Below, piece by piece: positions 1 through 64,000 of a stretch of DNA of 64,000 nt. Both the position numbers and the translations under genes were made by a program. The notes below the pieces were generated by a model. That model was given only the letters and a program-made list of their open reading frames with translations, was not told where the DNA came from and made no database searches. How positions within the stretch are numbered: position 1 is the stretch's first letter; each line of letters opens with the position of its first letter. Origin of the DNA: a virus; the IMG/VR virus record IMGVR_UViG_3300025865_000006, positions 53,071 to 117,070 of that record. One strand, given 5' to 3'.

Positions 1-111
1 AAATATAAAACTAAAGTCAAACAAAAGGCTCTTAGAAATCATAAGGATTATAAGAGAGAGCTAAGAACTAAGAAGGATGAGTTATGTCAAAATGGACAGA
101 GAAGGAGTTAG
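1..111 (+). CDS. C-terminal end of a truncated upstream gene
   Basis: Frame 1 is open from the window edge to TAG at 109-111 and gives a very basic, lysine/arginine-rich tail ending in CQNGQRRS. It overlaps the next gene by 28 bp in another frame. The start lies outside the window, so the protein cannot be identified. Confidence 0.5.
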   Translation, partial: KYKTKVKQKALRNHKDYKRELRTKKDELCQNGQRRS

Positions 112-845
112 CCGCTCTAGATGAAGTAGAAGATGCCAGTATGGCGTCCTATCATAGATTTGGCGCACTAACAGATTACAGCAAGCCTTATAATGCTTTC
201 GAAGTAAAGCGTAGACGAGTAGTTGGGGAGTCCCCTGCTAATATAAAAGCATCCGCATATGCTATTTCCCCTGAACAACTAGCACCCGTATTCTATAATG
301 CTAGTTTTGGTAGCTTACAAACCTTTGTAGGATTAACAATGGGCTATTGGGATTTAGAGACAACGTTTTCTAATCAGCCCCTCGTTCTATGTGGGGCGAT
401 TGCTAACCAATTTGGGGATGTACAACAGTTTTCTAAAGGTAAGGATATAACTGACGATAAAAAGTTAGTGCATGATATAGCTGCCGCTTTGGGAGAGTAT
501 GATGTTTGGGTTACTTGGAATGGGAAGCTCTTTGACGTACCTGTGTTGAATGGTAGGCTCCGTTATCATGGGTTGCAGCCTCTTCCATTAGTAAAGCATA
601 TCGATGCTATGTACTATGCTACTGGCGGATCGATGAGAATAGGGCGCAGATCGTTACAGTCGGTAAGTGAATACTTTGATGTACCCAACAGAAAGACTCC
701 ATTGACCGTTCGTAATTGGGACAAGGCAATGAGCGGGGATAAAGAAGCTTATAACTTAATTTTAGAGCATAATTATGCAGACGTGCTTGTAACACGCGAT
801 GTATTTAATGTACTAAAAACACAAGTCGCAAACATACATAGGTAG
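84..845 (+). CDS. DnaQ-like/RNase H-fold 3'-5' exonuclease
   Basis: The 253-residue protein has the exonuclease motifs in order: WDLET (D90, E92), WNGKLFDVPVL (D151), HIDAMYY (D174) and HNYADV near 230 (D233). This matches the DEDD exonuclease superfamily, closest to the YprB/RNase_H_2 group, which removes nucleotides from 3' ends of DNA or RNA with two metal ions. The first 85 residues match nothing I recognise. There is no polymerase domain, so it acts alone or as a separate proofreading or repair subunit; the PolA at 44.7 kb has its own exonuclease domain. The substrate cannot be told from sequence. Confidence 0.8.
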   Translation: MSKWTEKELAALDEVEDASMASYHRFGALTDYSKPYNAFEVKRRRVVGESPANIKASAYAISPEQLAPVFYNASFGSLQTFVGLTMGYWDLETTFSNQPLVLCGAIANQFGDVQQFSKGKDITDDKKLVHDIAAALGEYDVWVTWNGKLFDVPVLNGRLRYHGLQPLPLVKHIDAMYYATGGSMRIGRRSLQSVSEYFDVPNRKTPLTVRNWDKAMSGDKEAYNLILEHNYADVLVTRDVFNVLKTQVANIHR

Positions 846-850
846 ATTAT

Positions 851-1192
851 ATGGAAATAGGAATAGCTATCATAGTTGTATTGGTTGTTATACTGCTTGG
901 TGTACTCCTGGTGGAGACAAAAGAATACAGCGAGCATAAGAAAATAGTTGTGCGTTATAATGAAGCAAATTTGCAGTTTATTGCGGCCTTTGAAACTGTC
1001 AAGGGCGCAATAAATCACAACGCTGATATCCAGAAGGATGTATTGGAAAAAGTAATGGTCCTAGAGAAGGCGATGGAAGTAGTGTTCACAATACTGGACC
1101 TACACGACAAAGCACTAGGACAGAAAGTAGCAACTAATCTGAAACGGATGTTAGATGAACCGTTTCTACCGCTTAAAAAGCTAGAAGATTAA
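851..1192 (+). CDS. Small membrane-anchored coiled protein
   Basis: The 113-residue protein opens with a single hydrophobic helix (residues 3-22, rich in I, V, L) followed by a charged helical body, so it is probably N-terminally anchored with the body in the cytoplasm. It starts 5 bp after the exonuclease stop and is the last gene before the two-way terminator. No family recognised; spanin-, holin- or sensor-like roles are not supported. Confidence 0.6.
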   Translation: MEIGIAIIVVLVVILLGVLLVETKEYSEHKKIVVRYNEANLQFIAAFETVKGAINHNADIQKDVLEKVMVLEKAMEVVFTILDLHDKALGQKVATNLKRMLDEPFLPLKKLED

Positions 1193-1196
1193 AAAA

Positions 1197-1226
1197 AGAG
1201 AGCCGGGATCAAAACCCCGGCTCTCT
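1197..1226. terminator. Bidirectional rho-independent terminator
   Basis: An 11-bp perfect stem (AGAGAGCCGGG / CCCGGCTCTCT) has an 8-nt loop, with A7 before and TTCT after it. It lies exactly between convergent genes, so it can end transcription from both sides. Confidence 0.85.
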
Positions 1227-1232
1227 TTCTGT

Positions 1233-1490
1233 TTACCTGTATTGCTCAATCCAGTCTTTTACTTTCTCGGGTGATCCCCAACATCCCTGAGGGGCTTCAT
1301 TGAAAAGCCATTCAGCCCATACATACATGTTTGCTTTATTAGTCCGGTCGGCTCTGCCGAATGCCTCTACTAGTTGATTACAGAGAACTGCATAAAGAAA
1401 GTCTCCGGGGGCTCTTCCCAATTCAATATATTCCCGTGCAGCACTCTGCATATGTTCGGGAAGGTTGCTATAATTAATATCTGTGCCCAT
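1233..1490 (-). CDS. Conserved phage orphan family protein
   Basis: The 85-residue protein has the pattern of a widespread phage orphan family: LPEHM near the start, a GxxPGDFLxAVLxxxLVEAFGRAD core and a C-terminal CWGSPEKV. The function of that family is unknown to me. It is the last gene of the leftward block, just inside the terminator, and is coupled to its upstream neighbour (start codon touching that gene's stop at 1490). Confidence 0.75.
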   Translation of the reverse strand: MGTDINYSNLPEHMQSAAREYIELGRAPGDFLYAVLCNQLVEAFGRADRTNKANMYVWAEWLFNEAPQGCWGSPEKVKDWIEQYR

Positions 1491-1702
1491 TACTCAACCT
1501 CAAATTGTTCCATGACTTTTTGCAGCAACTCATCATAGTTTCCGGCTGTTGCCTCAACAAAGAAATCATCCCTTATGTCTTTGTCTACTCCTGCCCTCTT
1601 CATGGCTCTATCACAGATGCCAAGGATGGAGAAGGCATTGCCGTTGGCCCCTACAATTTTAACCTTAATCCTTTCTCCATTTCTATCCAGTATTGGCTCC
1701 AT
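1490..1702 (-). CDS. Conserved phage orphan family protein (KIVGxxGNAF type)
   Basis: About 70 residues with KIVGANGNAFSILG near the N-terminus and EATAGNYDELLQKVM near the C-terminus, a pattern I know from many phage genomes without assigned function. I chose ATG at 1702 because AGGAGG lies 6 nt upstream; the ATG two codons earlier is too close to it. Confidence 0.7.
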   Translation of the reverse strand: MEPILDRNGERIKVKIVGANGNAFSILGICDRAMKRAGVDKDIRDDFFVEATAGNYDELLQKVMEQFEVE

Positions 1703-1958
1703 TGTCATCCTCCTTGTTTAGGACTTCCTTATAAAACACTACCATGCCATGAAGAAAATCCTCATAACAACCTGCTAGGTGAAAGTAAAGCGGACGCTGT
1801 AGAGCAGCAGCTACGATAATGTACTTCTCGTTTTCCTCTCTAATAATGGAGGTACTACAATGGTAACAAACCACTGTCAGGTCGGACTCCATTGATGGGG
1901 GTGTTGCAAAATAGATTTGGTACTTGTTGTAGTCACGATCCCCGCCATAATTATACAC
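1683..1958 (-). CDS. Hypothetical protein with CxxC motif
   Basis: The 91-residue protein starts with GTG overlapping the previous stop (TAGTG). It has a CYHC motif around residues 31-34 and a later HLAGCYEDFLHG, so it may bind zinc. No family recognised; it is within the coupled leftward cluster. Confidence 0.55.
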   Translation of the reverse strand: MYNYGGDRDYNKYQIYFATPPSMESDLTVVCYHCSTSIIREENEKYIIVAAALQRPLYFHLAGCYEDFLHGMVVFYKEVLNKEDDNGANTG

Positions 1959-2113
1959 TACGCCTCCTGCGTTTTATGCGGCTTGGGCTTCCGGCTCATG
2001 CGTCGGCAGTTGCAGCGTTCACCCATCCAGATAACGGAGCACGATCCGGTGGCACCGGACGGGTGCCACCAATGCCCACAGTTGGGGCAGCTTATTAGGT
2101 TGCGCGAGTCCAT
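1958..2113 (-). CDS. 51-aa Cys-rich microprotein
   Basis: ATG at 2113, TAG at 1958. The sequence contains CPNCGHWWHP and a later GERCNC, four cysteines plus histidines typical of a zinc knuckle, followed by a basic tail (RRMSRKPKPHK). Its stop overlaps the GTG of the next gene, which supports real coupled translation. Function unknown. Confidence 0.6.
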   Translation of the reverse strand: MDSRNLISCPNCGHWWHPSGATGSCSVIWMGERCNCRRMSRKPKPHKTQEA

Positions 2114-2117
2114 CGGA

Positions 2118-2525
2118 TCAATCCTCCTGCGTGTCCATCATGCGGCGGCCCCGCAGCCCTGCCCAAATCTCTGCAAAAGAATCTGGATTGCCTAGATCAA
2201 TGTTGAAGTGACCGTTATCTCCATTGTCACCATCGCTCTCATTAATACCAAGATAGATATCATGGCTGATCCGATGCTTATCATTCGTTACAGCCCAATA
2301 CTTATCTACATTGAAGAGAAAGTCACAGGTAACTGTTCGAGGTTCAAGTCTATCAAGAGGCTCATAACCATAGTCTCCGCTCGCAGCAATCTCATCAGTC
2401 AAATCCTTGGCATAGTTGATCCCTGCCTCTACAAAATCTGTACCGCCCCAATGACTAAAGATCACTGGGGCATCAAAATCATTTTCCTTGCTGTTAGTAA
2501 ATCGAATGCTAACCCTGTCACCCAT
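2118..2525 (-). CDS. Conserved hypothetical protein (VSIRF...FSHWGG)
   Basis: A 135-residue acidic protein beginning MGDRVSIRFTNS with a VIFSHWGGTDF motif. This layout recurs in bacterial and phage orphan proteins, but I know no function. No membrane segment or signal peptide. Its start overlaps the stop of the 32-aa zinc microprotein. Confidence 0.6.
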   Translation of the reverse strand: MGDRVSIRFTNSKENDFDAPVIFSHWGGTDFVEAGINYAKDLTDEIAASGDYGYEPLDRLEPRTVTCDFLFNVDKYWAVTNDKHRISHDIYLGINESDGDNGDNGHFNIDLGNPDSFAEIWAGLRGRRMMDTQED

Positions 2526-2616
2526 TATACTGCCTTCCGTACTTAATTCGCCAAGGACAGTAAGTTAGATGGTAAAACCACCACCCACTCTTAGTGTCAC
2601 AAATACAATCCTTCAT
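2518..2616 (-). CDS. 32-aa zinc microprotein (CICDTK...HLTYCPWR)
   Basis: ATG at 2616 overlaps the upstream stop (ATGA) and TGA at 2518 overlaps the next start, so it is fully coupled. The protein is nearly all motif: CICDTK, eight residues, HLTYCPWR. The same motif forms the C-terminus of the 143-residue protein at 32860-33291, so this is a real paralogous mini-domain, probably zinc-binding through C-x-C and H-x4-C. Confidence 0.65.
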   Translation of the reverse strand: MKDCICDTKSGWWFYHLTYCPWRIKYGRQYNG

Positions 2617-2825
2617 TCTTTAAACCATTCCGTATCATCTTCTAGATCGTCCAAAAACTCTGGATCACAAGCCCCTACCATATAGGGCTGTCCCTCAGTT
2701 TCCTCCCCCTCTTCACCTGTTTCTAGATAGGTATTATAAAATTGCTTAGCTTCTTCTAGACTTTCAGCTTGAATTAGATATCGTCGATGCCAACGCTCTG
2801 CTTGGCTAACCTTAAAGAGTGGCAT
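2613..2825 (-). CDS. Small acidic hypothetical protein
   Basis: 70 residues; an N-terminal half resembling a beta-alpha unit (YLIQAESLEEAKQFY) and a very acidic second half. Not recognised. Confidence 0.55.
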   Translation of the reverse strand: MPLFKVSQAERWHRRYLIQAESLEEAKQFYNTYLETGEEGEETEGQPYMVGACDPEFLDDLEDDTEWFKE

Positions 2826-3032
2826 TTAATCCTCTTTCAGAGTAATTTCCCAAATTCCTGCGCCCAAGTGCTTACCAACAATAAGCCACATGGCTCCACA
2901 GGCCAGTATTCTTCCTTGTTCAGCCAGCATTACCTTACGATAGGTTTTAATGTCAACGACGGCTCGATAATATCGGGGCAGTCTAAAAGCGTTATCAGGT
3001 AATCGTCCATCAACAATATCAATTTGAGCCAT
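2826..3032 (-). CDS. Hypothetical protein, 68 aa
   Basis: Mixed hydrophobic/charged sequence with no clear motif, abutting neighbours on both sides in the coupled leftward cluster. Not recognised. Confidence 0.5.
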   Translation of the reverse strand: MAQIDIVDGRLPDNAFRLPRYYRAVVDIKTYRKVMLAEQGRILACGAMWLIVGKHLGAGIWEITLKED

Positions 3033-3034
3033 AC

Positions 3035-3244
3035 TTACTCACTCTCTTTCTCAAACTCAAAGCGATGAAGCTCTTTTCCGTCACGATACACCGTGACATA
3101 TCCTGATCCATCCCTATGAATGGTTGCGGTTGTAAACGTTCTCCATGTATTAGCCTGTGCTTCGGCCCATTCAGAACCTAGTCTATGAGTTTCCTTGATG
3201 CGGGAGCTATCGTATCCGATAGCCTTAGCGATTGTTGCTGCCAT
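3035..3244 (-). CDS. Hypothetical protein, 69 aa
   Basis: Residues 30-65 (FTTATIHRDGSGYVTVYRDG) look like a short beta-sheet. Its ATG touches the RuvB-like gene's stop at 3244, so it is probably translated with it. Function unknown. Confidence 0.5.
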   Translation of the reverse strand: MAATIAKAIGYDSSRIKETHRLGSEWAEAQANTWRTFTTATIHRDGSGYVTVYRDGKELHRFEFEKESE

Positions 3245-4161
3245 TAGATTTCTCCTAACTTAACTCGTCCTCTACCTGTCCTATCAATCAAGCCTGTTTG
3301 CATGAGATAGGGTTCGATTTCTGTTTCGATTGTAACTACGTCCATGCTGGTGACTGCTGAGATATACTGAATACCAACAGGTCTATCGTCAGGCATGGCC
3401 GCAAGATATTGCTTATCCCTATCAGTAAATCCAAGCTTGTCAACCCCAAGCCTGTAGAATACGCTATCAGTAACATACTTGTTGATTACTCTGGTAGAGG
3501 TTACTGCCATATAATCAAAGACTGTGGCAAGATACATCAATCCAGTTCTTGGATTGAACCTACTGCGTGCTGCAATTCCTGTCAACTCATCATTAGGCTC
3601 GTAGCCCTTGCGTCTTGTAGTGTAGGCTAGGATAGTTGCAATATCACTTACACTGTACGGAGTTAAATTCACAGCCCTAAATCTACTTCGAAATGCCGAT
3701 GATAGAAGCCCCGGATTTGTTGTGCATCCAATGATGCTTAGTTTGCCACTGTCAATTACAAGGTTCAAACTATCGGCTGTCTCAGGATTTAGGTTGTGAA
3801 TTTCGTCTACGATGATCGTGCCTTTAGTCGGAGTGGCACGGTTGACCGCCGCTGCGTCAAACAGGGCACCAGAGCCATTGTAGGCCGTCAGGGCGAGCCG
3901 CGCAAGGGTGGTCTTGCCCGTGCCGTACGGCCCTGTTATCATAATGTTGGGGAGAAGACGATGTTCAATCTTAGCCGCATCAATAATGATACGAATAATA
4001 TCTTTCGCATTCTCTTGGCCAACATAATCCCCAAAGGTTTGGGGGGCAAAGATATCTGTAATTGGTTCTACATAACGTACCTTGTGTTGTACTGCGCTTT
4101 TATTTAGATTGCTGAGATACCTGTCTCGGAATGTCATTGACCGGGCAACCTTTCTGCCCAC
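3244..4161 (-). CDS. ruvB-like: RuvB-like Holliday junction ATPase
   Basis: A AAA+ protein with FGDYVGQE (residues 43-50), Walker A GPYGTGKTT (77-85), Walker B IIVDEIH (116-122), sensor 1 TTNPG (147-151), arginine-finger region RSRFR (158-162) and a C-terminal winged helix ending EPYLMQTGLIDRTGRGR, the RuvB signature. RuvB hexamers drive branch migration at Holliday junctions. At about 300 residues it is slightly shorter than bacterial RuvB, and I see no RuvA or RuvC here, so it may borrow host RuvA or work with a phage nuclease. The frame opens with GTG at 4161; ATG at 4137 (residue 9), with AAAGG upstream, may be the true start. Confidence 0.85.
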   Translation of the reverse strand: MGRKVARSMTFRDRYLSNLNKSAVQHKVRYVEPITDIFAPQTFGDYVGQENAKDIIRIIIDAAKIEHRLLPNIMITGPYGTGKTTLARLALTAYNGSGALFDAAAVNRATPTKGTIIVDEIHNLNPETADSLNLVIDSGKLSIIGCTTNPGLLSSAFRSRFRAVNLTPYSVSDIATILAYTTRRKGYEPNDELTGIAARSRFNPRTGLMYLATVFDYMAVTSTRVINKYVTDSVFYRLGVDKLGFTDRDKQYLAAMPDDRPVGIQYISAVTSMDVVTIETEIEPYLMQTGLIDRTGRGRVKLGEI

Positions 4162-4273
4162 AATTAACAGTTTTGCAAAACGTATGTGGGTTTGCTTCTA
4201 GGTGACGTTGATTATGTCTATCCATTGGTTCTTTAACCCACTTAAAACAGGTGGGACATGGTTGCCCACTCAT
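4100..4273 (-). CDS. 57-aa zinc-finger-like microprotein
   Basis: ATG at 4273, TAA at 4100. It carries CPTC near residue 6 and later CKTVNCGQKGC with histidines between (HNQRHLEANPH), compatible with one or two zinc sites. It overlaps the RuvB start by about 60 bp in another frame, which lowers confidence; the upstream gene ends 4 bp before its ATG. Confidence 0.45.
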   Translation of the reverse strand: MSGQPCPTCFKWVKEPMDRHNQRHLEANPHTFCKTVNCGQKGCPVNDIPRQVSQQSK

Positions 4274-4276
4274 ACT

Positions 4277-4408
4277 TCACTCTTTCTTAGATGCCGTGTC
4301 TAAACTTTGATTGTTGCATAGCTTAATGTGCCAGAGCCATCCGTCAAGTGACCATCGCTTTGAGTAGCCACACTTGGGACAAACTAAGTCTTTCGACTTC
4401 CTACTCAT
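4277..4408 (-). CDS. 43-aa zinc-finger microprotein
   Basis: ATG at 4408 overlaps the upstream stop (ATGA), TGA at 4277. CPKCGYSKRW plus WHIKLC forms a C2HC-type finger (C10, C13, H27, C31). Basic and lysine-rich; possible nucleic-acid or protein contact, function unknown. Confidence 0.6.
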   Translation of the reverse strand: MSRKSKDLVCPKCGYSKRWSLDGWLWHIKLCNNQSLDTASKKE

Positions 4409-4602
4409 ACCTCACTCTTCTTCTTTACTGGCTCAATGAAATCGTGTTCCTTAACACAAACTTCATGAAAGGACTCCAAATCAGGCACACTTACAATGGT
4501 TCCCCCATCCTTAGGGCATTGCTTAATAACCCAACCATATTTATGACCTCTAAATGCAGAAGAAACTGCAACTTCTACAAAAGTTCCGTTCTTAATTGTC
4601 AT
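4405..4602 (-). CDS. Hypothetical protein, 65 aa
   Basis: Beta-rich small protein with GTFVEV near residue 6, where an SH3-like or OB-like barrel could begin, and lysines at the C-terminus. Coupled to both neighbours by ATGA overlaps. Not recognised. Confidence 0.5.
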   Translation of the reverse strand: MTIKNGTFVEVAVSSAFRGHKYGWVIKQCPKDGGTIVSVPDLESFHEVCVKEHDFIEPVKKKSEV

Positions 4603-4913
4603 TTGATTATAATCTTTGTCGCTTCGGAGGGGGGAACATGAACAAAGAAGCCTTGAAGTTGTAGCTGCTCACAAATCTCGTTAATATCACCGTCCTCACC
4701 CCAACCAATATAGAATGCCCCTCCAAACGGAAACATCCCATCGATAAGATGCTCTGTATCCTGAGTAACATAGTAAACGTACTTATTGGTATGAAATTCG
4801 GATGTAGAGCAGGTATTACAATCCCCTGTCGTATTGACTTCGTAACCCTTACTCTTTAGGGTAGCGAAAGCAAGATCGACTCGGGCAAGATCAGACAACT
4901 GCATTTTCGGCAT
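4599..4913 (-). CDS. DUF6891-like protein
   Basis: The 104-residue sequence has the order I associate with DUF6891: a helical start, GYEVNTTGDCNTCSTSE, YVYYVTQDTEH, then FYIGWGEDGDINEICEQL and a short GFFVHVP strand. The family is found in bacteria and phages with no assigned role. The family name is my pattern match, not a search result. Confidence 0.55.
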   Translation of the reverse strand: MPKMQLSDLARVDLAFATLKSKGYEVNTTGDCNTCSTSEFHTNKYVYYVTQDTEHLIDGMFPFGGAFYIGWGEDGDINEICEQLQLQGFFVHVPPSEATKIIIK

Positions 4914-5340
4914 CCCTCTTTTCCTTTCGCAGAATTTTGAATGCGTGCTGCCTTGCCTCTCTAATATACTTATCGCAAAAAGCGCGTGAATGGTAAGTGT
5001 TTTCCGGTTCGGCCCACTTTACTTTGCAGATAAAGCGCATCTCTTCCGCAGCAAGCTTATCACTATACCGCTGACTAAGAGTTTCCCCACGAGTCTGAAC
5101 AATCCAAGTCTCGCTGCCGGGCGATCCCCACATAAGGAAATCTTCGATATTAGTTACATGGTATCCCCTCACACACATCATTAAAGGTAGCTTTACTGCC
5201 GGAAGCCAAGGACCGGGCTCATTCCTACTGCCAAGCCAGCCCTCATATTTAAAGAACGAATATGGGCCTATATGCTTTCCGGCCCAAGTCGAAGCGAGAA
5301 CCTTAACGTACAGATTGCAATCATCTTTGCGCATTTTCAT
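4891..5340 (-). CDS. DUF7666-like hypothetical protein
   Basis: 149 residues with SFFKYEGWLGSRNEPG, CVRGYHVT and a terminal IRE-ARQHAFKILRKEKR helix. The CxRGYHV layout recurs at 27342-27833 (CERGWHVV), so the two are probably distant paralogues of the phage/bacterial family I know as DUF7666. The role is unknown. Its start touches the stop of the DUF2786 gene. Confidence 0.55.
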   Translation of the reverse strand: MKMRKDDCNLYVKVLASTWAGKHIGPYSFFKYEGWLGSRNEPGPWLPAVKLPLMMCVRGYHVTNIEDFLMWGSPGSETWIVQTRGETLSQRYSDKLAAEEMRFICKVKWAEPENTYHSRAFCDKYIREARQHAFKILRKEKRDAENAVV

Positions 5341-6101
5341 TATCCTCTCAAAAGATTTCCATTACCGTGAGTACCACCAGCACCCATGCCCTGTTTGAAG
5401 GAAATTGTTTTGCCTGTTTCTTTTCCTGAATTATACGCAGACCCGTACAAATTAAAGTTAGAGGAAGAGTTGCTTAGTCGTGGCCAAGTAGCCTTAACAT
5501 ATCGCTCAACTTCTTTATCGTTAAAGACGATAACCGCGTTGATATTCTTATCCTCGCTTAGATTCTTCTTAGTCTCATTAAGGCGCTCCCCAATCGTATT
5601 GAGAGCACCATAATAGAAAGAATTCTTCCAAGTCTTGCCGTGGATATAACGCAGCGAGTAGTCTGTAAATAGACCTTGGCCGTACTTATCTTCAAGACTA
5701 CGAAGCTTTAGAATGTCATTCCAACGCTTGGCACAGATATCTTCAAGGTCACGCGCCAAAGTTTCCCAAAGAAATTGCGCAACTTCAATATTACTTTTCT
5801 TTCCAATCCAAATAAGACTACGCCCGCTTGTTAGAATCCTACAGAGATTAGCACTAGAAACGCTGTTTGCAAGATCAACCTTCCAGTTAATCTTATTCTG
5901 TTGGAAGATTTCCTGATACTCGTGACTAACCCGTTCTCGCTTTTCAAAGTCTGCCGAATCAATACGAGACATATCCAGATTATACTGGATGAGCAGCGCT
6001 TGCGCCTTTGCAGCCGCAGCAGCAGCCTCATTCTCGTTGCTATTCTTCTTTGATAGCGCCAGAAGCTTCTTGATCTTTAGAATGATACTATCTTCAACCA
6101 T
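5340..6101 (-). CDS. DUF2786 domain protein
   Basis: 253 residues; the first 45 (IKKLLALSKKNSNENEAAAAAAKAQALL) are the DUF2786 helical domain, followed by a DUF7168-like middle region with a conserved W/Y-rich core. Common in phages and integrative elements with unproven roles. No metal-binding motif (HExxH) is visible. Confidence 0.75.
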   Translation of the reverse strand: MVEDSIILKIKKLLALSKKNSNENEAAAAAAKAQALLIQYNLDMSRIDSADFEKRERVSHEYQEIFQQNKINWKVDLANSVSSANLCRILTSGRSLIWIGKKSNIEVAQFLWETLARDLEDICAKRWNDILKLRSLEDKYGQGLFTDYSLRYIHGKTWKNSFYYGALNTIGERLNETKKNLSEDKNINAVIVFNDKEVERYVKATWPRLSNSSSNFNLYGSAYNSGKETGKTISFKQGMGAGGTHGNGNLLRG

Positions 6102-6104
6102 ATC

Positions 6105-6209
6105 CTAACTTTCCTTTCGTCCACGTTCGTATCCTAGTGAGTAACAGTAGATGCCCACATTAAGGGACGTAAATAAAACCATGAGCAGGAGAAAAGTTCC
6201 GTCACTCAT
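6105..6209 (-). CDS. 34-aa single-pass membrane microprotein
   Basis: ATG at 6209 overlaps the upstream gene's TGA (ATGA); TAG at 6105. Residues 5-24 form one hydrophobic helix followed by a basic tail (ERGRKES), so it is probably inserted with a cytoplasmic C-terminus. It lies a few bases from the DUF2786 start. Function unknown. Confidence 0.55.
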   Translation of the reverse strand: MSDGTFLLLMVLFTSLNVGIYCYSLGYERGRKES

Positions 6210-6535
6210 TCAATTCTCTCAACACAGCCACAATAATAGGTATCAACTTGCCTTCCCGGCATATACCGGAACATATTCAGGCTTAGGTTTGATTGAGTCT
6301 CGCCATGCCGAATTCCACCGGGCTGTTCACCCACCCAACATGCAGCCATTCGACTGCGCAATGCTTTTAGCGGTACAATGGTTTTAGCCTCTTTACGAGA
6401 CTCTGCATTGGCATAGGTAGCGGTATAACACTTACCACAGACTGGCGATCTATTTCCTTCGGGGTCAGTATAATTTGAGTCAGAAACATGCCCGCAAGCC
6501 ATAAGGCTGCGCAATGACAAAGTGTAATTATCCAT
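6206..6535 (-). CDS. Hypothetical Cys-containing protein, 109 aa
   Basis: Contains CGKC near residue 33 and CGC near the C-terminus, with H15, possibly a zinc site. Otherwise polar. Not recognised; coupled to the membrane microprotein downstream. Confidence 0.5.
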   Translation of the reverse strand: MDNYTLSLRSLMACGHVSDSNYTDPEGNRSPVCGKCYTATYANAESRKEAKTIVPLKALRSRMAACWVGEQPGGIRHGETQSNLSLNMFRYMPGRQVDTYYCGCVERIE

Positions 6536-6587
6536 TTCTCCAAACCGATTTAGCTAATTTTTTGGGGGAGTAATTTTCCCTAGTTTT

Positions 6588-6893
6588 TCAATCTACCACA
6601 ACAATTCTGCCAATTCGAATCCAATGACGAGTCATATCGTTTGCTTCTAGACGCATCGCCTCATAGTATTCTTTTTGAATCTCCCTCGGCACATCAGGCT
6701 CATCAATCATTCCAGCGATTTTTGCGCCAATATACAATTCGTGATAATGCTCTTTTTCAGTCTCATTGGTAATTCGGGCACTTTCAGCATCATAGAAGTA
6801 GCCGCAATTATTACAGCGCCAAAGACCGTCCTCGATCATTGTAGCGCCCCATTCACCTTCGCATTTTACACAGCTAACGGTATATCTATCCAT
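6588..6893 (-). CDS. Zinc-ribbon protein, 101 aa
   Basis: Two CxxC knuckles (CVKC, CNNC) within the first 35 residues form a zinc ribbon, followed by a helical acidic region and a short IRIGRIVVV strand. I chose ATG at 6893 because GGAAAGG precedes it; an earlier in-frame ATG at 6932 would lie in the promoter's 5' leader. A promoter sits 60 bp upstream. Function unknown. Confidence 0.6.
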   Translation of the reverse strand: MDRYTVSCVKCEGEWGATMIEDGLWRCNNCGYFYDAESARITNETEKEHYHELYIGAKIAGMIDEPDVPREIQKEYYEAMRLEANDMTRHWIRIGRIVVVD

Positions 6894-6953
6894 ATCATCC
6901 TTTCCGCAAAGTACCCTCTGAAAAGTCCGCAAAATACCCCCTCGGACGCCCTG

Positions 6954-6982
6954 AGCGTATCACAAAACGTAGTGGGTGTCAA
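6954..6982 (-). promoter_or_regulatory. Sigma70-type promoter, leftward
   Basis: A perfect -35 TTGACA (6977-6982) is followed after 17 bp by TACGCT (6954-6959). It would restart transcription inside the leftward block ahead of the zinc-ribbon gene. Confidence 0.55.
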
Positions 6983-7164
6983 GACTTTTCATTTTCCGCT
7001 GATTTAAGGTGCCACAAGAGGTCGGCCAAACCGATTTCGGTAAAACCGTCCTTCTGTAACTCAACAATTGTTGCCCTTACATCATTAAGGTTAACCCTAA
7101 CAAGATTTAGAACTCTATAATTAGGATCATTGGGATCAATTTCTGTCACTTTAAGTTTCTCCAT
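6979..7164 (-). CDS. Hypothetical protein, 61 aa
   Basis: ATG at 7164, just inside the stop of the upstream gene (14 bp overlap). EIDPNDPNYRVLNLVRVNLNDV is followed by an amphipathic helix. A longer in-frame form from 7284 would overlap the neighbour by 130 bp and is unlikely. Not recognised. Confidence 0.5.
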   Translation of the reverse strand: MEKLKVTEIDPNDPNYRVLNLVRVNLNDVRATIVELQKDGFTEIGLADLLWHLKSAENEKS

Positions 7165-7720
7165 ATTTAGCCCAACGTTCTGCTTCCCATTCTGCTTCCC
7201 ACTTATCCTCCCATGCTTGGGCTTCTGCAAGGGATTTGGGGGCACCCATAGTATAAATCCCTGTATACTTGTCATTATGCTCATGAGTCAATTGACGCCA
7301 TGAATGCCAAAATGTAGGCTTAATCCCATCATTGAGATAGCCAAAAGTAATCATTCCGTATCTAGGTTTACAGGTTGATACAATACCCTCTTCCATGACA
7401 GAGTGCCAAAATCTATAAACATAGCTTAGAACCGGCCATTTCATCCACGGAATATGGTTATATAGAGAGAATGTGATTTTAAAAACTTTCATGCTGCGAT
7501 CAGAGTTACGTCTAGCAGCAGGAGACATAGAATTACGCAGGCTATCCCAATTAAAGGGTGTATATCTGGTCCAGCCGCAAATGCCACACTCAATCTCTTC
7601 GGGCATATCTTTGGCACAAACATGCTCATTTATATAGCATTCCACACACACGTCTGGCGAAGGCTCACCTACATGGTCGTGTGTTGCTCTATTCGCATCT
7701 TCTTGTTCAATCTCATTCAC
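7151..7720 (-). CDS. Hypothetical zinc-binding protein, 189 aa
   Basis: N-terminal cysteines and histidines (H14, CVEC near 25, C34, CGIC near 46) suggest a zinc domain; the rest is rich in W, Y and H and ends in a glutamate/tryptophan-rich helix. Not recognised. Confidence 0.5.
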   Translation of the reverse strand: MNEIEQEDANRATHDHVGEPSPDVCVECYINEHVCAKDMPEEIECGICGWTRYTPFNWDSLRNSMSPAARRNSDRSMKVFKITFSLYNHIPWMKWPVLSYVYRFWHSVMEEGIVSTCKPRYGMITFGYLNDGIKPTFWHSWRQLTHEHNDKYTGIYTMGAPKSLAEAQAWEDKWEAEWEAERWAKYGET

Positions 7721-7721
7721 G

Positions 7722-7961
7722 CTATTCTCCTAAATGCTCTAAAAGATTTTCAATTGCGGCTGCTGGTCCGCGTCTAAATTTTTCTGTGCCCATTCCATCA
7801 AACCCGTATATGCGAGGATTACTGGTACGAGAAGGATTTACTACCCATATTGTCCAGTTCCCTCCAATACTTCGACGTAAATTAATCTCCCACCCTTCTA
7901 TTTTTCGGTGTAGCCTAATCTCTAAGAGAGCCATTGCTTCATCTAGACTCATGTTTATCAC
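7722..7961 (-). CDS. Hypothetical protein, 79 aa
   Basis: SLDEAMALLEIRL helix, a two-strand WTIWVV segment and a C-terminal AAIENLLEHL helix, a beta sheet flanked by helices. Not recognised; overlaps the upstream gene by 23 bp. Confidence 0.5.
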   Translation of the reverse strand: MINMSLDEAMALLEIRLHRKIEGWEINLRRSIGGNWTIWVVNPSRTSNPRIYGFDGMGTEKFRRGPAAAIENLLEHLGE

Positions 7962-8130
7962 ACAACGGTCCTATATAAATACCATTACTCATCAACCAAT
8001 GAGCGTGTTTTCGCGCAATATGAAGATAAAACTCTTTGGATGGGCAATCCTCCCATTTATGGGGATACTCCTTAGTTGCACAGCCTTTATGTAAGATTAC
8101 CTGTGCATAGGTAATAAGATACGGAGTCAT
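7939..8130 (-). CDS. Hypothetical protein, 63 aa
   Basis: His- and Lys-rich with three cysteines (C18, C29, C57) and HIARKHAHW; possible metal site. Not recognised. Confidence 0.45.
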   Translation of the reverse strand: MTPYLITYAQVILHKGCATKEYPHKWEDCPSKEFYLHIARKHAHWLMSNGIYIGPLCDKHESR

Positions 8131-8300
8131 ATAATCTTCTTGAAGGAGCGACGAATATTGATAAACACTTTAAACTCAATGGCGAAGAGATACTTAGGTT
8201 TATGGGAAGGGGCAGTTTCCAGCACCTTAAATAGGAGCGGACCAAACCAAAGATAAGCTGCTCCAAAGGAGGGAGATTTTGTAACGTGTAGAGCAATCAT
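8127..8300 (-). CDS. Hypothetical protein, 57 aa
   Basis: Start chosen at ATG 8300, which overlaps the stop of the membrane protein upstream (ATGA), rather than a TTG 14 codons earlier. A hydrophobic middle (AAYLWFGPLLFKVL) and basic C-terminus suggest membrane association. Not recognised. Confidence 0.45.
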   Translation of the reverse strand: MIALHVTKSPSFGAAYLWFGPLLFKVLETAPSHKPKYLFAIEFKVFINIRRSFKKII

Positions 8301-8467
8301 TTTATATGCGGCCACGCCATGAGGGACATAATCACTCCCCAAAACGCCCCACTAATAAGGCAAAAAATTTCATATGGCATAAATGGGGGATGGAAAATCG
8401 CCCCTAATAGACCAACTATAGCTGGCCAAATAAGGAAAACTGCCACTCTCTTAATTGCTACTTTCAC
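8297..8467 (-). CDS. 56-aa two-helix membrane protein
   Basis: GTG at 8467 overlaps the previous TGA (GTGA) and TGA at 8297 overlaps the next ATG. After MKVAIKR come two hydrophobic helices (about residues 8-24 and 34-52) linked by FHPPFMPYE. The coupled overlaps at both ends support it. Function unknown. Confidence 0.6.
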   Translation of the reverse strand: MKVAIKRVAVFLIWPAIVGLLGAIFHPPFMPYEIFCLISGAFWGVIMSLMAWPHIK

Positions 8468-8763
8468 AGTTGCCCTGCCATTTCAAACTTACAGATACAA
8501 TGATCAAGACAGTTTCCACAATTAGTGCAGTGGTCACTGGTGTAGTAAGTAATATATGCCCTATTACAGTCATCGCACTGACCAACATACTCCATATCAT
8601 AATGCTCTTTATTGTCTCCATATTCATCGGAGACAAAGAGAATAGAGGCACCAGCATTCCTACTGGTTGCATCGTCAAGCATTCCCCATGCTTGCTTTGC
8701 AGCATCTAGACTGTTTTCTGCTTCCACAATAACAGACCACTCAACACAAAATGTAGTTTCCAT
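8464..8763 (-). CDS. Zinc-binding hypothetical protein, 99 aa
   Basis: The N-terminal half is a beta-alpha unit (CVEWSVIVEAENSLDAAKQAW), the C-terminal half a compact cysteine cluster (CDDC, CTNCGNC, CIC) able to bind one or two zinc ions. No family recognised. Confidence 0.55.
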   Translation of the reverse strand: METTFCVEWSVIVEAENSLDAAKQAWGMLDDATSRNAGASILFVSDEYGDNKEHYDMEYVGQCDDCNRAYITYYTSDHCTNCGNCLDHCICKFEMAGQL

Positions 8764-8978
8764 TAATCATCTTCCCCATTAAATTCTTCTGGACCAAAAT
8801 ACTCATCTAGATGCGTCTGGCAGAAAATCTCTTTCCTAAATTTCCCTCTTTTACAGTCCTTTTCCTCACATAGCGGTTCGTCACATCTACACGTACCATT
8901 AGCTCGGTAGTGGGACGGAAGAAGGATTACCATAGGGCATCTCATAATGTCTTTAATGTTAATAATCTTGATTTCCAT
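8763..8978 (-). CDS. Cys-rich hypothetical protein, 71 aa
   Basis: Five cysteines and two histidines in the middle (CRCDEP, CEEKDCKRG, CQTHLDEY) suggest zinc binding; acidic C-terminus. AAGGAG lies 6 nt upstream of the ATG. Not recognised. Confidence 0.55.
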   Translation of the reverse strand: MEIKIINIKDIMRCPMVILLPSHYRANGTCRCDEPLCEEKDCKRGKFRKEIFCQTHLDEYFGPEEFNGEDD

Positions 8979-9002
8979 TTTTTCTCCTTTTTGGGTAAAT
9001 AA

Positions 9003-9030
9003 AAAGGGCCGAAAACTCTTCCGGCCCTCT
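9003..9030 (-). terminator. Rho-independent terminator after the 9069-9638 gene
   Basis: On the minus strand a GC-rich stem (AGAGGGCCGG / CCGGCCCTTT core, 9005-9028) runs into TTTTTATTT. It separates the first leftward gene from the rest, so that gene probably gives an abundant short transcript. Confidence 0.8.
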
Positions 9031-9068
9031 TTACTTTGTAAGTGGGAATACCGTGGAATTGTTGGAAA

Positions 9069-9638
9069 TTACTGGTTGCCCATCGCTGCGTTAACCGCTG
9101 CACGAAGGCGAGAAAGAGCCTCAGGGTTAATTCCCTTAAGAGTAGTCTCATCGATATCGTCCAGACTATCGAGGCGGAAAATCTTCCGCTTGGGACCACG
9201 CTTTTTCAGGAGATTGCGATTAGCCTTATAATTGGCAACCGCATCCTTAAGATATGCGGGAGTCTTAGAGGTATTATCCTCAACAGACCCGCGCCAATAC
9301 TGGACCATGAGTGCCGTAATTGCAGCCACATCTGCAAAATCGGCAGGAGCCTCACCCTGCACCCAAAAGAGTGTAGGAATGAGTTCCAGACGCCGATTAT
9401 GCTTGCTGATATCCTCGACAATGGTATCCACATCGTACTGCGGATCACACGTCAGACTATCAACAAAAACACCCTCCGGCGTCACCCGGAAACTAGCACG
9501 CGCCCCAAACAGGTGATAAAGGCCCTGCCAAGCGGCAAGGATTGCACTACCCTTATCGGGACCGTAAAACTTGACCGGAGTACCATCAACCAAAGTCTCG
9601 GTATCGGTAGCCGGTGCGGGAGCAGTAGACCTAGCCAT
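9069..9638 (-). CDS. First gene of leftward operon, unknown, 189 aa
   Basis: Proline/alanine/threonine-rich N-terminus, an alpha/beta body (VKFYGPDKGSAILAAWQGLYHLF), then a basic KKRGPKRK patch (about 145-152) and a helical C-terminus. It is the first gene after the leftward promoter and has its own terminator, so it is probably strongly expressed early. The basic patch fits nucleic-acid binding, but I recognise no family. Confidence 0.6.
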   Translation of the reverse strand: MARSTAPAPATDTETLVDGTPVKFYGPDKGSAILAAWQGLYHLFGARASFRVTPEGVFVDSLTCDPQYDVDTIVEDISKHNRRLELIPTLFWVQGEAPADFADVAAITALMVQYWRGSVEDNTSKTPAYLKDAVANYKANRNLLKKRGPKRKIFRLDSLDDIDETTLKGINPEALSRLRAAVNAAMGNQ

Positions 9639-9841
9639 TGGAATAAATATCCTTTCTTTAGATATCTACTTCCAACTTTCCCACGGTATTCACTTGTTAA
9701 GTTTCGACGGCTATCGTAGCACTCGATATCTAGGAAGATCAACTCCTGAGTTTTGTAGATCGATACTTGTTTGTTTGATCGACCCTATTCACGAGAGCTA
9801 CTTTCTAGCGTTTTCGAGCCATCCCCGCCGCTGTAAGAGGT

Positions 9842-9870
9842 ACACTAGCACAACGGGTTATGAGCGTCAA
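9842..9870 (-). promoter_or_regulatory. Leftward promoter
   Basis: On the minus strand TTGACG (9865-9870), 17 bp, then an extended -10 TGC-TAGTGT (9842-9847). It faces the 189-aa gene about 200 bp downstream. Confidence 0.45.
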
Positions 9871-10157
9871 CATTTTCTTTCAAAGTAGCCTTTAGGCGTG
9901 GCTTATTTCCTAATTAGAGTTACGACGAACTTTCTGTTACCATTTGGTAGTTCATTTATGATTTTAGAGTATAAAACTTTCTGCTGTTACCCTGTGGAAA
10001 CTGGGAATAATTATAGGCTGTAAAAACATTTCTTTTTACCACTCATTTTTTCCCGTACAATAGCTCAGGCTTCTATTCCTATACTATTACGTATCACCTA
10101 AGCCTAGGCAAATTTACAGTCGAACTTTCCAGTCCACAACCTCCCTCGCGCGGGCGC

Positions 10158-10183
10158 ATAAACTGCTCCCGCGTGCAGTTTAT
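10158..10183. repeat. Hairpin in control region
   Basis: Perfect 9-bp stem ATAAACTGC / GCAGTTTAT with an 8-nt loop TCCCGCGT, between the two divergent promoters. No T-tract follows, so an operator or RNA structure is likelier than a terminator. Confidence 0.5.
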
Positions 10184-10253
10184 ATGGCACGCCGTTGTCA
10201 GTTCCCATTTCTAGGCAATTGTTGCGAACTACAAAACATCCCCCTATTGTCTA

Positions 10254-10281
10254 TTGACATGGCGGATATTTGTGGTATGAT
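10254..10281 (+). promoter_or_regulatory. Rightward early promoter
   Basis: TTGACA (10254-10259), 16 bp, TATGAT (10276-10281). It precedes the first rightward gene by 94 bp, leaving a long leader. Confidence 0.65.
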
Positions 10282-10374
10282 TCTCGTAGAGATTTGATCT
10301 GGTGGTATTGCAGCGTTTCTACGGCGGGAAAAGCCGGTCGGCCATAATGTTGAGAAAAAAGAAAGGGAATATAA

Positions 10375-10929
10375 ATGACACCGCAAGAAATGGCTGATTT
10401 GCTGAAAAACTATGGTACTCAGCAAAGGACTGTGGAAAAGCAAATTGTCCATCGGTTGTATAATGTTGTGATTAGGGACGGCAATCATAGCATTGTGGAA
10501 ATCGAAGAGTTGGTTTCTCTGCGAAAGGCCCGAGAAATCAAGAATGAGGCTCATGCAAACGGATGTACAGCCGATATTCTTGAAGATTGGACCATTGATT
10601 GCAATGATCGAGAAATCAATCCGAAGCCGATTATTTGCAGTCCTATTCCTGCACCACGGGTTACGGCAATGAATACGCCGAGAATTCCCGAAAAGAAAGG
10701 ACAACTTCGAACTCAGCAGAATATGGCTAAGGCTCAGGATAAGTTTTCTCGAAGCCATAAGAATGTGGAAAGCGAATTCCACATGTTTCGCATTGTGAAT
10801 AAGGTCTTAGAAATCGATATCCAAGATACTGAAGCGAAGATTGCTGAGTATCTGGATGGGCGCAAGGATATCAAGGACTTCAAGATCATCTATTGTGGAA
10901 TTGCAACTTCGTGGGGAGTGGATGCATAA
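10375..10929 (+). CDS. First gene of rightward block, unknown, 184 aa
   Basis: Polar helical N-terminus (MTPQEMADLLKNYGTQQRTVEKQIV), a proline/basic middle and a C-terminal DIKDFKIIYCG strand-like segment. AAAGGGA precedes the ATG. Position behind the early promoter suggests early expression; no family recognised. Confidence 0.6.
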   Translation: MTPQEMADLLKNYGTQQRTVEKQIVHRLYNVVIRDGNHSIVEIEELVSLRKAREIKNEAHANGCTADILEDWTIDCNDREINPKPIICSPIPAPRVTAMNTPRIPEKKGQLRTQQNMAKAQDKFSRSHKNVESEFHMFRIVNKVLEIDIQDTEAKIAEYLDGRKDIKDFKIIYCGIATSWGVDA

Positions 10930-11091
10930 ATGAAGATCAAAATCAACTGGGAAAAGACTGGACCGCATAGCGATCTATTTCCCCGCTCTTGGTGTCGAAT
11001 TGCATGTGGATCAACTTGCTTTACCAAAGGAATTGTCCAGAGGTTGATTGATGTTTCAAATAACTCTAAAACGTTGGATACGTTGGAGTGA
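10930..11091 (+). CDS. 53-aa hypothetical protein
   Basis: ATG at 10930 directly after the previous stop, TGA at 11091. Basic N-terminus, two cysteines in SWCRIACGSTC and a C-terminal helix. Overlaps the next gene by 41 bp. Not recognised. Confidence 0.45.
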   Translation: MKIKINWEKTGPHSDLFPRSWCRIACGSTCFTKGIVQRLIDVSNNSKTLDTLE

Positions 11092-11329
11092 CGACGAAAA
11101 TAATAATCTAGAATTCGTCGTCTGGACCGGAACAAGAAGGAAAGAAGCACGAGGACAGATAAAAGCTCATACTCACTCTATCAAGGAAATGATGGAAAAG
11201 CACGGATGGAGTGACGGACAACGATTTGATCCCGATAGAGGAATTCTTCAGTATTGGGATGATGAAGGTGTCTGGTTTGAGCAGACGTTTGAGATGAGTG
11301 AAGTAGATGGGAAAGAAGCAGCAGTGTGA
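11051..11329 (+). CDS. Hypothetical protein, 92 aa
   Basis: ATG at 11051. An alpha/beta protein with EFVVWTGTRRKE and HTHSIKEMMEKHGW. Not recognised. Confidence 0.5.
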   Translation: MFQITLKRWIRWSDDENNNLEFVVWTGTRRKEARGQIKAHTHSIKEMMEKHGWSDGQRFDPDRGILQYWDDEGVWFEQTFEMSEVDGKEAAV

Positions 11330-11450
11330 GCATGATTTCCAACATTGTAACACACAAGATACGGAATTCATCAAGTTTTTGAATGTTCCGAAACCTTGTT
11401 GTGAGCAGTGTTGGAAATGCTCCACCATCAAAAAGTGTACGGAACATTGA
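11307..11450 (+). CDS. 47-aa Cys-rich microprotein
   Basis: ATG at 11307, TGA at 11450. Seven cysteines (C7, C14, CCEQC around 31-35, C38, C44) plus histidines suggest a zinc ribbon. Ends directly at a 23-bp inverted repeat. Not recognised. Confidence 0.5.
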   Translation: MGKKQQCEHDFQHCNTQDTEFIKFLNVPKPCCEQCWKCSTIKKCTEH

Positions 11451-11527
11451 TCCAGCACTCAAAGTTGCAATCACCTATTTTAATTTACACTTTCATGTGT
11501 AGGTTGATTGCAACTTTGAGTGCTGGA
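11451..11527 (+). repeat. Long perfect inverted repeat, 23-bp arms
   Basis: Arms at 11451-11473 and 11505-11527 are exact reverse complements (starting TCCAGCACTCAAAG). The 31-nt loop extends the helix with CCTA/TAGG and holds a smaller ACAC/GTGT hairpin. The stem is far longer than a terminator needs and no T-run follows. Confidence 0.8.
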
Positions 11528-11548
11528 TTATTTCTATAGGAGAAAAGA

Positions 11549-11758
11549 ATGATTGACGAATACGAGGACGGATTGTACGTCGGAACACGAATAGTCTTTA
11601 CTCATCCTAATAAGGATATGCTTCGAAATCAAATCGGAGCATTTCTTTGTTTGTTTCTTATGGAAGCTACTGTGACAAGCAATGAGGGTCTTGATGCTCT
11701 AATCGAAACCAAAACAGATGAATTCCTGGCCATCCTAGAGGGAAAGAGAGCGTTTTAG
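11549..11758 (+). CDS. Hypothetical protein, 69 aa
   Basis: Acidic start, then a hydrophobic helix (IGAFLCLFLMEATV) inside an otherwise soluble sequence. AGGAG precedes the ATG. Not recognised. Confidence 0.5.
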   Translation: MIDEYEDGLYVGTRIVFTHPNKDMLRNQIGAFLCLFLMEATVTSNEGLDALIETKTDEFLAILEGKRAF

Positions 11759-11795
11759 ATGAGTCACTTTATCAATCTCGATTGGGTGTAACAAT

Positions 11796-12008
11796 ATGAA
11801 GATTTGCTCATATATGATAACTCCCTCAATGAGATGCACAAAGGAAGAGGATCATGTATATGATCCCACTAATGATAGCCATACCTCAATCGGTACTTGG
11901 TTGGAAGTAGTCGAGATAACCGAATATGCGATTGGGCAACTTCGTAGATTGGGGCGGGAGAATTCCGCTCAGTATTTGGAAAATCATCTGAGAAAGTTTG
12001 GATTGTAA
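11796..12008 (+). CDS. Hypothetical protein, 70 aa
   Basis: MKICSYMITPSMRCTKEEDHVY has the C-x-C-H spacing of a small zinc knuckle common in phage orphans; the C-terminal half is helical. Not recognised. Confidence 0.5.
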   Translation: MKICSYMITPSMRCTKEEDHVYDPTNDSHTSIGTWLEVVEITEYAIGQLRRLGRENSAQYLENHLRKFGL

Positions 12009-12010
12009 TA

Positions 12011-12097
12011 ATGGCTGAGTTTACGAGCATTTGGGCAGCAATTGTTTTGATTGCTGCTCTCTCTCTTGTTTGGTTGGACCTTCATAAGGATGGTTAG
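12011..12097 (+). CDS. 28-aa membrane microprotein
   Basis: ATG at 12011, TAG at 12097. One hydrophobic helix (residues 6-23) with a short charged tail LHKDG. The next gene's ATG overlaps its end. Function unknown. Confidence 0.45.
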   Translation: MAEFTSIWAAIVLIAALSLVWLDLHKDG

Positions 12098-12209
12098 ATT
12101 GTGGAGTGACTATGAATTCAACCTCTGTAAAGAGTGCGGAAACAAGTCGTATCACGAAAGGGGCCATTCGCATTGTCGTGATTGTTGTCTAAAGAGGATG
12201 GGAAAATGA
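12090..12209 (+). CDS. 39-aa zinc-ribbon microprotein
   Basis: ATG at 12090, TGA at 12209. CKEC and CRDCC knuckles with intervening histidines form a probable zinc site in a basic protein. Its stop overlaps the next ATG (ATGA). Confidence 0.5.
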   Translation: MVRLWSDYEFNLCKECGNKSYHERGHSHCRDCCLKRMGK

Positions 12210-12526
12210 CAGAGTATTGGGAAGACGTGATTCCTGATCCGAATGAGGATGGGGTAGAAGCGTACATGAGGTTTTGGAATAGCCTCCATGACTTCGAACC
12301 GGGTGAGCGTGATCAATATGGATCGCGTAAGTGCATTGCAAAGGTTTACCGGAAAGACGGTATTACTTATGTCTGCAATGGTGGATCGCATAGCACTTTG
12401 CACAATCCAATTGATGGTTGCTGCTTTTGTAGGCACGGAGTTTTTCTTCACACTTCATATGATATCCCTTGTGGAGCATGTGAAATGGGAGATATATACG
12501 AAGAGGATTTCGAAGAGGAACGATAA
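12206..12526 (+). CDS. Hypothetical Cys/His protein, 106 aa
   Basis: ATG at 12206 chosen from the ATGA overlap. Contains CNGGSHSTLH, CCFCRHG and CGAC, a likely zinc-binding centre, and an acidic tail. Not recognised. Confidence 0.5.
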   Translation: MTEYWEDVIPDPNEDGVEAYMRFWNSLHDFEPGERDQYGSRKCIAKVYRKDGITYVCNGGSHSTLHNPIDGCCFCRHGVFLHTSYDIPCGACEMGDIYEEDFEEER

Positions 12527-12783
12527 TGGGAGAAATTAAGAATAGAGATTACGTCACGATGAGTAACGAGGATTTGGAGGCTCTAGAGGTTAGAGCAAAT
12601 AAGGCTCTCAATGATTTGATGCAGCCAAAGATTGATTATGTCACCGAGAAGTCTGCAATTCTGCGAAAGCAGATGAATGGTCTTGGTGATATGGAATTCC
12701 TTGCTTTGTATACTGCTGTAATGCAGTCCAGAGAAGATCGACTGATTTCTCTCCGAATGCGTTTTCCGTTTTTGCCGAGGTAA
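12526..12783 (+). CDS. Helical hypothetical protein, 85 aa
   Basis: Nearly all helical, with heptad-like SNEDLEALEVRANKALNDLM, so a coiled coil is likely. TAATG overlap with the previous gene. Not recognised. Confidence 0.5.
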   Translation: MGEIKNRDYVTMSNEDLEALEVRANKALNDLMQPKIDYVTEKSAILRKQMNGLGDMEFLALYTAVMQSREDRLISLRMRFPFLPR

Positions 12784-12788
12784 GAAAG

Positions 12789-13076
12789 ATGAAATGTGAA
12801 TGTCCTGAGGTTGGGAATGCTTACGAAGATGATCGCCCTCTCTATGTGGAGGAAGAGTATAAGGCTATGAGCCATCTTCCTAATGAGTGCCCCGGCGATT
12901 ATGGAATGGAAAAGTGGAATAGGGACGGCCAAATTCTTTGGCTTTGTAGTTGTTGCTGCCTCCCCGGTGATACTTTTGTAAAGGAAGAAGAGACAGTTTT
13001 TGAGACTCTGCATAATCACTTCCCGTGGATCAATGCAAATGACGGTAGTGTAGACGAAGGGTTTTTCGATGCCTAA
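12789..13076 (+). CDS. Cys-rich hypothetical protein, 95 aa
   Basis: CEC at the N-terminus and CSCCC in the middle suggest metal binding; acidic throughout. Overlaps the next start by 8 bp. Not recognised. Confidence 0.5.
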   Translation: MKCECPEVGNAYEDDRPLYVEEEYKAMSHLPNECPGDYGMEKWNRDGQILWLCSCCCLPGDTFVKEEETVFETLHNHFPWINANDGSVDEGFFDA

Positions 13077-13458
13077 TCCGATTATCATTGATACCGTCTT
13101 CACTGGCGATGTGAATGACGATGAGGATGATCCTTGTAATTGGAAGAATGTGACAATTCCCTCTAAGTATGAAGTTTGTAGTACTTGCCAAGGTGAGGGA
13201 AAGTCAAGCACATATCTTGGTGCATATACTCAGTCCGATATGGACGAGATGAGCGAAGAGTTTATTGAAGACTACTTTGCCGGTTATTATGATAAGCCTT
13301 GCACCGAATGCAAAGGAAATCGCGTAATCCTAGTTCCTGATCGTGAGAATGCTGATCCTGATCTATTGAAGGAATGGGATAAGCGAGAGGAAGAGAATTA
13401 TCAGACTGAGCAGATGTATCGAATGGAGTTGGAGGCCGAATATGGTACTAACTACTAA
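13069..13458 (+). CDS. DnaJ-type zinc-finger-like protein, 129 aa
   Basis: Two knuckles, CSTCQGEGKS and CTECKGNRVI, resemble the CxxCxGxG repeats of the DnaJ zinc finger, separated by an acidic helix. Small proteins with this pair occur in many phages. It is likely a zinc protein; no J domain is present, so co-chaperone activity cannot be claimed. Confidence 0.6.
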   Translation: MPNPIIIDTVFTGDVNDDEDDPCNWKNVTIPSKYEVCSTCQGEGKSSTYLGAYTQSDMDEMSEEFIEDYFAGYYDKPCTECKGNRVILVPDRENADPDLLKEWDKREEENYQTEQMYRMELEAEYGTNY

Positions 13459-13678
13459 GCAAACAGAGTTGCGTATCAATCAGCTTGTAAAGAAGACTCT
13501 GCTAATAGAGCGAGCTAATAAGGGTTTGGGAACCTTCCAAGATATGACTCACCCTATTGCCCAGTTTCGTACAATGATGGTTGCCCATAATGATGTGGTG
13601 GGTGTCATCAATTCTCTAATTGACTACGTTGAGGTTTTGAAGCAGCGAGTCGAGGAACTGGAAAATGGGCGCGGATAA
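13442..13678 (+). CDS. Coiled-coil protein, 78 aa
   Basis: An N-terminal helix rich in K/E and a C-terminal VINSLIDYVEVLKQRVEELE heptad segment predict a coiled coil. Not recognised. Confidence 0.5.
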   Translation: MVLTTKQTELRINQLVKKTLLIERANKGLGTFQDMTHPIAQFRTMMVAHNDVVGVINSLIDYVEVLKQRVEELENGRG

Positions 13679-14021
13679 GGAAGTTTGTTGGTGGGGAACA
13701 TTCGATAATAGTCCCCGCGATCCCAAACACTTTGTCCAAGTCGATTGGATGAGGTTTATTCATGGTGTAAACAACCTGCTAACGAATGAGGAAAATCCCG
13801 AAGAGGATACAGATTATTCTGATATTGGTGGATTTGGTTCACCTAAACTTTTAGGGAGGAACATTTATGATCGAGTCCACAAGAAGTTGTGGGCCGGTTG
13901 TGAGCAATACCCTTCCTTTACAGTTTACACTGATAATGGGCGCAGGGAAGCATTCATTGAATGCTATGATCGAGAGATGGAAGAGATTGCAAGTCGCGTA
14001 TTTGGAGAGCTTCACCCATGA
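13665..14021 (+). CDS. Hypothetical protein, 118 aa
   Basis: CWWGTFDNSPRDPKHFVQVDW near the N-terminus and an acidic loop in the middle. Overlaps neighbours on both sides. Not recognised. Confidence 0.5.
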   Translation: MGADKEVCWWGTFDNSPRDPKHFVQVDWMRFIHGVNNLLTNEENPEEDTDYSDIGGFGSPKLLGRNIYDRVHKKLWAGCEQYPSFTVYTDNGRREAFIECYDREMEEIASRVFGELHP

Positions 14022-14161
14022 ACGTAGATATGTGGTTAAGCCTAATCGATAGGATCATGTGGTTCGTCCTAATTGTTTCTGCGTTTTTCCTTGTGGGTAT
14101 CGCAGCAGCGCGATTAGCACTATTTGTAGTTGATCTGCTGAAAGGTGCTCTGATATACTAA
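14018..14161 (+). CDS. 47-aa membrane microprotein
   Basis: ATG at 14018 (ATGA overlap), TAA at 14161. One long hydrophobic stretch (residues 14-40) with few charges forms one transmembrane helix or a hairpin. Function unknown. Confidence 0.5.
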   Translation: MNVDMWLSLIDRIMWFVLIVSAFFLVGIAAARLALFVVDLLKGALIY

Positions 14162-14172
14162 TATAGAGCCAT

Positions 14173-14246
14173 CAGGGGCTAGTTTATGAGGTAAAACACC
14201 GGGTTGTGGCCCCGAAAATGGAGTTCGAGTCTCCTTCCCCTGACCA
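14173..14246 (+). tRNA. tRNA-His (GTG)
   Basis: Cloverleaf: acceptor CAGGGGC/TCCCCTG (one mismatch at pair 7), D-stem GTTT/AAAC with GG in the loop, anticodon loop TTGTGGC giving GTG, T-loop TTCGAGT, encoded CCA. The discriminator is A and the base before position 1 is T, so the usual G-1:C73 identity pair of tRNA-His is absent. Confidence 0.8.
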
Positions 14247-14263
14247 ATTTAGAAAGGGATGGT

Positions 14264-14482
14264 ATGAAAAACAAAGTTGGAACAGGAATTCTCTTCCTAC
14301 TTATTGATGTGTTTTGGTGGGTGGGGGCAGTAACAAGCTTTTATCAGGGGTTGTTCGTGGAGCATAGCAGTGATCTTATCATTCTAAATGGCCTTCTTGG
14401 TGCAATGTTTCTTGTTGCAGCAAGTTGCCTTACATTCGTCATTGCCTACTTTGTTGGTGAAGGCTTCAAAGACGAGAGGTAA
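14264..14482 (+). CDS. Two-helix membrane protein, 72 aa
   Basis: ATG at 14264 chosen because the longer frame runs back into tRNA-His; AAAGGGATG precedes it. Hydrophobic helices at about residues 5-26 and 37-62. Function unknown. Confidence 0.55.
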   Translation: MKNKVGTGILFLLIDVFWWVGAVTSFYQGLFVEHSSDLIILNGLLGAMFLVAASCLTFVIAYFVGEGFKDER

Positions 14483-14485
14483 ATC

Positions 14486-14698
14486 GTGAGAAAACTTATA
14501 GTAGACGGAAAGGAGTATACCTATACTGTAGGTAAATCCTATGCGATTATCAAGTTTGAGGGCCTAAAGATCGCAACCATTCCCCTGTGTGATATAAAAG
14601 GTTCTTGGGATAACTTGGAACGTGGTCGATGGAAGAAGACCCGCGATGGAATGGTTTTTCCAAGTGAGATAGTGGAATACATTAGAGAAAGGAAGTAG
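14486..14698 (+). CDS. Hypothetical protein, 70 aa
   Basis: GTG start. A beta-rich small protein (RKLIVDGKEYTYTVGKSYAIIKF) ending in a helix. Not recognised. Confidence 0.5.
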   Translation: MRKLIVDGKEYTYTVGKSYAIIKFEGLKIATIPLCDIKGSWDNLERGRWKKTRDGMVFPSEIVEYIRERK

Positions 14699-14700
14699 AG

Positions 14701-14985
14701 ATGGGATGCTACATTGATCCCTTGGAAGGCACCAAGGAACAGTTTCTTATGAAGCATGGAAAGGAAGTGTATAAGAAGGACTTTTCTTGGGGGACTAGGC
14801 CCGAATTTTGCCTTCCGGTTGTTTTGGTGGATAACAGACAGTTTACGGCTGCCGGTGTTGCTTATTCTAAGAGAGAATTGGAAGCATTTACCGATCCAAC
14901 CGATCTTCGTCCGAAGCGATACTTTTATGTTGCTCTGGATGATCTAAAGGATGTTTCTCCAATCGAAGATTATCTGAAAGACTAG
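14701..14985 (+). CDS. Conserved phage orphan protein (MGCYI family)
   Basis: 94 residues starting MGCYIDPLEGTKEQFL with a PVVLVDNRQFTAAGVAYS core and a C-terminal YFYVALDDL strand. I know this layout from many phage genomes, always unassigned, usually near the IYVNYRRPKSKKEV family that follows here. Confidence 0.7.
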   Translation: MGCYIDPLEGTKEQFLMKHGKEVYKKDFSWGTRPEFCLPVVLVDNRQFTAAGVAYSKRELEAFTDPTDLRPKRYFYVALDDLKDVSPIEDYLKD

Positions 14986-14993
14986 GGAGTATA

Positions 14994-15239
14994 GTGCAAG
15001 GTATCTACGTCAATTATCGTCGGCCCAAGTCAAAGAAAGAGGTTGTTGCCGCAGTAAAGGCTAATCCAAGTAAGGTTAGTCTAGAGGCTACTTCACTTTT
15101 TGGCAATGAGTATGATGGACCTATTACCGAAATGCCTGTCGATAAGATGGTGTATGTTGTTGGTCCTGATCCATATACTGCGCGCAACTTTTATCTCAAT
15201 CTGACCCGAAAGGAAGATGGAACATTCAAGGTGGCCTAA
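14994..15239 (+). CDS. Conserved phage orphan protein (RRPKSKKEV family)
   Basis: 81 residues with a GTG start; IYVNYRRPKSKKEV, VSLEATSLFGNEYDG and a VYVVGPDPY strand are the hallmarks of a widespread phage orphan family of unknown role. Confidence 0.7.
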   Translation: MQGIYVNYRRPKSKKEVVAAVKANPSKVSLEATSLFGNEYDGPITEMPVDKMVYVVGPDPYTARNFYLNLTRKEDGTFKVA

Positions 15240-15391
15240 TGCATGAATGCAAACTGATCAGCGTATGCGGTGAAATGCTTTGTGGCATGTGCTTTGCAGA
15301 GAAGATGGAGACTGAAAAACTGATTGCTCCAAAGCGTCCACCAATTGAGATGGTTATGATCCATAAGGTAGTTATGAGGAAAGTGAAATGA
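15239..15391 (+). CDS. 50-aa Cys/Met-rich microprotein
   Basis: ATG at 15239 (TAATG overlap), TGA at 15391 overlapping the next ATG. C4, C10 and CGMC (15-18) with H2 suggest a small zinc site, then a basic tail. Not recognised. Confidence 0.5.
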   Translation: MHECKLISVCGEMLCGMCFAEKMETEKLIAPKRPPIEMVMIHKVVMRKVK

Positions 15392-15759
15392 GCGATTGTC
15401 GGCACTGGTATCATGAATCGATTGACGATGTTGAGCATTGCAAGGATTGCAACGTCATTCTCGATGTGAAGCCTTTTTGGGAAGGCAAAATCACCATCGG
15501 AAAGTTGGAACATCTGTACGAAATTGAAGGTGAAGACTTTGATTTCAAGGCCCTGATTGAAGATCAGGTTGGGACAACGGTTGAAATTGATACTGTTAGG
15601 ATTATGGACGGTCCAAATTATTGGGATCGTCCATACTTGGTGGTATTCACTGTTGGTAGGGCTAGGTTGACGGCAACAGTATCGGTAGCTAAGTCCGATC
15701 ATTATGTTCCTACGGATCAGTTTTATACTCCCGCAGTTGAAGAGGAAGTGACTCAGTAA
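15388..15759 (+). CDS. Hypothetical protein with N-terminal zinc knuckle, 123 aa
   Basis: C4, H6, H17, CKDC (18-21) form a likely zinc knuckle; the rest is a beta-rich domain. Last gene before the structured-RNA locus. Not recognised. Confidence 0.5.
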   Translation: MSDCRHWYHESIDDVEHCKDCNVILDVKPFWEGKITIGKLEHLYEIEGEDFDFKALIEDQVGTTVEIDTVRIMDGPNYWDRPYLVVFTVGRARLTATVSVAKSDHYVPTDQFYTPAVEEEVTQ

Positions 15760-15764
15760 TAGAA

Positions 15765-15905
15765 TACGGCTAGGATACTCGGCTAGTACCCTGAAAGGCG
15801 TACGAGGGGTTACGAAAATGTCTAGCGAGTCGGTCAAGGTATAAACCGACATGATTCTACAATTGTTTGAAGTCGCACAATTGTAGAAAAGAGTCCTGAT
15901 CTAAG
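15765..15905 (+). ncRNA. Structured RNA element with hairpins
   Basis: 145 nt without an ORF. It holds the small motif CTAGGATACT ... GTTACGAAAATG-TCTAGCG (15768-15827), repeated at 16667-16719, then hairpin GTCGGT/ACCGAC (15829-15850) and a 12-bp stem TTCTACAATTGT/ACAATTGTAGAA (15855-15888). It could be the 5' part of the RNA locus or a separate small RNA. Confidence 0.55.
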
Positions 15906-15924
15906 CCAAAAGGAGGTGAAAATC

Positions 15925-16056
15925 ATGGAATATGTTGCAATGAAATGCGGCTTCTGCAAAGAGGAACATTATTACGGTAAGCTTGTCGAAAAAGGCAAGG
16001 AAGACGTAAAGTGCCCAAATTGCAATAAACTTCTTGTGGTGGTACCTAAGAAGTAG
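15925..16056 (+). CDS. 43-aa zinc-ribbon (Com-like) protein
   Basis: ATG at 15925, with a strong AAAGGAGGTG 8 nt upstream; TAG at 16056. CGFC and CPNC 22 residues apart form a classic zinc ribbon, like phage Com-type translational regulators. It lies between two structured RNA segments, which makes an RNA-binding role attractive, but that is inference. Confidence 0.6.
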   Translation: MEYVAMKCGFCKEEHYYGKLVEKGKEDVKCPNCNKLLVVVPKK

Positions 16057-17170
16057 TAATTATGATGGCGAAGGTTAGGTTGGCTAGACCTAATCTATTC
16101 GATGCCGTAAGGATAGGTTCGAGTCCTATCACTACCTTTAGGTAGGTCGGGTATGAGTAGCGGAATAGCCCTTCGAATAGGAAGCTAGAGCGCGAGTCCG
16201 AAATAAATATCTGATAAGATATTTATTAGGTTCTTGACTCTAGGCCAGATATTCCTTCCAGAACGGGAGGCTCTAGGCCAACGCAATTCAGTTGGTGGGT
16301 GAAAACTTTTCGGGTGCCGAGAATAAAAGCCGAAAGCCGGATAAGTAACCGGCAAATCGTTTCCTAGTTTAGAATAAACTAGGGCGGGAAATATACATTG
16401 CAGTCCCGGTATGTCAACCTGCAAACCGGATAATGTAACCGGTACACAAATCTATCTGGTCGAAGGCTAGGGGGATTGTCCTAGCTTATCAGTGTTCAAA
16501 TCCCGCTGATAAGAAGTTAGAGTTAGAAAAGACCAATCGCTGGATACGGAGAAAGCCGTGTACAATCCGTCTGCGTTAGCGGACCTGTTGTAAAACAGAG
16601 TTAGAAATAGGATGGTTCGTGACTCTAGGGCCAGAAATTTTTTACAGGCTGGATAACAGGTTTTACGTCTAGGATACTGCTCTCAATAGTCAGAGAGTAA
16701 AGTTATGCAATGCCTAGCGTGCTGGTAAACTGCAAACGCATTGAGCGTGGTACATGTGCAGACGGATATAAACCAGACCAATTGGATCGGGTGAGCATGT
16801 TTTGGTACGCTCAGGTGACTGTAAATCACCCCTCTTAGAGTTTGTAGGTTCAAATCCTATCCGGTCCACCAAAGATTTAGGTATTCGATGTAGATAATTA
16901 TCGTTGGACGGAACAATAATGGCTCTCCGTGGTAGCACCACAGCGGGAAATGTGGCCGCTAAATTAGAAATAGTTTGGCGCGGTATAGCCTAGATAATTA
17001 TCTACATGGAGTATCTAACTCCGTAAAGAGTACGATAGGGACGCCGATATTACCACTTGTCGTCAAGAGACTCGTGAGTCCTACCAATTGAAGTAGGTCG
17101 ATGTGGAATCCCCTCACAATGCGTATACTGCTCGATAAGATGTGATATCGAGCATCCGATTAGTTGGAGA
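16057..17170 (+). ncRNA. Large structured noncoding RNA locus (GOLLD/ROOL-like candidate)
   Basis: 1.1 kb without a credible ORF but dense in RNA structure: a tRNA-like module (helix CTATTCG/CGAATAG 16095-16180 enclosing T-arm 16113-16129 and capped stem CTACC-TTTA-GGTAG 16132-16145), a second T-loop hairpin CTTATCAG/CTGATAAG near 16490, twin CCGGATAA(T)GTAACCGG hairpins (16337, 16426), twin GACTCTAGG motifs (16236, 16621), a 13-bp long-range helix (16890-16902 with 16993-17005) and a final 8-bp hairpin (17130-17153). tRNA-Tyr is embedded. Size, ornateness and tRNA company fit the GOLLD/ROOL type of giant phage RNAs. Whether it is one transcript or several is unknown. Confidence 0.6.
16784..16871 (+). 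tRNA. tRNA-Tyr (GTA)
   Basis: Type II cloverleaf: acceptor GGATCGG/CCGGTCC, D-stem AGC/GCT, anticodon stem GGTGA/TCACC with loop CTGTAAA (GTA), long variable arm, T-loop TTCAAAT, discriminator A, encoded CCA. It lies inside the structured RNA locus. Confidence 0.92.
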
Positions 17171-17175
17171 AAGCC

Positions 17176-17397
17176 ATGTCAGAAACTTGGGGAAAAGTTG
17201 ATATACAGGTTTCGGGGGAGTCTGAAATTCACTTAGTCCCTGTTTTGGACGGAGATGTATTATCTACTCATCAGCCTAGTACGATGTGCAAATGCCTCCC
17301 TGAGGTACTACAGGATAAAACTTGGGTAACTAATAGTCGTGTTGTAAACCATAGAGAACCCGGTTGGGCTGGCTGTAACAAGGAAAGGGTAAATTAA
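17176..17397 (+). CDS. Hypothetical protein, 73 aa
   Basis: ATG at 17176 with GGAGAAA upstream. Beta-rich N-terminus (KVDIQVSGESEIHLVPV) and CKC plus a late cysteine. First gene after the RNA locus. Not recognised. Confidence 0.5.
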   Translation: MSETWGKVDIQVSGESEIHLVPVLDGDVLSTHQPSTMCKCLPEVLQDKTWVTNSRVVNHREPGWAGCNKERVN

Positions 17398-17398
17398 A

Positions 17399-17701
17399 AT
17401 GAGTAAACGTAGTGGTCTTTCTCTTCTTGAAGAGTTGAAGAGGGGCTGGATAGATATCGGAAGATATCGCTACATGTTTCGTAAGATTGATATGGAGACT
17501 TGGAGGGATAAGATTTGCCCTATCTGTAATAAGGGCTTTACTAGCGAACCCAATTTTAGCTATGAAAGCTATTCAATGCATTGGGGCTGCTACGATTCAG
17601 ATAAAGGAGAAAAATGGGTTTTTGACCGCGAGGACGGATACGATCTGCCCTTTAGCATCCCCCATCTACCCGAGGGTACAGATACAGATGATTTACCCTG
17701 A
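17399..17701 (+). CDS. Zinc-finger hypothetical protein, 100 aa
   Basis: CPICNKGF followed about 20 residues later by MHWGC gives a C2HC zinc finger. Basic N-terminus, acidic C-terminus. Function unknown. Confidence 0.55.
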   Translation: MSKRSGLSLLEELKRGWIDIGRYRYMFRKIDMETWRDKICPICNKGFTSEPNFSYESYSMHWGCYDSDKGEKWVFDREDGYDLPFSIPHLPEGTDTDDLP

Positions 17702-17721
17702 TACGTTTATGGAGATTCTAA

Positions 17722-17985
17722 ATGAAGCAATTTCAGAAACTCTTTAGAGTCACATTTACTTGTGATAAATGTGCAAAAATGGAAAGCATGGAACTGACTG
17801 AGGGACAAGCAGAGGATGAGGGATATACTGGAAAGTGGTATTCCCCGCCCGGATGGGTGCTAGGGCATCTTGATGCGCGCTATACAGGAGATAGCATTCC
17901 TACATTACAGTTTTGCAGTTGCGACTGTAGAGATAGATATCTTCGAGCCTACATTACTGGTATTCAAGCAAAGTTCTTTATCTAA
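17722..17985 (+). CDS. Zinc-ribbon hypothetical protein, 87 aa
   Basis: CDKC at the N-terminus and CSCDCRDRY near the C-terminus can form one zinc site around a W-rich middle (WYSPPGWVLG). Not recognised. Confidence 0.55.
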   Translation: MKQFQKLFRVTFTCDKCAKMESMELTEGQAEDEGYTGKWYSPPGWVLGHLDARYTGDSIPTLQFCSCDCRDRYLRAYITGIQAKFFI

Positions 17986-18001
17986 GAATAGGAGAAAGAA
18001 A

Positions 18002-18235
18002 ATGATTCCGACGATTGGTAACAAGGTGGATATCCTGCGTCATAGTGACGATAAGGGTAGGGATACCCTTACGCGAATTATGACCCCTGAGAAGCGTGCA
18101 ACGCGCCACGCAAAGAGTATTCGTACAGCAAGCCATAAGCCACAGGCAAATAGCAGCGGCTATGCTTTTCGGAATTCTTGTCGAAGCTATGGCTGCACTT
18201 GTGTAAAGCATGGGTCAACGCGAAAGCGAGACTGA
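18002..18235 (+). CDS. Basic hypothetical protein, 77 aa
   Basis: ATG at 18002 behind AGGAGAAAG. Rich in K, R and H, with C-terminal CRSYGCTCVKHGS, so possibly a zinc and nucleic-acid-binding protein. Not recognised. Confidence 0.5.
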   Translation: MIPTIGNKVDILRHSDDKGRDTLTRIMTPEKRATRHAKSIRTASHKPQANSSGYAFRNSCRSYGCTCVKHGSTRKRD

Positions 18236-18237
18236 AA

Positions 18238-18408
18238 ATGAAAGAACTTTTGGTGGGCCTAGTTGTACTTAGTGTAATCTTTTTTCTCTTCGGAATGACA
18301 GCACTTACAAATAACCTTATATGGGCCTTACCCCTAGTTCTTCCAACGGTATTCCTTATGGCCTACATGATGGGAGACACTATTTTGGATATTTGGAGGC
18401 ATAGGTGA
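18238..18408 (+). CDS. Two-helix membrane protein, 56 aa
   Basis: ATG at 18238. Hydrophobic helices at residues 4-22 and 27-48, then basic IWRHR. Its stop overlaps the next GTG. Function unknown. Confidence 0.55.
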   Translation: MKELLVGLVVLSVIFFLFGMTALTNNLIWALPLVLPTVFLMAYMMGDTILDIWRHR

Positions 18409-18587
18409 GTTGGAGGCTTTATTGCAAGTGGTGCAAGTACTGTATTGTGGTGGGTGATCGCGGAATGCGAGGCCAAGATATGGGTGCAGGGGTAGAGGCC
18501 GCTAATTATATGCAAGAACACATTGAAACGGCTCATCAAAAGACTTGGGATGAGTTTTGTAGAAAGGAAGAGAATGCTCAACGCTAG
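18405..18587 (+). CDS. Zinc-finger microprotein, 60 aa
   Basis: GTG start. CKWCKYC near the N-terminus and HIETAH about 27 residues later fit a C2H2 finger. Overlaps the phosphatase start by 14 bp. Confidence 0.5.
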   Translation: MSWRLYCKWCKYCIVVGDRGMRGQDMGAGVEAANYMQEHIETAHQKTWDEFCRKEENAQR

Positions 18588-19125
18588 GCCAATTGATAAC
18601 AAATTTTGGGTATCGGGTGGATGGGAGAATATTGAACGAGATATCAAATGGCTGAAAGAGCACAATATTCGGGCAGTTCTTGATCTACAATATACTCTAG
18701 ATGACAATCCCAATCTTCCTGCCTTTGTCAAGAACCGTCTTGCTGATGAGAATATTGAATATCATTCTATCCTTATGTGGGATGGGGAATGGAACAATAG
18801 CCTACATGCTATCTTTCTTGAGGGTGAGAATAAACTAGAACTATGGGATAGTTCATTCACTGGTAAGAGGGATAAGATTCTTGTAAAGTGTGCAGCCGGT
18901 ATTAGCCGTTCAGTTTCTCAGTATCTCAACTATATCTGCTTCCGAGATAGGACTTCCTTCGCAGAAGCATTGGCTGACTTTAATCGCGCAGAATATAAGT
19001 GGGCTAGTATGTATGCAGAAACAAATTTCTGGCCCGGCAGTCCTGATTGGTGTTTCCGTAGCTTGCTATCTAGAAAATATTCTAGAAATGGTTCAGTATT
19101 TGGAGAAATAGTCCGCGATGGATAA
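18574..19125 (+). CDS. Dual-specificity-phosphatase-like protein
   Basis: 183 residues from ATG 18574. Starts like a DSP (IDNKFWVSGGWENIERDIKWLKEHNIRAVLDL) and carries the P-loop KCAAGISRS, the CX5R(S) catalytic signature of cysteine phosphatases, near residue 109. The histidine that usually precedes the cysteine is lysine, which should alter the nucleophile's pKa. A likely general-acid Asp is not obvious. It may act on phosphoproteins, RNA 5' ends or nucleotides; an RNA ligase lies 3 kb downstream. Confidence 0.7.
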   Translation: MLNARPIDNKFWVSGGWENIERDIKWLKEHNIRAVLDLQYTLDDNPNLPAFVKNRLADENIEYHSILMWDGEWNNSLHAIFLEGENKLELWDSSFTGKRDKILVKCAAGISRSVSQYLNYICFRDRTSFAEALADFNRAEYKWASMYAETNFWPGSPDWCFRSLLSRKYSRNGSVFGEIVRDG

Positions 19126-19282
19126 AATTGATGAGCTAACAATCAAGAATTTTTTGGGGGAGCTTTTATCGGCATATGATTTTGGGGAGTCTGCGGATGA
19201 AGTTATGAGCGTTGTCTTTGAGTTCAAGAATGATCTTGAACTAGTACTGATCAATCTAACGTTGGGCGATAAGGAGAATTAA
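19118..19282 (+). CDS. 54-aa acidic helical protein
   Basis: ATG at 19118, TAA at 19282. Two amphipathic helices, strongly acidic. Overlaps the phosphatase end by 8 bp and abuts the next ATG. Not recognised. Confidence 0.5.
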   Translation: MDKIDELTIKNFLGELLSAYDFGESADEVMSVVFEFKNDLELVLINLTLGDKEN

Positions 19283-19522
19283 ATGCCTGATAACGTCGAT
19301 ATTACTCCTAGTCTCAATTCCTATACTCCAAGTATGGTGAAATTGAAGAATTACTTGGAGTGGGTGTTGTCTAAAGCAAACGATGAGACTTTAAGTGGTG
19401 ACCTATTCAAGAAATTGGTTGCTGGTAAGACAGATTATTTCAAGCGAGAAATGTCTATCGTTTTGGCGCAGGACATTCTTTATAAGGCAGGAGTGAAGTA
19501 TAAGCCAGAGAGTTTCCGATAG
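19283..19522 (+). CDS. Hypothetical protein, 79 aa
   Basis: Helical, lysine-rich small protein with no recognisable motif; GGAG precedes the ATG. Confidence 0.5.
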   Translation: MPDNVDITPSLNSYTPSMVKLKNYLEWVLSKANDETLSGDLFKKLVAGKTDYFKREMSIVLAQDILYKAGVKYKPESFR

Positions 19523-19584
19523 CAGCCTGTTACCTATTCCTGGCATAGATTAAATCTATATCAATATAAGAGAGGAACATTTCA

Positions 19585-20340
19585 ATGGGTTTGGACGTGT
19601 ATCTGGAACGGTGTGATAACTGGTCCGATAAAATTCAACGGGAAAAAGAATTTAATGATCAGGTAGAGGATCAGGCAATTGTGTGGGATAGTCCTGCTTA
19701 TCGTAATTTGAGCGATAGGATGGGCCTTGTGGATGGGCACTTTCCTACCGAAAGTATTTCGCTCAATTCCAACGTTGATCCCGAGCATCTTATGAAGGTC
19801 GGATATTTTCGTAGTTCCTATAATGGATCAGGACTCAATAGCGTTTTGCGTGGTCGCATTGGGAAGGATTTGTACTACATCTTTTCCGAGGCTGAAAACT
19901 ATCAATTTGTCCCTAACTGGGCAGTTGCACTTGTAAGGTGCAATGAAGTTATCGAAGAGTTTGCTGAAAATCTCAAAACTACTGCTCAGTATTCAGTAAT
20001 TGATGTTGGTCCTAATGTCTTTAGGACACCAGAAGTTCTTTCTGATAAGGAAGCGCTGGAAGCATTTCTAGAGGAAATCGGTCGAGAGAAGAAGTACGCA
20101 TTTGACGGCTCTTATTCTAATGCTGTTGGGCATTTCTTTCCTAAGGGATTGAATATCAAGGCAGCAATTGAGGGTTTGGGCGTATTCGGAAAGCCTGTGA
20201 TTTATCTTGTGTATGAGAATACCCAAGAAACAGCAGACTGGAAGTGGTATACTGATGCCCTTCTGATTGTCAGAGAGACTATTCTCTACGTGCTAGAGCA
20301 GAGTGATCCGTCTGAATACGGATTGGTTTGGAGTTCATAA
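19585..20340 (+). CDS. Conserved phage orphan protein (MGLDVYL family), 251 aa
   Basis: Begins MGLDVYLERC and has YFRSSYNGSGLN in the middle; this MGLDxYL...GYFRSSYN layout recurs in phage orphan proteins of unknown function. Mixed alpha/beta, no membrane segment. A CTGTTACC octamer lies 50 bp upstream (19527-19534). Confidence 0.65.
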   Translation: MGLDVYLERCDNWSDKIQREKEFNDQVEDQAIVWDSPAYRNLSDRMGLVDGHFPTESISLNSNVDPEHLMKVGYFRSSYNGSGLNSVLRGRIGKDLYYIFSEAENYQFVPNWAVALVRCNEVIEEFAENLKTTAQYSVIDVGPNVFRTPEVLSDKEALEAFLEEIGREKKYAFDGSYSNAVGHFFPKGLNIKAAIEGLGVFGKPVIYLVYENTQETADWKWYTDALLIVRETILYVLEQSDPSEYGLVWSS

Positions 20341-21407
20341 TGAGTACGCATAGTGATATCGCTAAAGCATTCGTAACACCTTACCATTGGAGGCAGGGGC
20401 CAAAGAGCGGACACAATGTATTCCGTGAGCCTTGGGATAACAGTTACAATTCTCAGGCTGGATCGGGAGATATCATCTATTCTTATGGTCGCCACTTTCC
20501 AGTGGCGGTTCGTAACGATAATGATAAGACATTCCTTGTCAATGGTGATAGATGGGGTCATTCTACTGCTGGCCACCAAAGTCAAGTTCGTGGAGCTATT
20601 GCTAGTCGAAATAGCTTTAAAGATTATAAGGTTCTGACAGTCCCATTCTCTATCTTTCGACGGGCATATAGTGTTTCTGATCTTACTCGATTGCATGTGT
20701 CTGTAATCGATGTTGGTGTGGACAAGGAAATCTGCAAGTGCATTACTTGTGATACAGACTTCACTAATTACACTGCTCTTTATGAGCATCGTAATGCTAC
20801 GAATAGGGACGCTGAAAATAATTGGACTCAGCCCCATAAGACTAGGTATTTCCACCAGTTGGCTCCCTCTACATTTAGTGTGAAGATGCAGGATAATAGT
20901 ACTCCTAGGTATTTCATTAGTGGTTTCGATGAGACTGCTAATCAGCGCAATCACGATGGATATTTCCTTAGTGAGTTGCCAGCAAAGCCTAGGGATATTG
21001 CCCACGCATTTGAGATGCTTCGTCCTACACAGGTAAAGATTGCGGATAAGATTGAGACAAAGGTTCTCCGTCAGGGAGATATCTTTGCAATCCCATCTAA
21101 GTTGACTACTCGCTTCCTAAAGAAGCATGGTGCTGATTATCAGAAGGGTGGTCTAATCGATAAGTATGTTTGGGGTACAGCAATCAAGGTGCTTGATTAT
21201 CCTCGATTGTTTGGTACTAGCCATGTGGCTAATGAAACCATTACTTATCGTGGAATGCTTTTTGCTCGTGGTACGCTTCGGCATCGGCCTACTGAATTTG
21301 GTAGGACATTGCCCGAGCATATGAATGTCACAATTGGTAAGGATTGGCATCGCATTGTTCGCAATACTGCTTTGGCATCCTATACTACTGGCGGAAGGGT
21401 TGACTGA
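20340..21407 (+). CDS. Large conserved hypothetical protein, 355 aa
   Basis: Start at the ATG of the TAATG overlap. Contains WGHSTAGHQSQVRGA, CKCITCDTDF (zinc knuckle), a FISGFDETANQRN motif and a C-terminal TLRHRPTEFG. It looks like a soluble multi-domain protein; I know similar sequences only as phage hypotheticals. Confidence 0.6.
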   Translation: MSTHSDIAKAFVTPYHWRQGPKSGHNVFREPWDNSYNSQAGSGDIIYSYGRHFPVAVRNDNDKTFLVNGDRWGHSTAGHQSQVRGAIASRNSFKDYKVLTVPFSIFRRAYSVSDLTRLHVSVIDVGVDKEICKCITCDTDFTNYTALYEHRNATNRDAENNWTQPHKTRYFHQLAPSTFSVKMQDNSTPRYFISGFDETANQRNHDGYFLSELPAKPRDIAHAFEMLRPTQVKIADKIETKVLRQGDIFAIPSKLTTRFLKKHGADYQKGGLIDKYVWGTAIKVLDYPRLFGTSHVANETITYRGMLFARGTLRHRPTEFGRTLPEHMNVTIGKDWHRIVRNTALASYTTGGRVD

Positions 21408-21757
21408 TGGAGCTAATCTTTGTGGGCGAGGAATTCTATTCACGCTCATCTACAATGATGAGCAGCCTATATACAACCGATTTCCAGAGGTATGACTGGG
21501 GATTTGTGCAGCGTGATCTGCGTAATGGTATGGAGATTCATATTCGTCCTGCTTATAAGGGCGAATATGATGCTCTAAAGAAAGAACTTGATAGGCGGAT
21601 CGATGAGTCTGCTTCCGCCAAGAATTGGTCCGGCCATCCTTGGGTATATGGACTAGGCAATCTTGAAAAGGATGGAGAAGGGTATAAGGATACCCGAGGT
21701 AATCACTATACCTATCTAGAGCTAGAGGAAGCGGTTAGAAAAGCTAAGGATTTCTAA
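21407..21757 (+). CDS. Conserved phage orphan protein (VGEEFYS family)
   Basis: 116 residues with VGEEFYSRSSTMMSSLYT and RYDWGFVQRDL, a pattern seen in many phages without a known role. Start overlaps the previous TGA. Confidence 0.65.
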   Translation: MELIFVGEEFYSRSSTMMSSLYTTDFQRYDWGFVQRDLRNGMEIHIRPAYKGEYDALKKELDRRIDESASAKNWSGHPWVYGLGNLEKDGEGYKDTRGNHYTYLELEEAVRKAKDF

Positions 21758-22183
21758 ATGACTGTAAGCATCGTACTTAGTGTTGATCGTAGTCTATTGC
21801 TTGATATCATTGTTGATGGCATGGATTATGTTTGTAGGGGGTATTGGGGGCAAATCGAAGATTATAAATGGGAGTGGTGGTATACTGCTGATAAGGTTGG
21901 CGATCCAACAGGTACAATCAATCCTGATATCACCGACGATACTGTACTTTGTCGCATTCGAGATGATGATGACGGCATGGCAGAAGAGGAAGATCGGCCA
22001 TTTGTTGATATTACTCTCGCTAAATTGGAACAAGCATTTGGCTGGACACTACAGTATTTCCCGCATACCGTTGTTCCTTTTGAGACTAATAGTAGTGGCA
22101 CAATCATTGATTGTAATCAAGATGCTGAAACTCAGGATATCATGATCCAGTACATTTGCTTTGGAGAGGTTATCTACGGATGA
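21758..22183 (+). CDS. Hypothetical protein, 141 aa
   Basis: Tryptophan- and aspartate-rich alpha/beta protein. No motif recognised. Its stop overlaps the RNA ligase ATG. Confidence 0.5.
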   Translation: MTVSIVLSVDRSLLLDIIVDGMDYVCRGYWGQIEDYKWEWWYTADKVGDPTGTINPDITDDTVLCRIRDDDDGMAEEEDRPFVDITLAKLEQAFGWTLQYFPHTVVPFETNSSGTIIDCNQDAETQDIMIQYICFGEVIYG

Positions 22184-22881
22184 AAGAATACGCACATATT
22201 GATTCTGTATATAAGCGGGATCAAAAGGGTAAGTTTATCCTTGGTGAATACTCTACTCCTGAATTTAAATATCTAAAAGATAATCCTTGGGCTTGGACTG
22301 AGAAGATTGATGGTACAAATATTCGTATCATGTGGGATGGTGCAGATGTACGTTATGGTGGAAAGACTGATAACGCACAACTTCCATCTAAGCTTGTCAA
22401 TTGGTTGAATACCCAAACTATTAGAGAAAACTATGATGGGGACGATACCGAAGGGGATCTGGCCTTCAATCCTTACACTTTCAATAGATTGTTTGGGGGC
22501 GAAGGAAATGTCTGTCTTTATGGAGAAGGCTATGGTGCTGGTATTCAGAAGGGTGGTGGACTCTATTCCCCCGAGCAGAAGTTTATTCTCTTTGATGTAA
22601 AGGTTGGTCCTTGGTGGCTTTCTCGATTCGGAATTGAAGATGTTGCAAAGAAACTCAATCTCGATGTTGTGCCAATTGTTGGAACACAAACTCTTGAAGA
22701 GATGATTGCATTTGTTGGTGATTATCGAACTCCCGAGGGAGAGCGCCACCTAACAGAAATTCCCCAATCTGCAATTGGTACCGCTAAGATGGAGGGATAT
22801 GTTGGCCAACCAGTAATTCCCTTGTTTGATCGTAGAGGACGACGTATCATTACAAAAGTCAAATACAAGGATTTCGCATGA
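22180..22881 (+). CDS. RNA ligase (Rnl2/DraRnl-like)
   Basis: 233 residues from ATG 22180. Nucleotidyltransferase motifs in order: motif I EKIDGTNIR with adenylated K42, LYGEGYG (113-119), motif IIIa FILFDV (135-140), motif IV MEGYVG (204-209), motif V TKVKYKDF (225-232). It seals RNA 3'-OH/5'-P nicks using ATP through a covalent lysyl-AMP. There is no obvious C-terminal domain, so it is a compact ligase. With tRNAs and Ro60 in the same genome, repair of cleaved phage or host RNA is a reasonable role. Confidence 0.85.
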   Translation: MKEYAHIDSVYKRDQKGKFILGEYSTPEFKYLKDNPWAWTEKIDGTNIRIMWDGADVRYGGKTDNAQLPSKLVNWLNTQTIRENYDGDDTEGDLAFNPYTFNRLFGGEGNVCLYGEGYGAGIQKGGGLYSPEQKFILFDVKVGPWWLSRFGIEDVAKKLNLDVVPIVGTQTLEEMIAFVGDYRTPEGERHLTEIPQSAIGTAKMEGYVGQPVIPLFDRRGRRIITKVKYKDFA

Positions 22882-23012
22882 TTGAAATCCTTCTTGGCAT
22901 TAGTTTGGGTATCAATGTAATCCTATTCTTGAGACTTAGAGTTGCCTCAACCATGAAGAAGAATGAGGATAATATAGTTGATTACCTTCTACAGAAAGCC
23001 GCAGAGCGATGA
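22878..23012 (+). CDS. 44-aa membrane microprotein
   Basis: ATG at 22878 overlapping the ligase stop, TGA at 23012 overlapping the next ATG. One N-terminal hydrophobic helix (residues 2-18) and a charged helical tail. Function unknown. Confidence 0.5.
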   Translation: MIEILLGISLGINVILFLRLRVASTMKKNEDNIVDYLLQKAAER

Positions 23013-23665
23013 GTACTAATATCTTGCAGTTTGCCCCAATCTTTAGGGCAGCTAATATTCGTCTTGATCTTGACTCTTATAATCTCGATCTAAGGGTTGT
23101 TGATAGTCCCAAAAGTATTGAAGATATAGTTGATAAGGCAGTCAAAGAGATTGCTCTGTATGAGTTTAGTGCAACTTATACAGATGTGCTTGCTGCGCTT
23201 GCTTGTATTGAGTCTATCGATAATGAGCCAATCAGCATTACAGATAGAGCAAGGAAAACCTTGCTTACATCTGTCGGGATTATGGATAAAGGTAAATTCA
23301 TTAGTCAAACTCTGGCTACACTCAAAGTGAATAGGAGTTGGCATCTAAGTCCTACTCCTAACGCCTGTGATTATTTCGGAGATATGTGTACCAATCGAGG
23401 TATTGAAAATGTTCCGGGTAAGCGCGGGCGCAAGTCATATCGTGATCCCGAGGAATATCATTCTATCAATAATAAGGATGAGGGTAGTCGTGAGCAATTG
23501 GTCACTCCTGCTCTTGAAGATTTGTATCGATCAATCCCTGCAAGTAACCTAATCTCTAAGACCAAGAGTAGTCCTATCATTGATGTTAGTCGTATGACAC
23601 CAGATGAATTGCGTGAGATGGCTAAGAGATTAGAGTCCCTAATGGGAGCAACTAGTAATGTATGA
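23009..23665 (+). CDS. Hypothetical protein, 218 aa
   Basis: Mostly helical; a basic GKRGRKSYRD segment in the middle and a C-terminal helix. DNA binding is possible but no defined domain is visible. Confidence 0.5.
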   Translation: MSTNILQFAPIFRAANIRLDLDSYNLDLRVVDSPKSIEDIVDKAVKEIALYEFSATYTDVLAALACIESIDNEPISITDRARKTLLTSVGIMDKGKFISQTLATLKVNRSWHLSPTPNACDYFGDMCTNRGIENVPGKRGRKSYRDPEEYHSINNKDEGSREQLVTPALEDLYRSIPASNLISKTKSSPIIDVSRMTPDELREMAKRLESLMGATSNV

Positions 23666-23936
23666 CAGGAAATATGAGGCTCTAGAAGAACTTCTTATTT
23701 GGGTAACAGATGAAATCAAAGAAAGTGGCGGATGTGATCATGATGTGGGTATCTGTTTCTGTGGTGTTACCTCTAACGTCGTACTAGGATATGTCATTCT
23801 ACATTCTAATGATCCATCCAAGCATAATTGGATCGGTGATTTTGAGTGGGACGATAGAGGTAACATAAAGAAGATTTATCGTTGCGATAAATGCTACGAG
23901 GATAAGAACTATGTCAAAGCTGACCCGAGTAAGTGA
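23658..23936 (+). CDS. Hypothetical zinc-binding protein, 92 aa
   Basis: C26, H28, C33, C35 and a later CDKC give a possible zinc site. Overlaps neighbours on both sides. Not recognised. Confidence 0.5.
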   Translation: MYDRKYEALEELLIWVTDEIKESGGCDHDVGICFCGVTSNVVLGYVILHSNDPSKHNWIGDFEWDDRGNIKKIYRCDKCYEDKNYVKADPSK

Positions 23937-24399
23937 TAATATTCTTGCCAAGTGTCCTAAGTGTGATCATAGTTTCAATGTCTATGAGTCTAACTTTTCT
24001 ACAATAGTTAGGACACCGCGAGATATTTATAATGCATTTATGTATCTAGCTCCACTAGATCATGAGGAATTGCATATTGCAGTGATGAATACTAAGAATA
24101 AAATTCTTAGTAGGCATCTGATTTATCAGGGTAATATATCTGCATCTCTTGTTAGAGTTGCAGAGGTTCTTCGTGAACCTGTACGTGAAAATGCATCTGG
24201 TTTTGTATTGGTGCATAATCATCCATCCGGTGATCCTACTCCATCTCCCGATGATCTACATCTAACTGCCGAGGTATTGGCAGCAGCCCGTATCTTTGAT
24301 ATTGATCTTCTCGATCATGTCATTGTTGCGGGTACTGAATATGTATCTCTACGTGATCGTGGAGTTTGTTTCGATAGGAAAATTCCAGGGGTTGCATAA
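23911..24399 (+). CDS. radC-like: RadC/JAB-like metalloprotein
   Basis: 162 residues: an N-terminal CPKC knuckle, then the RadC domain with VLVHNHPSGDPTPSPDD, the JAMM signature (HxH...SxxD), and DHVIVAG at the end. RadC proteins occur in phages and mobile elements; their fold is a zinc-dependent deubiquitinase-like hydrolase, but the bacterial substrate is unknown. The N-terminal helix-hairpin-helix of bacterial RadC is replaced by the short zinc knuckle. Confidence 0.8.
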   Translation: MSKLTRVSDNILAKCPKCDHSFNVYESNFSTIVRTPRDIYNAFMYLAPLDHEELHIAVMNTKNKILSRHLIYQGNISASLVRVAEVLREPVRENASGFVLVHNHPSGDPTPSPDDLHLTAEVLAAARIFDIDLLDHVIVAGTEYVSLRDRGVCFDRKIPGVA

Positions 24400-24491
24400 T
24401 GAGTACTCTATTTGATTTGGTCTATCGATACCGCTATTGGCATCAGCTAAAGCGCAATCGTAATTGGCAGCTAAAGCACAGGGGTTGGTAA
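24399..24491 (+). CDS. 30-aa basic microprotein
   Basis: TAATG overlaps at both ends. Aromatic and basic (YRYRYWHQLKRNRNWQLKHRGW). Low complexity leaves doubt; the spacing argues for translation. Confidence 0.35.
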   Translation: MSTLFDLVYRYRYWHQLKRNRNWQLKHRGW

Positions 24492-24805
24492 TGGAGATAA
24501 CTTGTAAAGTTTGTGGTGAGGCTGCTAATACTGTTCCATATAGCATGGCAGGAGAGTATCATAAGTACGGTCCATTAGCCCATGATTTTCAACCTAAGTA
24601 TCCACCATACTATATGGAAGAGTATATTAGCATTTGTCCCGCTTGTGGCAATCCTATTGATTACTGTCAGGGTCATGGAGAGTATGGTGATCCGAATGGT
24701 AATGATATTCTAAATATGCATGATAACGACGATCATTCTGAATGTCATGAGAATTCAGATTGTAGTCCTTATTATATTGAACCTGTAAAAAACGAGGAAG
24801 ATTAA
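24491..24805 (+). CDS. Zinc-binding hypothetical protein, 104 aa
   Basis: ATG at 24491. Two knuckles CKVC and CPACG plus many His/Asp in the C-terminus. Not recognised. Confidence 0.5.
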   Translation: MEITCKVCGEAANTVPYSMAGEYHKYGPLAHDFQPKYPPYYMEEYISICPACGNPIDYCQGHGEYGDPNGNDILNMHDNDDHSECHENSDCSPYYIEPVKNEED

Positions 24806-25141
24806 ATGGGCTATTACACTTCATTTACAATGTCGGTTGATAAGAACGAGGAAGCAGTCGCAAAGTATATTGATGACGCGGATGATAGAAATCTTCACTA
24901 TGTTTTCCAAGATGTTGGGGACAACGATTGGTACGGTAATTCCAAGTGGTATGATCATGATGAAGATATGCGTGCTCTCTCTGCTGTATTTCCTGATGTG
25001 CTTTTCACTCTAACTGGTGAAGGAGAAGAGGCAGGGGATATTTGGCGCAAATGGTATCGTGAAGGTAAGCGTATTGATGCTTGGAAAGCTGATGTACAAA
25101 TTCCTGAACACCCATTTAGTACAACACATTTGGAAGATTGA
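24806..25141 (+). CDS. Conserved phage orphan protein (MGYYTxF family)
   Basis: 111 residues; MGYYTSFTMSV at the start, acidic WYGNSKWYDHDEDM and WRKWYREGKRIDAW later are typical of a broad phage orphan family with unknown role. Confidence 0.7.
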   Translation: MGYYTSFTMSVDKNEEAVAKYIDDADDRNLHYVFQDVGDNDWYGNSKWYDHDEDMRALSAVFPDVLFTLTGEGEEAGDIWRKWYREGKRIDAWKADVQIPEHPFSTTHLED

Positions 25142-25159
25142 TAAGGGATTATAATAATT

Positions 25160-25366
25160 ATGAATGGACTGCGTGCATATAAGGTAATTCGGTCCTATTT
25201 CGATAGGCCCGGATATCATAGAACAATCATTGAACGCTGTACACTAAAAGAAGCACAAGACCATTGTAGTGATCCTGAAACAAGTAGTTCTACTTGCACC
25301 AATAAAGCAGGTAAGGCTAGGACTCGCAGAATGGGTATGTGGTTCGATGGGTACACAGAACGTTAG
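25160..25366 (+). CDS. Conserved phage orphan protein (DPETSSSTC family)
   Basis: 68 residues. LKEAQDHCSDPETSSSTC followed by a basic GKARTRRMG and WFDGYTE is a pattern I know well from diverse phages, always unassigned. Confidence 0.75.
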   Translation: MNGLRAYKVIRSYFDRPGYHRTIIERCTLKEAQDHCSDPETSSSTCTNKAGKARTRRMGMWFDGYTER

Positions 25367-25376
25367 GAGAATGCTG

Positions 25377-25508
25377 ATGAATGAATTTGAACATCCAAAT
25401 CTTGGGAACCATGCAATCGGTTACGATGCACCACTTTGGCCATTGGGCCTTGTTGTGATTGCTATGTGCCTATTGCTAATCGTTGCTATTGCACAAGGAT
25501 TAGGCTGA
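25377..25508 (+). CDS. 43-aa membrane microprotein
   Basis: ATG 25377 preferred over ATG 25371 because TTAGGAGA lies 7 nt upstream. One hydrophobic helix (residues 20-39). Function unknown. Confidence 0.5.
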   Translation: MNEFEHPNLGNHAIGYDAPLWPLGLVVIAMCLLLIVAIAQGLG

Positions 25509-25509
25509 T

Positions 25510-25680
25510 ATGGATGAATTTCTTATTCAGATAGGGCGCTATAAAAGCGCATACAAAACTAGGTATAAGTGTGCTAATCTAATACAAGCATCTCTCTGGT
25601 ACCGAGCAATCAATATTGGTAATGGATATAAGAAACGTCTTATCATGAATGGTAAAGTAAAGATCAGGGAATTTAGCTAA
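25510..25680 (+). CDS. 56-aa basic hypothetical protein
   Basis: ATG 25510, TAA at 25680 overlapping the next ATG. Lysine- and tyrosine-rich. Not recognised. Confidence 0.45.
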   Translation: MDEFLIQIGRYKSAYKTRYKCANLIQASLWYRAINIGNGYKKRLIMNGKVKIREFS

Positions 25681-25874
25681 TGTCTAAGATAGCTGATAGG
25701 TTCTTTAGGTTTGCTGCTGTTGTAGGATGTATTCTACTGGGTACAGATTCACTATTCAGATGTGCAAACGATACAACACCATTTACTGTAGTGGGTGACT
25801 TCATTATAGTATTGTGGGCCTTTGGCTTGGCATATTGGTGGATGTTTAATGCAAAGCAGGATTATAGTGGATGA
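25680..25874 (+). CDS. Two-helix membrane protein, 64 aa
   Basis: Hydrophobic helices at about residues 8-25 and 36-56, cytoplasmic charged ends. TAATG overlap. Function unknown. Confidence 0.55.
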   Translation: MSKIADRFFRFAAVVGCILLGTDSLFRCANDTTPFTVVGDFIIVLWAFGLAYWWMFNAKQDYSG

Positions 25875-25974
25875 TCCAATTGCCCCTATTCGTGGTATCT
25901 ATCATGGATTACTGTTGGGCTGTTCCTTCTGGTATGTATTAGGTCTTATTGTTTTATGGGTGGTAACTAAATGA
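25867..25974 (+). CDS. 35-aa membrane microprotein
   Basis: GTG 25867, TGA 25974 overlapping the next ATG. One hydrophobic helix (residues 14-33). Function unknown. Confidence 0.4.
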   Translation: MDDPIAPIRGIYHGLLLGCSFWYVLGLIVLWVVTK

Positions 25975-26111
25975 AACTTATTCGTTGGCTACTATATAAA
26001 TTCGGGCGCATGAATGACTGTCAGTATCTCCATCCTAATGAAACCCATCATAGATGGGAAAAGAGACAGATCGACTTAATGATTGGGTGTATTGATAATG
26101 ACCTTTCCTAG
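25971..26111 (+). CDS. 46-aa paralogue A of HPN[ED]TH microprotein pair
   Basis: ATG 25971, TAG 26111. Basic N-terminal helix (MKLIRWLLYKFGR), then CQYLHPNETHHRWEKR. It matches the protein at 27119-27277 across about 34 residues, including the C-x-Y-x-HPN-[ED]-TH core that may bind a metal. Confidence 0.55.
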   Translation: MKLIRWLLYKFGRMNDCQYLHPNETHHRWEKRQIDLMIGCIDNDLS

Positions 26112-26349
26112 AATTTCAGCGAGTATTACATTTGCATTTGATCTTGATGAAGAGGGCCTATTTTATCTGCGGCCCGACTGGTTTGATGAAAATGGAGAAT
26201 TTATTGCTACGATTGGTACGGTTTTACATTGGATTAATTTTAGTGGGGGCAAAGATATACTGACTGGGTACTTTGGTGATGATGTAGAAGCTCTAGTTCA
26301 GCAGGGTGATCAGTATGCGATGGATTGGGTAATTGAGGTTGAGAAATGA
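26098..26349 (+). CDS. Hypothetical protein, 83 aa
   Basis: ATG at 26098 rather than the TTG further upstream. Beta-rich (ASITFAFDLDEEGLFYL), acidic. Not recognised. Confidence 0.5.
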   Translation: MTFPRISASITFAFDLDEEGLFYLRPDWFDENGEFIATIGTVLHWINFSGGKDILTGYFGDDVEALVQQGDQYAMDWVIEVEK

Positions 26350-26618
26350 TTGATCTTAGAACCTCGCTTTACTATCATCTACATAGTAATCATTTCCCGC
26401 CTATTGATCCTGTATTCATTGATACAGCAATTTGGGCAATTGGTAAGGTCAATGATTGGGAGGGTGGTTCCACAATAGTCATGCCTAATGGGATTGAGAA
26501 ATCGGCGTGGGATATTGTGGGTGAATTACACCTAAGTTTTTATATTGGTAGTTATGATGATGAGGATACTAGTTTCTATGATGAGGAACCAGAAGTACCG
26601 TCAGGTGGGCCATTCTAA
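26346..26618 (+). CDS. Hypothetical protein, 90 aa
   Basis: Begins MIDLRTSLYYHLHSNHF and ends in a very acidic DDEDTSFYDEEPEV tail. Coupled by overlaps on both sides. Not recognised. Confidence 0.5.
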   Translation: MIDLRTSLYYHLHSNHFPPIDPVFIDTAIWAIGKVNDWEGGSTIVMPNGIEKSAWDIVGELHLSFYIGSYDDEDTSFYDEEPEVPSGGPF

Positions 26619-26917
26619 TGTATAAAGCAATTCTCTTCTCAGTTGACGGCGAAGATTTTGTTATCGATTATCGAAACAAGAAAACAATCAATGAAGTAGA
26701 AGAACTACTTGCTAATCAGGGTAGCCGATGGTTCTTCTATCCTTGGGAATTTGTGATTACAGATAACCATAAATATTTTGGAGCGGTTCCTAAACAGAGA
26801 ATTGTATCTGTTCCAATGTGGCCAGAGGAATTGCAAGACTTAAAGGGTAAGACTATTAGAACAGTAAAGAAGTATCTCAAAGAGAATGGTGTACCATTGG
26901 CGGTGGCAATCTCATGA
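26618..26917 (+). CDS. Hypothetical protein, 99 aa
   Basis: Alpha/beta protein with DYRNKKTINEVEELL and a lysine-rich C-terminal helix. Not recognised. Confidence 0.5.
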   Translation: MYKAILFSVDGEDFVIDYRNKKTINEVEELLANQGSRWFFYPWEFVITDNHKYFGAVPKQRIVSVPMWPEELQDLKGKTIRTVKKYLKENGVPLAVAIS

Positions 26918-27117
26918 TTCATAAATTCAAGCCTAAGCCCGGATATATGGTTAGTGGGCCATGTGCTAAGTGCGGAAATACAAATACAAATGAGGCCCAA
27001 CATGGGCACTCATGTACGGGTAAGATTATATCACCAATGGGAACCGAAGCATATTGTTATGAGTGTTTCACAAGATATGAACGGTCTGATATTCCAGCAT
27101 TTGTGAAAGCGAGATAA
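26914..27117 (+). CDS. Zinc-ribbon microprotein, 67 aa
   Basis: CAKCGNTNTNEAQHGHSC and CYEC give a clear treble-clef or ribbon-type zinc site. Function unknown. Confidence 0.55.
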   Translation: MIHKFKPKPGYMVSGPCAKCGNTNTNEAQHGHSCTGKIISPMGTEAYCYECFTRYERSDIPAFVKAR

Positions 27118-27118
27118 G

Positions 27119-27277
27119 ATGAAGCGTTTAGTTAGATGGTTCAAATTCAAAATTGGGCACATTGATTGGTGTGAGTATACTCATCCTAATGATACTCATT
27201 GGGGGTGGGAGCAAAAGGTTATTGCTAAAGACCCCTATGCTCTAGAGAAATTCTATGGAGTGAAGAAAAAGAGTTGA
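27119..27277 (+). CDS. 52-aa paralogue B of HPN[ED]TH microprotein pair
   Basis: ATG 27119, TGA 27277. MKRLVRWFKFKIG then CEYTHPNDTHWGWEQK aligns with the 25971-26111 protein. The stop lies inside the promoter at 27274. Confidence 0.55.
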   Translation: MKRLVRWFKFKIGHIDWCEYTHPNDTHWGWEQKVIAKDPYALEKFYGVKKKS

Positions 27278-27303
27278 ACTTCGGGGGCAAGAAGGGCTAT
27301 AAT
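27274..27303 (+). promoter_or_regulatory. Sigma70-type promoter, rightward
   Basis: TTGAAC (27274-27279), 18 bp, perfect TATAAT (27298-27303), 38 bp before the next ATG. Confidence 0.65.
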
Positions 27304-27341
27304 AGTCCATAAGCTATAGAACCAGAAGAAAGGAAAGGCAG

Positions 27342-27833
27342 ATGACAACTAAGAAAGTTGAACCGATTACCTTTGCGCTCAAAGGTGTAACAACTAGTGC
27401 CACAGGTAGATACGGATTCTACTCAGGCTACAGCTATGACCAATTGATTGCTCATCGTAGAACTAAGTGGTCACGTAAATATCTATCTCTTCGTATGTGT
27501 GAACGAGGATGGCATGTTGTGCTTCCTCAGAGTTTTTCCGAATATGGCCCTTCTATCCACGGCTTCATCAATGGCTATCTTAGAGCAGATCAGATTTGGC
27601 TTGTTGCTGTAAGGGGTAATCAACGTATCGATAGCCATAAAGCAGTATTCGGTCAGATGAAGTTTCTTAGTCTTATTAGTAAAGCTAAGCGCTACTCACT
27701 ATATGCAAGAAAAGGCGACCTGCAACCTGATAAGTTGCATAAACTGTTTGACGAAGCAGTAGCCAAAGTCAAAGCTAATCCCAAGTATTACGGAATTGAA
27801 GAGGGCTGTTGGAATGCTAAAGACAACGTATAA
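27342..27833 (+). CDS. DUF7666-like hypothetical protein
   Basis: 163 residues behind its own promoter and an AGAAAGGAAAGG leader. CERGWHVVLPQSFSEY and YLRADQIWLVAVRG match in layout the CVRGYHV...WIVQTRG segment of the protein at 4891-5340, suggesting distant paralogy. The role is unknown. Confidence 0.55.
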   Translation: MTTKKVEPITFALKGVTTSATGRYGFYSGYSYDQLIAHRRTKWSRKYLSLRMCERGWHVVLPQSFSEYGPSIHGFINGYLRADQIWLVAVRGNQRIDSHKAVFGQMKFLSLISKAKRYSLYARKGDLQPDKLHKLFDEAVAKVKANPKYYGIEEGCWNAKDNV

Positions 27834-28005
27834 GCTGATCTGCGATCATTGTGAGGATGAGATTATGATTGGTACAAAAACAATCACACTCATTGAGGGA
27901 ACTTTTCTAGGCATCAATGCAACAACAAATGATTCTGATGATATTAAGAATCGAAAAGATCGGCACTATCATCCTACCTGCTTTGATGAGTATTGTCAGT
28001 CGTAA
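27814..28005 (+). CDS. Zinc-binding microprotein, 63 aa
   Basis: ATG 27814 preferred over an upstream in-frame TTG. CDHC and HYHPTCFDEYC suggest a zinc site. Overlaps the previous gene by 20 bp. Confidence 0.5.
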   Translation: MLKTTYKLICDHCEDEIMIGTKTITLIEGTFLGINATTNDSDDIKNRKDRHYHPTCFDEYCQS

Positions 28006-28021
28006 GGGGGTGTAAATAATT

Positions 28022-28117
28022 ATGGGTCATGATGGGTTTTATATTACTTTGAATGTTGTGCGCTGGTCTTTTTGGGTTAGCGTTATCGCTATTGCAATCC
28101 TTACAGTTACGAGTTAG
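28022..28117 (+). CDS. 31-aa membrane microprotein, MGHDGF pair A
   Basis: ATG 28022, TAG 28117. MGHDGFYITLNVVRWSFW then a hydrophobic helix. A near copy lies at 29419-29511 (MGHDGFWIALDIVRWSFF), so the ORF is under selection. AAGGGGGTG precedes the start. Confidence 0.6.
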   Translation: MGHDGFYITLNVVRWSFWVSVIAIAILTVTS

Positions 28118-28119
28118 AG

Positions 28120-28326
28120 ATGAAACATAGATTGATCAGTATCCACAAAGACGTGTCAACTCACGTAAATGTGGAATTCTGGATTACAACATTTATCTGT
28201 GAGTGTGGCTTCACAGGCTATGCTGAATCAGCATTTGATAGCCATATCCTAGAGATGGGTGTTGAGGATATTACTGATGCTATGATGAAAGCATTTTCAG
28301 AGTCTTTCAAGAAAGACGATTCCTGA
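28120..28326 (+). CDS. Hypothetical protein, 68 aa
   Basis: Contains CECGFTGYAESAFDSH, a short Cys/His knuckle, and a charged C-terminus. Last gene before the repeat-rich accessory region. Confidence 0.5.
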   Translation: MKHRLISIHKDVSTHVNVEFWITTFICECGFTGYAESAFDSHILEMGVEDITDAMMKAFSESFKKDDS

Positions 28327-28532
28327 AACATTCAGAAAAGGGCGCATGGTAGTATCTCATTATAACGTATATACTGATACACTAAGTATAGATGCTAGAC
28401 TAAAGACAATAGCTGGATATGTGACTATACGGTAACATATCAGTAATTGCAAAGCAGTTGCGCAACCATAATAGTGTTACTAAATCAATTCTGTTACCTA
28501 GACCACAAATTAATTCAATGTATATCGCTATT

Positions 28533-28573
28533 GCGGAGCTATTTATCATTTGATAAGTGGCTCCGCTTTTTTT
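28533..28573 (+). terminator. Rho-independent terminator of the rightward block
   Basis: GCGGAGC / GCTCCGC stem with inner TTATC/GATAA pairing, then T7. Strong canonical form. Confidence 0.9.
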
Positions 28574-28597
28574 CTATCTAAAATAGCTCTATTTTCA

Positions 28598-28606
28598 TGC
28601 TATAAT
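28598..28606 (+). promoter_or_regulatory. Extended -10 promoter element
   Basis: TGC-TATAAT (28598-28606) directly after the terminator; no good -35, which extended -10 promoters can lack. Confidence 0.4.
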
Positions 28607-28860
28607 CCAGGTGTTTGAGTAGCGTACAATATACGTTCATTATCATTCACTATATGTTCATTATATAAATATCGATATCCACATTGATTTAGCCAATGGA
28701 GCATTGAGGGTACTCTGCTGTTACCTGGAACAATCTATTATTATATCTATATAAAATAAAACATGCCTATCTCTATTGAATTAGCCAATGGAGCGTGGGA
28801 GGGTACGGGCGCGGCGCAGGGCGGAAAATAGCCAATTACACCTGGCATAAAACTATCTCC

Positions 28861-28889
28861 TTGACAACGAATTGTGGCGGGTGTAAACT
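28861..28889 (+). promoter_or_regulatory. Sigma70-type promoter
   Basis: TTGACA (28861-28866), 17 bp, TAAACT (28884-28889), 22 bp before the ATG of a 33-aa ORF. Confidence 0.6.
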
Positions 28890-28911
28890 TGAGAGAGGCA
28901 CAGGAAATAGG

Positions 28912-29013
28912 ATGACAGAAATAGCATCCAATTACATAGATAAGGAAAACCACATGATGATTGCGGAAGCAATTATCAATCGCAGAAAGGAAATCAATCG
29001 AAATGGCTACTAA
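28912..29013 (+). CDS. 33-aa microprotein
   Basis: ATG 28912 after ACAGGAAATAGG, TAA 29013, directly behind a good promoter. Helical, IAEAIINRRKEINRN. Overlaps the next gene. Not recognised. Confidence 0.45.
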   Translation: MTEIASNYIDKENHMMIAEAIINRRKEINRNGY

Positions 29014-29188
29014 GCTGAATGACAAGCCAGTTCTAATCTATGGACCAAACGGTAAGCCACTCGTTTTCACCGAAAAGAGGACCATTGGCTTTGGAAAGCC
29101 AATCTCATCCCCCACGCAATGCGAAATTGATATCGAACTTCAAGATCGTTTTGAGTTCGCTTTCCCCGATAGCAGAAAGGTCAACTAA
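29003..29188 (+). CDS. Hypothetical protein, 61 aa
   Basis: ATG 29003. Beta-rich (KPVLIYGPNGKPLVFTEKR), no motif recognised. Confidence 0.45.
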   Translation: MATKLNDKPVLIYGPNGKPLVFTEKRTIGFGKPISSPTQCEIDIELQDRFEFAFPDSRKVN

Positions 29189-29192
29189 TCCA

Positions 29193-29411
29193 ATGGCATA
29201 TTGTGAGCGCACTCCTGAAGAAGTTCAATTTGGGCGCATGATCAATCGAAAGATTGAAGAATGCAAGTGTGCAATTGATAATTGCATTGGTGCTGCTCCA
29301 ATCTACACTTTCGATAATCCTCTAAACAAGGAACGCATTCTGGACGAATTGTCATTCGCAAAGAGTTTGATCAATCAATTGATGAGTGAAATCTCAGAAA
29401 GCGAGAAGTAA
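29193..29411 (+). CDS. Hypothetical protein, 72 aa
   Basis: ATG 29193. Helical, with ECKCAIDNC cysteines and a C-terminal helix. Not recognised. Confidence 0.45.
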   Translation: MAYCERTPEEVQFGRMINRKIEECKCAIDNCIGAAPIYTFDNPLNKERILDELSFAKSLINQLMSEISESEK

Positions 29412-29418
29412 AAACATC

Positions 29419-29511
29419 ATGGGTCACGATGGTTTCTGGATTGCATTAGACATTGTGCGTTGGTCTTTCTTCGCCATTGTTATCATCATCTCAATTCATA
29501 TCGCTTTCTAG
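29419..29511 (+). CDS. 30-aa membrane microprotein, MGHDGF pair B
   Basis: ATG 29419, TAG 29511. MGHDGFWIALDIVRWSFF then a hydrophobic helix; paralogue of 28022-28117. Confidence 0.6.
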   Translation: MGHDGFWIALDIVRWSFFAIVIIISIHIAF

Positions 29512-29513
29512 AA

Positions 29514-29645
29514 ATGAAAAACTATCTGTTTGAAACGCTACAGGGTTTGGGCATTGTATTAGGTTCTGTTCTGTTCTGTTGGATACTAGCATACGCTATC
29601 GCTATGCTAATGCTACAAATGGGAATTGTTATACATTTGAATTAG
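29514..29645 (+). CDS. 43-aa membrane protein
   Basis: ATG 29514 right after the previous stop. One long hydrophobic helix (residues 10-40). Function unknown. Confidence 0.5.
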   Translation: MKNYLFETLQGLGIVLGSVLFCWILAYAIAMLMLQMGIVIHLN

Positions 29646-30002
29646 AGTTACTATTCTGTTACCGTTACCTATAGATAAAAACATTTATATCTATATTCAA
29701 ATATTCATATATACAAACATTCAAATATTCATATATACAAACATTTATATTTATATCCCTTTCCATATTTTTAGCCAATGGAGAAAGCGCATATATGCGC
29801 TCATGCGCATATGCGCATATGATCCCCGCTGCGGACAGGGTAGAGGCACGCGCGCGTATATCACAAACGCTTAGCGCTGTCAAGTGCCAAACGGCCCTAA
29901 TTCTAATGACCTTTGGCACTGGATACAATGATTGCCCGGTGTACAATAGCAGCATACCCGAACAACAAAGGGTCGGGGCGCACGAAAGGATCGAAAAAAA
30001 GA
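29646..30002. repeat. AT-rich and palindromic repeat region
   Basis: No ORF. A CTGTTACC copy (29656), a 24-bp tandem repeat (29698-29721, 29722-29745; unit begins CAAATATTC), a TTAGCCAATGGAG copy (29771), alternating GCGCATAT palindromes (29787-29821) and an AGTGCCAAACGGCC/GACCTTTGGCACT pair (29883-29920) just before the GC-rich gene. Confidence 0.6.
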
Positions 30003-30311
30003 ATGGCAACAAAGACGGTCACGTACCACGTCAACGCGATGCGGGTAACGTTCCCCTCGCCCAAGGTCGCAGCGAAAAACCCGGAAAGGTTCGCGACAAT
30101 CGCGGGCACGTTCGCGGACACAAAGGGCGTCAAGCTCTCCATCGTGACAAAGAACGTCACAAAGGCCGAGGCGGGCAACGCGGCGACGGTCATCGATGCC
30201 GATGCGGGCATCCTGACACTCCCCGCCGGTCAGCGTGGACGAAAGCCCGCTGTCGGAGCAACCGGAAGCGCGGTCAAGGCGGCTCTCGCGGCCCTGCGCG
30301 GCGCCAAGTAA
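30003..30311 (+). CDS. GC-rich basic protein, 102 aa
   Basis: ATG 30003, GAAAGGA upstream. Alanine/lysine-rich, with VIDADAGILTLPAGQRGRKPA and an alanine-rich C-terminal helix. Composition is far more GC-rich than the neighbours, so it is probably a recent import. The RGRKP patch suggests nucleic-acid contact; no family recognised. Confidence 0.6.
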   Translation: MATKTVTYHVNAMRVTFPSPKVAAKNPERFATIAGTFADTKGVKLSIVTKNVTKAEAGNAATVIDADAGILTLPAGQRGRKPAVGATGSAVKAALAALRGAK

Positions 30312-30856
30312 GGCCCAAAAAACAAGTGCCAAACGGCCTAAAGAAAGGGGCCGTTTGGCACTATACAATGGACACTACTTTCAAGAAGGTAGTGTATGGT
30401 GGATGGTATCCTGTACACTATTGTAGTGTCCATTGTATAGTGCCGTTTGTCACAAAAGAATAATGACCTTTGGCACTACACAAAGAGGTAGAAAGTTACG
30501 CTACAGGCCCGATAGGGTCTGGATGGGCGGGCAAGTATGCCTCTTTGTATAGTGCCAAAGGTCACAAAAGAATGTGACCAATGGCCCTTGACAAAGGCAA
30601 ATAGAATATCCGTTCTGTTTGCGTTTTTAGCCAATAGACTAAGGCTGTTCTACTGTTCTGTTATATGCATATGCACATATATGCATATGCGCATATACGC
30701 ATATGTACTAGGCACCATACACATGCACGTATGCGCATGTATGCATACATGATTTTTCAGGGCGTATACTCCTGGGGAGTATCAAACGCTTGACACTGTA
30801 TGCTATGCTCGGCCTATCGCACGAAAGCGAGCGGCAGAGCATAGAGGGTATGCACC
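30312..30856. repeat. Cluster of long inverted repeats
   Basis: 545 bp without a credible gene. Stem I: 30325-30338 with 30349-30362 (14 bp, exact). Stem II: 30357-30378 with 30423-30444 (22 bp, exact). Stem III: 30464-30488 with 30540-30564 (25 bp, one mismatch). All arms share AGTGCC(AAA); stems I and II use the same GGCACT and exclude each other. Then follow a TTAGCCAATAGA copy (30627) and a run of GCATATGC-type palindromes (30664-30755). Confidence 0.75.
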
Positions 30857-31387
30857 ATGACAACGCAGGTCCGCTACTGGCACGGCGGGATCAAGGTCGG
30901 CAATATTGCCGAAGCGCTACAGGCTATGGTCGGCACGTTGGAATATCTCGACTCAGGATCATTCCGAAACGTGTATATCAATGCTGCGCGCAGCGTCGTC
31001 TATAAGGTGGAAGATGCTACTAGTACGCTACAGGATGGGGCCGATAACACGCGCGAGTATGAGGCAGAGAGACTACTAGCCGAATGCGGTTGCGCCGCTC
31101 GCGCCTATGCCGTCCCATGTACCCTGTACACTACTGGCACGGGCCGCACCATAATTGCCATGCCATATTATCCTCGGCCGGGATATGCGGCGTTCATTGG
31201 CACGCGCGAGCAGTTTGTACGGAATATCCGCGCGCATAATGCTCACGATCATGCTCCCGTCATCGCGGATATGTTGGAGGACAACTATCGCACCGATGCA
31301 CGCGGCAACATTCGTATCACAGACTTGAACCTAGATGTAGCCGAGTATCAATTCCTCGTGGAGACGGAGACTACGGGACGGCTCTAG
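30857..31387 (+). CDS. Protein-kinase-like fold protein, 176 aa
   Basis: Has the kinase-like order: glycine-loop-like LDSGSFRNVY, VVYKVE (candidate ATP-anchoring lysine), a YEAERLLAECG helix, hinge-like IIAMPYYP, DMLEDN (like the DxxxxN catalytic loop) and RITDLN at the DFG position. At 176 residues it is minimal, and the lobes are unusually short, so activity is uncertain. It could modify host proteins or be a pseudokinase. GC-rich like the gene at 30003. Confidence 0.55.
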   Translation: MTTQVRYWHGGIKVGNIAEALQAMVGTLEYLDSGSFRNVYINAARSVVYKVEDATSTLQDGADNTREYEAERLLAECGCAARAYAVPCTLYTTGTGRTIIAMPYYPRPGYAAFIGTREQFVRNIRAHNAHDHAPVIADMLEDNYRTDARGNIRITDLNLDVAEYQFLVETETTGRL

Positions 31388-31411
31388 ATGTAGGCTACCA
31401 GAGGGTAGGAA

Positions 31412-31443
31412 AAGGCTAGGGTACCCGCTAATACCCTAGCCTT
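31412..31443. terminator. Hairpin between convergent blocks
   Basis: AAGGCTAGGGTA / TACCCTAGCCTT, 12-bp perfect stem with 8-nt loop, followed by TATA and not a T-run. Confidence 0.6.
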
Positions 31444-31463
31444 ATACCCTCCCCGGTTATCGG

Positions 31464-31495
31464 CAGAATGGCCCATTATAGGCCATTCTGTTTGA
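31464..31495. terminator. Second hairpin between convergent blocks
   Basis: CAGAATGGCC / GGCCATTCTG, 10-bp stem, 7-nt loop, followed by TTTGAG. Together with the first hairpin it ends the rightward block. Confidence 0.6.
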
Positions 31496-31500
31496 GCATG

Positions 31501-31650
31501 TTACTGTCCAAAAATAGTAGAGTAAAAACTGGGACTTTTTCTGATAGCATATAGCTCACCACATTTAGAACATTTAAAAGCTAGTACTCCTGTTTGATCC
31601 TTTGTCCAATCAATAAAGAGCGTGCTTGTGGTTACTCTTCGGCATAAAAG
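31501..31650 (-). other. Open frame without a standard start, zinc motif
   Basis: A minus frame ending at TAA 31501 reads LFIDWTKDQTGVLAFKCSKCGELYAIRKSPSF with a clean CxxC knuckle. No ATG/GTG/TTG start is visible before an in-frame stop near 31660. It may be translated by frameshift from the gene upstream, use a rare start, or be a remnant. Confidence 0.35.
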
Positions 31651-31883
31651 CTTCGTTCATAATAATAATCTCTAAAATCAAAGGCACCGTCATGATGATA
31701 TGTTTCAACCATTCCCTTCTCTCTCCAAACCTCTGCCATATAATAACCACAGATCAGCATGGAAGTATGGTGGACTTTCTCTTTGCCTGTTGTCTTATCA
31801 TAGCTTACATGGGTAATCTGGTCTATACTGGCAGTTTCCGCTCCACAGTAGGAGCAGAAATTATGGTGCTTTTTGTTGAACAC
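31632..31883 (-). CDS. Hypothetical zinc-knuckle protein, 83 aa
   Basis: GTG at 31883 chosen because CGGAGGAAATA lies directly upstream, within the preceding gene's end. FCSYCGAE near the N-terminus and scattered His suggest metal binding. Longer in-frame starts (to 31982) lack a Shine-Dalgarno and overlap more. Confidence 0.5.
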   Translation of the reverse strand: MFNKKHHNFCSYCGAETASIDQITHVSYDKTTGKEKVHHTSMLICGYYMAEVWREKGMVETYHHDGAFDFRDYYYERSFYAEE

Positions 31884-32373
31884 TATTTCCTCCGGGGCAC
31901 TCATCAGCAAAGTGTATTTGTCGCATTGTTCTGGCATAGGTATTCCCATGTTGTTCACATTCAGGATCAGTACCGTCACCAACTAGACCACATTTCTCTT
32001 TTATACAGGAACATGCATCTTCTAGCCGATGGCCACTCCAAGAGCGCCCATAGTGCTGTTTATAATTGGTTCGTACTTCATTCATAATTTCCTCCGGTGT
32101 AAAAGCTCTATTATGCACAGATAAAAAGGATGCCCACTTTGGCGGTGCCCCATCTATGTATATTTCTGGTATTCTGTTATCAGGTACTACTACAGCAATA
32201 TGATGCCATTTGTCGTCAATACGAATCCAGTCTTGAATAGTCATCCATTCATTTAGCGGCCAGTATCCTACTAAGCCGGGAGTCTTTTTAATTGTCTTTG
32301 CGTAACTTTTCTTTTTACCCTTCTTCATAGTACGGTATCCATTTACTACCTCATCTAGATCAACTGTCCTCAT
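31861..32373 (-). CDS. Small LamG-like protein with Cys-rich tail, 170 aa
   Basis: LVGYWPLNE, KWHHIAVVV and PEIYIDG are the landmarks of a LamG/concanavalin-like jellyroll, here only about 75 residues; FTPEEIMNEVRTNY ends the region. The C-terminal part has many cysteines (CSCIKEKC, PECEQH). Jellyrolls of this type are usually on virions, but this gene is far from the structural module; it may be a decayed fragment. Confidence 0.5.
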   Translation of the reverse strand: MRTVDLDEVVNGYRTMKKGKKKSYAKTIKKTPGLVGYWPLNEWMTIQDWIRIDDKWHHIAVVVPDNRIPEIYIDGAPPKWASFLSVHNRAFTPEEIMNEVRTNYKQHYGRSWSGHRLEDACSCIKEKCGLVGDGTDPECEQHGNTYARTMRQIHFADECPGGNSVQQKAP

Positions 32374-32681
32374 GATTTTAGAACCCCTGTTTTACGCTCT
32401 TCCCTAGAAATCCTTCTTTTCTTTTTAGGGTCACGAAATAGATTTAGATATTCTTCACGCTGAATAGGTGTAATCTCTTCTATCATCATTCGTCTATATG
32501 GCCATGTGTCAATAATAGCATCTTCTTGCCCCAAAGCTGAGAGTAGGTGTAATCCATAATCACTGGGACTACCTCTCCATTTACATTGACAGGTCACATC
32601 ATCGCTAGAGCAGCAAACCCCTTCTGATATGCTTATTAAAACATGTTTAGTTATTAAGATATCCTCAAAGTCAATGTTCAT
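32370..32681 (-). CDS. Hypothetical protein, 103 aa
   Basis: CCSSDDVTCQC near residue 23 and a basic KKKRRISREERK C-terminus; possible zinc and nucleic-acid contact. Not recognised. Confidence 0.5.
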   Translation of the reverse strand: MNIDFEDILITKHVLISISEGVCCSSDDVTCQCKWRGSPSDYGLHLLSALGQEDAIIDTWPYRRMMIEEITPIQREEYLNLFRDPKKKRRISREERKTGVLKS

Positions 32682-32683
32682 TT

Positions 32684-32863
32684 TTACCTCAGTTCTACAT
32701 GGACAATTCCGGGGCAGGATGCCCGTTCGGCATTAGTTTTTGTTTTCATAAAACCACACCGACGACAAGATAGAAGGGGTTTACCACCATCGTCCTTTAG
32801 GGCAAGATTAGGGTATTTGATAGCGGGATCAATCCAATCGTGGAGCAATCCAGTTTCTTTCAT
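32684..32863 (-). CDS. 59-aa zinc microprotein
   Basis: ATG 32863, TAA 32684. CRRCGF knuckle and a late C/H pair (CPGIVH). Overlaps the upstream gene's stop by 4 bp. Not recognised. Confidence 0.5.
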   Translation of the reverse strand: MKETGLLHDWIDPAIKYPNLALKDDGGKPLLSCRRCGFMKTKTNAERASCPGIVHVELR

Positions 32864-33291
32864 CTATATTTCCCCTCCTGTCTCAGTCGCCACGGGCAAT
32901 AGGTAAGGTGAGTCCAAGAAAATCGATTCTTAGTATCACAGATACAGCCAGTCATAGCATGTTCTGATCCCATATGTGCATCATAATCTTCTTTTGTTCT
33001 TGGTTGATCTACCCGTCCCCATGAACAGATACCACAGGTATAACCATGATTATAGCTCGACGCTGCGCGATATTCGGCAAGGCCACCTATCGGAGCGAGA
33101 GCAGCGTACCACTCGGCAGACGAGTGGTCATGCGAAACAACACTCCCACAAATAAAACAGGGGTGATAATCGTCAACGGCATGTGGGTCATCAACAGCAT
33201 TAAGAGTATCAAGAGCTTCCAACGCCGAGTCTAGGTCAACAACACGAAAGGAATTGGCAATTAGGCTCTTTTTTATATCTTCAAGGGTCAT
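32860..33291 (-). CDS. Multi-zinc-knuckle protein with CICDTK domain, 143 aa
   Basis: Knuckles CFIC and CGIC, a H-rich AHMGSEHA segment and a C-terminal CICDTKNRFSWTHLTYCPWR. The last block is the same mini-domain found alone at 2518-2616. Probably binds two or three zinc ions. The role is unknown. Confidence 0.55.
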   Translation of the reverse strand: MTLEDIKKSLIANSFRVVDLDSALEALDTLNAVDDPHAVDDYHPCFICGSVVSHDHSSAEWYAALAPIGGLAEYRAASSYNHGYTCGICSWGRVDQPRTKEDYDAHMGSEHAMTGCICDTKNRFSWTHLTYCPWRLRQEGKYR

Positions 33292-33530
33292 CGGAGTCTC
33301 CTGACTTTAACAATCTGTACTCGGGGAATAACATGCGCCCCAAAAACATTACCACCTTGACTCAACGCAGCAGCTAAAACAATACCCTCCTTATCATCAG
33401 CAAGGACATAGCCTACCGACCGTTGGCGAATTTGGCGGCTCTGACGCATTACGCTTGCATGAGGTTCCCACCCACCAGTAAAAAATAAGCAGTCATCCCA
33501 AATGACTTCAGTAACAGGGGTGCGTTTCAT
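33288..33530 (-). CDS. Hypothetical protein, 80 aa
   Basis: Basic and beta-rich (VGYVLADDKEGIVLAAAL), coupled to both neighbours. Not recognised. Confidence 0.5.
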   Translation of the reverse strand: MKRTPVTEVIWDDCLFFTGGWEPHASVMRQSRQIRQRSVGYVLADDKEGIVLAAALSQGGNVFGAHVIPRVQIVKVRRLR

Positions 33531-33952
33531 AGCGCAAACTCAGTCGATTGCATGTCCGGGTACATGTGGCATTTCGGGCACCACAAATTATCCAAGTCCG
33601 TCCCGCAGTCGGCGTGGACGAGTGACGTAGTGGAAGTCAACCTCGATGTGATTGGTGCTTTTGGGAGTGGAAAGGTTCCATTAAAGCCAATTCGCCGGCG
33701 CCCGTTGCGCCGCAGCGCCGCCCGCAACTGCTCGATCTCGCGCTCGGAACGGTCGTTGACCCCGTGAAGGTGGGCGATCACGGCGTCCGGGTTGTCGTTG
33801 TGGCACCGGGTCCTGTGGTCGGCCCATACGCCGTCGCTCTCGGCGCAGTACTGCGGCATAGCGTTTGCTGACTCAAAAAAGCGGGGAACTAAGCGATCTT
33901 CAAACTCCCCATAATCATTAACAGGGGCACCACACTTTATGCAAGTTTTCAT
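33527..33952 (-). CDS. Hypothetical zinc-ribbon protein with GC-rich middle, 141 aa
   Basis: CIKCG at the N-terminus and CPKCH at the C-terminus can share a zinc site; between them an arginine-rich coiled helix (EREIEQLRAALRRNGRRR). The middle is clearly GC-rich, so part of the gene may be acquired. Not recognised. Confidence 0.5.
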   Translation of the reverse strand: MKTCIKCGAPVNDYGEFEDRLVPRFFESANAMPQYCAESDGVWADHRTRCHNDNPDAVIAHLHGVNDRSEREIEQLRAALRRNGRRRIGFNGTFPLPKAPITSRLTSTTSLVHADCGTDLDNLWCPKCHMYPDMQSTEFAL

Positions 33953-34416
33953 AGGGAAATATACTCCACTCTGTCATATCCTTTGGGTGAGACAAAGATC
34001 ATTCGATATCGGCCCGGCGGCATTGGATCGTCATCCGCGAGCCATAGGTGAAAGGCGCAGTCGGTCAGGTTAGGACGGCAGGACGGTGGATGCTGCAAGC
34101 CAAAATCGTCTCCCGTGAATTCTACAATATGTCCCTCGGCTTCGGCATTCCGCCATCGTTGACCATCCGCAATGATTGACGTTTCTTCTGTTTTAGAGGT
34201 TGACGTTTTAACGATTAGGGCAAGGTAACGGCAATCGCTAAGAATGCCTTGCGGATCGTATGCGAATGAGTGTGCTGCTATCCCACTAGAGTTTTTACTA
34301 CAGACAACAGAATGCAGCACAGACTCAGAAGTATCACGGTAGACGGGATGGGTTTTATCCTCACATCCAAACTGCTCGCAAAGAATATCGTCTTCGGGTC
34401 GGCGTTCGTTAATCAT
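33949..34416 (-). CDS. Hypothetical protein, 155 aa
   Basis: ATG 34416 preferred (GGAG 6 nt upstream); a longer form would add a valine-rich stretch encoded by the neighbour's glycine/cysteine tail. Beta-rich, with a C-terminal GRYRMIFVSPKGYDRVEY. Not recognised. Confidence 0.5.
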   Translation of the reverse strand: MINERRPEDDILCEQFGCEDKTHPVYRDTSESVLHSVVCSKNSSGIAAHSFAYDPQGILSDCRYLALIVKTSTSKTEETSIIADGQRWRNAEAEGHIVEFTGDDFGLQHPPSCRPNLTDCAFHLWLADDDPMPPGRYRMIFVSPKGYDRVEYISL

Positions 34417-34621
34417 TACCATCTCCATGACAAAGACAACCACAACCACCACCATGTTTTGGTGATCCTGAACACTGTTTTGAGGCAGTTAGAAGTAACT
34501 GATAGTCTATTTGTAGTTGCTCTATTTCTAAATCTCTTGCATGTAGGGCGTAGCTAATTACCCCTGCAAACTCTTCAGGTGTTGCTGCTTTTCTAATCAT
34601 TTCAGCGAGGTTATCCTTCAT
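34409..34621 (-). CDS. 70-aa protein with Cys-rich tail
   Basis: Helical first 45 residues, then CSGSPKHGGGCGCLCHG, a compact His/Cys cluster. Not recognised. Confidence 0.5.
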   Translation of the reverse strand: MKDNLAEMIRKAATPEEFAGVISYALHARDLEIEQLQIDYQLLLTASKQCSGSPKHGGGCGCLCHGDGND

Positions 34622-34905
34622 TTACTTTCTCCTGTAAAATCAAATCCACAAGCTGTACACTTATCACTTTCTAATTCTTCTATCGCATATGAGGGACCAA
34701 ACTCGTCAATATCAATTAGTCTCGCGGCACGAATTTTTCTTAGTCTATGGTGTTTAGCTGCTGGACATTCTAAGTTAGCGATACGGACCAAAATAGCGGC
34801 ACAAGCACCGCAATTCCGATTACTGTTCAAAGCAAAGTGGCGATGATAATCGTCCAACACTGAACGGAGGGCACTATCAATCACCACAGCACCCGTCGCA
34901 GCCAT
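34618..34905 (-). CDS. Hypothetical zinc-binding protein, 95 aa
   Basis: CGAC near residue 32 and CTACGF near the C-terminus with histidines between; helical. Not recognised. Confidence 0.5.
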   Translation of the reverse strand: MAATGAVVIDSALRSVLDDYHRHFALNSNRNCGACAAILVRIANLECPAAKHHRLRKIRAARLIDIDEFGPSYAIEELESDKCTACGFDFTGESK

Positions 34906-35161
34906 GTATCCCCCAAGTTCCTTTTGAGCCTTTGGGAGAAACTGATTCCATATAGCTTACACTATCAGGATCAGGATGACCTACACCGTGCTTACACAAT
35001 CGCTCAATAAGCGGATTAGCCCAAGTATCGGTTCTTAGGTTCATGGGCCACTCTCGCATCTTATGTTTAGTTGGATTATGGAAGATACATCTTTGCCCCA
35101 CACATTTATCCTTAGTGTGGTATCTGATTTTATCTTTCTTTGCATTACCTGTGATTATCAT
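34877..35161 (-). CDS. Hypothetical Cys/His protein, 94 aa
   Basis: C20, CIFH, CKHGVGH and terminal CDGCCGD suggest metal binding. Overlaps the next gene by 29 bp. Not recognised. Confidence 0.45.
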   Translation of the reverse strand: MIITGNAKKDKIRYHTKDKCVGQRCIFHNPTKHKMREWPMNLRTDTWANPLIERLCKHGVGHPDPDSVSYMESVSPKGSKGTWGIHGCDGCCGD

Positions 35162-35361
35162 TCAGGTACGTCCTCTACTTCCACGATAGTATTAGAGTAA
35201 TCCAGATCATGCCACTCTAATCTAGAAGTGCCATCCTCTTCAATCGATGTTCTAACCTCTTCTACGTATTCTTCTTCTGAATCGTAATACTCACTCTCAC
35301 TCTTTTCCCATTCGTAGTCTTCGTACCAAACTAAAATCATTTGTACTCTAAAGCGTTTCAT
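35158..35361 (-). CDS. Acidic hypothetical protein, 67 aa
   Basis: Extremely rich in Glu/Asp/Tyr. Short acidic proteins like this can be DNA mimics, but there is no further evidence. Coupled on both sides. Confidence 0.45.
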   Translation of the reverse strand: MKRFRVQMILVWYEDYEWEKSESEYYDSEEEYVEEVRTSIEEDGTSRLEWHDLDYSNTIVEVEDVPE

Positions 35362-35735
35362 TTCTGCACTTGTGGATTTGTAGGGGCAACAACTGAAACA
35401 GTACTTAATTCTTGATTACGCTGAACCAATCTGAACCCAAGTGCAGGAAGTGCTGTACTAAATGCATCCATTGAAACAAATACAATGTCCTTGTCTTCAT
35501 ACAACTGCCCTACATGGGAAGTAACAATACCAAGAACTCCCCCGATTGGGATAAGATGGACTACCTGACAGTTTTCGGGATCAGCATTCCCGTCAATTTC
35601 TCGTAGGACAACCTCATGGACTTGGTGATACTGCAAATGGTCAGCTTGTGAAAGCAGTGCTTGTGCCGCTTGTAGCATTTCATTATTGATCTTATAGTTA
35701 GGCATCTGGCATTTCTCCGCTTGTATAGCCGTCAT
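35358..35735 (-). CDS. Hypothetical protein, 125 aa
   Basis: A helical N-terminus and an alpha/beta core (CQVVHLIPIGGVLGIVTSH). Not recognised. Confidence 0.5.
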   Translation of the reverse strand: MTAIQAEKCQMPNYKINNEMLQAAQALLSQADHLQYHQVHEVVLREIDGNADPENCQVVHLIPIGGVLGIVTSHVGQLYEDKDIVFVSMDAFSTALPALGFRLVQRNQELSTVSVVAPTNPQVQK

Positions 35736-35910
35736 GATAAGTAAGTAGTTCGGTAGGGTTTAAACATGCCCATCCTTTACGTTTGTTACGTTCCCCTGTC
35801 TTTGTATTGTATCCTCGTTGGCTAATAATCGCTGGCCCCATCTTGCCCCCACAATAGGAACAATACGGATCAGTTAATTCTCTATCGTGCTTGTCAAATC
35901 TAAGACTCAA
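35698..35910 (-). CDS. Zinc-knuckle hypothetical protein, 70 aa
   Basis: TTG start overlapping the upstream TGA. CSYCGGKMGP and a late CLN suggest a zinc ribbon. Not recognised. Confidence 0.45.
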   Translation of the reverse strand: MSLRFDKHDRELTDPYCSYCGGKMGPAIISQRGYNTKTGERNKRKGWACLNPTELLTYHDGYTSGEMPDA

Positions 35911-36074
35911 TGGGTTAGCTCCCTCAACTTTCTTTTATATTCTGGTAACTCAGTATGGTTACAACCATGCTTGACACACCAGACAGATATTGCATTGTGA
36001 AGTGCTATAAGTCCACACTTTCCGCAGTATTGGTAAGATATTCTTTTAAACTTCAACCATGAGTGGGGTTCCAC
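35907..36074 (-). CDS. 55-aa zinc microprotein
   Basis: GTG at 36074 directly after the upstream TAG, TGA at 35907 overlapping the next start. CGKCG plus CVKHGCNH form a likely zinc ribbon in a basic protein. Confidence 0.5.
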   Translation of the reverse strand: MEPHSWLKFKRISYQYCGKCGLIALHNAISVWCVKHGCNHTELPEYKRKLRELTH

Positions 36075-36272
36075 CTAATCCTCTGGATATTCCCAATACA
36101 TGTATTTGACCTTTCTTTCCAACTTCCATCCTTTTGCATCAAGAATAGCTATAATTTCTGTAGCATCGTCTACTGGATCAGGTGCATCAGGCCACTTCGT
36201 CATTGGGTATGCTTTACGCAGAGCATCTAGCATAGCTTCTTCTAGTGTTTCAGTACTAGCAGTCATACTCAT
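36075..36272 (-). CDS. Hypothetical protein, 65 aa
   Basis: Helical start (TLEEAMLDALRKAY), TEIIAILDAKGW helix, aromatic C-terminus. Not recognised. Confidence 0.5.
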   Translation of the reverse strand: MSMTASTETLEEAMLDALRKAYPMTKWPDAPDPVDDATEIIAILDAKGWKLERKVKYMYWEYPED

Positions 36273-36507
36273 ACTCCAAAATAATTGCTGCTGCTAATCT
36301 CCAACAATTGGTTGATGGGTCTGGATGCAGAGTCTCAATGTCATTCTCATCAAAGGTACCACACCAACAATCTAGTTCTCCGGTAGACCATGCCCTTCCA
36401 TCGAATACTGAATGTAGAATAAGAGCTAGTTTTGTAATCTCATACTCATATCCAACAGCATCTTCCTCTAATTGTTTCCAATGAGCGTCCCAGTCATAAC
36501 TAGCCAT
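36256..36507 (-). CDS. Hypothetical protein, 83 aa
   Basis: Acidic and tryptophan-containing, with CWCGTF and a C-terminal helix. Not recognised. Confidence 0.5.
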   Translation of the reverse strand: MASYDWDAHWKQLEEDAVGYEYEITKLALILHSVFDGRAWSTGELDCWCGTFDENDIETLHPDPSTNCWRLAAAIILEYEYDC

Positions 36508-36754
36508 CTACTTTCTTTCCTGTATGGCGATCATAGAATGGAGTTCTCTTTCCGGGCCTCCAATGAGCAAAGTGATCAAATCTTTTAAATTGATTATCGG
36601 CTGTCATATCAGTATAAGTGGTACAACCAAACCATAAGCGCTCTTGGTTGTACCCATTTTTGATGGCATAGTCTGTCCAATGGACCATTACATTTCCGCA
36701 TAGGGGACAGTATTCTGGAAGTGGGGAAAACAGTTCACGTAACCAATCAAACAT
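36500..36754 (-). CDS. Zinc-ribbon hypothetical protein, 84 aa
   Basis: CPLCGNVMVHW knuckle, a later C, and a basic C-terminus (GKRTPFYDRHTGKK). Not recognised. Confidence 0.5.
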   Translation of the reverse strand: MFDWLRELFSPLPEYCPLCGNVMVHWTDYAIKNGYNQERLWFGCTTYTDMTADNQFKRFDHFAHWRPGKRTPFYDRHTGKKVDG

Positions 36755-37232
36755 TTCTTCTTCTTACCCCGTGTAAAAGTAGGCCGGGTGCGTAGGGATC
36801 GGCCTCGTCTGACAGTATATCACATCTGGCCAGTTCTGCAAGCAGCTTACCGCTATTGGGCATGAAGCGCCAGTAATCCTCGGGCCAGCCGTGTTCAGCG
36901 AAACCATTACCTCGGGTACTGATAAAGAGATGCCCGTGGGAACGTAAGACACGGGCGATTTCCCCTAAGGTAATCCAAAAGGCAGAATCGTGTTCCAACA
37001 TCTCTTGACATATGACAACATCAAAGGAAGCATCTGCAAATTGAAGATTATGGGCATTCATTACCATATCAACACCAGCCCCTTCGATGAAGTCTATTCC
37101 TATATACTTACCTTTAAATAGCCCACGGGATGTTCCATTAACATCTCTGCTTCCGATTTCCAAAACATCCGTATCTGTTAATCTATAATACTCAACGCGC
37201 GTCTTAGTCCAGTCAATAATATTTTGGTGCAT
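36747..37232 (-). CDS. Class I SAM-dependent methyltransferase, 161 aa
   Basis: VLEIGSRDVNG is motif I (SAM-binding loop), YIGIDFIEG motif II, DASFDVVICQEMLEH motif IV with the typical Methyltransf_11 LEH, and LRSHGHLFISTRG motif VI. Small stand-alone methyltransferases of this class act on many small molecules or on DNA/RNA precursors; the substrate cannot be read here. Confidence 0.75.
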   Translation of the reverse strand: MHQNIIDWTKTRVEYYRLTDTDVLEIGSRDVNGTSRGLFKGKYIGIDFIEGAGVDMVMNAHNLQFADASFDVVICQEMLEHDSAFWITLGEIARVLRSHGHLFISTRGNGFAEHGWPEDYWRFMPNSGKLLAELARCDILSDEADPYAPGLLLHGVRRRNV

Positions 37233-37486
37233 TATGGAATCTCACTATGTTTGTGCTGATCTTCAAATACTGCTACCATCCAAGTGTTTTCTTGAATTAG
37301 TGAGTGGGCGCAACTATGGCACAGCATAAATCGCTTAGTCTCATCATCAAAGAACATTCCATAACCACCTACAAAGCCTATAAGCAAAGCATCTTGAAGA
37401 GGATACTTATACTCGTCTTCCTTACGTCGATGAGGTATATCAGGAAATACTTCTGATAACTCTTTGCCACATTTAACGCAATTCAC
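37232..37486 (-). CDS. Zinc-knuckle hypothetical protein, 84 aa
   Basis: CVKCGKEL at the N-terminus and CHSCAH later give a zinc site around a hydrophobic middle. Not recognised. Confidence 0.5.
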   Translation of the reverse strand: MNCVKCGKELSEVFPDIPHRRKEDEYKYPLQDALLIGFVGGYGMFFDDETKRFMLCHSCAHSLIQENTWMVAVFEDQHKHSEIP

Positions 37487-37850
37487 GTTGCTTCCTTCTT
37501 GCTTCTTTACAAACAGGGCAAAGCGTTCGTATCCAATAGGTACTCGTGTCTATTGATCCCTTATTGCCACACGTTTCACACGTATAGGCAGAGACAGATT
37601 CAAGTGCTTGAATCACATCAAAGTATGATCTATCCTCAAGCTTTGTAGATTCAACATAGATTCTTAGTGTGCCGTATTTTTCTTTTACTTGAACAATCTT
37701 AACATGGTCTGGTTTCATTCGTAGGGCAATTTTAATCAAGTGACGCCAACCTTTACCTACCGATTGTAGCGCAAGTTTAGCAGTATATCCCTCGTAATAA
37801 ACCGATGTTGGTGGTGGTAGATTATCAATCATAGCATAGCCCAAATACAC
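37473..37850 (-). CDS. Hypothetical protein with zinc knuckles, 125 aa
   Basis: N-terminal alpha/beta part with a KEKYGTLRIYVE motif, then CETCGNKGS and CPVC near the C-terminus forming a zinc ribbon. KEKYGTLRIY recurs in phage/bacterial orphan proteins I know without function. Confidence 0.55.
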   Translation of the reverse strand: MYLGYAMIDNLPPPTSVYYEGYTAKLALQSVGKGWRHLIKIALRMKPDHVKIVQVKEKYGTLRIYVESTKLEDRSYFDVIQALESVSAYTCETCGNKGSIDTSTYWIRTLCPVCKEARRKQRELR

Positions 37851-38086
37851 TTTATAATGAACTTGTCAAAACTAGATATGTCTTCAAGTAATCCTGCTTC
37901 GGTCATATCGTCTTCAAGTTGACCTTCCCAACCACTGTTCCCAAGTGGGCGCTTTCCGCTAAACCCTTCTTCCTGATCCCATAAGGCTGCTAACAGCGTT
38001 AAGAAGTAGTAACGAAGAGTACTAGGCCCATTCATCTCCGTAATATTGAATTGATGGTCAAGTAGTAGTTTTGGTGCTAGTGTCAT
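37829..38086 (-). CDS. Hypothetical protein, 85 aa
   Basis: Hydrophobic YYFLTLLAALWDQEEGFSGKRPLGNSGWEG segment typical of phage orphans; no function known. Confidence 0.5.
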   Translation of the reverse strand: MTLAPKLLLDHQFNITEMNGPSTLRYYFLTLLAALWDQEEGFSGKRPLGNSGWEGQLEDDMTEAGLLEDISSFDKFIIKCIWAML

Positions 38087-38246
38087 TCATTATCCTCCTA
38101 GCGTTCTCGAAATGTTCATTCTTACAGTGATTAGACATAAAGTCATGGTGAGCTACCAGTTCACATAGTAAGTGTAGCAGATTGGTGGTGCTTAGATCAA
38201 CGAGATTTAACCCTTGATTGGTTCTGCCGACTTCCCACTTTTCCAT
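38058..38246 (-). CDS. Hypothetical protein, 62 aa
   Basis: Helical, with HDFMSNHCKNEHFENARR. Coupled to the next gene by a stop/start touch. Not recognised. Confidence 0.45.
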   Translation of the reverse strand: MEKWEVGRTNQGLNLVDLSTTNLLHLLCELVAHHDFMSNHCKNEHFENARRIMNDTSTKTTT

Positions 38247-38572
38247 TAGTGACTCTTGTACTCACACCCATACAGGGGGATATCGAGTTTGCTAACTGTA
38301 ATAAGATCGGGTACCGTACCTGTACGAAGTGGAACTGTTATAGCAGTTTGACAGCCTTTACAGAAACCTGTGAGAAAAACAAGGTGCTGAACAGGGGCAA
38401 TAGCATATGCCCAGTCATGTCGCAGTGCTTCCGGTGCAGGAATCTTGGAAGGCGCAGCTAGTGTTACTCTTGGTGCGTCTATAAGTGGGTCTATAAGAGG
38501 CAGTACTACTCCCTTTGGCGCTACCTTTCCTTCCCCGTGATTAGTTAATTGCTCTATCTTACCAATGTCCAT
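38246..38572 (-). CDS. Hypothetical protein, 108 aa
   Basis: ATG 38572 from the TAATG overlap with the MazG-like gene; a frame extending to 38626 would lie inside that gene. Proline-rich middle and a CKGC knuckle. Not recognised. Confidence 0.5.
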   Translation of the reverse strand: MDIGKIEQLTNHGEGKVAPKGVVLPLIDPLIDAPRVTLAAPSKIPAPEALRHDWAYAIAPVQHLVFLTGFCKGCQTAITVPLRTGTVPDLITVSKLDIPLYGCEYKSH

Positions 38573-38898
38573 TATATTACCTCTTTTATATGTTCTATTG
38601 CTACTTCTTCTGTCATTGTTCTCCAATCAGGCCATTTTCTTGTTTCGTTCTTGGCCTGTTTAGCTTCTATGGCATAGATAATTTCTTGCGGTTCCCAACC
38701 AGCACGCCAAGCACCATCAAAAGCGAGAATAATAACATCGGCCCACTCTTCAATATCAAGTGGGTTTTCCTCTATCTCTAACAGTTCTTTACGGATATGA
38801 TCAATTACACCTTTTGTTCTATTGCCGGGACCAAAAGTTTTCTCACTCCACTTTCTTTGGTGTTCAAGATACTCGGCATTAATTGCTGCGAAATCCAT
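38572..38898 (-). CDS. MazG-like nucleotide pyrophosphohydrolase (DUF550)
   Basis: 108 residues with RKWSEKTFGPGNRTKG, HIRKELLEIEENP and EWADVIILAFDGAWRAG, the DUF550 landmarks; ExxE and ExxD helices coordinate Mg2+. Such proteins split (d)NTPs, often dATP/dGTP, to monophosphates. Next to a GMP reductase/IMPDH-like gene it probably adjusts purine pools. Confidence 0.75.
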   Translation of the reverse strand: MDFAAINAEYLEHQRKWSEKTFGPGNRTKGVIDHIRKELLEIEENPLDIEEWADVIILAFDGAWRAGWEPQEIIYAIEAKQAKNETRKWPDWRTMTEEVAIEHIKEVI

Positions 38899-39972
38899 CT
38901 ACATAACCTCTGCTAATCTTGGATTAGACTCGTGTATCGTATTATTCGATACCTGTATAAATTCTGCGTTCTCTCGCAGTTCTTGTAGATTCATTGCGCC
39001 CGCATAAGACAGTCCAGATCGTATACCACCAACAAGATACTTTATCACGTTTGCTACTGGTCCCTTTTCTTCTACGAATCCAGAGACACCTTCCTTGACA
39101 TATCTCTCACCATTAGCACCAAAAATGCTTTGACCACGATAGCGTCTATATCTGCGTCCCGTTACGTTTTCTAATACCTCGCCGGGTGTTTCCTGCGTAC
39201 CGGCGAGCAGATTACCAATCATTACTGCATCCGCACCAGCAGCAAGAGCTTTTACGATATCCCCACTGGACCTAATACCTCCATCCGCAATAACAAGTGG
39301 AAGAGTAGAGGGATCATGAATAGACCTATATCGATGGGCTGCAATATCATAAATAGCAGAAAACTGGGGGTATCCGAACCCGGTTACAACTCTAGTTGTA
39401 CAAGCAGAGCCGGGACCAATTCCAACCTTTACAGCATCAGCACCAGTATTAGCAAGGAAGATAAATCCGTCCCACGTTGACACGTTTCCTGCTATGATCT
39501 TTACCTGAGGATAAGAATTCTTAATAAGAAGAATTAGTTCCCTAACTCTCTTATGATCCCCGTGGGCTACGTCAATACATACAATGAATGGGGGAGCGGG
39601 AACGTAGTTCTCTAACCTAAAGTAACCAGCGATAAATTCAATTTTTTCTAGCGCTTTACCAAAGTCCCTAATCCCCACCGAAATAGCAGTAGGAAAGTCT
39701 GAGAATTTTAAAAACTCTTCAATATCCTGTCGCTCCTTTTCCCAAGAATCATAAAATCTGTGCAGAATCCCTAATCCACCCACATCTCTCATGGCAAAGG
39801 CCATCTCTGCCCCTGTCACAAGGTCCATATTAGCAGATATTATAGGGATATCCAGTCTCCATCCCAAAAAGTCTTGGGACAGGTCTATAGTCTCTCTGGA
39901 ATTAATTTCAGAGAATTGTGGAACCAAGAGAACATCATCAAAAGTGAGCTTGATTCCCGGTAGAAAATTCAT
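38899..39972 (-). CDS. guaC-like: GMP reductase / IMP dehydrogenase family protein
   Basis: 357-residue (beta/alpha)8 enzyme: [11 protein letters not shown] near the start, [39 protein letters not shown] with the catalytic Cys, [27 protein letters not shown], and [13 protein letters not shown]. No CBS pair and TGFGYPQ rather than the IMPDH form point to GMP reductase (GMP to IMP + NH3), but phage members can be hard to place. Its neighbour is a MazG-like pyrophosphohydrolase. Confidence 0.8.
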
Positions 39973-40187
39973 TTGTTCTTCCTATTTTTAATAGTTAGTG
40001 ATACGAGAACGTGGTCTTTAGGTATAGATAAGTAAATTATGCTAGATACTGTAATCTCACTTCGTTCAAGATCAATTACACTCTCTGGAAGAAGCATACT
40101 AAGATAAGTAACCCTGTTTTCGCGTTTAAATCCTACAGCAGTTATATTATTGGGAATAGGAAATTCTATTCCATCCACTCTTTTCAT
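39969..40187 (-). CDS. Hypothetical beta-rich protein, 72 aa
   Basis: Short strands and turns ([31 protein letters not shown]). Sits between the RlpA-like and GMPR genes with overlaps at both ends. Not recognised. Confidence 0.5.
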
Positions 40188-40693
40188 CTAATATATCTTA
40201 CCCTCACGTCTATAAGTCCAAGTTTCATTGATCCACCAATGGCCTTAAAATCGGCTAGATTCAAATCAATGATTCTGCCCGCACGTTGCATCGCCAGATC
40301 GGGTCCAGCGTCATTGCTGCGTCTGATTATACACCCGGCAGGACCACAAACTTCAACTTTTATGCCACGGCCTTCTGGTAGCGCGAGCAACCCTGCATAT
40401 CCGGGTCCGTAAGTGGAAGCAGTTCCGTACTTTACCTTATAGTATATCGAGACAGATTTAGGAGTGGGTTTTGGAGTTGGTTTGGGTGTAGGTTTAGGAG
40501 TTGGCTTTGGAGTTGGAATAGGGGTTGCTACCAAAGTTGGAATTGGTGTTGGTGTTGATACTGGTTCAAAGATGAACGCCACTCTAAAATTTTCAGGGGC
40601 ATAGCTAACTGGTTGATTAGAATTAGTGGGTGTAGGAACGGTCGCCGCTACTACAATTAGACCTAGCACTAAGGCTGGCAATTTTCTTTTCAT
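40184..40693 (-). CDS. Secreted RlpA-like double-psi beta-barrel protein
   Basis: 169 residues: a signal peptide or membrane anchor ([19 protein letters not shown]), a long Pro/Thr linker with (TPKP)n repeats (about 60-80), then a RlpA/expansin-like barrel with [26 protein letters not shown] and [13 protein letters not shown]. RlpA-type domains act on or bind peptidoglycan. For a phage this could help lysis or remodel the wall; the extended linker could span it. Confidence 0.7.
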
Positions 40694-40721
40694 AGGTCTA
40701 CCTCCGTGTTACTAATTTATT

Positions 40722-40889
40722 TTAAAAATTTCTTTTTAGTCTTTTCTTTTCCTTTCGTGCCCACTCCCTACGTTGTTTACGATTCATATTAATTACCCGC
40801 TCGAACTCTTCGTCGGGTATTCTAATTTCCTTCTTAAGGAGTGGCTGTGCTACATCTATTGTTCTGATATATCCTGTATCTGAGTTCAT
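40722..40889 (-). CDS. 55-aa basic helical protein
   Basis: ATG 40889 overlaps the upstream stop (ATGA), TAA 40722. C-terminal NRKQRREWARKEKKRLKRNF is one very basic helix, suggesting nucleic-acid binding. Not recognised. Confidence 0.5.
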   Translation of the reverse strand: MNSDTGYIRTIDVAQPLLKKEIRIPDEEFERVINMNRKQRREWARKEKKRLKRNF

Positions 40890-41080
40890 TTTCTAGCCTC
40901 CCAACCGTCTTTACCATAAATTAATCCTAGTGTTTTTATGAACCCTTGTACTTTCCAATAACAATCATGGCAAGCGTCCCGCTCTACGCGAGTTTTGTCT
41001 GTACTTGTCCCAAATTGTATAATGTAGAAGTCTTCGATTCTCATTTCGTTTTTACAAAGGTCACAGAACCTTTTAATCAC
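40886..41080 (-). CDS. Zinc-ribbon protein, 64 aa
   Basis: CDLCKNEM and CHDCYWKVQGF make a clear four-cysteine ribbon. Function unknown; near the divergent control region. Confidence 0.55.
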   Translation of the reverse strand: MIKRFCDLCKNEMRIEDFYIIQFGTSTDKTRVERDACHDCYWKVQGFIKTLGLIYGKDGWEARK

Positions 41081-41280
41081 TACTTCTCCTTATCTGAAAA
41101 CAAGGGAAAACTTGGACGTTGATCTAGTACCGCGTCCTTTGGTATAATATCTACATCTCTTCCACCACATTTACAACATATCCAGATTTTGACTAATTGC
41201 TTTGTCCCCTTCAAAGTTTTCTTCCCAAGTCTAATTGGGGCGAAGCAACATTTACTCCTATATTTATAGTCTAGAAACAA
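41080..41280 (-). CDS. Zinc-ribbon protein, 66 aa (first of leftward block)
   Basis: TTG start with GGAGATG 9 nt upstream. CC near 12 and CCKCGGRD form a zinc ribbon. First gene after the divergent control region, so a small regulator is possible but unproven. Confidence 0.5.
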   Translation of the reverse strand: MFLDYKYRSKCCFAPIRLGKKTLKGTKQLVKIWICCKCGGRDVDIIPKDAVLDQRPSFPLFSDKEK

Positions 41281-41495
41281 TACTTACATCTCCTTTGTAC
41301 AGAATTCTGTACAACTCTGTTCAGTTCTGTACAGAGTATAACAGTACTGTACAGTATATATCTGGACCCCCCTCCGCTCACTCTCAGTGTAACAAGGTTG
41401 GGTCCGAGGTTCAAGCTAGCCAAGGTTAAGAAAGGTTAACAATTCAACGAGGCCCGTCCAGCCTCCCACCCGTAGTGTAATATGAGGTACAGCGC
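41281..41495. promoter_or_regulatory. Divergent control region with three palindromes
   Basis: No ORF. A 20-bp perfect palindrome TTGTACAGAATTCTGTACAA (41295-41314) is followed by two more CTGTACAG-centred dyads (near 41326-41337 and 41346-41355), then a CC-rich stretch. The spacing fits cooperative repressor binding over the promoters of the two diverging blocks. Confidence 0.65.
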
Positions 41496-41936
41496 ATGAA
41501 GCCCAAAATTTACGATTACTATGTTTTAGTGTACAATCCCAATCATGAAAGAGCGGTGGAAGCCGGTTACGTTTCAGAACAAATACTGGTTGCTGAAAAG
41601 GTTCTTGGGCGTCCACTGTCACAAGACGAAGATGTACGGCATGTAAATGGCGATACACAAGATAACAGCCCAAACAATTTAGAGATTGTTTCTGTTAATC
41701 ACGGGTATAAAGTTTTTTCATTGGGGGAAACTCCCAATAAACGATCCCTAAAAGGATCAAAGACGTATATGGCCTGTAAATATCAAAAGCCATGCTGGAA
41801 AATGATTAGATCACCCATCATTAAAGAGCACAAGGTATTTTTGCCATATATATGCAGCTATCAAACAGCAGGTGATATCTATAAATGTTCCCATTTTTGG
41901 AATTTCCTGGGTGAGGATAAAGAAAGGAGTGAATAA
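41496..41936 (+). CDS. HNH endonuclease
   Basis: 146 residues. VSEQILVAEKVLGRPLSQDEDVRHVNGDTQDNSPNNLEI fits the HNH_3 pattern (H and N of the ββα-metal site), and the C-terminus has a CKYQKPCW/C cluster that may be a zinc finger. Free-standing HNH nucleases are common homing or processing enzymes in phages; this one leads the replication block. Confidence 0.7.
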   Translation: MKPKIYDYYVLVYNPNHERAVEAGYVSEQILVAEKVLGRPLSQDEDVRHVNGDTQDNSPNNLEIVSVNHGYKVFSLGETPNKRSLKGSKTYMACKYQKPCWKMIRSPIIKEHKVFLPYICSYQTAGDIYKCSHFWNFLGEDKERSE

Positions 41937-41938
41937 TA

Positions 41939-43747
41939 GTGGTCTATGAACCAATGGGTTTATCTAAGACAATTTTTAAAGAAAGGTATACAATTCATCC
42001 AGATGAGACATGGGTAGAGGCTTCAAGACGAATATCAAGACATGTAGCCTCTGCGGAAGACAATGGGCATAAGCCTGTAACAGAGGAACTATTCTACGAA
42101 GAGGTTGTAGAGAACCGATTTATGCCCGGTGGGAGAATATGGTATGGTAGTGGTCGCCCTCGTGCTCAGTTACTTAATTGTTTCGTTGTCCCTACGAGTG
42201 ATAGTCGTGAGGGTTGGGGTAAAACAATATCCGACGTTATTGTGGTCAGTGGTATGGGCGGTGGTGTCGGTATCAATTGCTCTCCTATTCGGCCTAGAGG
42301 GAGCCGCATTAGTGGGACTGGTGGCATTGCTACTGGTGCTGTTTCTTTAATGCAAATGATCAACGGCGTGGGAGATGTACTAGTCGGCGGCGGTGGCCGA
42401 AGATTAGCATTAATGTTAGACCTAAATATAACACATCCCGATCTTTCTGAGTTTCTAGACAAAAAATTAGACCAAAATGAGTTAACGAACGCTAATATAT
42501 CTGTTATAATTGATAAGCGACTTCCTGCTGAGTCTTTTGTTAAGAAAGTAAGAAAAGGCGAGGATTTTGAACCAGTCTTTGGTAGTACACGTTTTCCAAA
42601 GGTTAATGCCAAAGATATTTGGGAAAAAATCGTTACCAATGCTTGGACTAGTGGAGAACCGGGAGTTCTAAATGGCGATCTTGCGAACAAGGAAAGTAAT
42701 ATTTGGTATCATAAGCCTCTTATCTCTACTAACCCATGTGGTGAGATTTGGTTGGAGGAATACGGTAGTTGTGATCTTGGCGCTCTTGTCCTACCCCGTT
42801 TTGTTTCTAACAATAGGATGTTGGACTGGGATCAATTACGTAAAACTATTAACACAGCGGTTCGTTTTTTGGATAACGTTTTAAGTGTTAATGAGTACCC
42901 ATTACAGGCTATAAGAGATAATAATAACTATATTCGTAGAATTGGTCTAGGAATTATGGGATTACACTCTATGCTTATTATGATGGGGCGTAAATACTCT
43001 GATTCCCTATATTTTATAGACGAACTAATGAAGTTTATTAAGGAGGAAGCGTACCTTGCGTCTATCTCACTCGCCGCAGAAAAAGGCTCTTTTGGAGGCT
43101 TTGACGAAAGATTCCTCGACTCAGGCTTTGCAAGACGAGCTTTATCTTCTTCTATCCGCAGTAAAATCAGAAAGGGCGGGATTAGAAATGCTGCAATCCT
43201 CACTATCGCACCTACTGGAACAACCGGAATGGTTAGTAACGTATCTACAGGAATTGAGCCTCTTTTTGCACCCGCATACTGGCGAAGATTCTTTAGACCC
43301 ACACCTGATGGAAGTAGACAGTTAGACAAGGAATTAGTTATCGATCCGTTGTGGGATACTGTTGAAGATAAATCTGTGCTGGAAGGCGCATATGATATTG
43401 AGCCAGAAACTCACTTCGATGTTCAACGTATTTGCCAAGCACACATCGATAATGCTGTGTCAAAGACAATCAACTTACCGTCAAACTTTCCTGTTGAATC
43501 TCTCAGTGATCTTTGGCTAGAGTATCTACCAGACCTAAAGGGCACAACGTTCTACAGGGCTGGCTCACGCGGGCAGGAGCCGCTAGAGGCTATCCCGCTG
43601 GACGAGGCAAAACAGTTAATAAAGAGCACAAAAACTCATGCCTCAACAATTGAGGAACAGTCTAGTCTAGATTGTCCCGATGGAATGTGTGATACTCATG
43701 GTATCGAAATTCATGAGAGGGTAGATTCCCCGTTTGCAATGGTGTAA
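41939..43747 (+). CDS. nrdJ: Class II (B12-dependent) ribonucleotide reductase
   Basis: 602 residues from GTG 41939. NCFV (C81), NPCGE (265-269), GSCDLGA (C278), APTGTTGM near the end of the barrel and a C-terminal CPDGMC redox pair (C579, C584) define a class II reductase. It makes deoxyribonucleotides with adenosylcobalamin and needs no separate small subunit, so it works with or without oxygen. It supplies dNTPs for PolA two genes downstream. Confidence 0.9.
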   Translation: MVYEPMGLSKTIFKERYTIHPDETWVEASRRISRHVASAEDNGHKPVTEELFYEEVVENRFMPGGRIWYGSGRPRAQLLNCFVVPTSDSREGWGKTISDVIVVSGMGGGVGINCSPIRPRGSRISGTGGIATGAVSLMQMINGVGDVLVGGGGRRLALMLDLNITHPDLSEFLDKKLDQNELTNANISVIIDKRLPAESFVKKVRKGEDFEPVFGSTRFPKVNAKDIWEKIVTNAWTSGEPGVLNGDLANKESNIWYHKPLISTNPCGEIWLEEYGSCDLGALVLPRFVSNNRMLDWDQLRKTINTAVRFLDNVLSVNEYPLQAIRDNNNYIRRIGLGIMGLHSMLIMMGRKYSDSLYFIDELMKFIKEEAYLASISLAAEKGSFGGFDERFLDSGFARRALSSSIRSKIRKGGIRNAAILTIAPTGTTGMVSNVSTGIEPLFAPAYWRRFFRPTPDGSRQLDKELVIDPLWDTVEDKSVLEGAYDIEPETHFDVQRICQAHIDNAVSKTINLPSNFPVESLSDLWLEYLPDLKGTTFYRAGSRGQEPLEAIPLDEAKQLIKSTKTHASTIEEQSSLDCPDGMCDTHGIEIHERVDSPFAMV

Positions 43748-43748
43748 A

Positions 43749-44831
43749 ATGAAAAGCTTGCTAGAAATATTAGCAGAAAGCGATATAAAGTTAACACAAG
43801 GGTATAATGGAAGGAGTGTTGGCCATTGTCCGTTTCATACGGGCGATCACACACCTTCCTTTACTGTTTATCCGAATGAGTCATATTATTGTTTTGGTTG
43901 TGGCGCATGGGGCGATGCAGTCAAATTCTTAATTGACTATAAAAATATGGACCCTAAAGCAGCCTATGAGTATGTAGGTCAGGACATTATCAAGGAAAAG
44001 GCTACAGGCGTTATCAAGGTTAAGAACGTATCAGAGACATGGCAGTTTCTATACGATGTAGCTTTCCTGTATCATCAATTCCTATGGCGCAACAGGGGTG
44101 CTATGGAGTACTTATTGCGTCGTGGTTTAACAGAAGATACAATCAAGAAATACTTGATAGGCTACACTGATGGGTTCGTTCTCAATATCAGTAATGCCTT
44201 TGACGCCGCCTTAGGCGCAGAAGTAGGGTTAATAAATAAGGATGGGGTAGAAGCCTTGTCCCACAGGATCATTATTCCCAATATCATAGCATCTACCGAG
44301 ATGGTAGACTTCATGGTGGGTAGAACAGTTATCAATGACAGGGTAAAGTACCTTGGACTGAGAATGCCAAAGCCGATTATTGGATTAGCAGCTATTCAGC
44401 CTTCTCCTGTTGTATTTCTGGTGGAGGGCCAGTTCGACTGGCTTACACTAAAACAGTGGGGCTATCCTGCTATCTCTGCGGGTGGAACAAATATTTCTAG
44501 GCCCAATATAGCGTCAATCAAAGATAAGAGGGTTGTTATTATACCGGACTACGATCAAAGCGGTATTGGTATGAGTGCTGCCCATTCTCTTGAACATAAG
44601 ATAGATAATGGAAAAACCATGATCCTCGATTACTCTTCCCTTAGAGTGGGCGATGATAAACTAGATATCTCCAAATTAGGGGAGCGACTAGATGGAGAAA
44701 GACTATTTGCCGAAATAGTGAAGGAGAAACTACCGTGGCTTGGAGCCTTGTCGAATCGAACAATCCAAACCTTCTTTCCAAATTTAACGAGTATGACACA
44801 TTTTCAATCGACTTGGAAACCAGCGGTTTAA
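43749..44831 (+). CDS. CHC2/Toprim DNA primase
   Basis: 360 residues from ATG 43749. N-terminal zinc ribbon CPFH...YYCFGCGAWGD (C27, H30, C48, C51), then a Toprim domain with LVEGQFDWL and PDYDQSG metal motifs. Domain order is that of DnaG-type primases; no helicase domain follows, so it is a stand-alone primase. It overlaps the PolA start by about 97 bp, so the two are translated together. Confidence 0.85.
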   Translation: MKSLLEILAESDIKLTQGYNGRSVGHCPFHTGDHTPSFTVYPNESYYCFGCGAWGDAVKFLIDYKNMDPKAAYEYVGQDIIKEKATGVIKVKNVSETWQFLYDVAFLYHQFLWRNRGAMEYLLRRGLTEDTIKKYLIGYTDGFVLNISNAFDAALGAEVGLINKDGVEALSHRIIIPNIIASTEMVDFMVGRTVINDRVKYLGLRMPKPIIGLAAIQPSPVVFLVEGQFDWLTLKQWGYPAISAGGTNISRPNIASIKDKRVVIIPDYDQSGIGMSAAHSLEHKIDNGKTMILDYSSLRVGDDKLDISKLGERLDGERLFAEIVKEKLPWLGALSNRTIQTFFPNLTSMTHFQSTWKPAV

Positions 44832-46501
44832 GCCCGTTAGACTCTAGAATCCTTCTGGCACAGATTGGTTTCCCCGATAAGTCTGTTTTTGTGCTTAATG
44901 GGGTTAAAAGCGACCTCAAATTTCTCAAACCATACTTTGAAGATCGAAAATGGCTTAAATTAGCCCATAATGCTAAATTTGAGGCTAAATTTCTAAACTA
45001 CTTCCTACAAGCTGAACTAAAGGGTATTTTTGACACTTTCTTGGCAGAACAGCTAATTACTGATGTTCCGTTTCCATCTTTGGCGATGGTGGCCTTAAAG
45101 TATACTGGCGAAGTTCTAGACAAGAGTGTTAGAACCACATTCTTTGATTCAACAAATAGTTCCTTTTCTGATGAGCAGATTACGTATGCGGCCAAAGACG
45201 CGGAGATTCTATTCCCGATTTGGGAAGCACAGAAGAAACTGCTTAAAGACTTCGGATTAGAGCGCGTTGCTGATCTGGAATTTGAGTTGGTGCGCGTTCT
45301 GGCGGCTATGGAGTTGGAGGGTGTACCTATCAATACTGATAGATGGAAGTCTAGACTCAAAGACTATGAGAAGGAGCACGAAGATTCCCGCCTAAAGATG
45401 CATGAATTGCTATTCGACGGCGGGCTGCTTGATGAGCAGACAGGAATGTTCGAGCGCGATGCTATCAATCTAAACAGTCCCAAACAGATTTTGGAGAGTT
45501 TTAAGAAGCTCGGAATCAATATTAATGCTACAAATGTGCGAGAACTGTCTCTTATTGAGCATCCCGCTGCCGTAGAACTGCTAAATTACCGAAAACTACA
45601 GAAAATCCAGTCGTCTTACGGGGAAACGTTTCTTGGTGCAATTCACCCATTTACGGGCAGAATTCATCCAGATTGGCAACAAATAGGCACACAAACCGGA
45701 AGATTTGCGTGTAGAAATCCAAATCTACAGCAGATGCCTGTAGAGTTTCGTTACTGCGTAAGTCTACCGGGCTACAAGATTGTTGTCGCTGACTACTCTC
45801 AGATTGAGTTGAGAATTTTAGCAGAGCTAAGTCAAGACCCCGGATTGACAAATGCCTTTGAAATGGGCGGCGATCCACACAAGGCGACAGCAGCGCAGAT
45901 GTTTAATCTTCCCATTGATAGCATTGATAAAGAGCAGCGCTTCATCGCTAAGACTATCAACTTTGGATTAGCCTACGGAATGGGTTATATGAAGTTGAGA
46001 GATATGCTGAACAATGGAAAGAACCGAAAAGAGTGGATTTCCGTCGAGGATACGAAGAGTTTGCTGTTCCGATACAAGAAAACCTATAAAAAAGCTATCG
46101 AATGGCTTACATATGCAGGAAATGCAGGATTTGCTCGTGATTACTCCGAAACTATGCTAGGGCGCAGAAGATGGTTCGTAAAGCCCAGTCAGGGCATGGA
46201 TTACGATAATAAGGTAGCATCCATTAAGCGCCAAGCGGCTAATGCGGTAATTCAGGGCACAAACGCTGATATCACCAAACTGGCATTACTCGATATTTAC
46301 AATGAGTTGAACCTTTACGACCTACGTGCTACTATAATTCTACAGGTCCATGACGAAATCGTTGTCCTAGCCCACGAGCGATCTGCCGAGACTGTTAAGG
46401 AAGTAGTAGAGGCTTCGATGATTAATGCAGCGAAGACCCTGCTAAAATCCGTGCCTATCAAGGCAGACGCAGTAGTTTCAGATATCTGGAAAAAGGACTA
46501 G
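44735..46501 (+). CDS. polA-like: DNA polymerase I family (PolA)
   Basis: 588 residues from GTG 44735 (AGGAG 8 nt upstream). N-terminal 3'-5' exonuclease starting FSIDLETSGL (D26, E28), then the polymerase with motif A DYSQIELR, motif B RFIAKTINFGLAYGMG and motif C QVHDEI. There is no 5'-3' exonuclease domain. It is the replicative polymerase of this phage. Confidence 0.92.
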   Translation: MAWSLVESNNPNLLSKFNEYDTFSIDLETSGLSPLDSRILLAQIGFPDKSVFVLNGVKSDLKFLKPYFEDRKWLKLAHNAKFEAKFLNYFLQAELKGIFDTFLAEQLITDVPFPSLAMVALKYTGEVLDKSVRTTFFDSTNSSFSDEQITYAAKDAEILFPIWEAQKKLLKDFGLERVADLEFELVRVLAAMELEGVPINTDRWKSRLKDYEKEHEDSRLKMHELLFDGGLLDEQTGMFERDAINLNSPKQILESFKKLGININATNVRELSLIEHPAAVELLNYRKLQKIQSSYGETFLGAIHPFTGRIHPDWQQIGTQTGRFACRNPNLQQMPVEFRYCVSLPGYKIVVADYSQIELRILAELSQDPGLTNAFEMGGDPHKATAAQMFNLPIDSIDKEQRFIAKTINFGLAYGMGYMKLRDMLNNGKNRKEWISVEDTKSLLFRYKKTYKKAIEWLTYAGNAGFARDYSETMLGRRRWFVKPSQGMDYDNKVASIKRQAANAVIQGTNADITKLALLDIYNELNLYDLRATIILQVHDEIVVLAHERSAETVKEVVEASMINAAKTLLKSVPIKADAVVSDIWKKD

Positions 46502-46511
46502 GTGAATATGA

Positions 46512-46784
46512 TTGGACGTTACCGATTCAATACGTAAATATGTTAATGGGATTGATGGACTAACTGAAGGGGTTGGTCCTCCAAGTATGGAGATGTTTCC
46601 CTTAAAAGAAGAGGACCCAATTGTATATCAAGTACAAAAGATACTAACCGAGATTTATGTGTTCACTGACACAAACCACATGAAATACGGTTCTAAAACC
46701 TTTCAGGATGTTATTCTTATGGGAGAAATGACAAAAGATCAGGTAGAGACGCTAATAGCCAAAAAGCGCCGAAAGGGAGGCTAA
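46512..46784 (+). CDS. Hypothetical protein, 90 aa
   Basis: TTG start after AGGTGAATATGA. Acidic with a basic C-terminus (AKKRRKGG). Coupled between PolA and the SLOG gene. Not recognised. Confidence 0.5.
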   Translation: MDVTDSIRKYVNGIDGLTEGVGPPSMEMFPLKEEDPIVYQVQKILTEIYVFTDTNHMKYGSKTFQDVILMGEMTKDQVETLIAKKRRKGG

Positions 46785-47149
46785 TGTTAGTTGGAAAGCG
46801 AATCGGCGTTGTCGGTAGTAGAGTTTTCGGAAATTATCAACAACTTGCCACTAAACTTACGTCTATGGCTGTGGATGGCGACACCATCGTTTCAGGTGGT
46901 GCCGTTGGAGCAGATTCTATGGGACAGCGCTTCGCAAAGGATGCTGGAATGGAAATTACGATTTTCTATCCTAACTATGCAAGACTCGGAAAAGGTGCCA
47001 CCTTTGCCCGTAATAAACAAATTGTGGAACATAGTGACGTGGTAGTAGCCTTTTATGGCAAGGGCAGGTTTCAACAGGGAGGAACCGCGAATACAGTTTA
47101 TTGGGCGCAACAATTAGGTGTCCCATATCAAGAGTACGAGGAAGAGTAG
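46784..47149 (+). CDS. SLOG-family nucleotide-binding protein (YspA/DprA-like)
   Basis: 121 residues: IGVVGSRVF, DTIVSGGAVGADSMGQRFA and RNKQIVEHSDVVVAFYGKG..GGT are the Rossmann-like SLOG features of YspA/DUF2493 proteins. These bind nucleotides or nucleotide-derived ligands; some are associated with anti-phage or NAD-sensing systems. Function in this phage unknown. Confidence 0.7.
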   Translation: MLVGKRIGVVGSRVFGNYQQLATKLTSMAVDGDTIVSGGAVGADSMGQRFAKDAGMEITIFYPNYARLGKGATFARNKQIVEHSDVVVAFYGKGRFQQGGTANTVYWAQQLGVPYQEYEEE

Positions 47150-47153
47150 ATAA

Positions 47154-47279
47154 ATGCCTAAGATTAGAATTTATACCAAATCGGGGCATCAGGTGGAATT
47201 AGATGTTAGGGACTTTACAGTCTATCCCGATAAGGATGGAGGCTATTATAAGTGGGAGGCAACATGGAGGATGAGATGA
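47154..47279 (+). CDS. 41-aa hypothetical protein
   Basis: ATG 47154, TGA 47279 overlapping the next ATG. Beta-rich, basic, with FTVYPDKDGGYYKWEATW. Not recognised. Confidence 0.5.
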   Translation: MPKIRIYTKSGHQVELDVRDFTVYPDKDGGYYKWEATWRMR

Positions 47280-47542
47280 GCAAGCCCGGTGAGTGGCAGT
47301 CCCCTTTGGACTTCGGTGTGGATGATCTGACCTTCGACCCTCACAACTTCGGGGCAGTCGGTGACGGCATAGCGGACGATACGGAGGCCGTTCAGGCGAG
47401 CTTCGACGCCGCCGCACGCGCTGGTGGGCGCATCGGGGGTGAGCCCGGAACGTACAAGGTCACTCGCCCGATTACCGATCAGTACACGCCCGGACTCGCT
47501 CGACGCCGATCCGCAACAAATAGAAATGGTGATTGTGCTTGA
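47276..47542 (+). pseudogene. Truncated pectate-lyase-type tailspike fragment
   Basis: From ATG 47276 the frame encodes NFGAVGDGIADDTEAVQASFDAA and GGEPGTYKV, the conserved start of a right-handed beta-helix (pectate lyase 3) domain, then loses homology after about 70 residues. In the +1 frame the last 50 nt read SLDADPQQIEMVIVLED-stop, which looks like a natural C-terminus. GC-rich against its surroundings. A decayed or shuffled tailspike piece next to tRNA-Ser. Confidence 0.65.
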
Positions 47543-47551
47543 AGATTAAAT

Positions 47552-47640
47552 GGATGGTTGGCCGAGTCTGGTAAGGCGCTAGTCTTGAAAACTGGTAAGG
47601 TGTAATAGCTACAGGGGTTCGAATCCTCTACCATCCGCCA
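47552..47640 (+). tRNA. tRNA-Ser (TGA)
   Basis: Acceptor GGATGGT/ACCATCC, anticodon loop CTTGAAA (TGA), long variable arm, T-loop TTCGAAT, discriminator G, encoded CCA. Confidence 0.93.
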
Positions 47641-47645
47641 ATTTT

Positions 47646-47729
47646 GGAATGGAACCGAAGTGGTTAGGAGCCTGTCCGCTAAACAGGTGCAGGAAACTGT
47701 TGTCGGATCGTCACCGATCCATTCCGCCA
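47646..47729 (+). tRNA. tRNA-Ser (GCT), unusual T-loop
   Basis: Acceptor GGAATGG/CCATTCC, anticodon stem CCTGT/ACAGG with loop CCGCTAA (GCT), long variable arm, CCA. The T-loop is ATCGTCA instead of TTCRANY, so it may be damaged. Confidence 0.75.
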
Positions 47730-47756
47730 ATTTAAAACCGTATGGGGGAGTCTTAT

Positions 47757-48089
47757 GTGGCAGATACAGGTAACTTTGCTACAGGGCAGGAAAGGTTTCC
47801 CCAAAAAAACGCCAAAAAGCGCATAGATGATTCTGGAAGTTATGCTAAGGGTGGAGAGAAGTTACCAAGAATGAATGCCATTGATCGTAAGAAACCCGGT
47901 ACTTTTGCTGACACGGAGGGAATTAAAATGGTGGATTCAGATAATAAAGGCGATCCACGGGTTACTTCTGACACCAAGGGAGAAGAAATAACCCCCGACA
48001 ATCCAGAAACAATCAAGCAGTTTCCAGTAGATTTAACTGATAAGAAAGCTGTAAAGAAAGTGGAAGGGGATCAGAAGGAAAAGAAATAG
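47757..48089 (+). CDS. Hypothetical polar protein with internal repeat, 110 aa
   Basis: GTG 47757 chosen because GGGGGAG lies 6 nt upstream. Two imperfect repeats (NFATGQERFPQKNAKKR / SYAKGGEKLPRMNAIDRK), lysine/aspartate-rich and probably disordered. Not recognised. Confidence 0.5.
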   Translation: MADTGNFATGQERFPQKNAKKRIDDSGSYAKGGEKLPRMNAIDRKKPGTFADTEGIKMVDSDNKGDPRVTSDTKGEEITPDNPETIKQFPVDLTDKKAVKKVEGDQKEKK

Positions 48090-48320
48090 ATGGATACCTA
48101 TACAATTTATAAATCTGCTAAAAACATATTAGTAGGTGCTCTTAAAGAGCATATAAAAGATAGAGAGTATATTTGGTACATGGAAGAAGCAGAATTCTAC
48201 GCTAATCAAGTTGTAGAAGAGTGTTTAAGGGAGGGACTAACCTATCCTTTTAAGGATTTAAATAAGCCTGATCAAACATATGCTGTACCAATGTATCCAA
48301 ATCCAAATTCACACTACTAG
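48090..48320 (+). CDS. Hypothetical helical protein, 76 aa
   Basis: Long amphipathic helices (ALKEHIKDREYIWYMEEAEFYANQVVEECLREG). Its stop overlaps the start of tRNA-Cys. Not recognised. Confidence 0.5.
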   Translation: MDTYTIYKSAKNILVGALKEHIKDREYIWYMEEAEFYANQVVEECLREGLTYPFKDLNKPDQTYAVPMYPNPNSHY

Positions 48321-48396
48321 GCGTCGTGCCTGAGCGGCTTAAAGGGCTGGTCTGCAAAACCGGATTACGTGGGTCCGAATCCCACCGATGCCTCCA
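48320..48396 (+). tRNA. tRNA-Cys (GCA)
   Basis: Acceptor GGCGTCG/CGATGCC, anticodon stem CTGGT/ACCGG, loop CTGCAAA (GCA), T-loop TCCGAAT, discriminator T, CCA. Confidence 0.9.
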
Positions 48397-48398
48397 AT

Positions 48399-48472
48399 GG
48401 GCCTATAGTTTAATGGGAGAACATATCGTTTGCACCGATAAAATCAGAGTTCGATTCTCTGTGGGTCCACCA
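48399..48472 (+). tRNA. tRNA-Ala (TGC)
   Basis: Acceptor GGGCCTA/TGGGTCC, anticodon loop TTTGCAC (TGC), T-loop TTCGATT, CCA. Two bases after tRNA-Cys, so probably co-transcribed. Confidence 0.88.
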
Positions 48473-48514
48473 AAATAATCAAAAAGTTGAACCTCGCCGT
48501 AGGAAAGGTGTACT

Positions 48515-48655
48515 ATGCAAGAAGTGAAGGGCACGGCCTTCAAACAAAGGGAATTACAGCCTTGGGAAAAACCGCTAAGTCCACCAAGGGCTGTTCCAAA
48601 GCCCATTTCGACAAAGAAAAAAGGCCGTTTCTCTCCGAAAGAGAAAACTGAATAA
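48515..48655 (+). CDS. 46-aa basic protein
   Basis: ATG 48515 behind AGGAAAGG, TAA 48655. Proline/lysine-rich (PPRAVPKPISTKKKGRF), probably disordered, possibly RNA-binding in this RNA-rich neighbourhood. Not recognised. Confidence 0.45.
   Translation: MQEVKGTAFKQRELQPWEKPLSPPRAVPKPISTKKKGRFSPKEKTE

Positions 48656-64000: not shown

What the first reader, a model, noticed from the sequence alone, without database searches (positions are those of the whole stretch)
16057..17170. Large ornate noncoding RNA locus with embedded tRNA-Tyr
1.1 kb of an otherwise gene-dense genome has no ORF but shows long-range helices, twin hairpin motifs, two T-arm-like hairpins and a capped acceptor-like stem around a perfect tRNA-Tyr. 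Giant phage RNAs (GOLLD, ROOL) are known to sit beside or around tRNAs; this looks like a member or a new class.
Basis: partly seen in the sequence, partly recalled or inferred. Interest (0 to 1): 0.8.

Follow-up and report, generated by a model that had tools for sequence, protein, structure and literature searches.

The report
New modular structured RNA in phages
A phage from an environmental metagenome carries a 1.1-kb stretch that makes no protein but encodes a large folded RNA built from repeated modules, with a tRNA gene lodged inside it; the RNA matches no described family, a shorter version sits at the same place in a second phage, and one module stands alone in a third.

Summary
The locus is a real structured noncoding RNA and not a member of any Rfam 15 family. 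GOLLD, ROOL and all other models give nothing, even permissively; only a weak tRNA match appears. A 556-nt homologue lies at the same place in a related phage (G014), directly after the same 43-aa zinc-ribbon gene, with the same modules in the same order (P1, g, c, long arm, b). Compensatory changes support three helices: b terminal hairpin, 5 of 6 pairs with double changes in 4 copies; b inner helix, 4 of 5; g helix, 4 of 6. A model of module b found an untrained fourth copy, standing alone in a third phage (G008). The window's version is larger because modules are duplicated (c, g) and a tRNA-Tyr-like gene is inserted. Most likely it is a trans-acting RNA scaffold that works like GOLLD/ROOL, possibly with the adjacent Com-like zinc-ribbon protein. 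The function is inferred; nothing shows transcription or assembly. Known from two full copies and one stand-alone module.

The parts
15764..15856 (+).
   Evidence: R1 match G000:68834-68926, 91 bits (in the training set); 88% over 41 nt to the G014 copy
15925..16056 (+). 43-aa zinc-ribbon ORF (CxxC..CxxC) directly upstream of the RNA
   Evidence: Homologue in the same place in G014, none in G007/G008; weak hit to phrog_6417 translational regulator, E 0.018
16066..16184 (+). Domain P1: 40-nt block identical in G014, hairpin TTAGGT(TGGCTAG)ACCTAA, then CTATTCGA paired with TCGAATAG
   Evidence: 98% over 45 nt and 92% over 24 nt to G014
16112..16130 (+). T-arm-like hairpin inside P1 (window only)
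   Evidence: Sequence; repeats the T arm of the embedded tRNA, 88%
16180..16255 (+). Module g, first copy (CTAGAG..CTCTAG closing helix, GGCCAGAT)
   Evidence: 4 of 6 helix pairs changed on both sides against G014, flanks conserved
16336..16353 (+). Twin hairpin 1, GCCGGATAAGTAACCGGC
16425..16443 (+). Twin hairpin 2, ACCGGATAATGTAACCGGT
16485..16513 (+). T-arm-like hairpin 2, CTTATCAG..CTGATAAG
16511..16640 (+). Module g, second copy
   Evidence: Repeat families D1 and D4; pairs as g1
16663..16755 (+). Module c, second copy (CTAGGATAC..AATGCCTAGCG)
   Evidence: R1 match G000:69733-69825, 69.5 bits (in the training set)
16784..16871 (+). Embedded tRNA-Tyr-like gene (GTA) with encoded CCA and 12-nt D loop; absent from the G014 copy of the RNA
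   Evidence: 84% to the tRNA-Tyr of sister phage G009, 79% to this phage's other tRNA-Tyr; acceptor and anticodon stems stay paired
16874..17021 (+). Long arm: 29-nt pairing arms closing a 90-nt multi-hairpin loop
   Evidence: Score 24.6 against shuffle maximum 18.1; a weaker arm at the same place in G014 (L100:4405-4505)
17028..17160 (+). Module b, conserved 3' end: GAGTACG..CGTAT helix, variable inner helix, CAATGCGTAYACTG, terminal hairpin with GTGAT, CATCCGA
   Evidence: Two copies in G014, one alone in G008; compensatory changes

Best explanation
This is a new family of large, modular, structured phage RNA, encoded on the + strand directly after a small zinc-ribbon gene. Its core, shared by two phages, is P1 - g - c - long arm - b (about 560 nt in G014). 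In the window phage it has grown to about 1.1 kb by duplicating g and c and by taking in a tRNA-Tyr gene between c and the long arm, much as GOLLD RNAs carry tRNAs in a linker. Most likely it acts in trans as an RNA scaffold during infection, either alone as an RNA-only assembly like GOLLD/ROOL or bound by the adjacent Com-like zinc-ribbon protein; host RNase P would release the tRNA. SHOWN: the sequence features, synteny, conserved module order, compensatory changes, the stand-alone b copy. INFERRED: transcription as one RNA, protein binding, scaffolding, tRNA excision. I put about 0.85 on 'real structured RNA of a family not in Rfam' and about 0.35 on the scaffold mechanism.
For: Homologue at the same genomic position in G014 with modules in the same order. 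Compensatory changes: b terminal hairpin 24/24 cells paired, 5/6 pairs with double changes; g 18/18 and 4/6; b inner helix 4/5 pairs and outer helix kept; partners slid by 1-3 columns fall to 25-46%, 11-67% and 11-53% paired respectively. The b model R2 finds an untrained copy in G008, E 5e-4 for that genome and 0.0025 over 591 kb, with the GAGTACGCTA strand outside the model also present. The two-strand motif occurs at those places plus one permuted arrangement in 2.25 Mb of both-strand sequence, none in one shuffle. No Rfam family. The zinc-ribbon gene occurs only with the full RNA among near-complete relatives, and module c recurs in its leader in the window.
Against: Only two full-length copies are known; most module copies are paralogues, so the covariation rests on few independent events. 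The counts used hand-trimmed alignments: loops were shortened, one bulged C was dropped from W_b, one extra G from W_g2, and the seventh pair of the b hairpin was left out. Folding energy is not exceptional. No promoter or terminator above chance. Module b alone in G008 and module c in an mRNA leader suggest the modules can act separately. The Com resemblance is sub-threshold and no solved structure matches usefully.
Confidence: 0.55

Rival explanations
1. A run of separate small RNAs and leader elements (c as leader of the zinc-ribbon mRNA, b as a roughly 80-nt RNA or UTR element, a tRNA between them) that became neighbours, not one large RNA. Each would be a processing or translation-control element of the polycistronic transcript.
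For: b stands alone in G008; c sits upstream of the zinc-ribbon gene; RNase P cutting at the embedded tRNA would split the transcript; no strong terminator after b.
Against: The order P1-g-c-arm-b is the same in two phages whose neighbouring proteins are 37-80% identical, while the gene after b differs between them.
Confidence: 0.25
2. It is a divergent GOLLD or ROOL RNA that the Rfam models miss.
For: Phage setting, size, embedded tRNA, elaborate structure; GOLLD linkers sometimes hold tRNAs (PMC12286853).
Against: No hit to any Rfam family other than tRNA in the window locus at E up to 5, and only chance-level microRNA, Ms_IGR-7 and DUF805b hits in the G014 locus.
Confidence: 0.05
3. Cis-regulation: a Com-like zinc-ribbon protein binds module c in its own leader (autoregulation), and the downstream RNA is the long regulatory 3' region of that gene.
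For: Zinc-ribbon gene and RNA occur together and abut; weak similarity to phage translational regulators; module c in its leader in the window.
Against: No module c in the leader of the G014 zinc-ribbon gene; the 560-1100-nt size is large for a protein-binding site.
Confidence: 0.2
4. Decayed or small protein genes: the 5' block reads MAKVRLARPNLFDA in both phages.
For: In-frame reading of the block in W and L.
Against: Its codons are identical in both phages, whereas in four neighbouring genes 88 of 204 codons for unchanged residues differ (the statement on the block is my direct in-frame reading, since the script's comparison of that block was out of frame). The frame stops after 27 aa in the window; no useful relative in phages; compensatory changes elsewhere.
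Confidence: 0.05
5. A DNA element (origin, packaging or recombination site) with palindromes.
For: Inverted repeats, repeated blocks.
Against: G-U pairs are accepted, loops and single-stranded junctions are among the most conserved parts, and all modules lie on one strand.
Confidence: 0.05

Closest known systems
GOLLD RNA (Rfam)
   Same: Phage-encoded, over 800 nt, extensive structure, conserved 3' part and variable 5' part, tRNAs sometimes carried in a linker (PMC12286853)
   Different: No sequence or structure-model match; the shared core here spans the whole G014 RNA, with a conserved 5' block as well as the 3' module b; the G014 form is 556 nt and tRNA-free
ROOL RNA (Rfam)
   Same: Phage setting, about 0.6 kb, near tRNA genes, elaborate structure (PMC12286853)
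   Different: No model match; modular duplications; a stand-alone module in G008
YrlA (RF02553) with Ro60
   Same: tRNA-like features; this phage encodes a Ro60 protein and a YrlA-like RNA elsewhere
   Different: This locus has no YrlA match; Ro60 is also present in relatives that lack this RNA
Mu Com and its target in mom mRNA (from memory)
   Same: Small zinc-ribbon protein next to a structured RNA
   Different: Profile similarity below significance; no mom-like gene seen nearby

Membership tests
GOLLD | Match to the Rfam covariance model | tested here: not met
   No hit at E up to 5 in the window or G014 locus
GOLLD | Conserved 3' half, variable 5' half often carrying tRNAs | tested here: inconclusive
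   3' module b is conserved and a tRNA is embedded in one copy, but the 5' block is conserved too
GOLLD | Closed 14-mer RNA nanocage | not testable with these tools
   Needs cryo-EM
ROOL | Match to the Rfam covariance model | tested here: not met
ROOL | Homo-octameric nanocage | not testable with these tools
   Needs cryo-EM
large structured phage ncRNA (general kind) | Hundreds of nt without a conserved ORF, and helices kept by compensatory change | tested here: met
large structured phage ncRNA (general kind) | Transcribed as one stable RNA | not testable with these tools
   No transcript data
tRNA (embedded) | Recognised by tRNA models | tested here: not met
   Missed by ARAGORN and under Rfam thresholds; a sister copy with an 11-nt D loop is recognised
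YrlA | Match to RF02553 | tested here: not met

The most novel reading that the evidence does not exclude
A new class of giant phage RNA assembled from exchangeable modules: the same module (b) serves as the 3' domain of a 0.56-1.1-kb scaffold in two phages and as an independent small RNA in a third, and the scaffold takes in tRNA genes and pairs with a dedicated zinc-ribbon protein.
Probability: 0.35. Interest if true: 0.75.

Novelty: new variant of a known kind. Interest (0 to 1): 0.6.

Why it matters
Very few large structured phage RNAs are known, and the function of GOLLD and ROOL is open. An unrelated family that also carries a tRNA, has a minimal 560-nt form, a stand-alone module and a linked candidate protein gives a tractable way to ask what such RNAs do and how they grow.

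Tried and rejected
Rfam at gathering and permissive thresholds: no family except tRNA and chance hits. The motif GGTTCNTGACTCTAGG in IMG/VR gave 34 hits: most read, on the other strand, as the start of one coding sequence and the rest look scattered; rejected as chance. 17-mer of P1 in IMG/VR: only G014 plus three unrelated hits. Patterns of b and c in IMG/VR: only G014. b pattern in GTDB genomes: one Mesobacillus hit without the stem. Phage and plasmid collections: no match. Neighbour-protein relatives L109-L114: no RNA. Link to Ro60: rejected, as relatives lacking the RNA have Ro60. Folding energy as proof: rejected after the genome-wide tile comparison. Long-range helix 16565/16756: at shuffle level.

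Full report
Where it lies. The window is bases 53071-117070 of a 117,070-base IMG/VR virus record. The record encodes a terminase, portal, DNA polymerase, ribonucleotide reductase, ThyX, Ro60 and 29 ARAGORN tRNAs, so it is a tailed phage. No near relative is in the GenBank phage collection: the terminase finds one record at 23% identity. IMG/VR gave 30 terminase loci, of which the largest contigs, G007 (120 kb), G008 (120 kb) and G014 (106 kb), served as comparison.

Check of the observation. 16057-17170 carries no ORF of 60 aa or more on the + strand and only two unconvincing ones on the - strand. Repeats and hairpins are as described. Of the long-range helices, only the 29-nt arms 16874-16902/16993-17021 exceed shuffled sequence (24.6 against at most 18.1). 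The fold z of -5.8 impresses less in context: tiles elsewhere in the same window reach the same excess stability. The tRNA-Tyr at 16784-16871 is missed by ARAGORN and scores below threshold in Rfam, probably because of its 12-nt D loop, but sister phages have tRNA-Tyr genes of the same type and its stems stay paired through sequence changes, so I regard it as a real tRNA, probably of a lineage different from the phage's second tRNA-Tyr (record 6643-6728).

A homologue at the same place. Searching the relatives with the DNA found matches in G014 at 94172-94216 (98%), 94248-94271 and 94674-94723; the reverse search agrees. The genes before it are syntenic (80%, 37% and 67% identical proteins), the last being a 43-aa zinc ribbon that ends about 10 nt before the RNA in both. 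The gene after the RNA differs. The G014 locus (L100:4173-4728, 556 nt) holds the modules P1, g, c, an arm, and b twice, in the order in which the window has them; the window has in addition a second g, an extra c upstream of the zinc-ribbon gene, about 400 nt of mid part and the tRNA. G007 and G008 lack both the full RNA and the zinc-ribbon gene.

Evidence that it is RNA. Between flanks GGAAG and GCCAGA, helix g reads CUAGAG/CUCUAG in the window and CCGAAA/UUUCGG in G014: 4 of 6 pairs changed on both sides, all cells paired. In module b the inner helix is changed on both sides at 4 of 5 pairs among three copies and the terminal hairpin at 5 of 6 pairs among four copies, 24 of 24 cells paired, against 25-46% when partners are slid. 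These alignments were trimmed by hand to the stems; a bulged C in W_b, an extra G in W_g2 and a seventh hairpin pair were left out. The 5' block of P1 could be read as MAKVRLARPNLFDA, but its codons are identical in the two phages, while in four neighbouring genes 88 of 204 codons for unchanged residues differ. That script compared the P1 block out of frame, so the statement about the block is my direct reading.

A third phage. A covariance model of module b (R2) found G008:88744-88801, which was not in its training set, at E 5e-4 and 0.0025 over 591 kb. The copy has the GAGTACGCTA strand too, which the model does not contain, and stands alone among small genes. With it added (R3) no further convincing copy appeared in 33 records. 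In G013 a related two-strand motif occurs with the strands in the opposite order, in a noncoding gap of the tRNA array; this may be a permuted relative or chance.

What it does. Nothing here shows function. The best reading is a trans-acting scaffold RNA: large, modular, structured, with a tRNA as passenger. GOLLD and ROOL, the nearest things in kind, form RNA-only cages, have no known function, and GOLLD linkers sometimes hold tRNAs (PMC12286853). A second reading uses the zinc-ribbon gene, which abuts the RNA, is absent from relatives without it, and weakly resembles Com-like translational regulators (E 0.018). Module c in its leader would then be an autoregulatory site, but G014 lacks that leader copy. 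A third reading is that the modules are separate small RNAs or UTR elements; the lone b in G008 supports it, the conserved order speaks against it.

Membership. It is not a GOLLD or ROOL by the test that defines them in Rfam, though whether it assembles like them was not testable. It is not YrlA. It meets the sequence criteria for a large structured phage RNA; transcription is untested.

Limits. Two full-length copies, paralogous modules, no transcript data, no access to the metagenome collection. Presence and absence in relatives rests on contigs that may be incomplete.

Noticed in passing
window 48758-50341 and 50944-51058: A Ro60/TROVE gene (Pfam E 2.8e-34) with a YrlA-like RNA about 600 nt downstream (RF02553, 30.9 bits, E 4.5e-4, full length but under the gathering score). 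Ro60 is kept at 57-78% identity in G001, G007, G008 and G014: a phage Ro60-Y RNA pair.
   Followed up: partly
window 28692, 28784, 29774 and L130:394-2869: Repeated GCCAATGGAG motif in AT-rich intergenic stretches before small genes, in two related phages; possibly a phage promoter or regulatory element.
   Followed up: no
window 30320-30570: Large inverted repeats (GTGCCAAACGGCC..GGCCGTTTGGCAC; TATACAATGGACACTAC..GTAGTGTCCATTGTATA; GACCTTTGGCACTA..TAGTGCCAAAGGTC) after a small basic ORF, among the most stably folding tiles of the window.
   Followed up: no
window 30660-30750: Dense palindromic CATATGCGCATATA repeat tract.
   Followed up: no
L070:6916-7128 (G013): Structured noncoding gap between tRNA genes carrying the two strands of module b (TGCGTATA and GAGTACGCTA) in the opposite order, as if circularly permuted.
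   Followed up: partly
window 22156-22881: RNA ligase (PF09414), possibly part of an RNA-repair theme with Ro60 and the many tRNAs.
   Followed up: no
G000:6643-6728: Second tRNA-Tyr of the record, of a different lineage from the embedded one (79% identity).
   Followed up: partly
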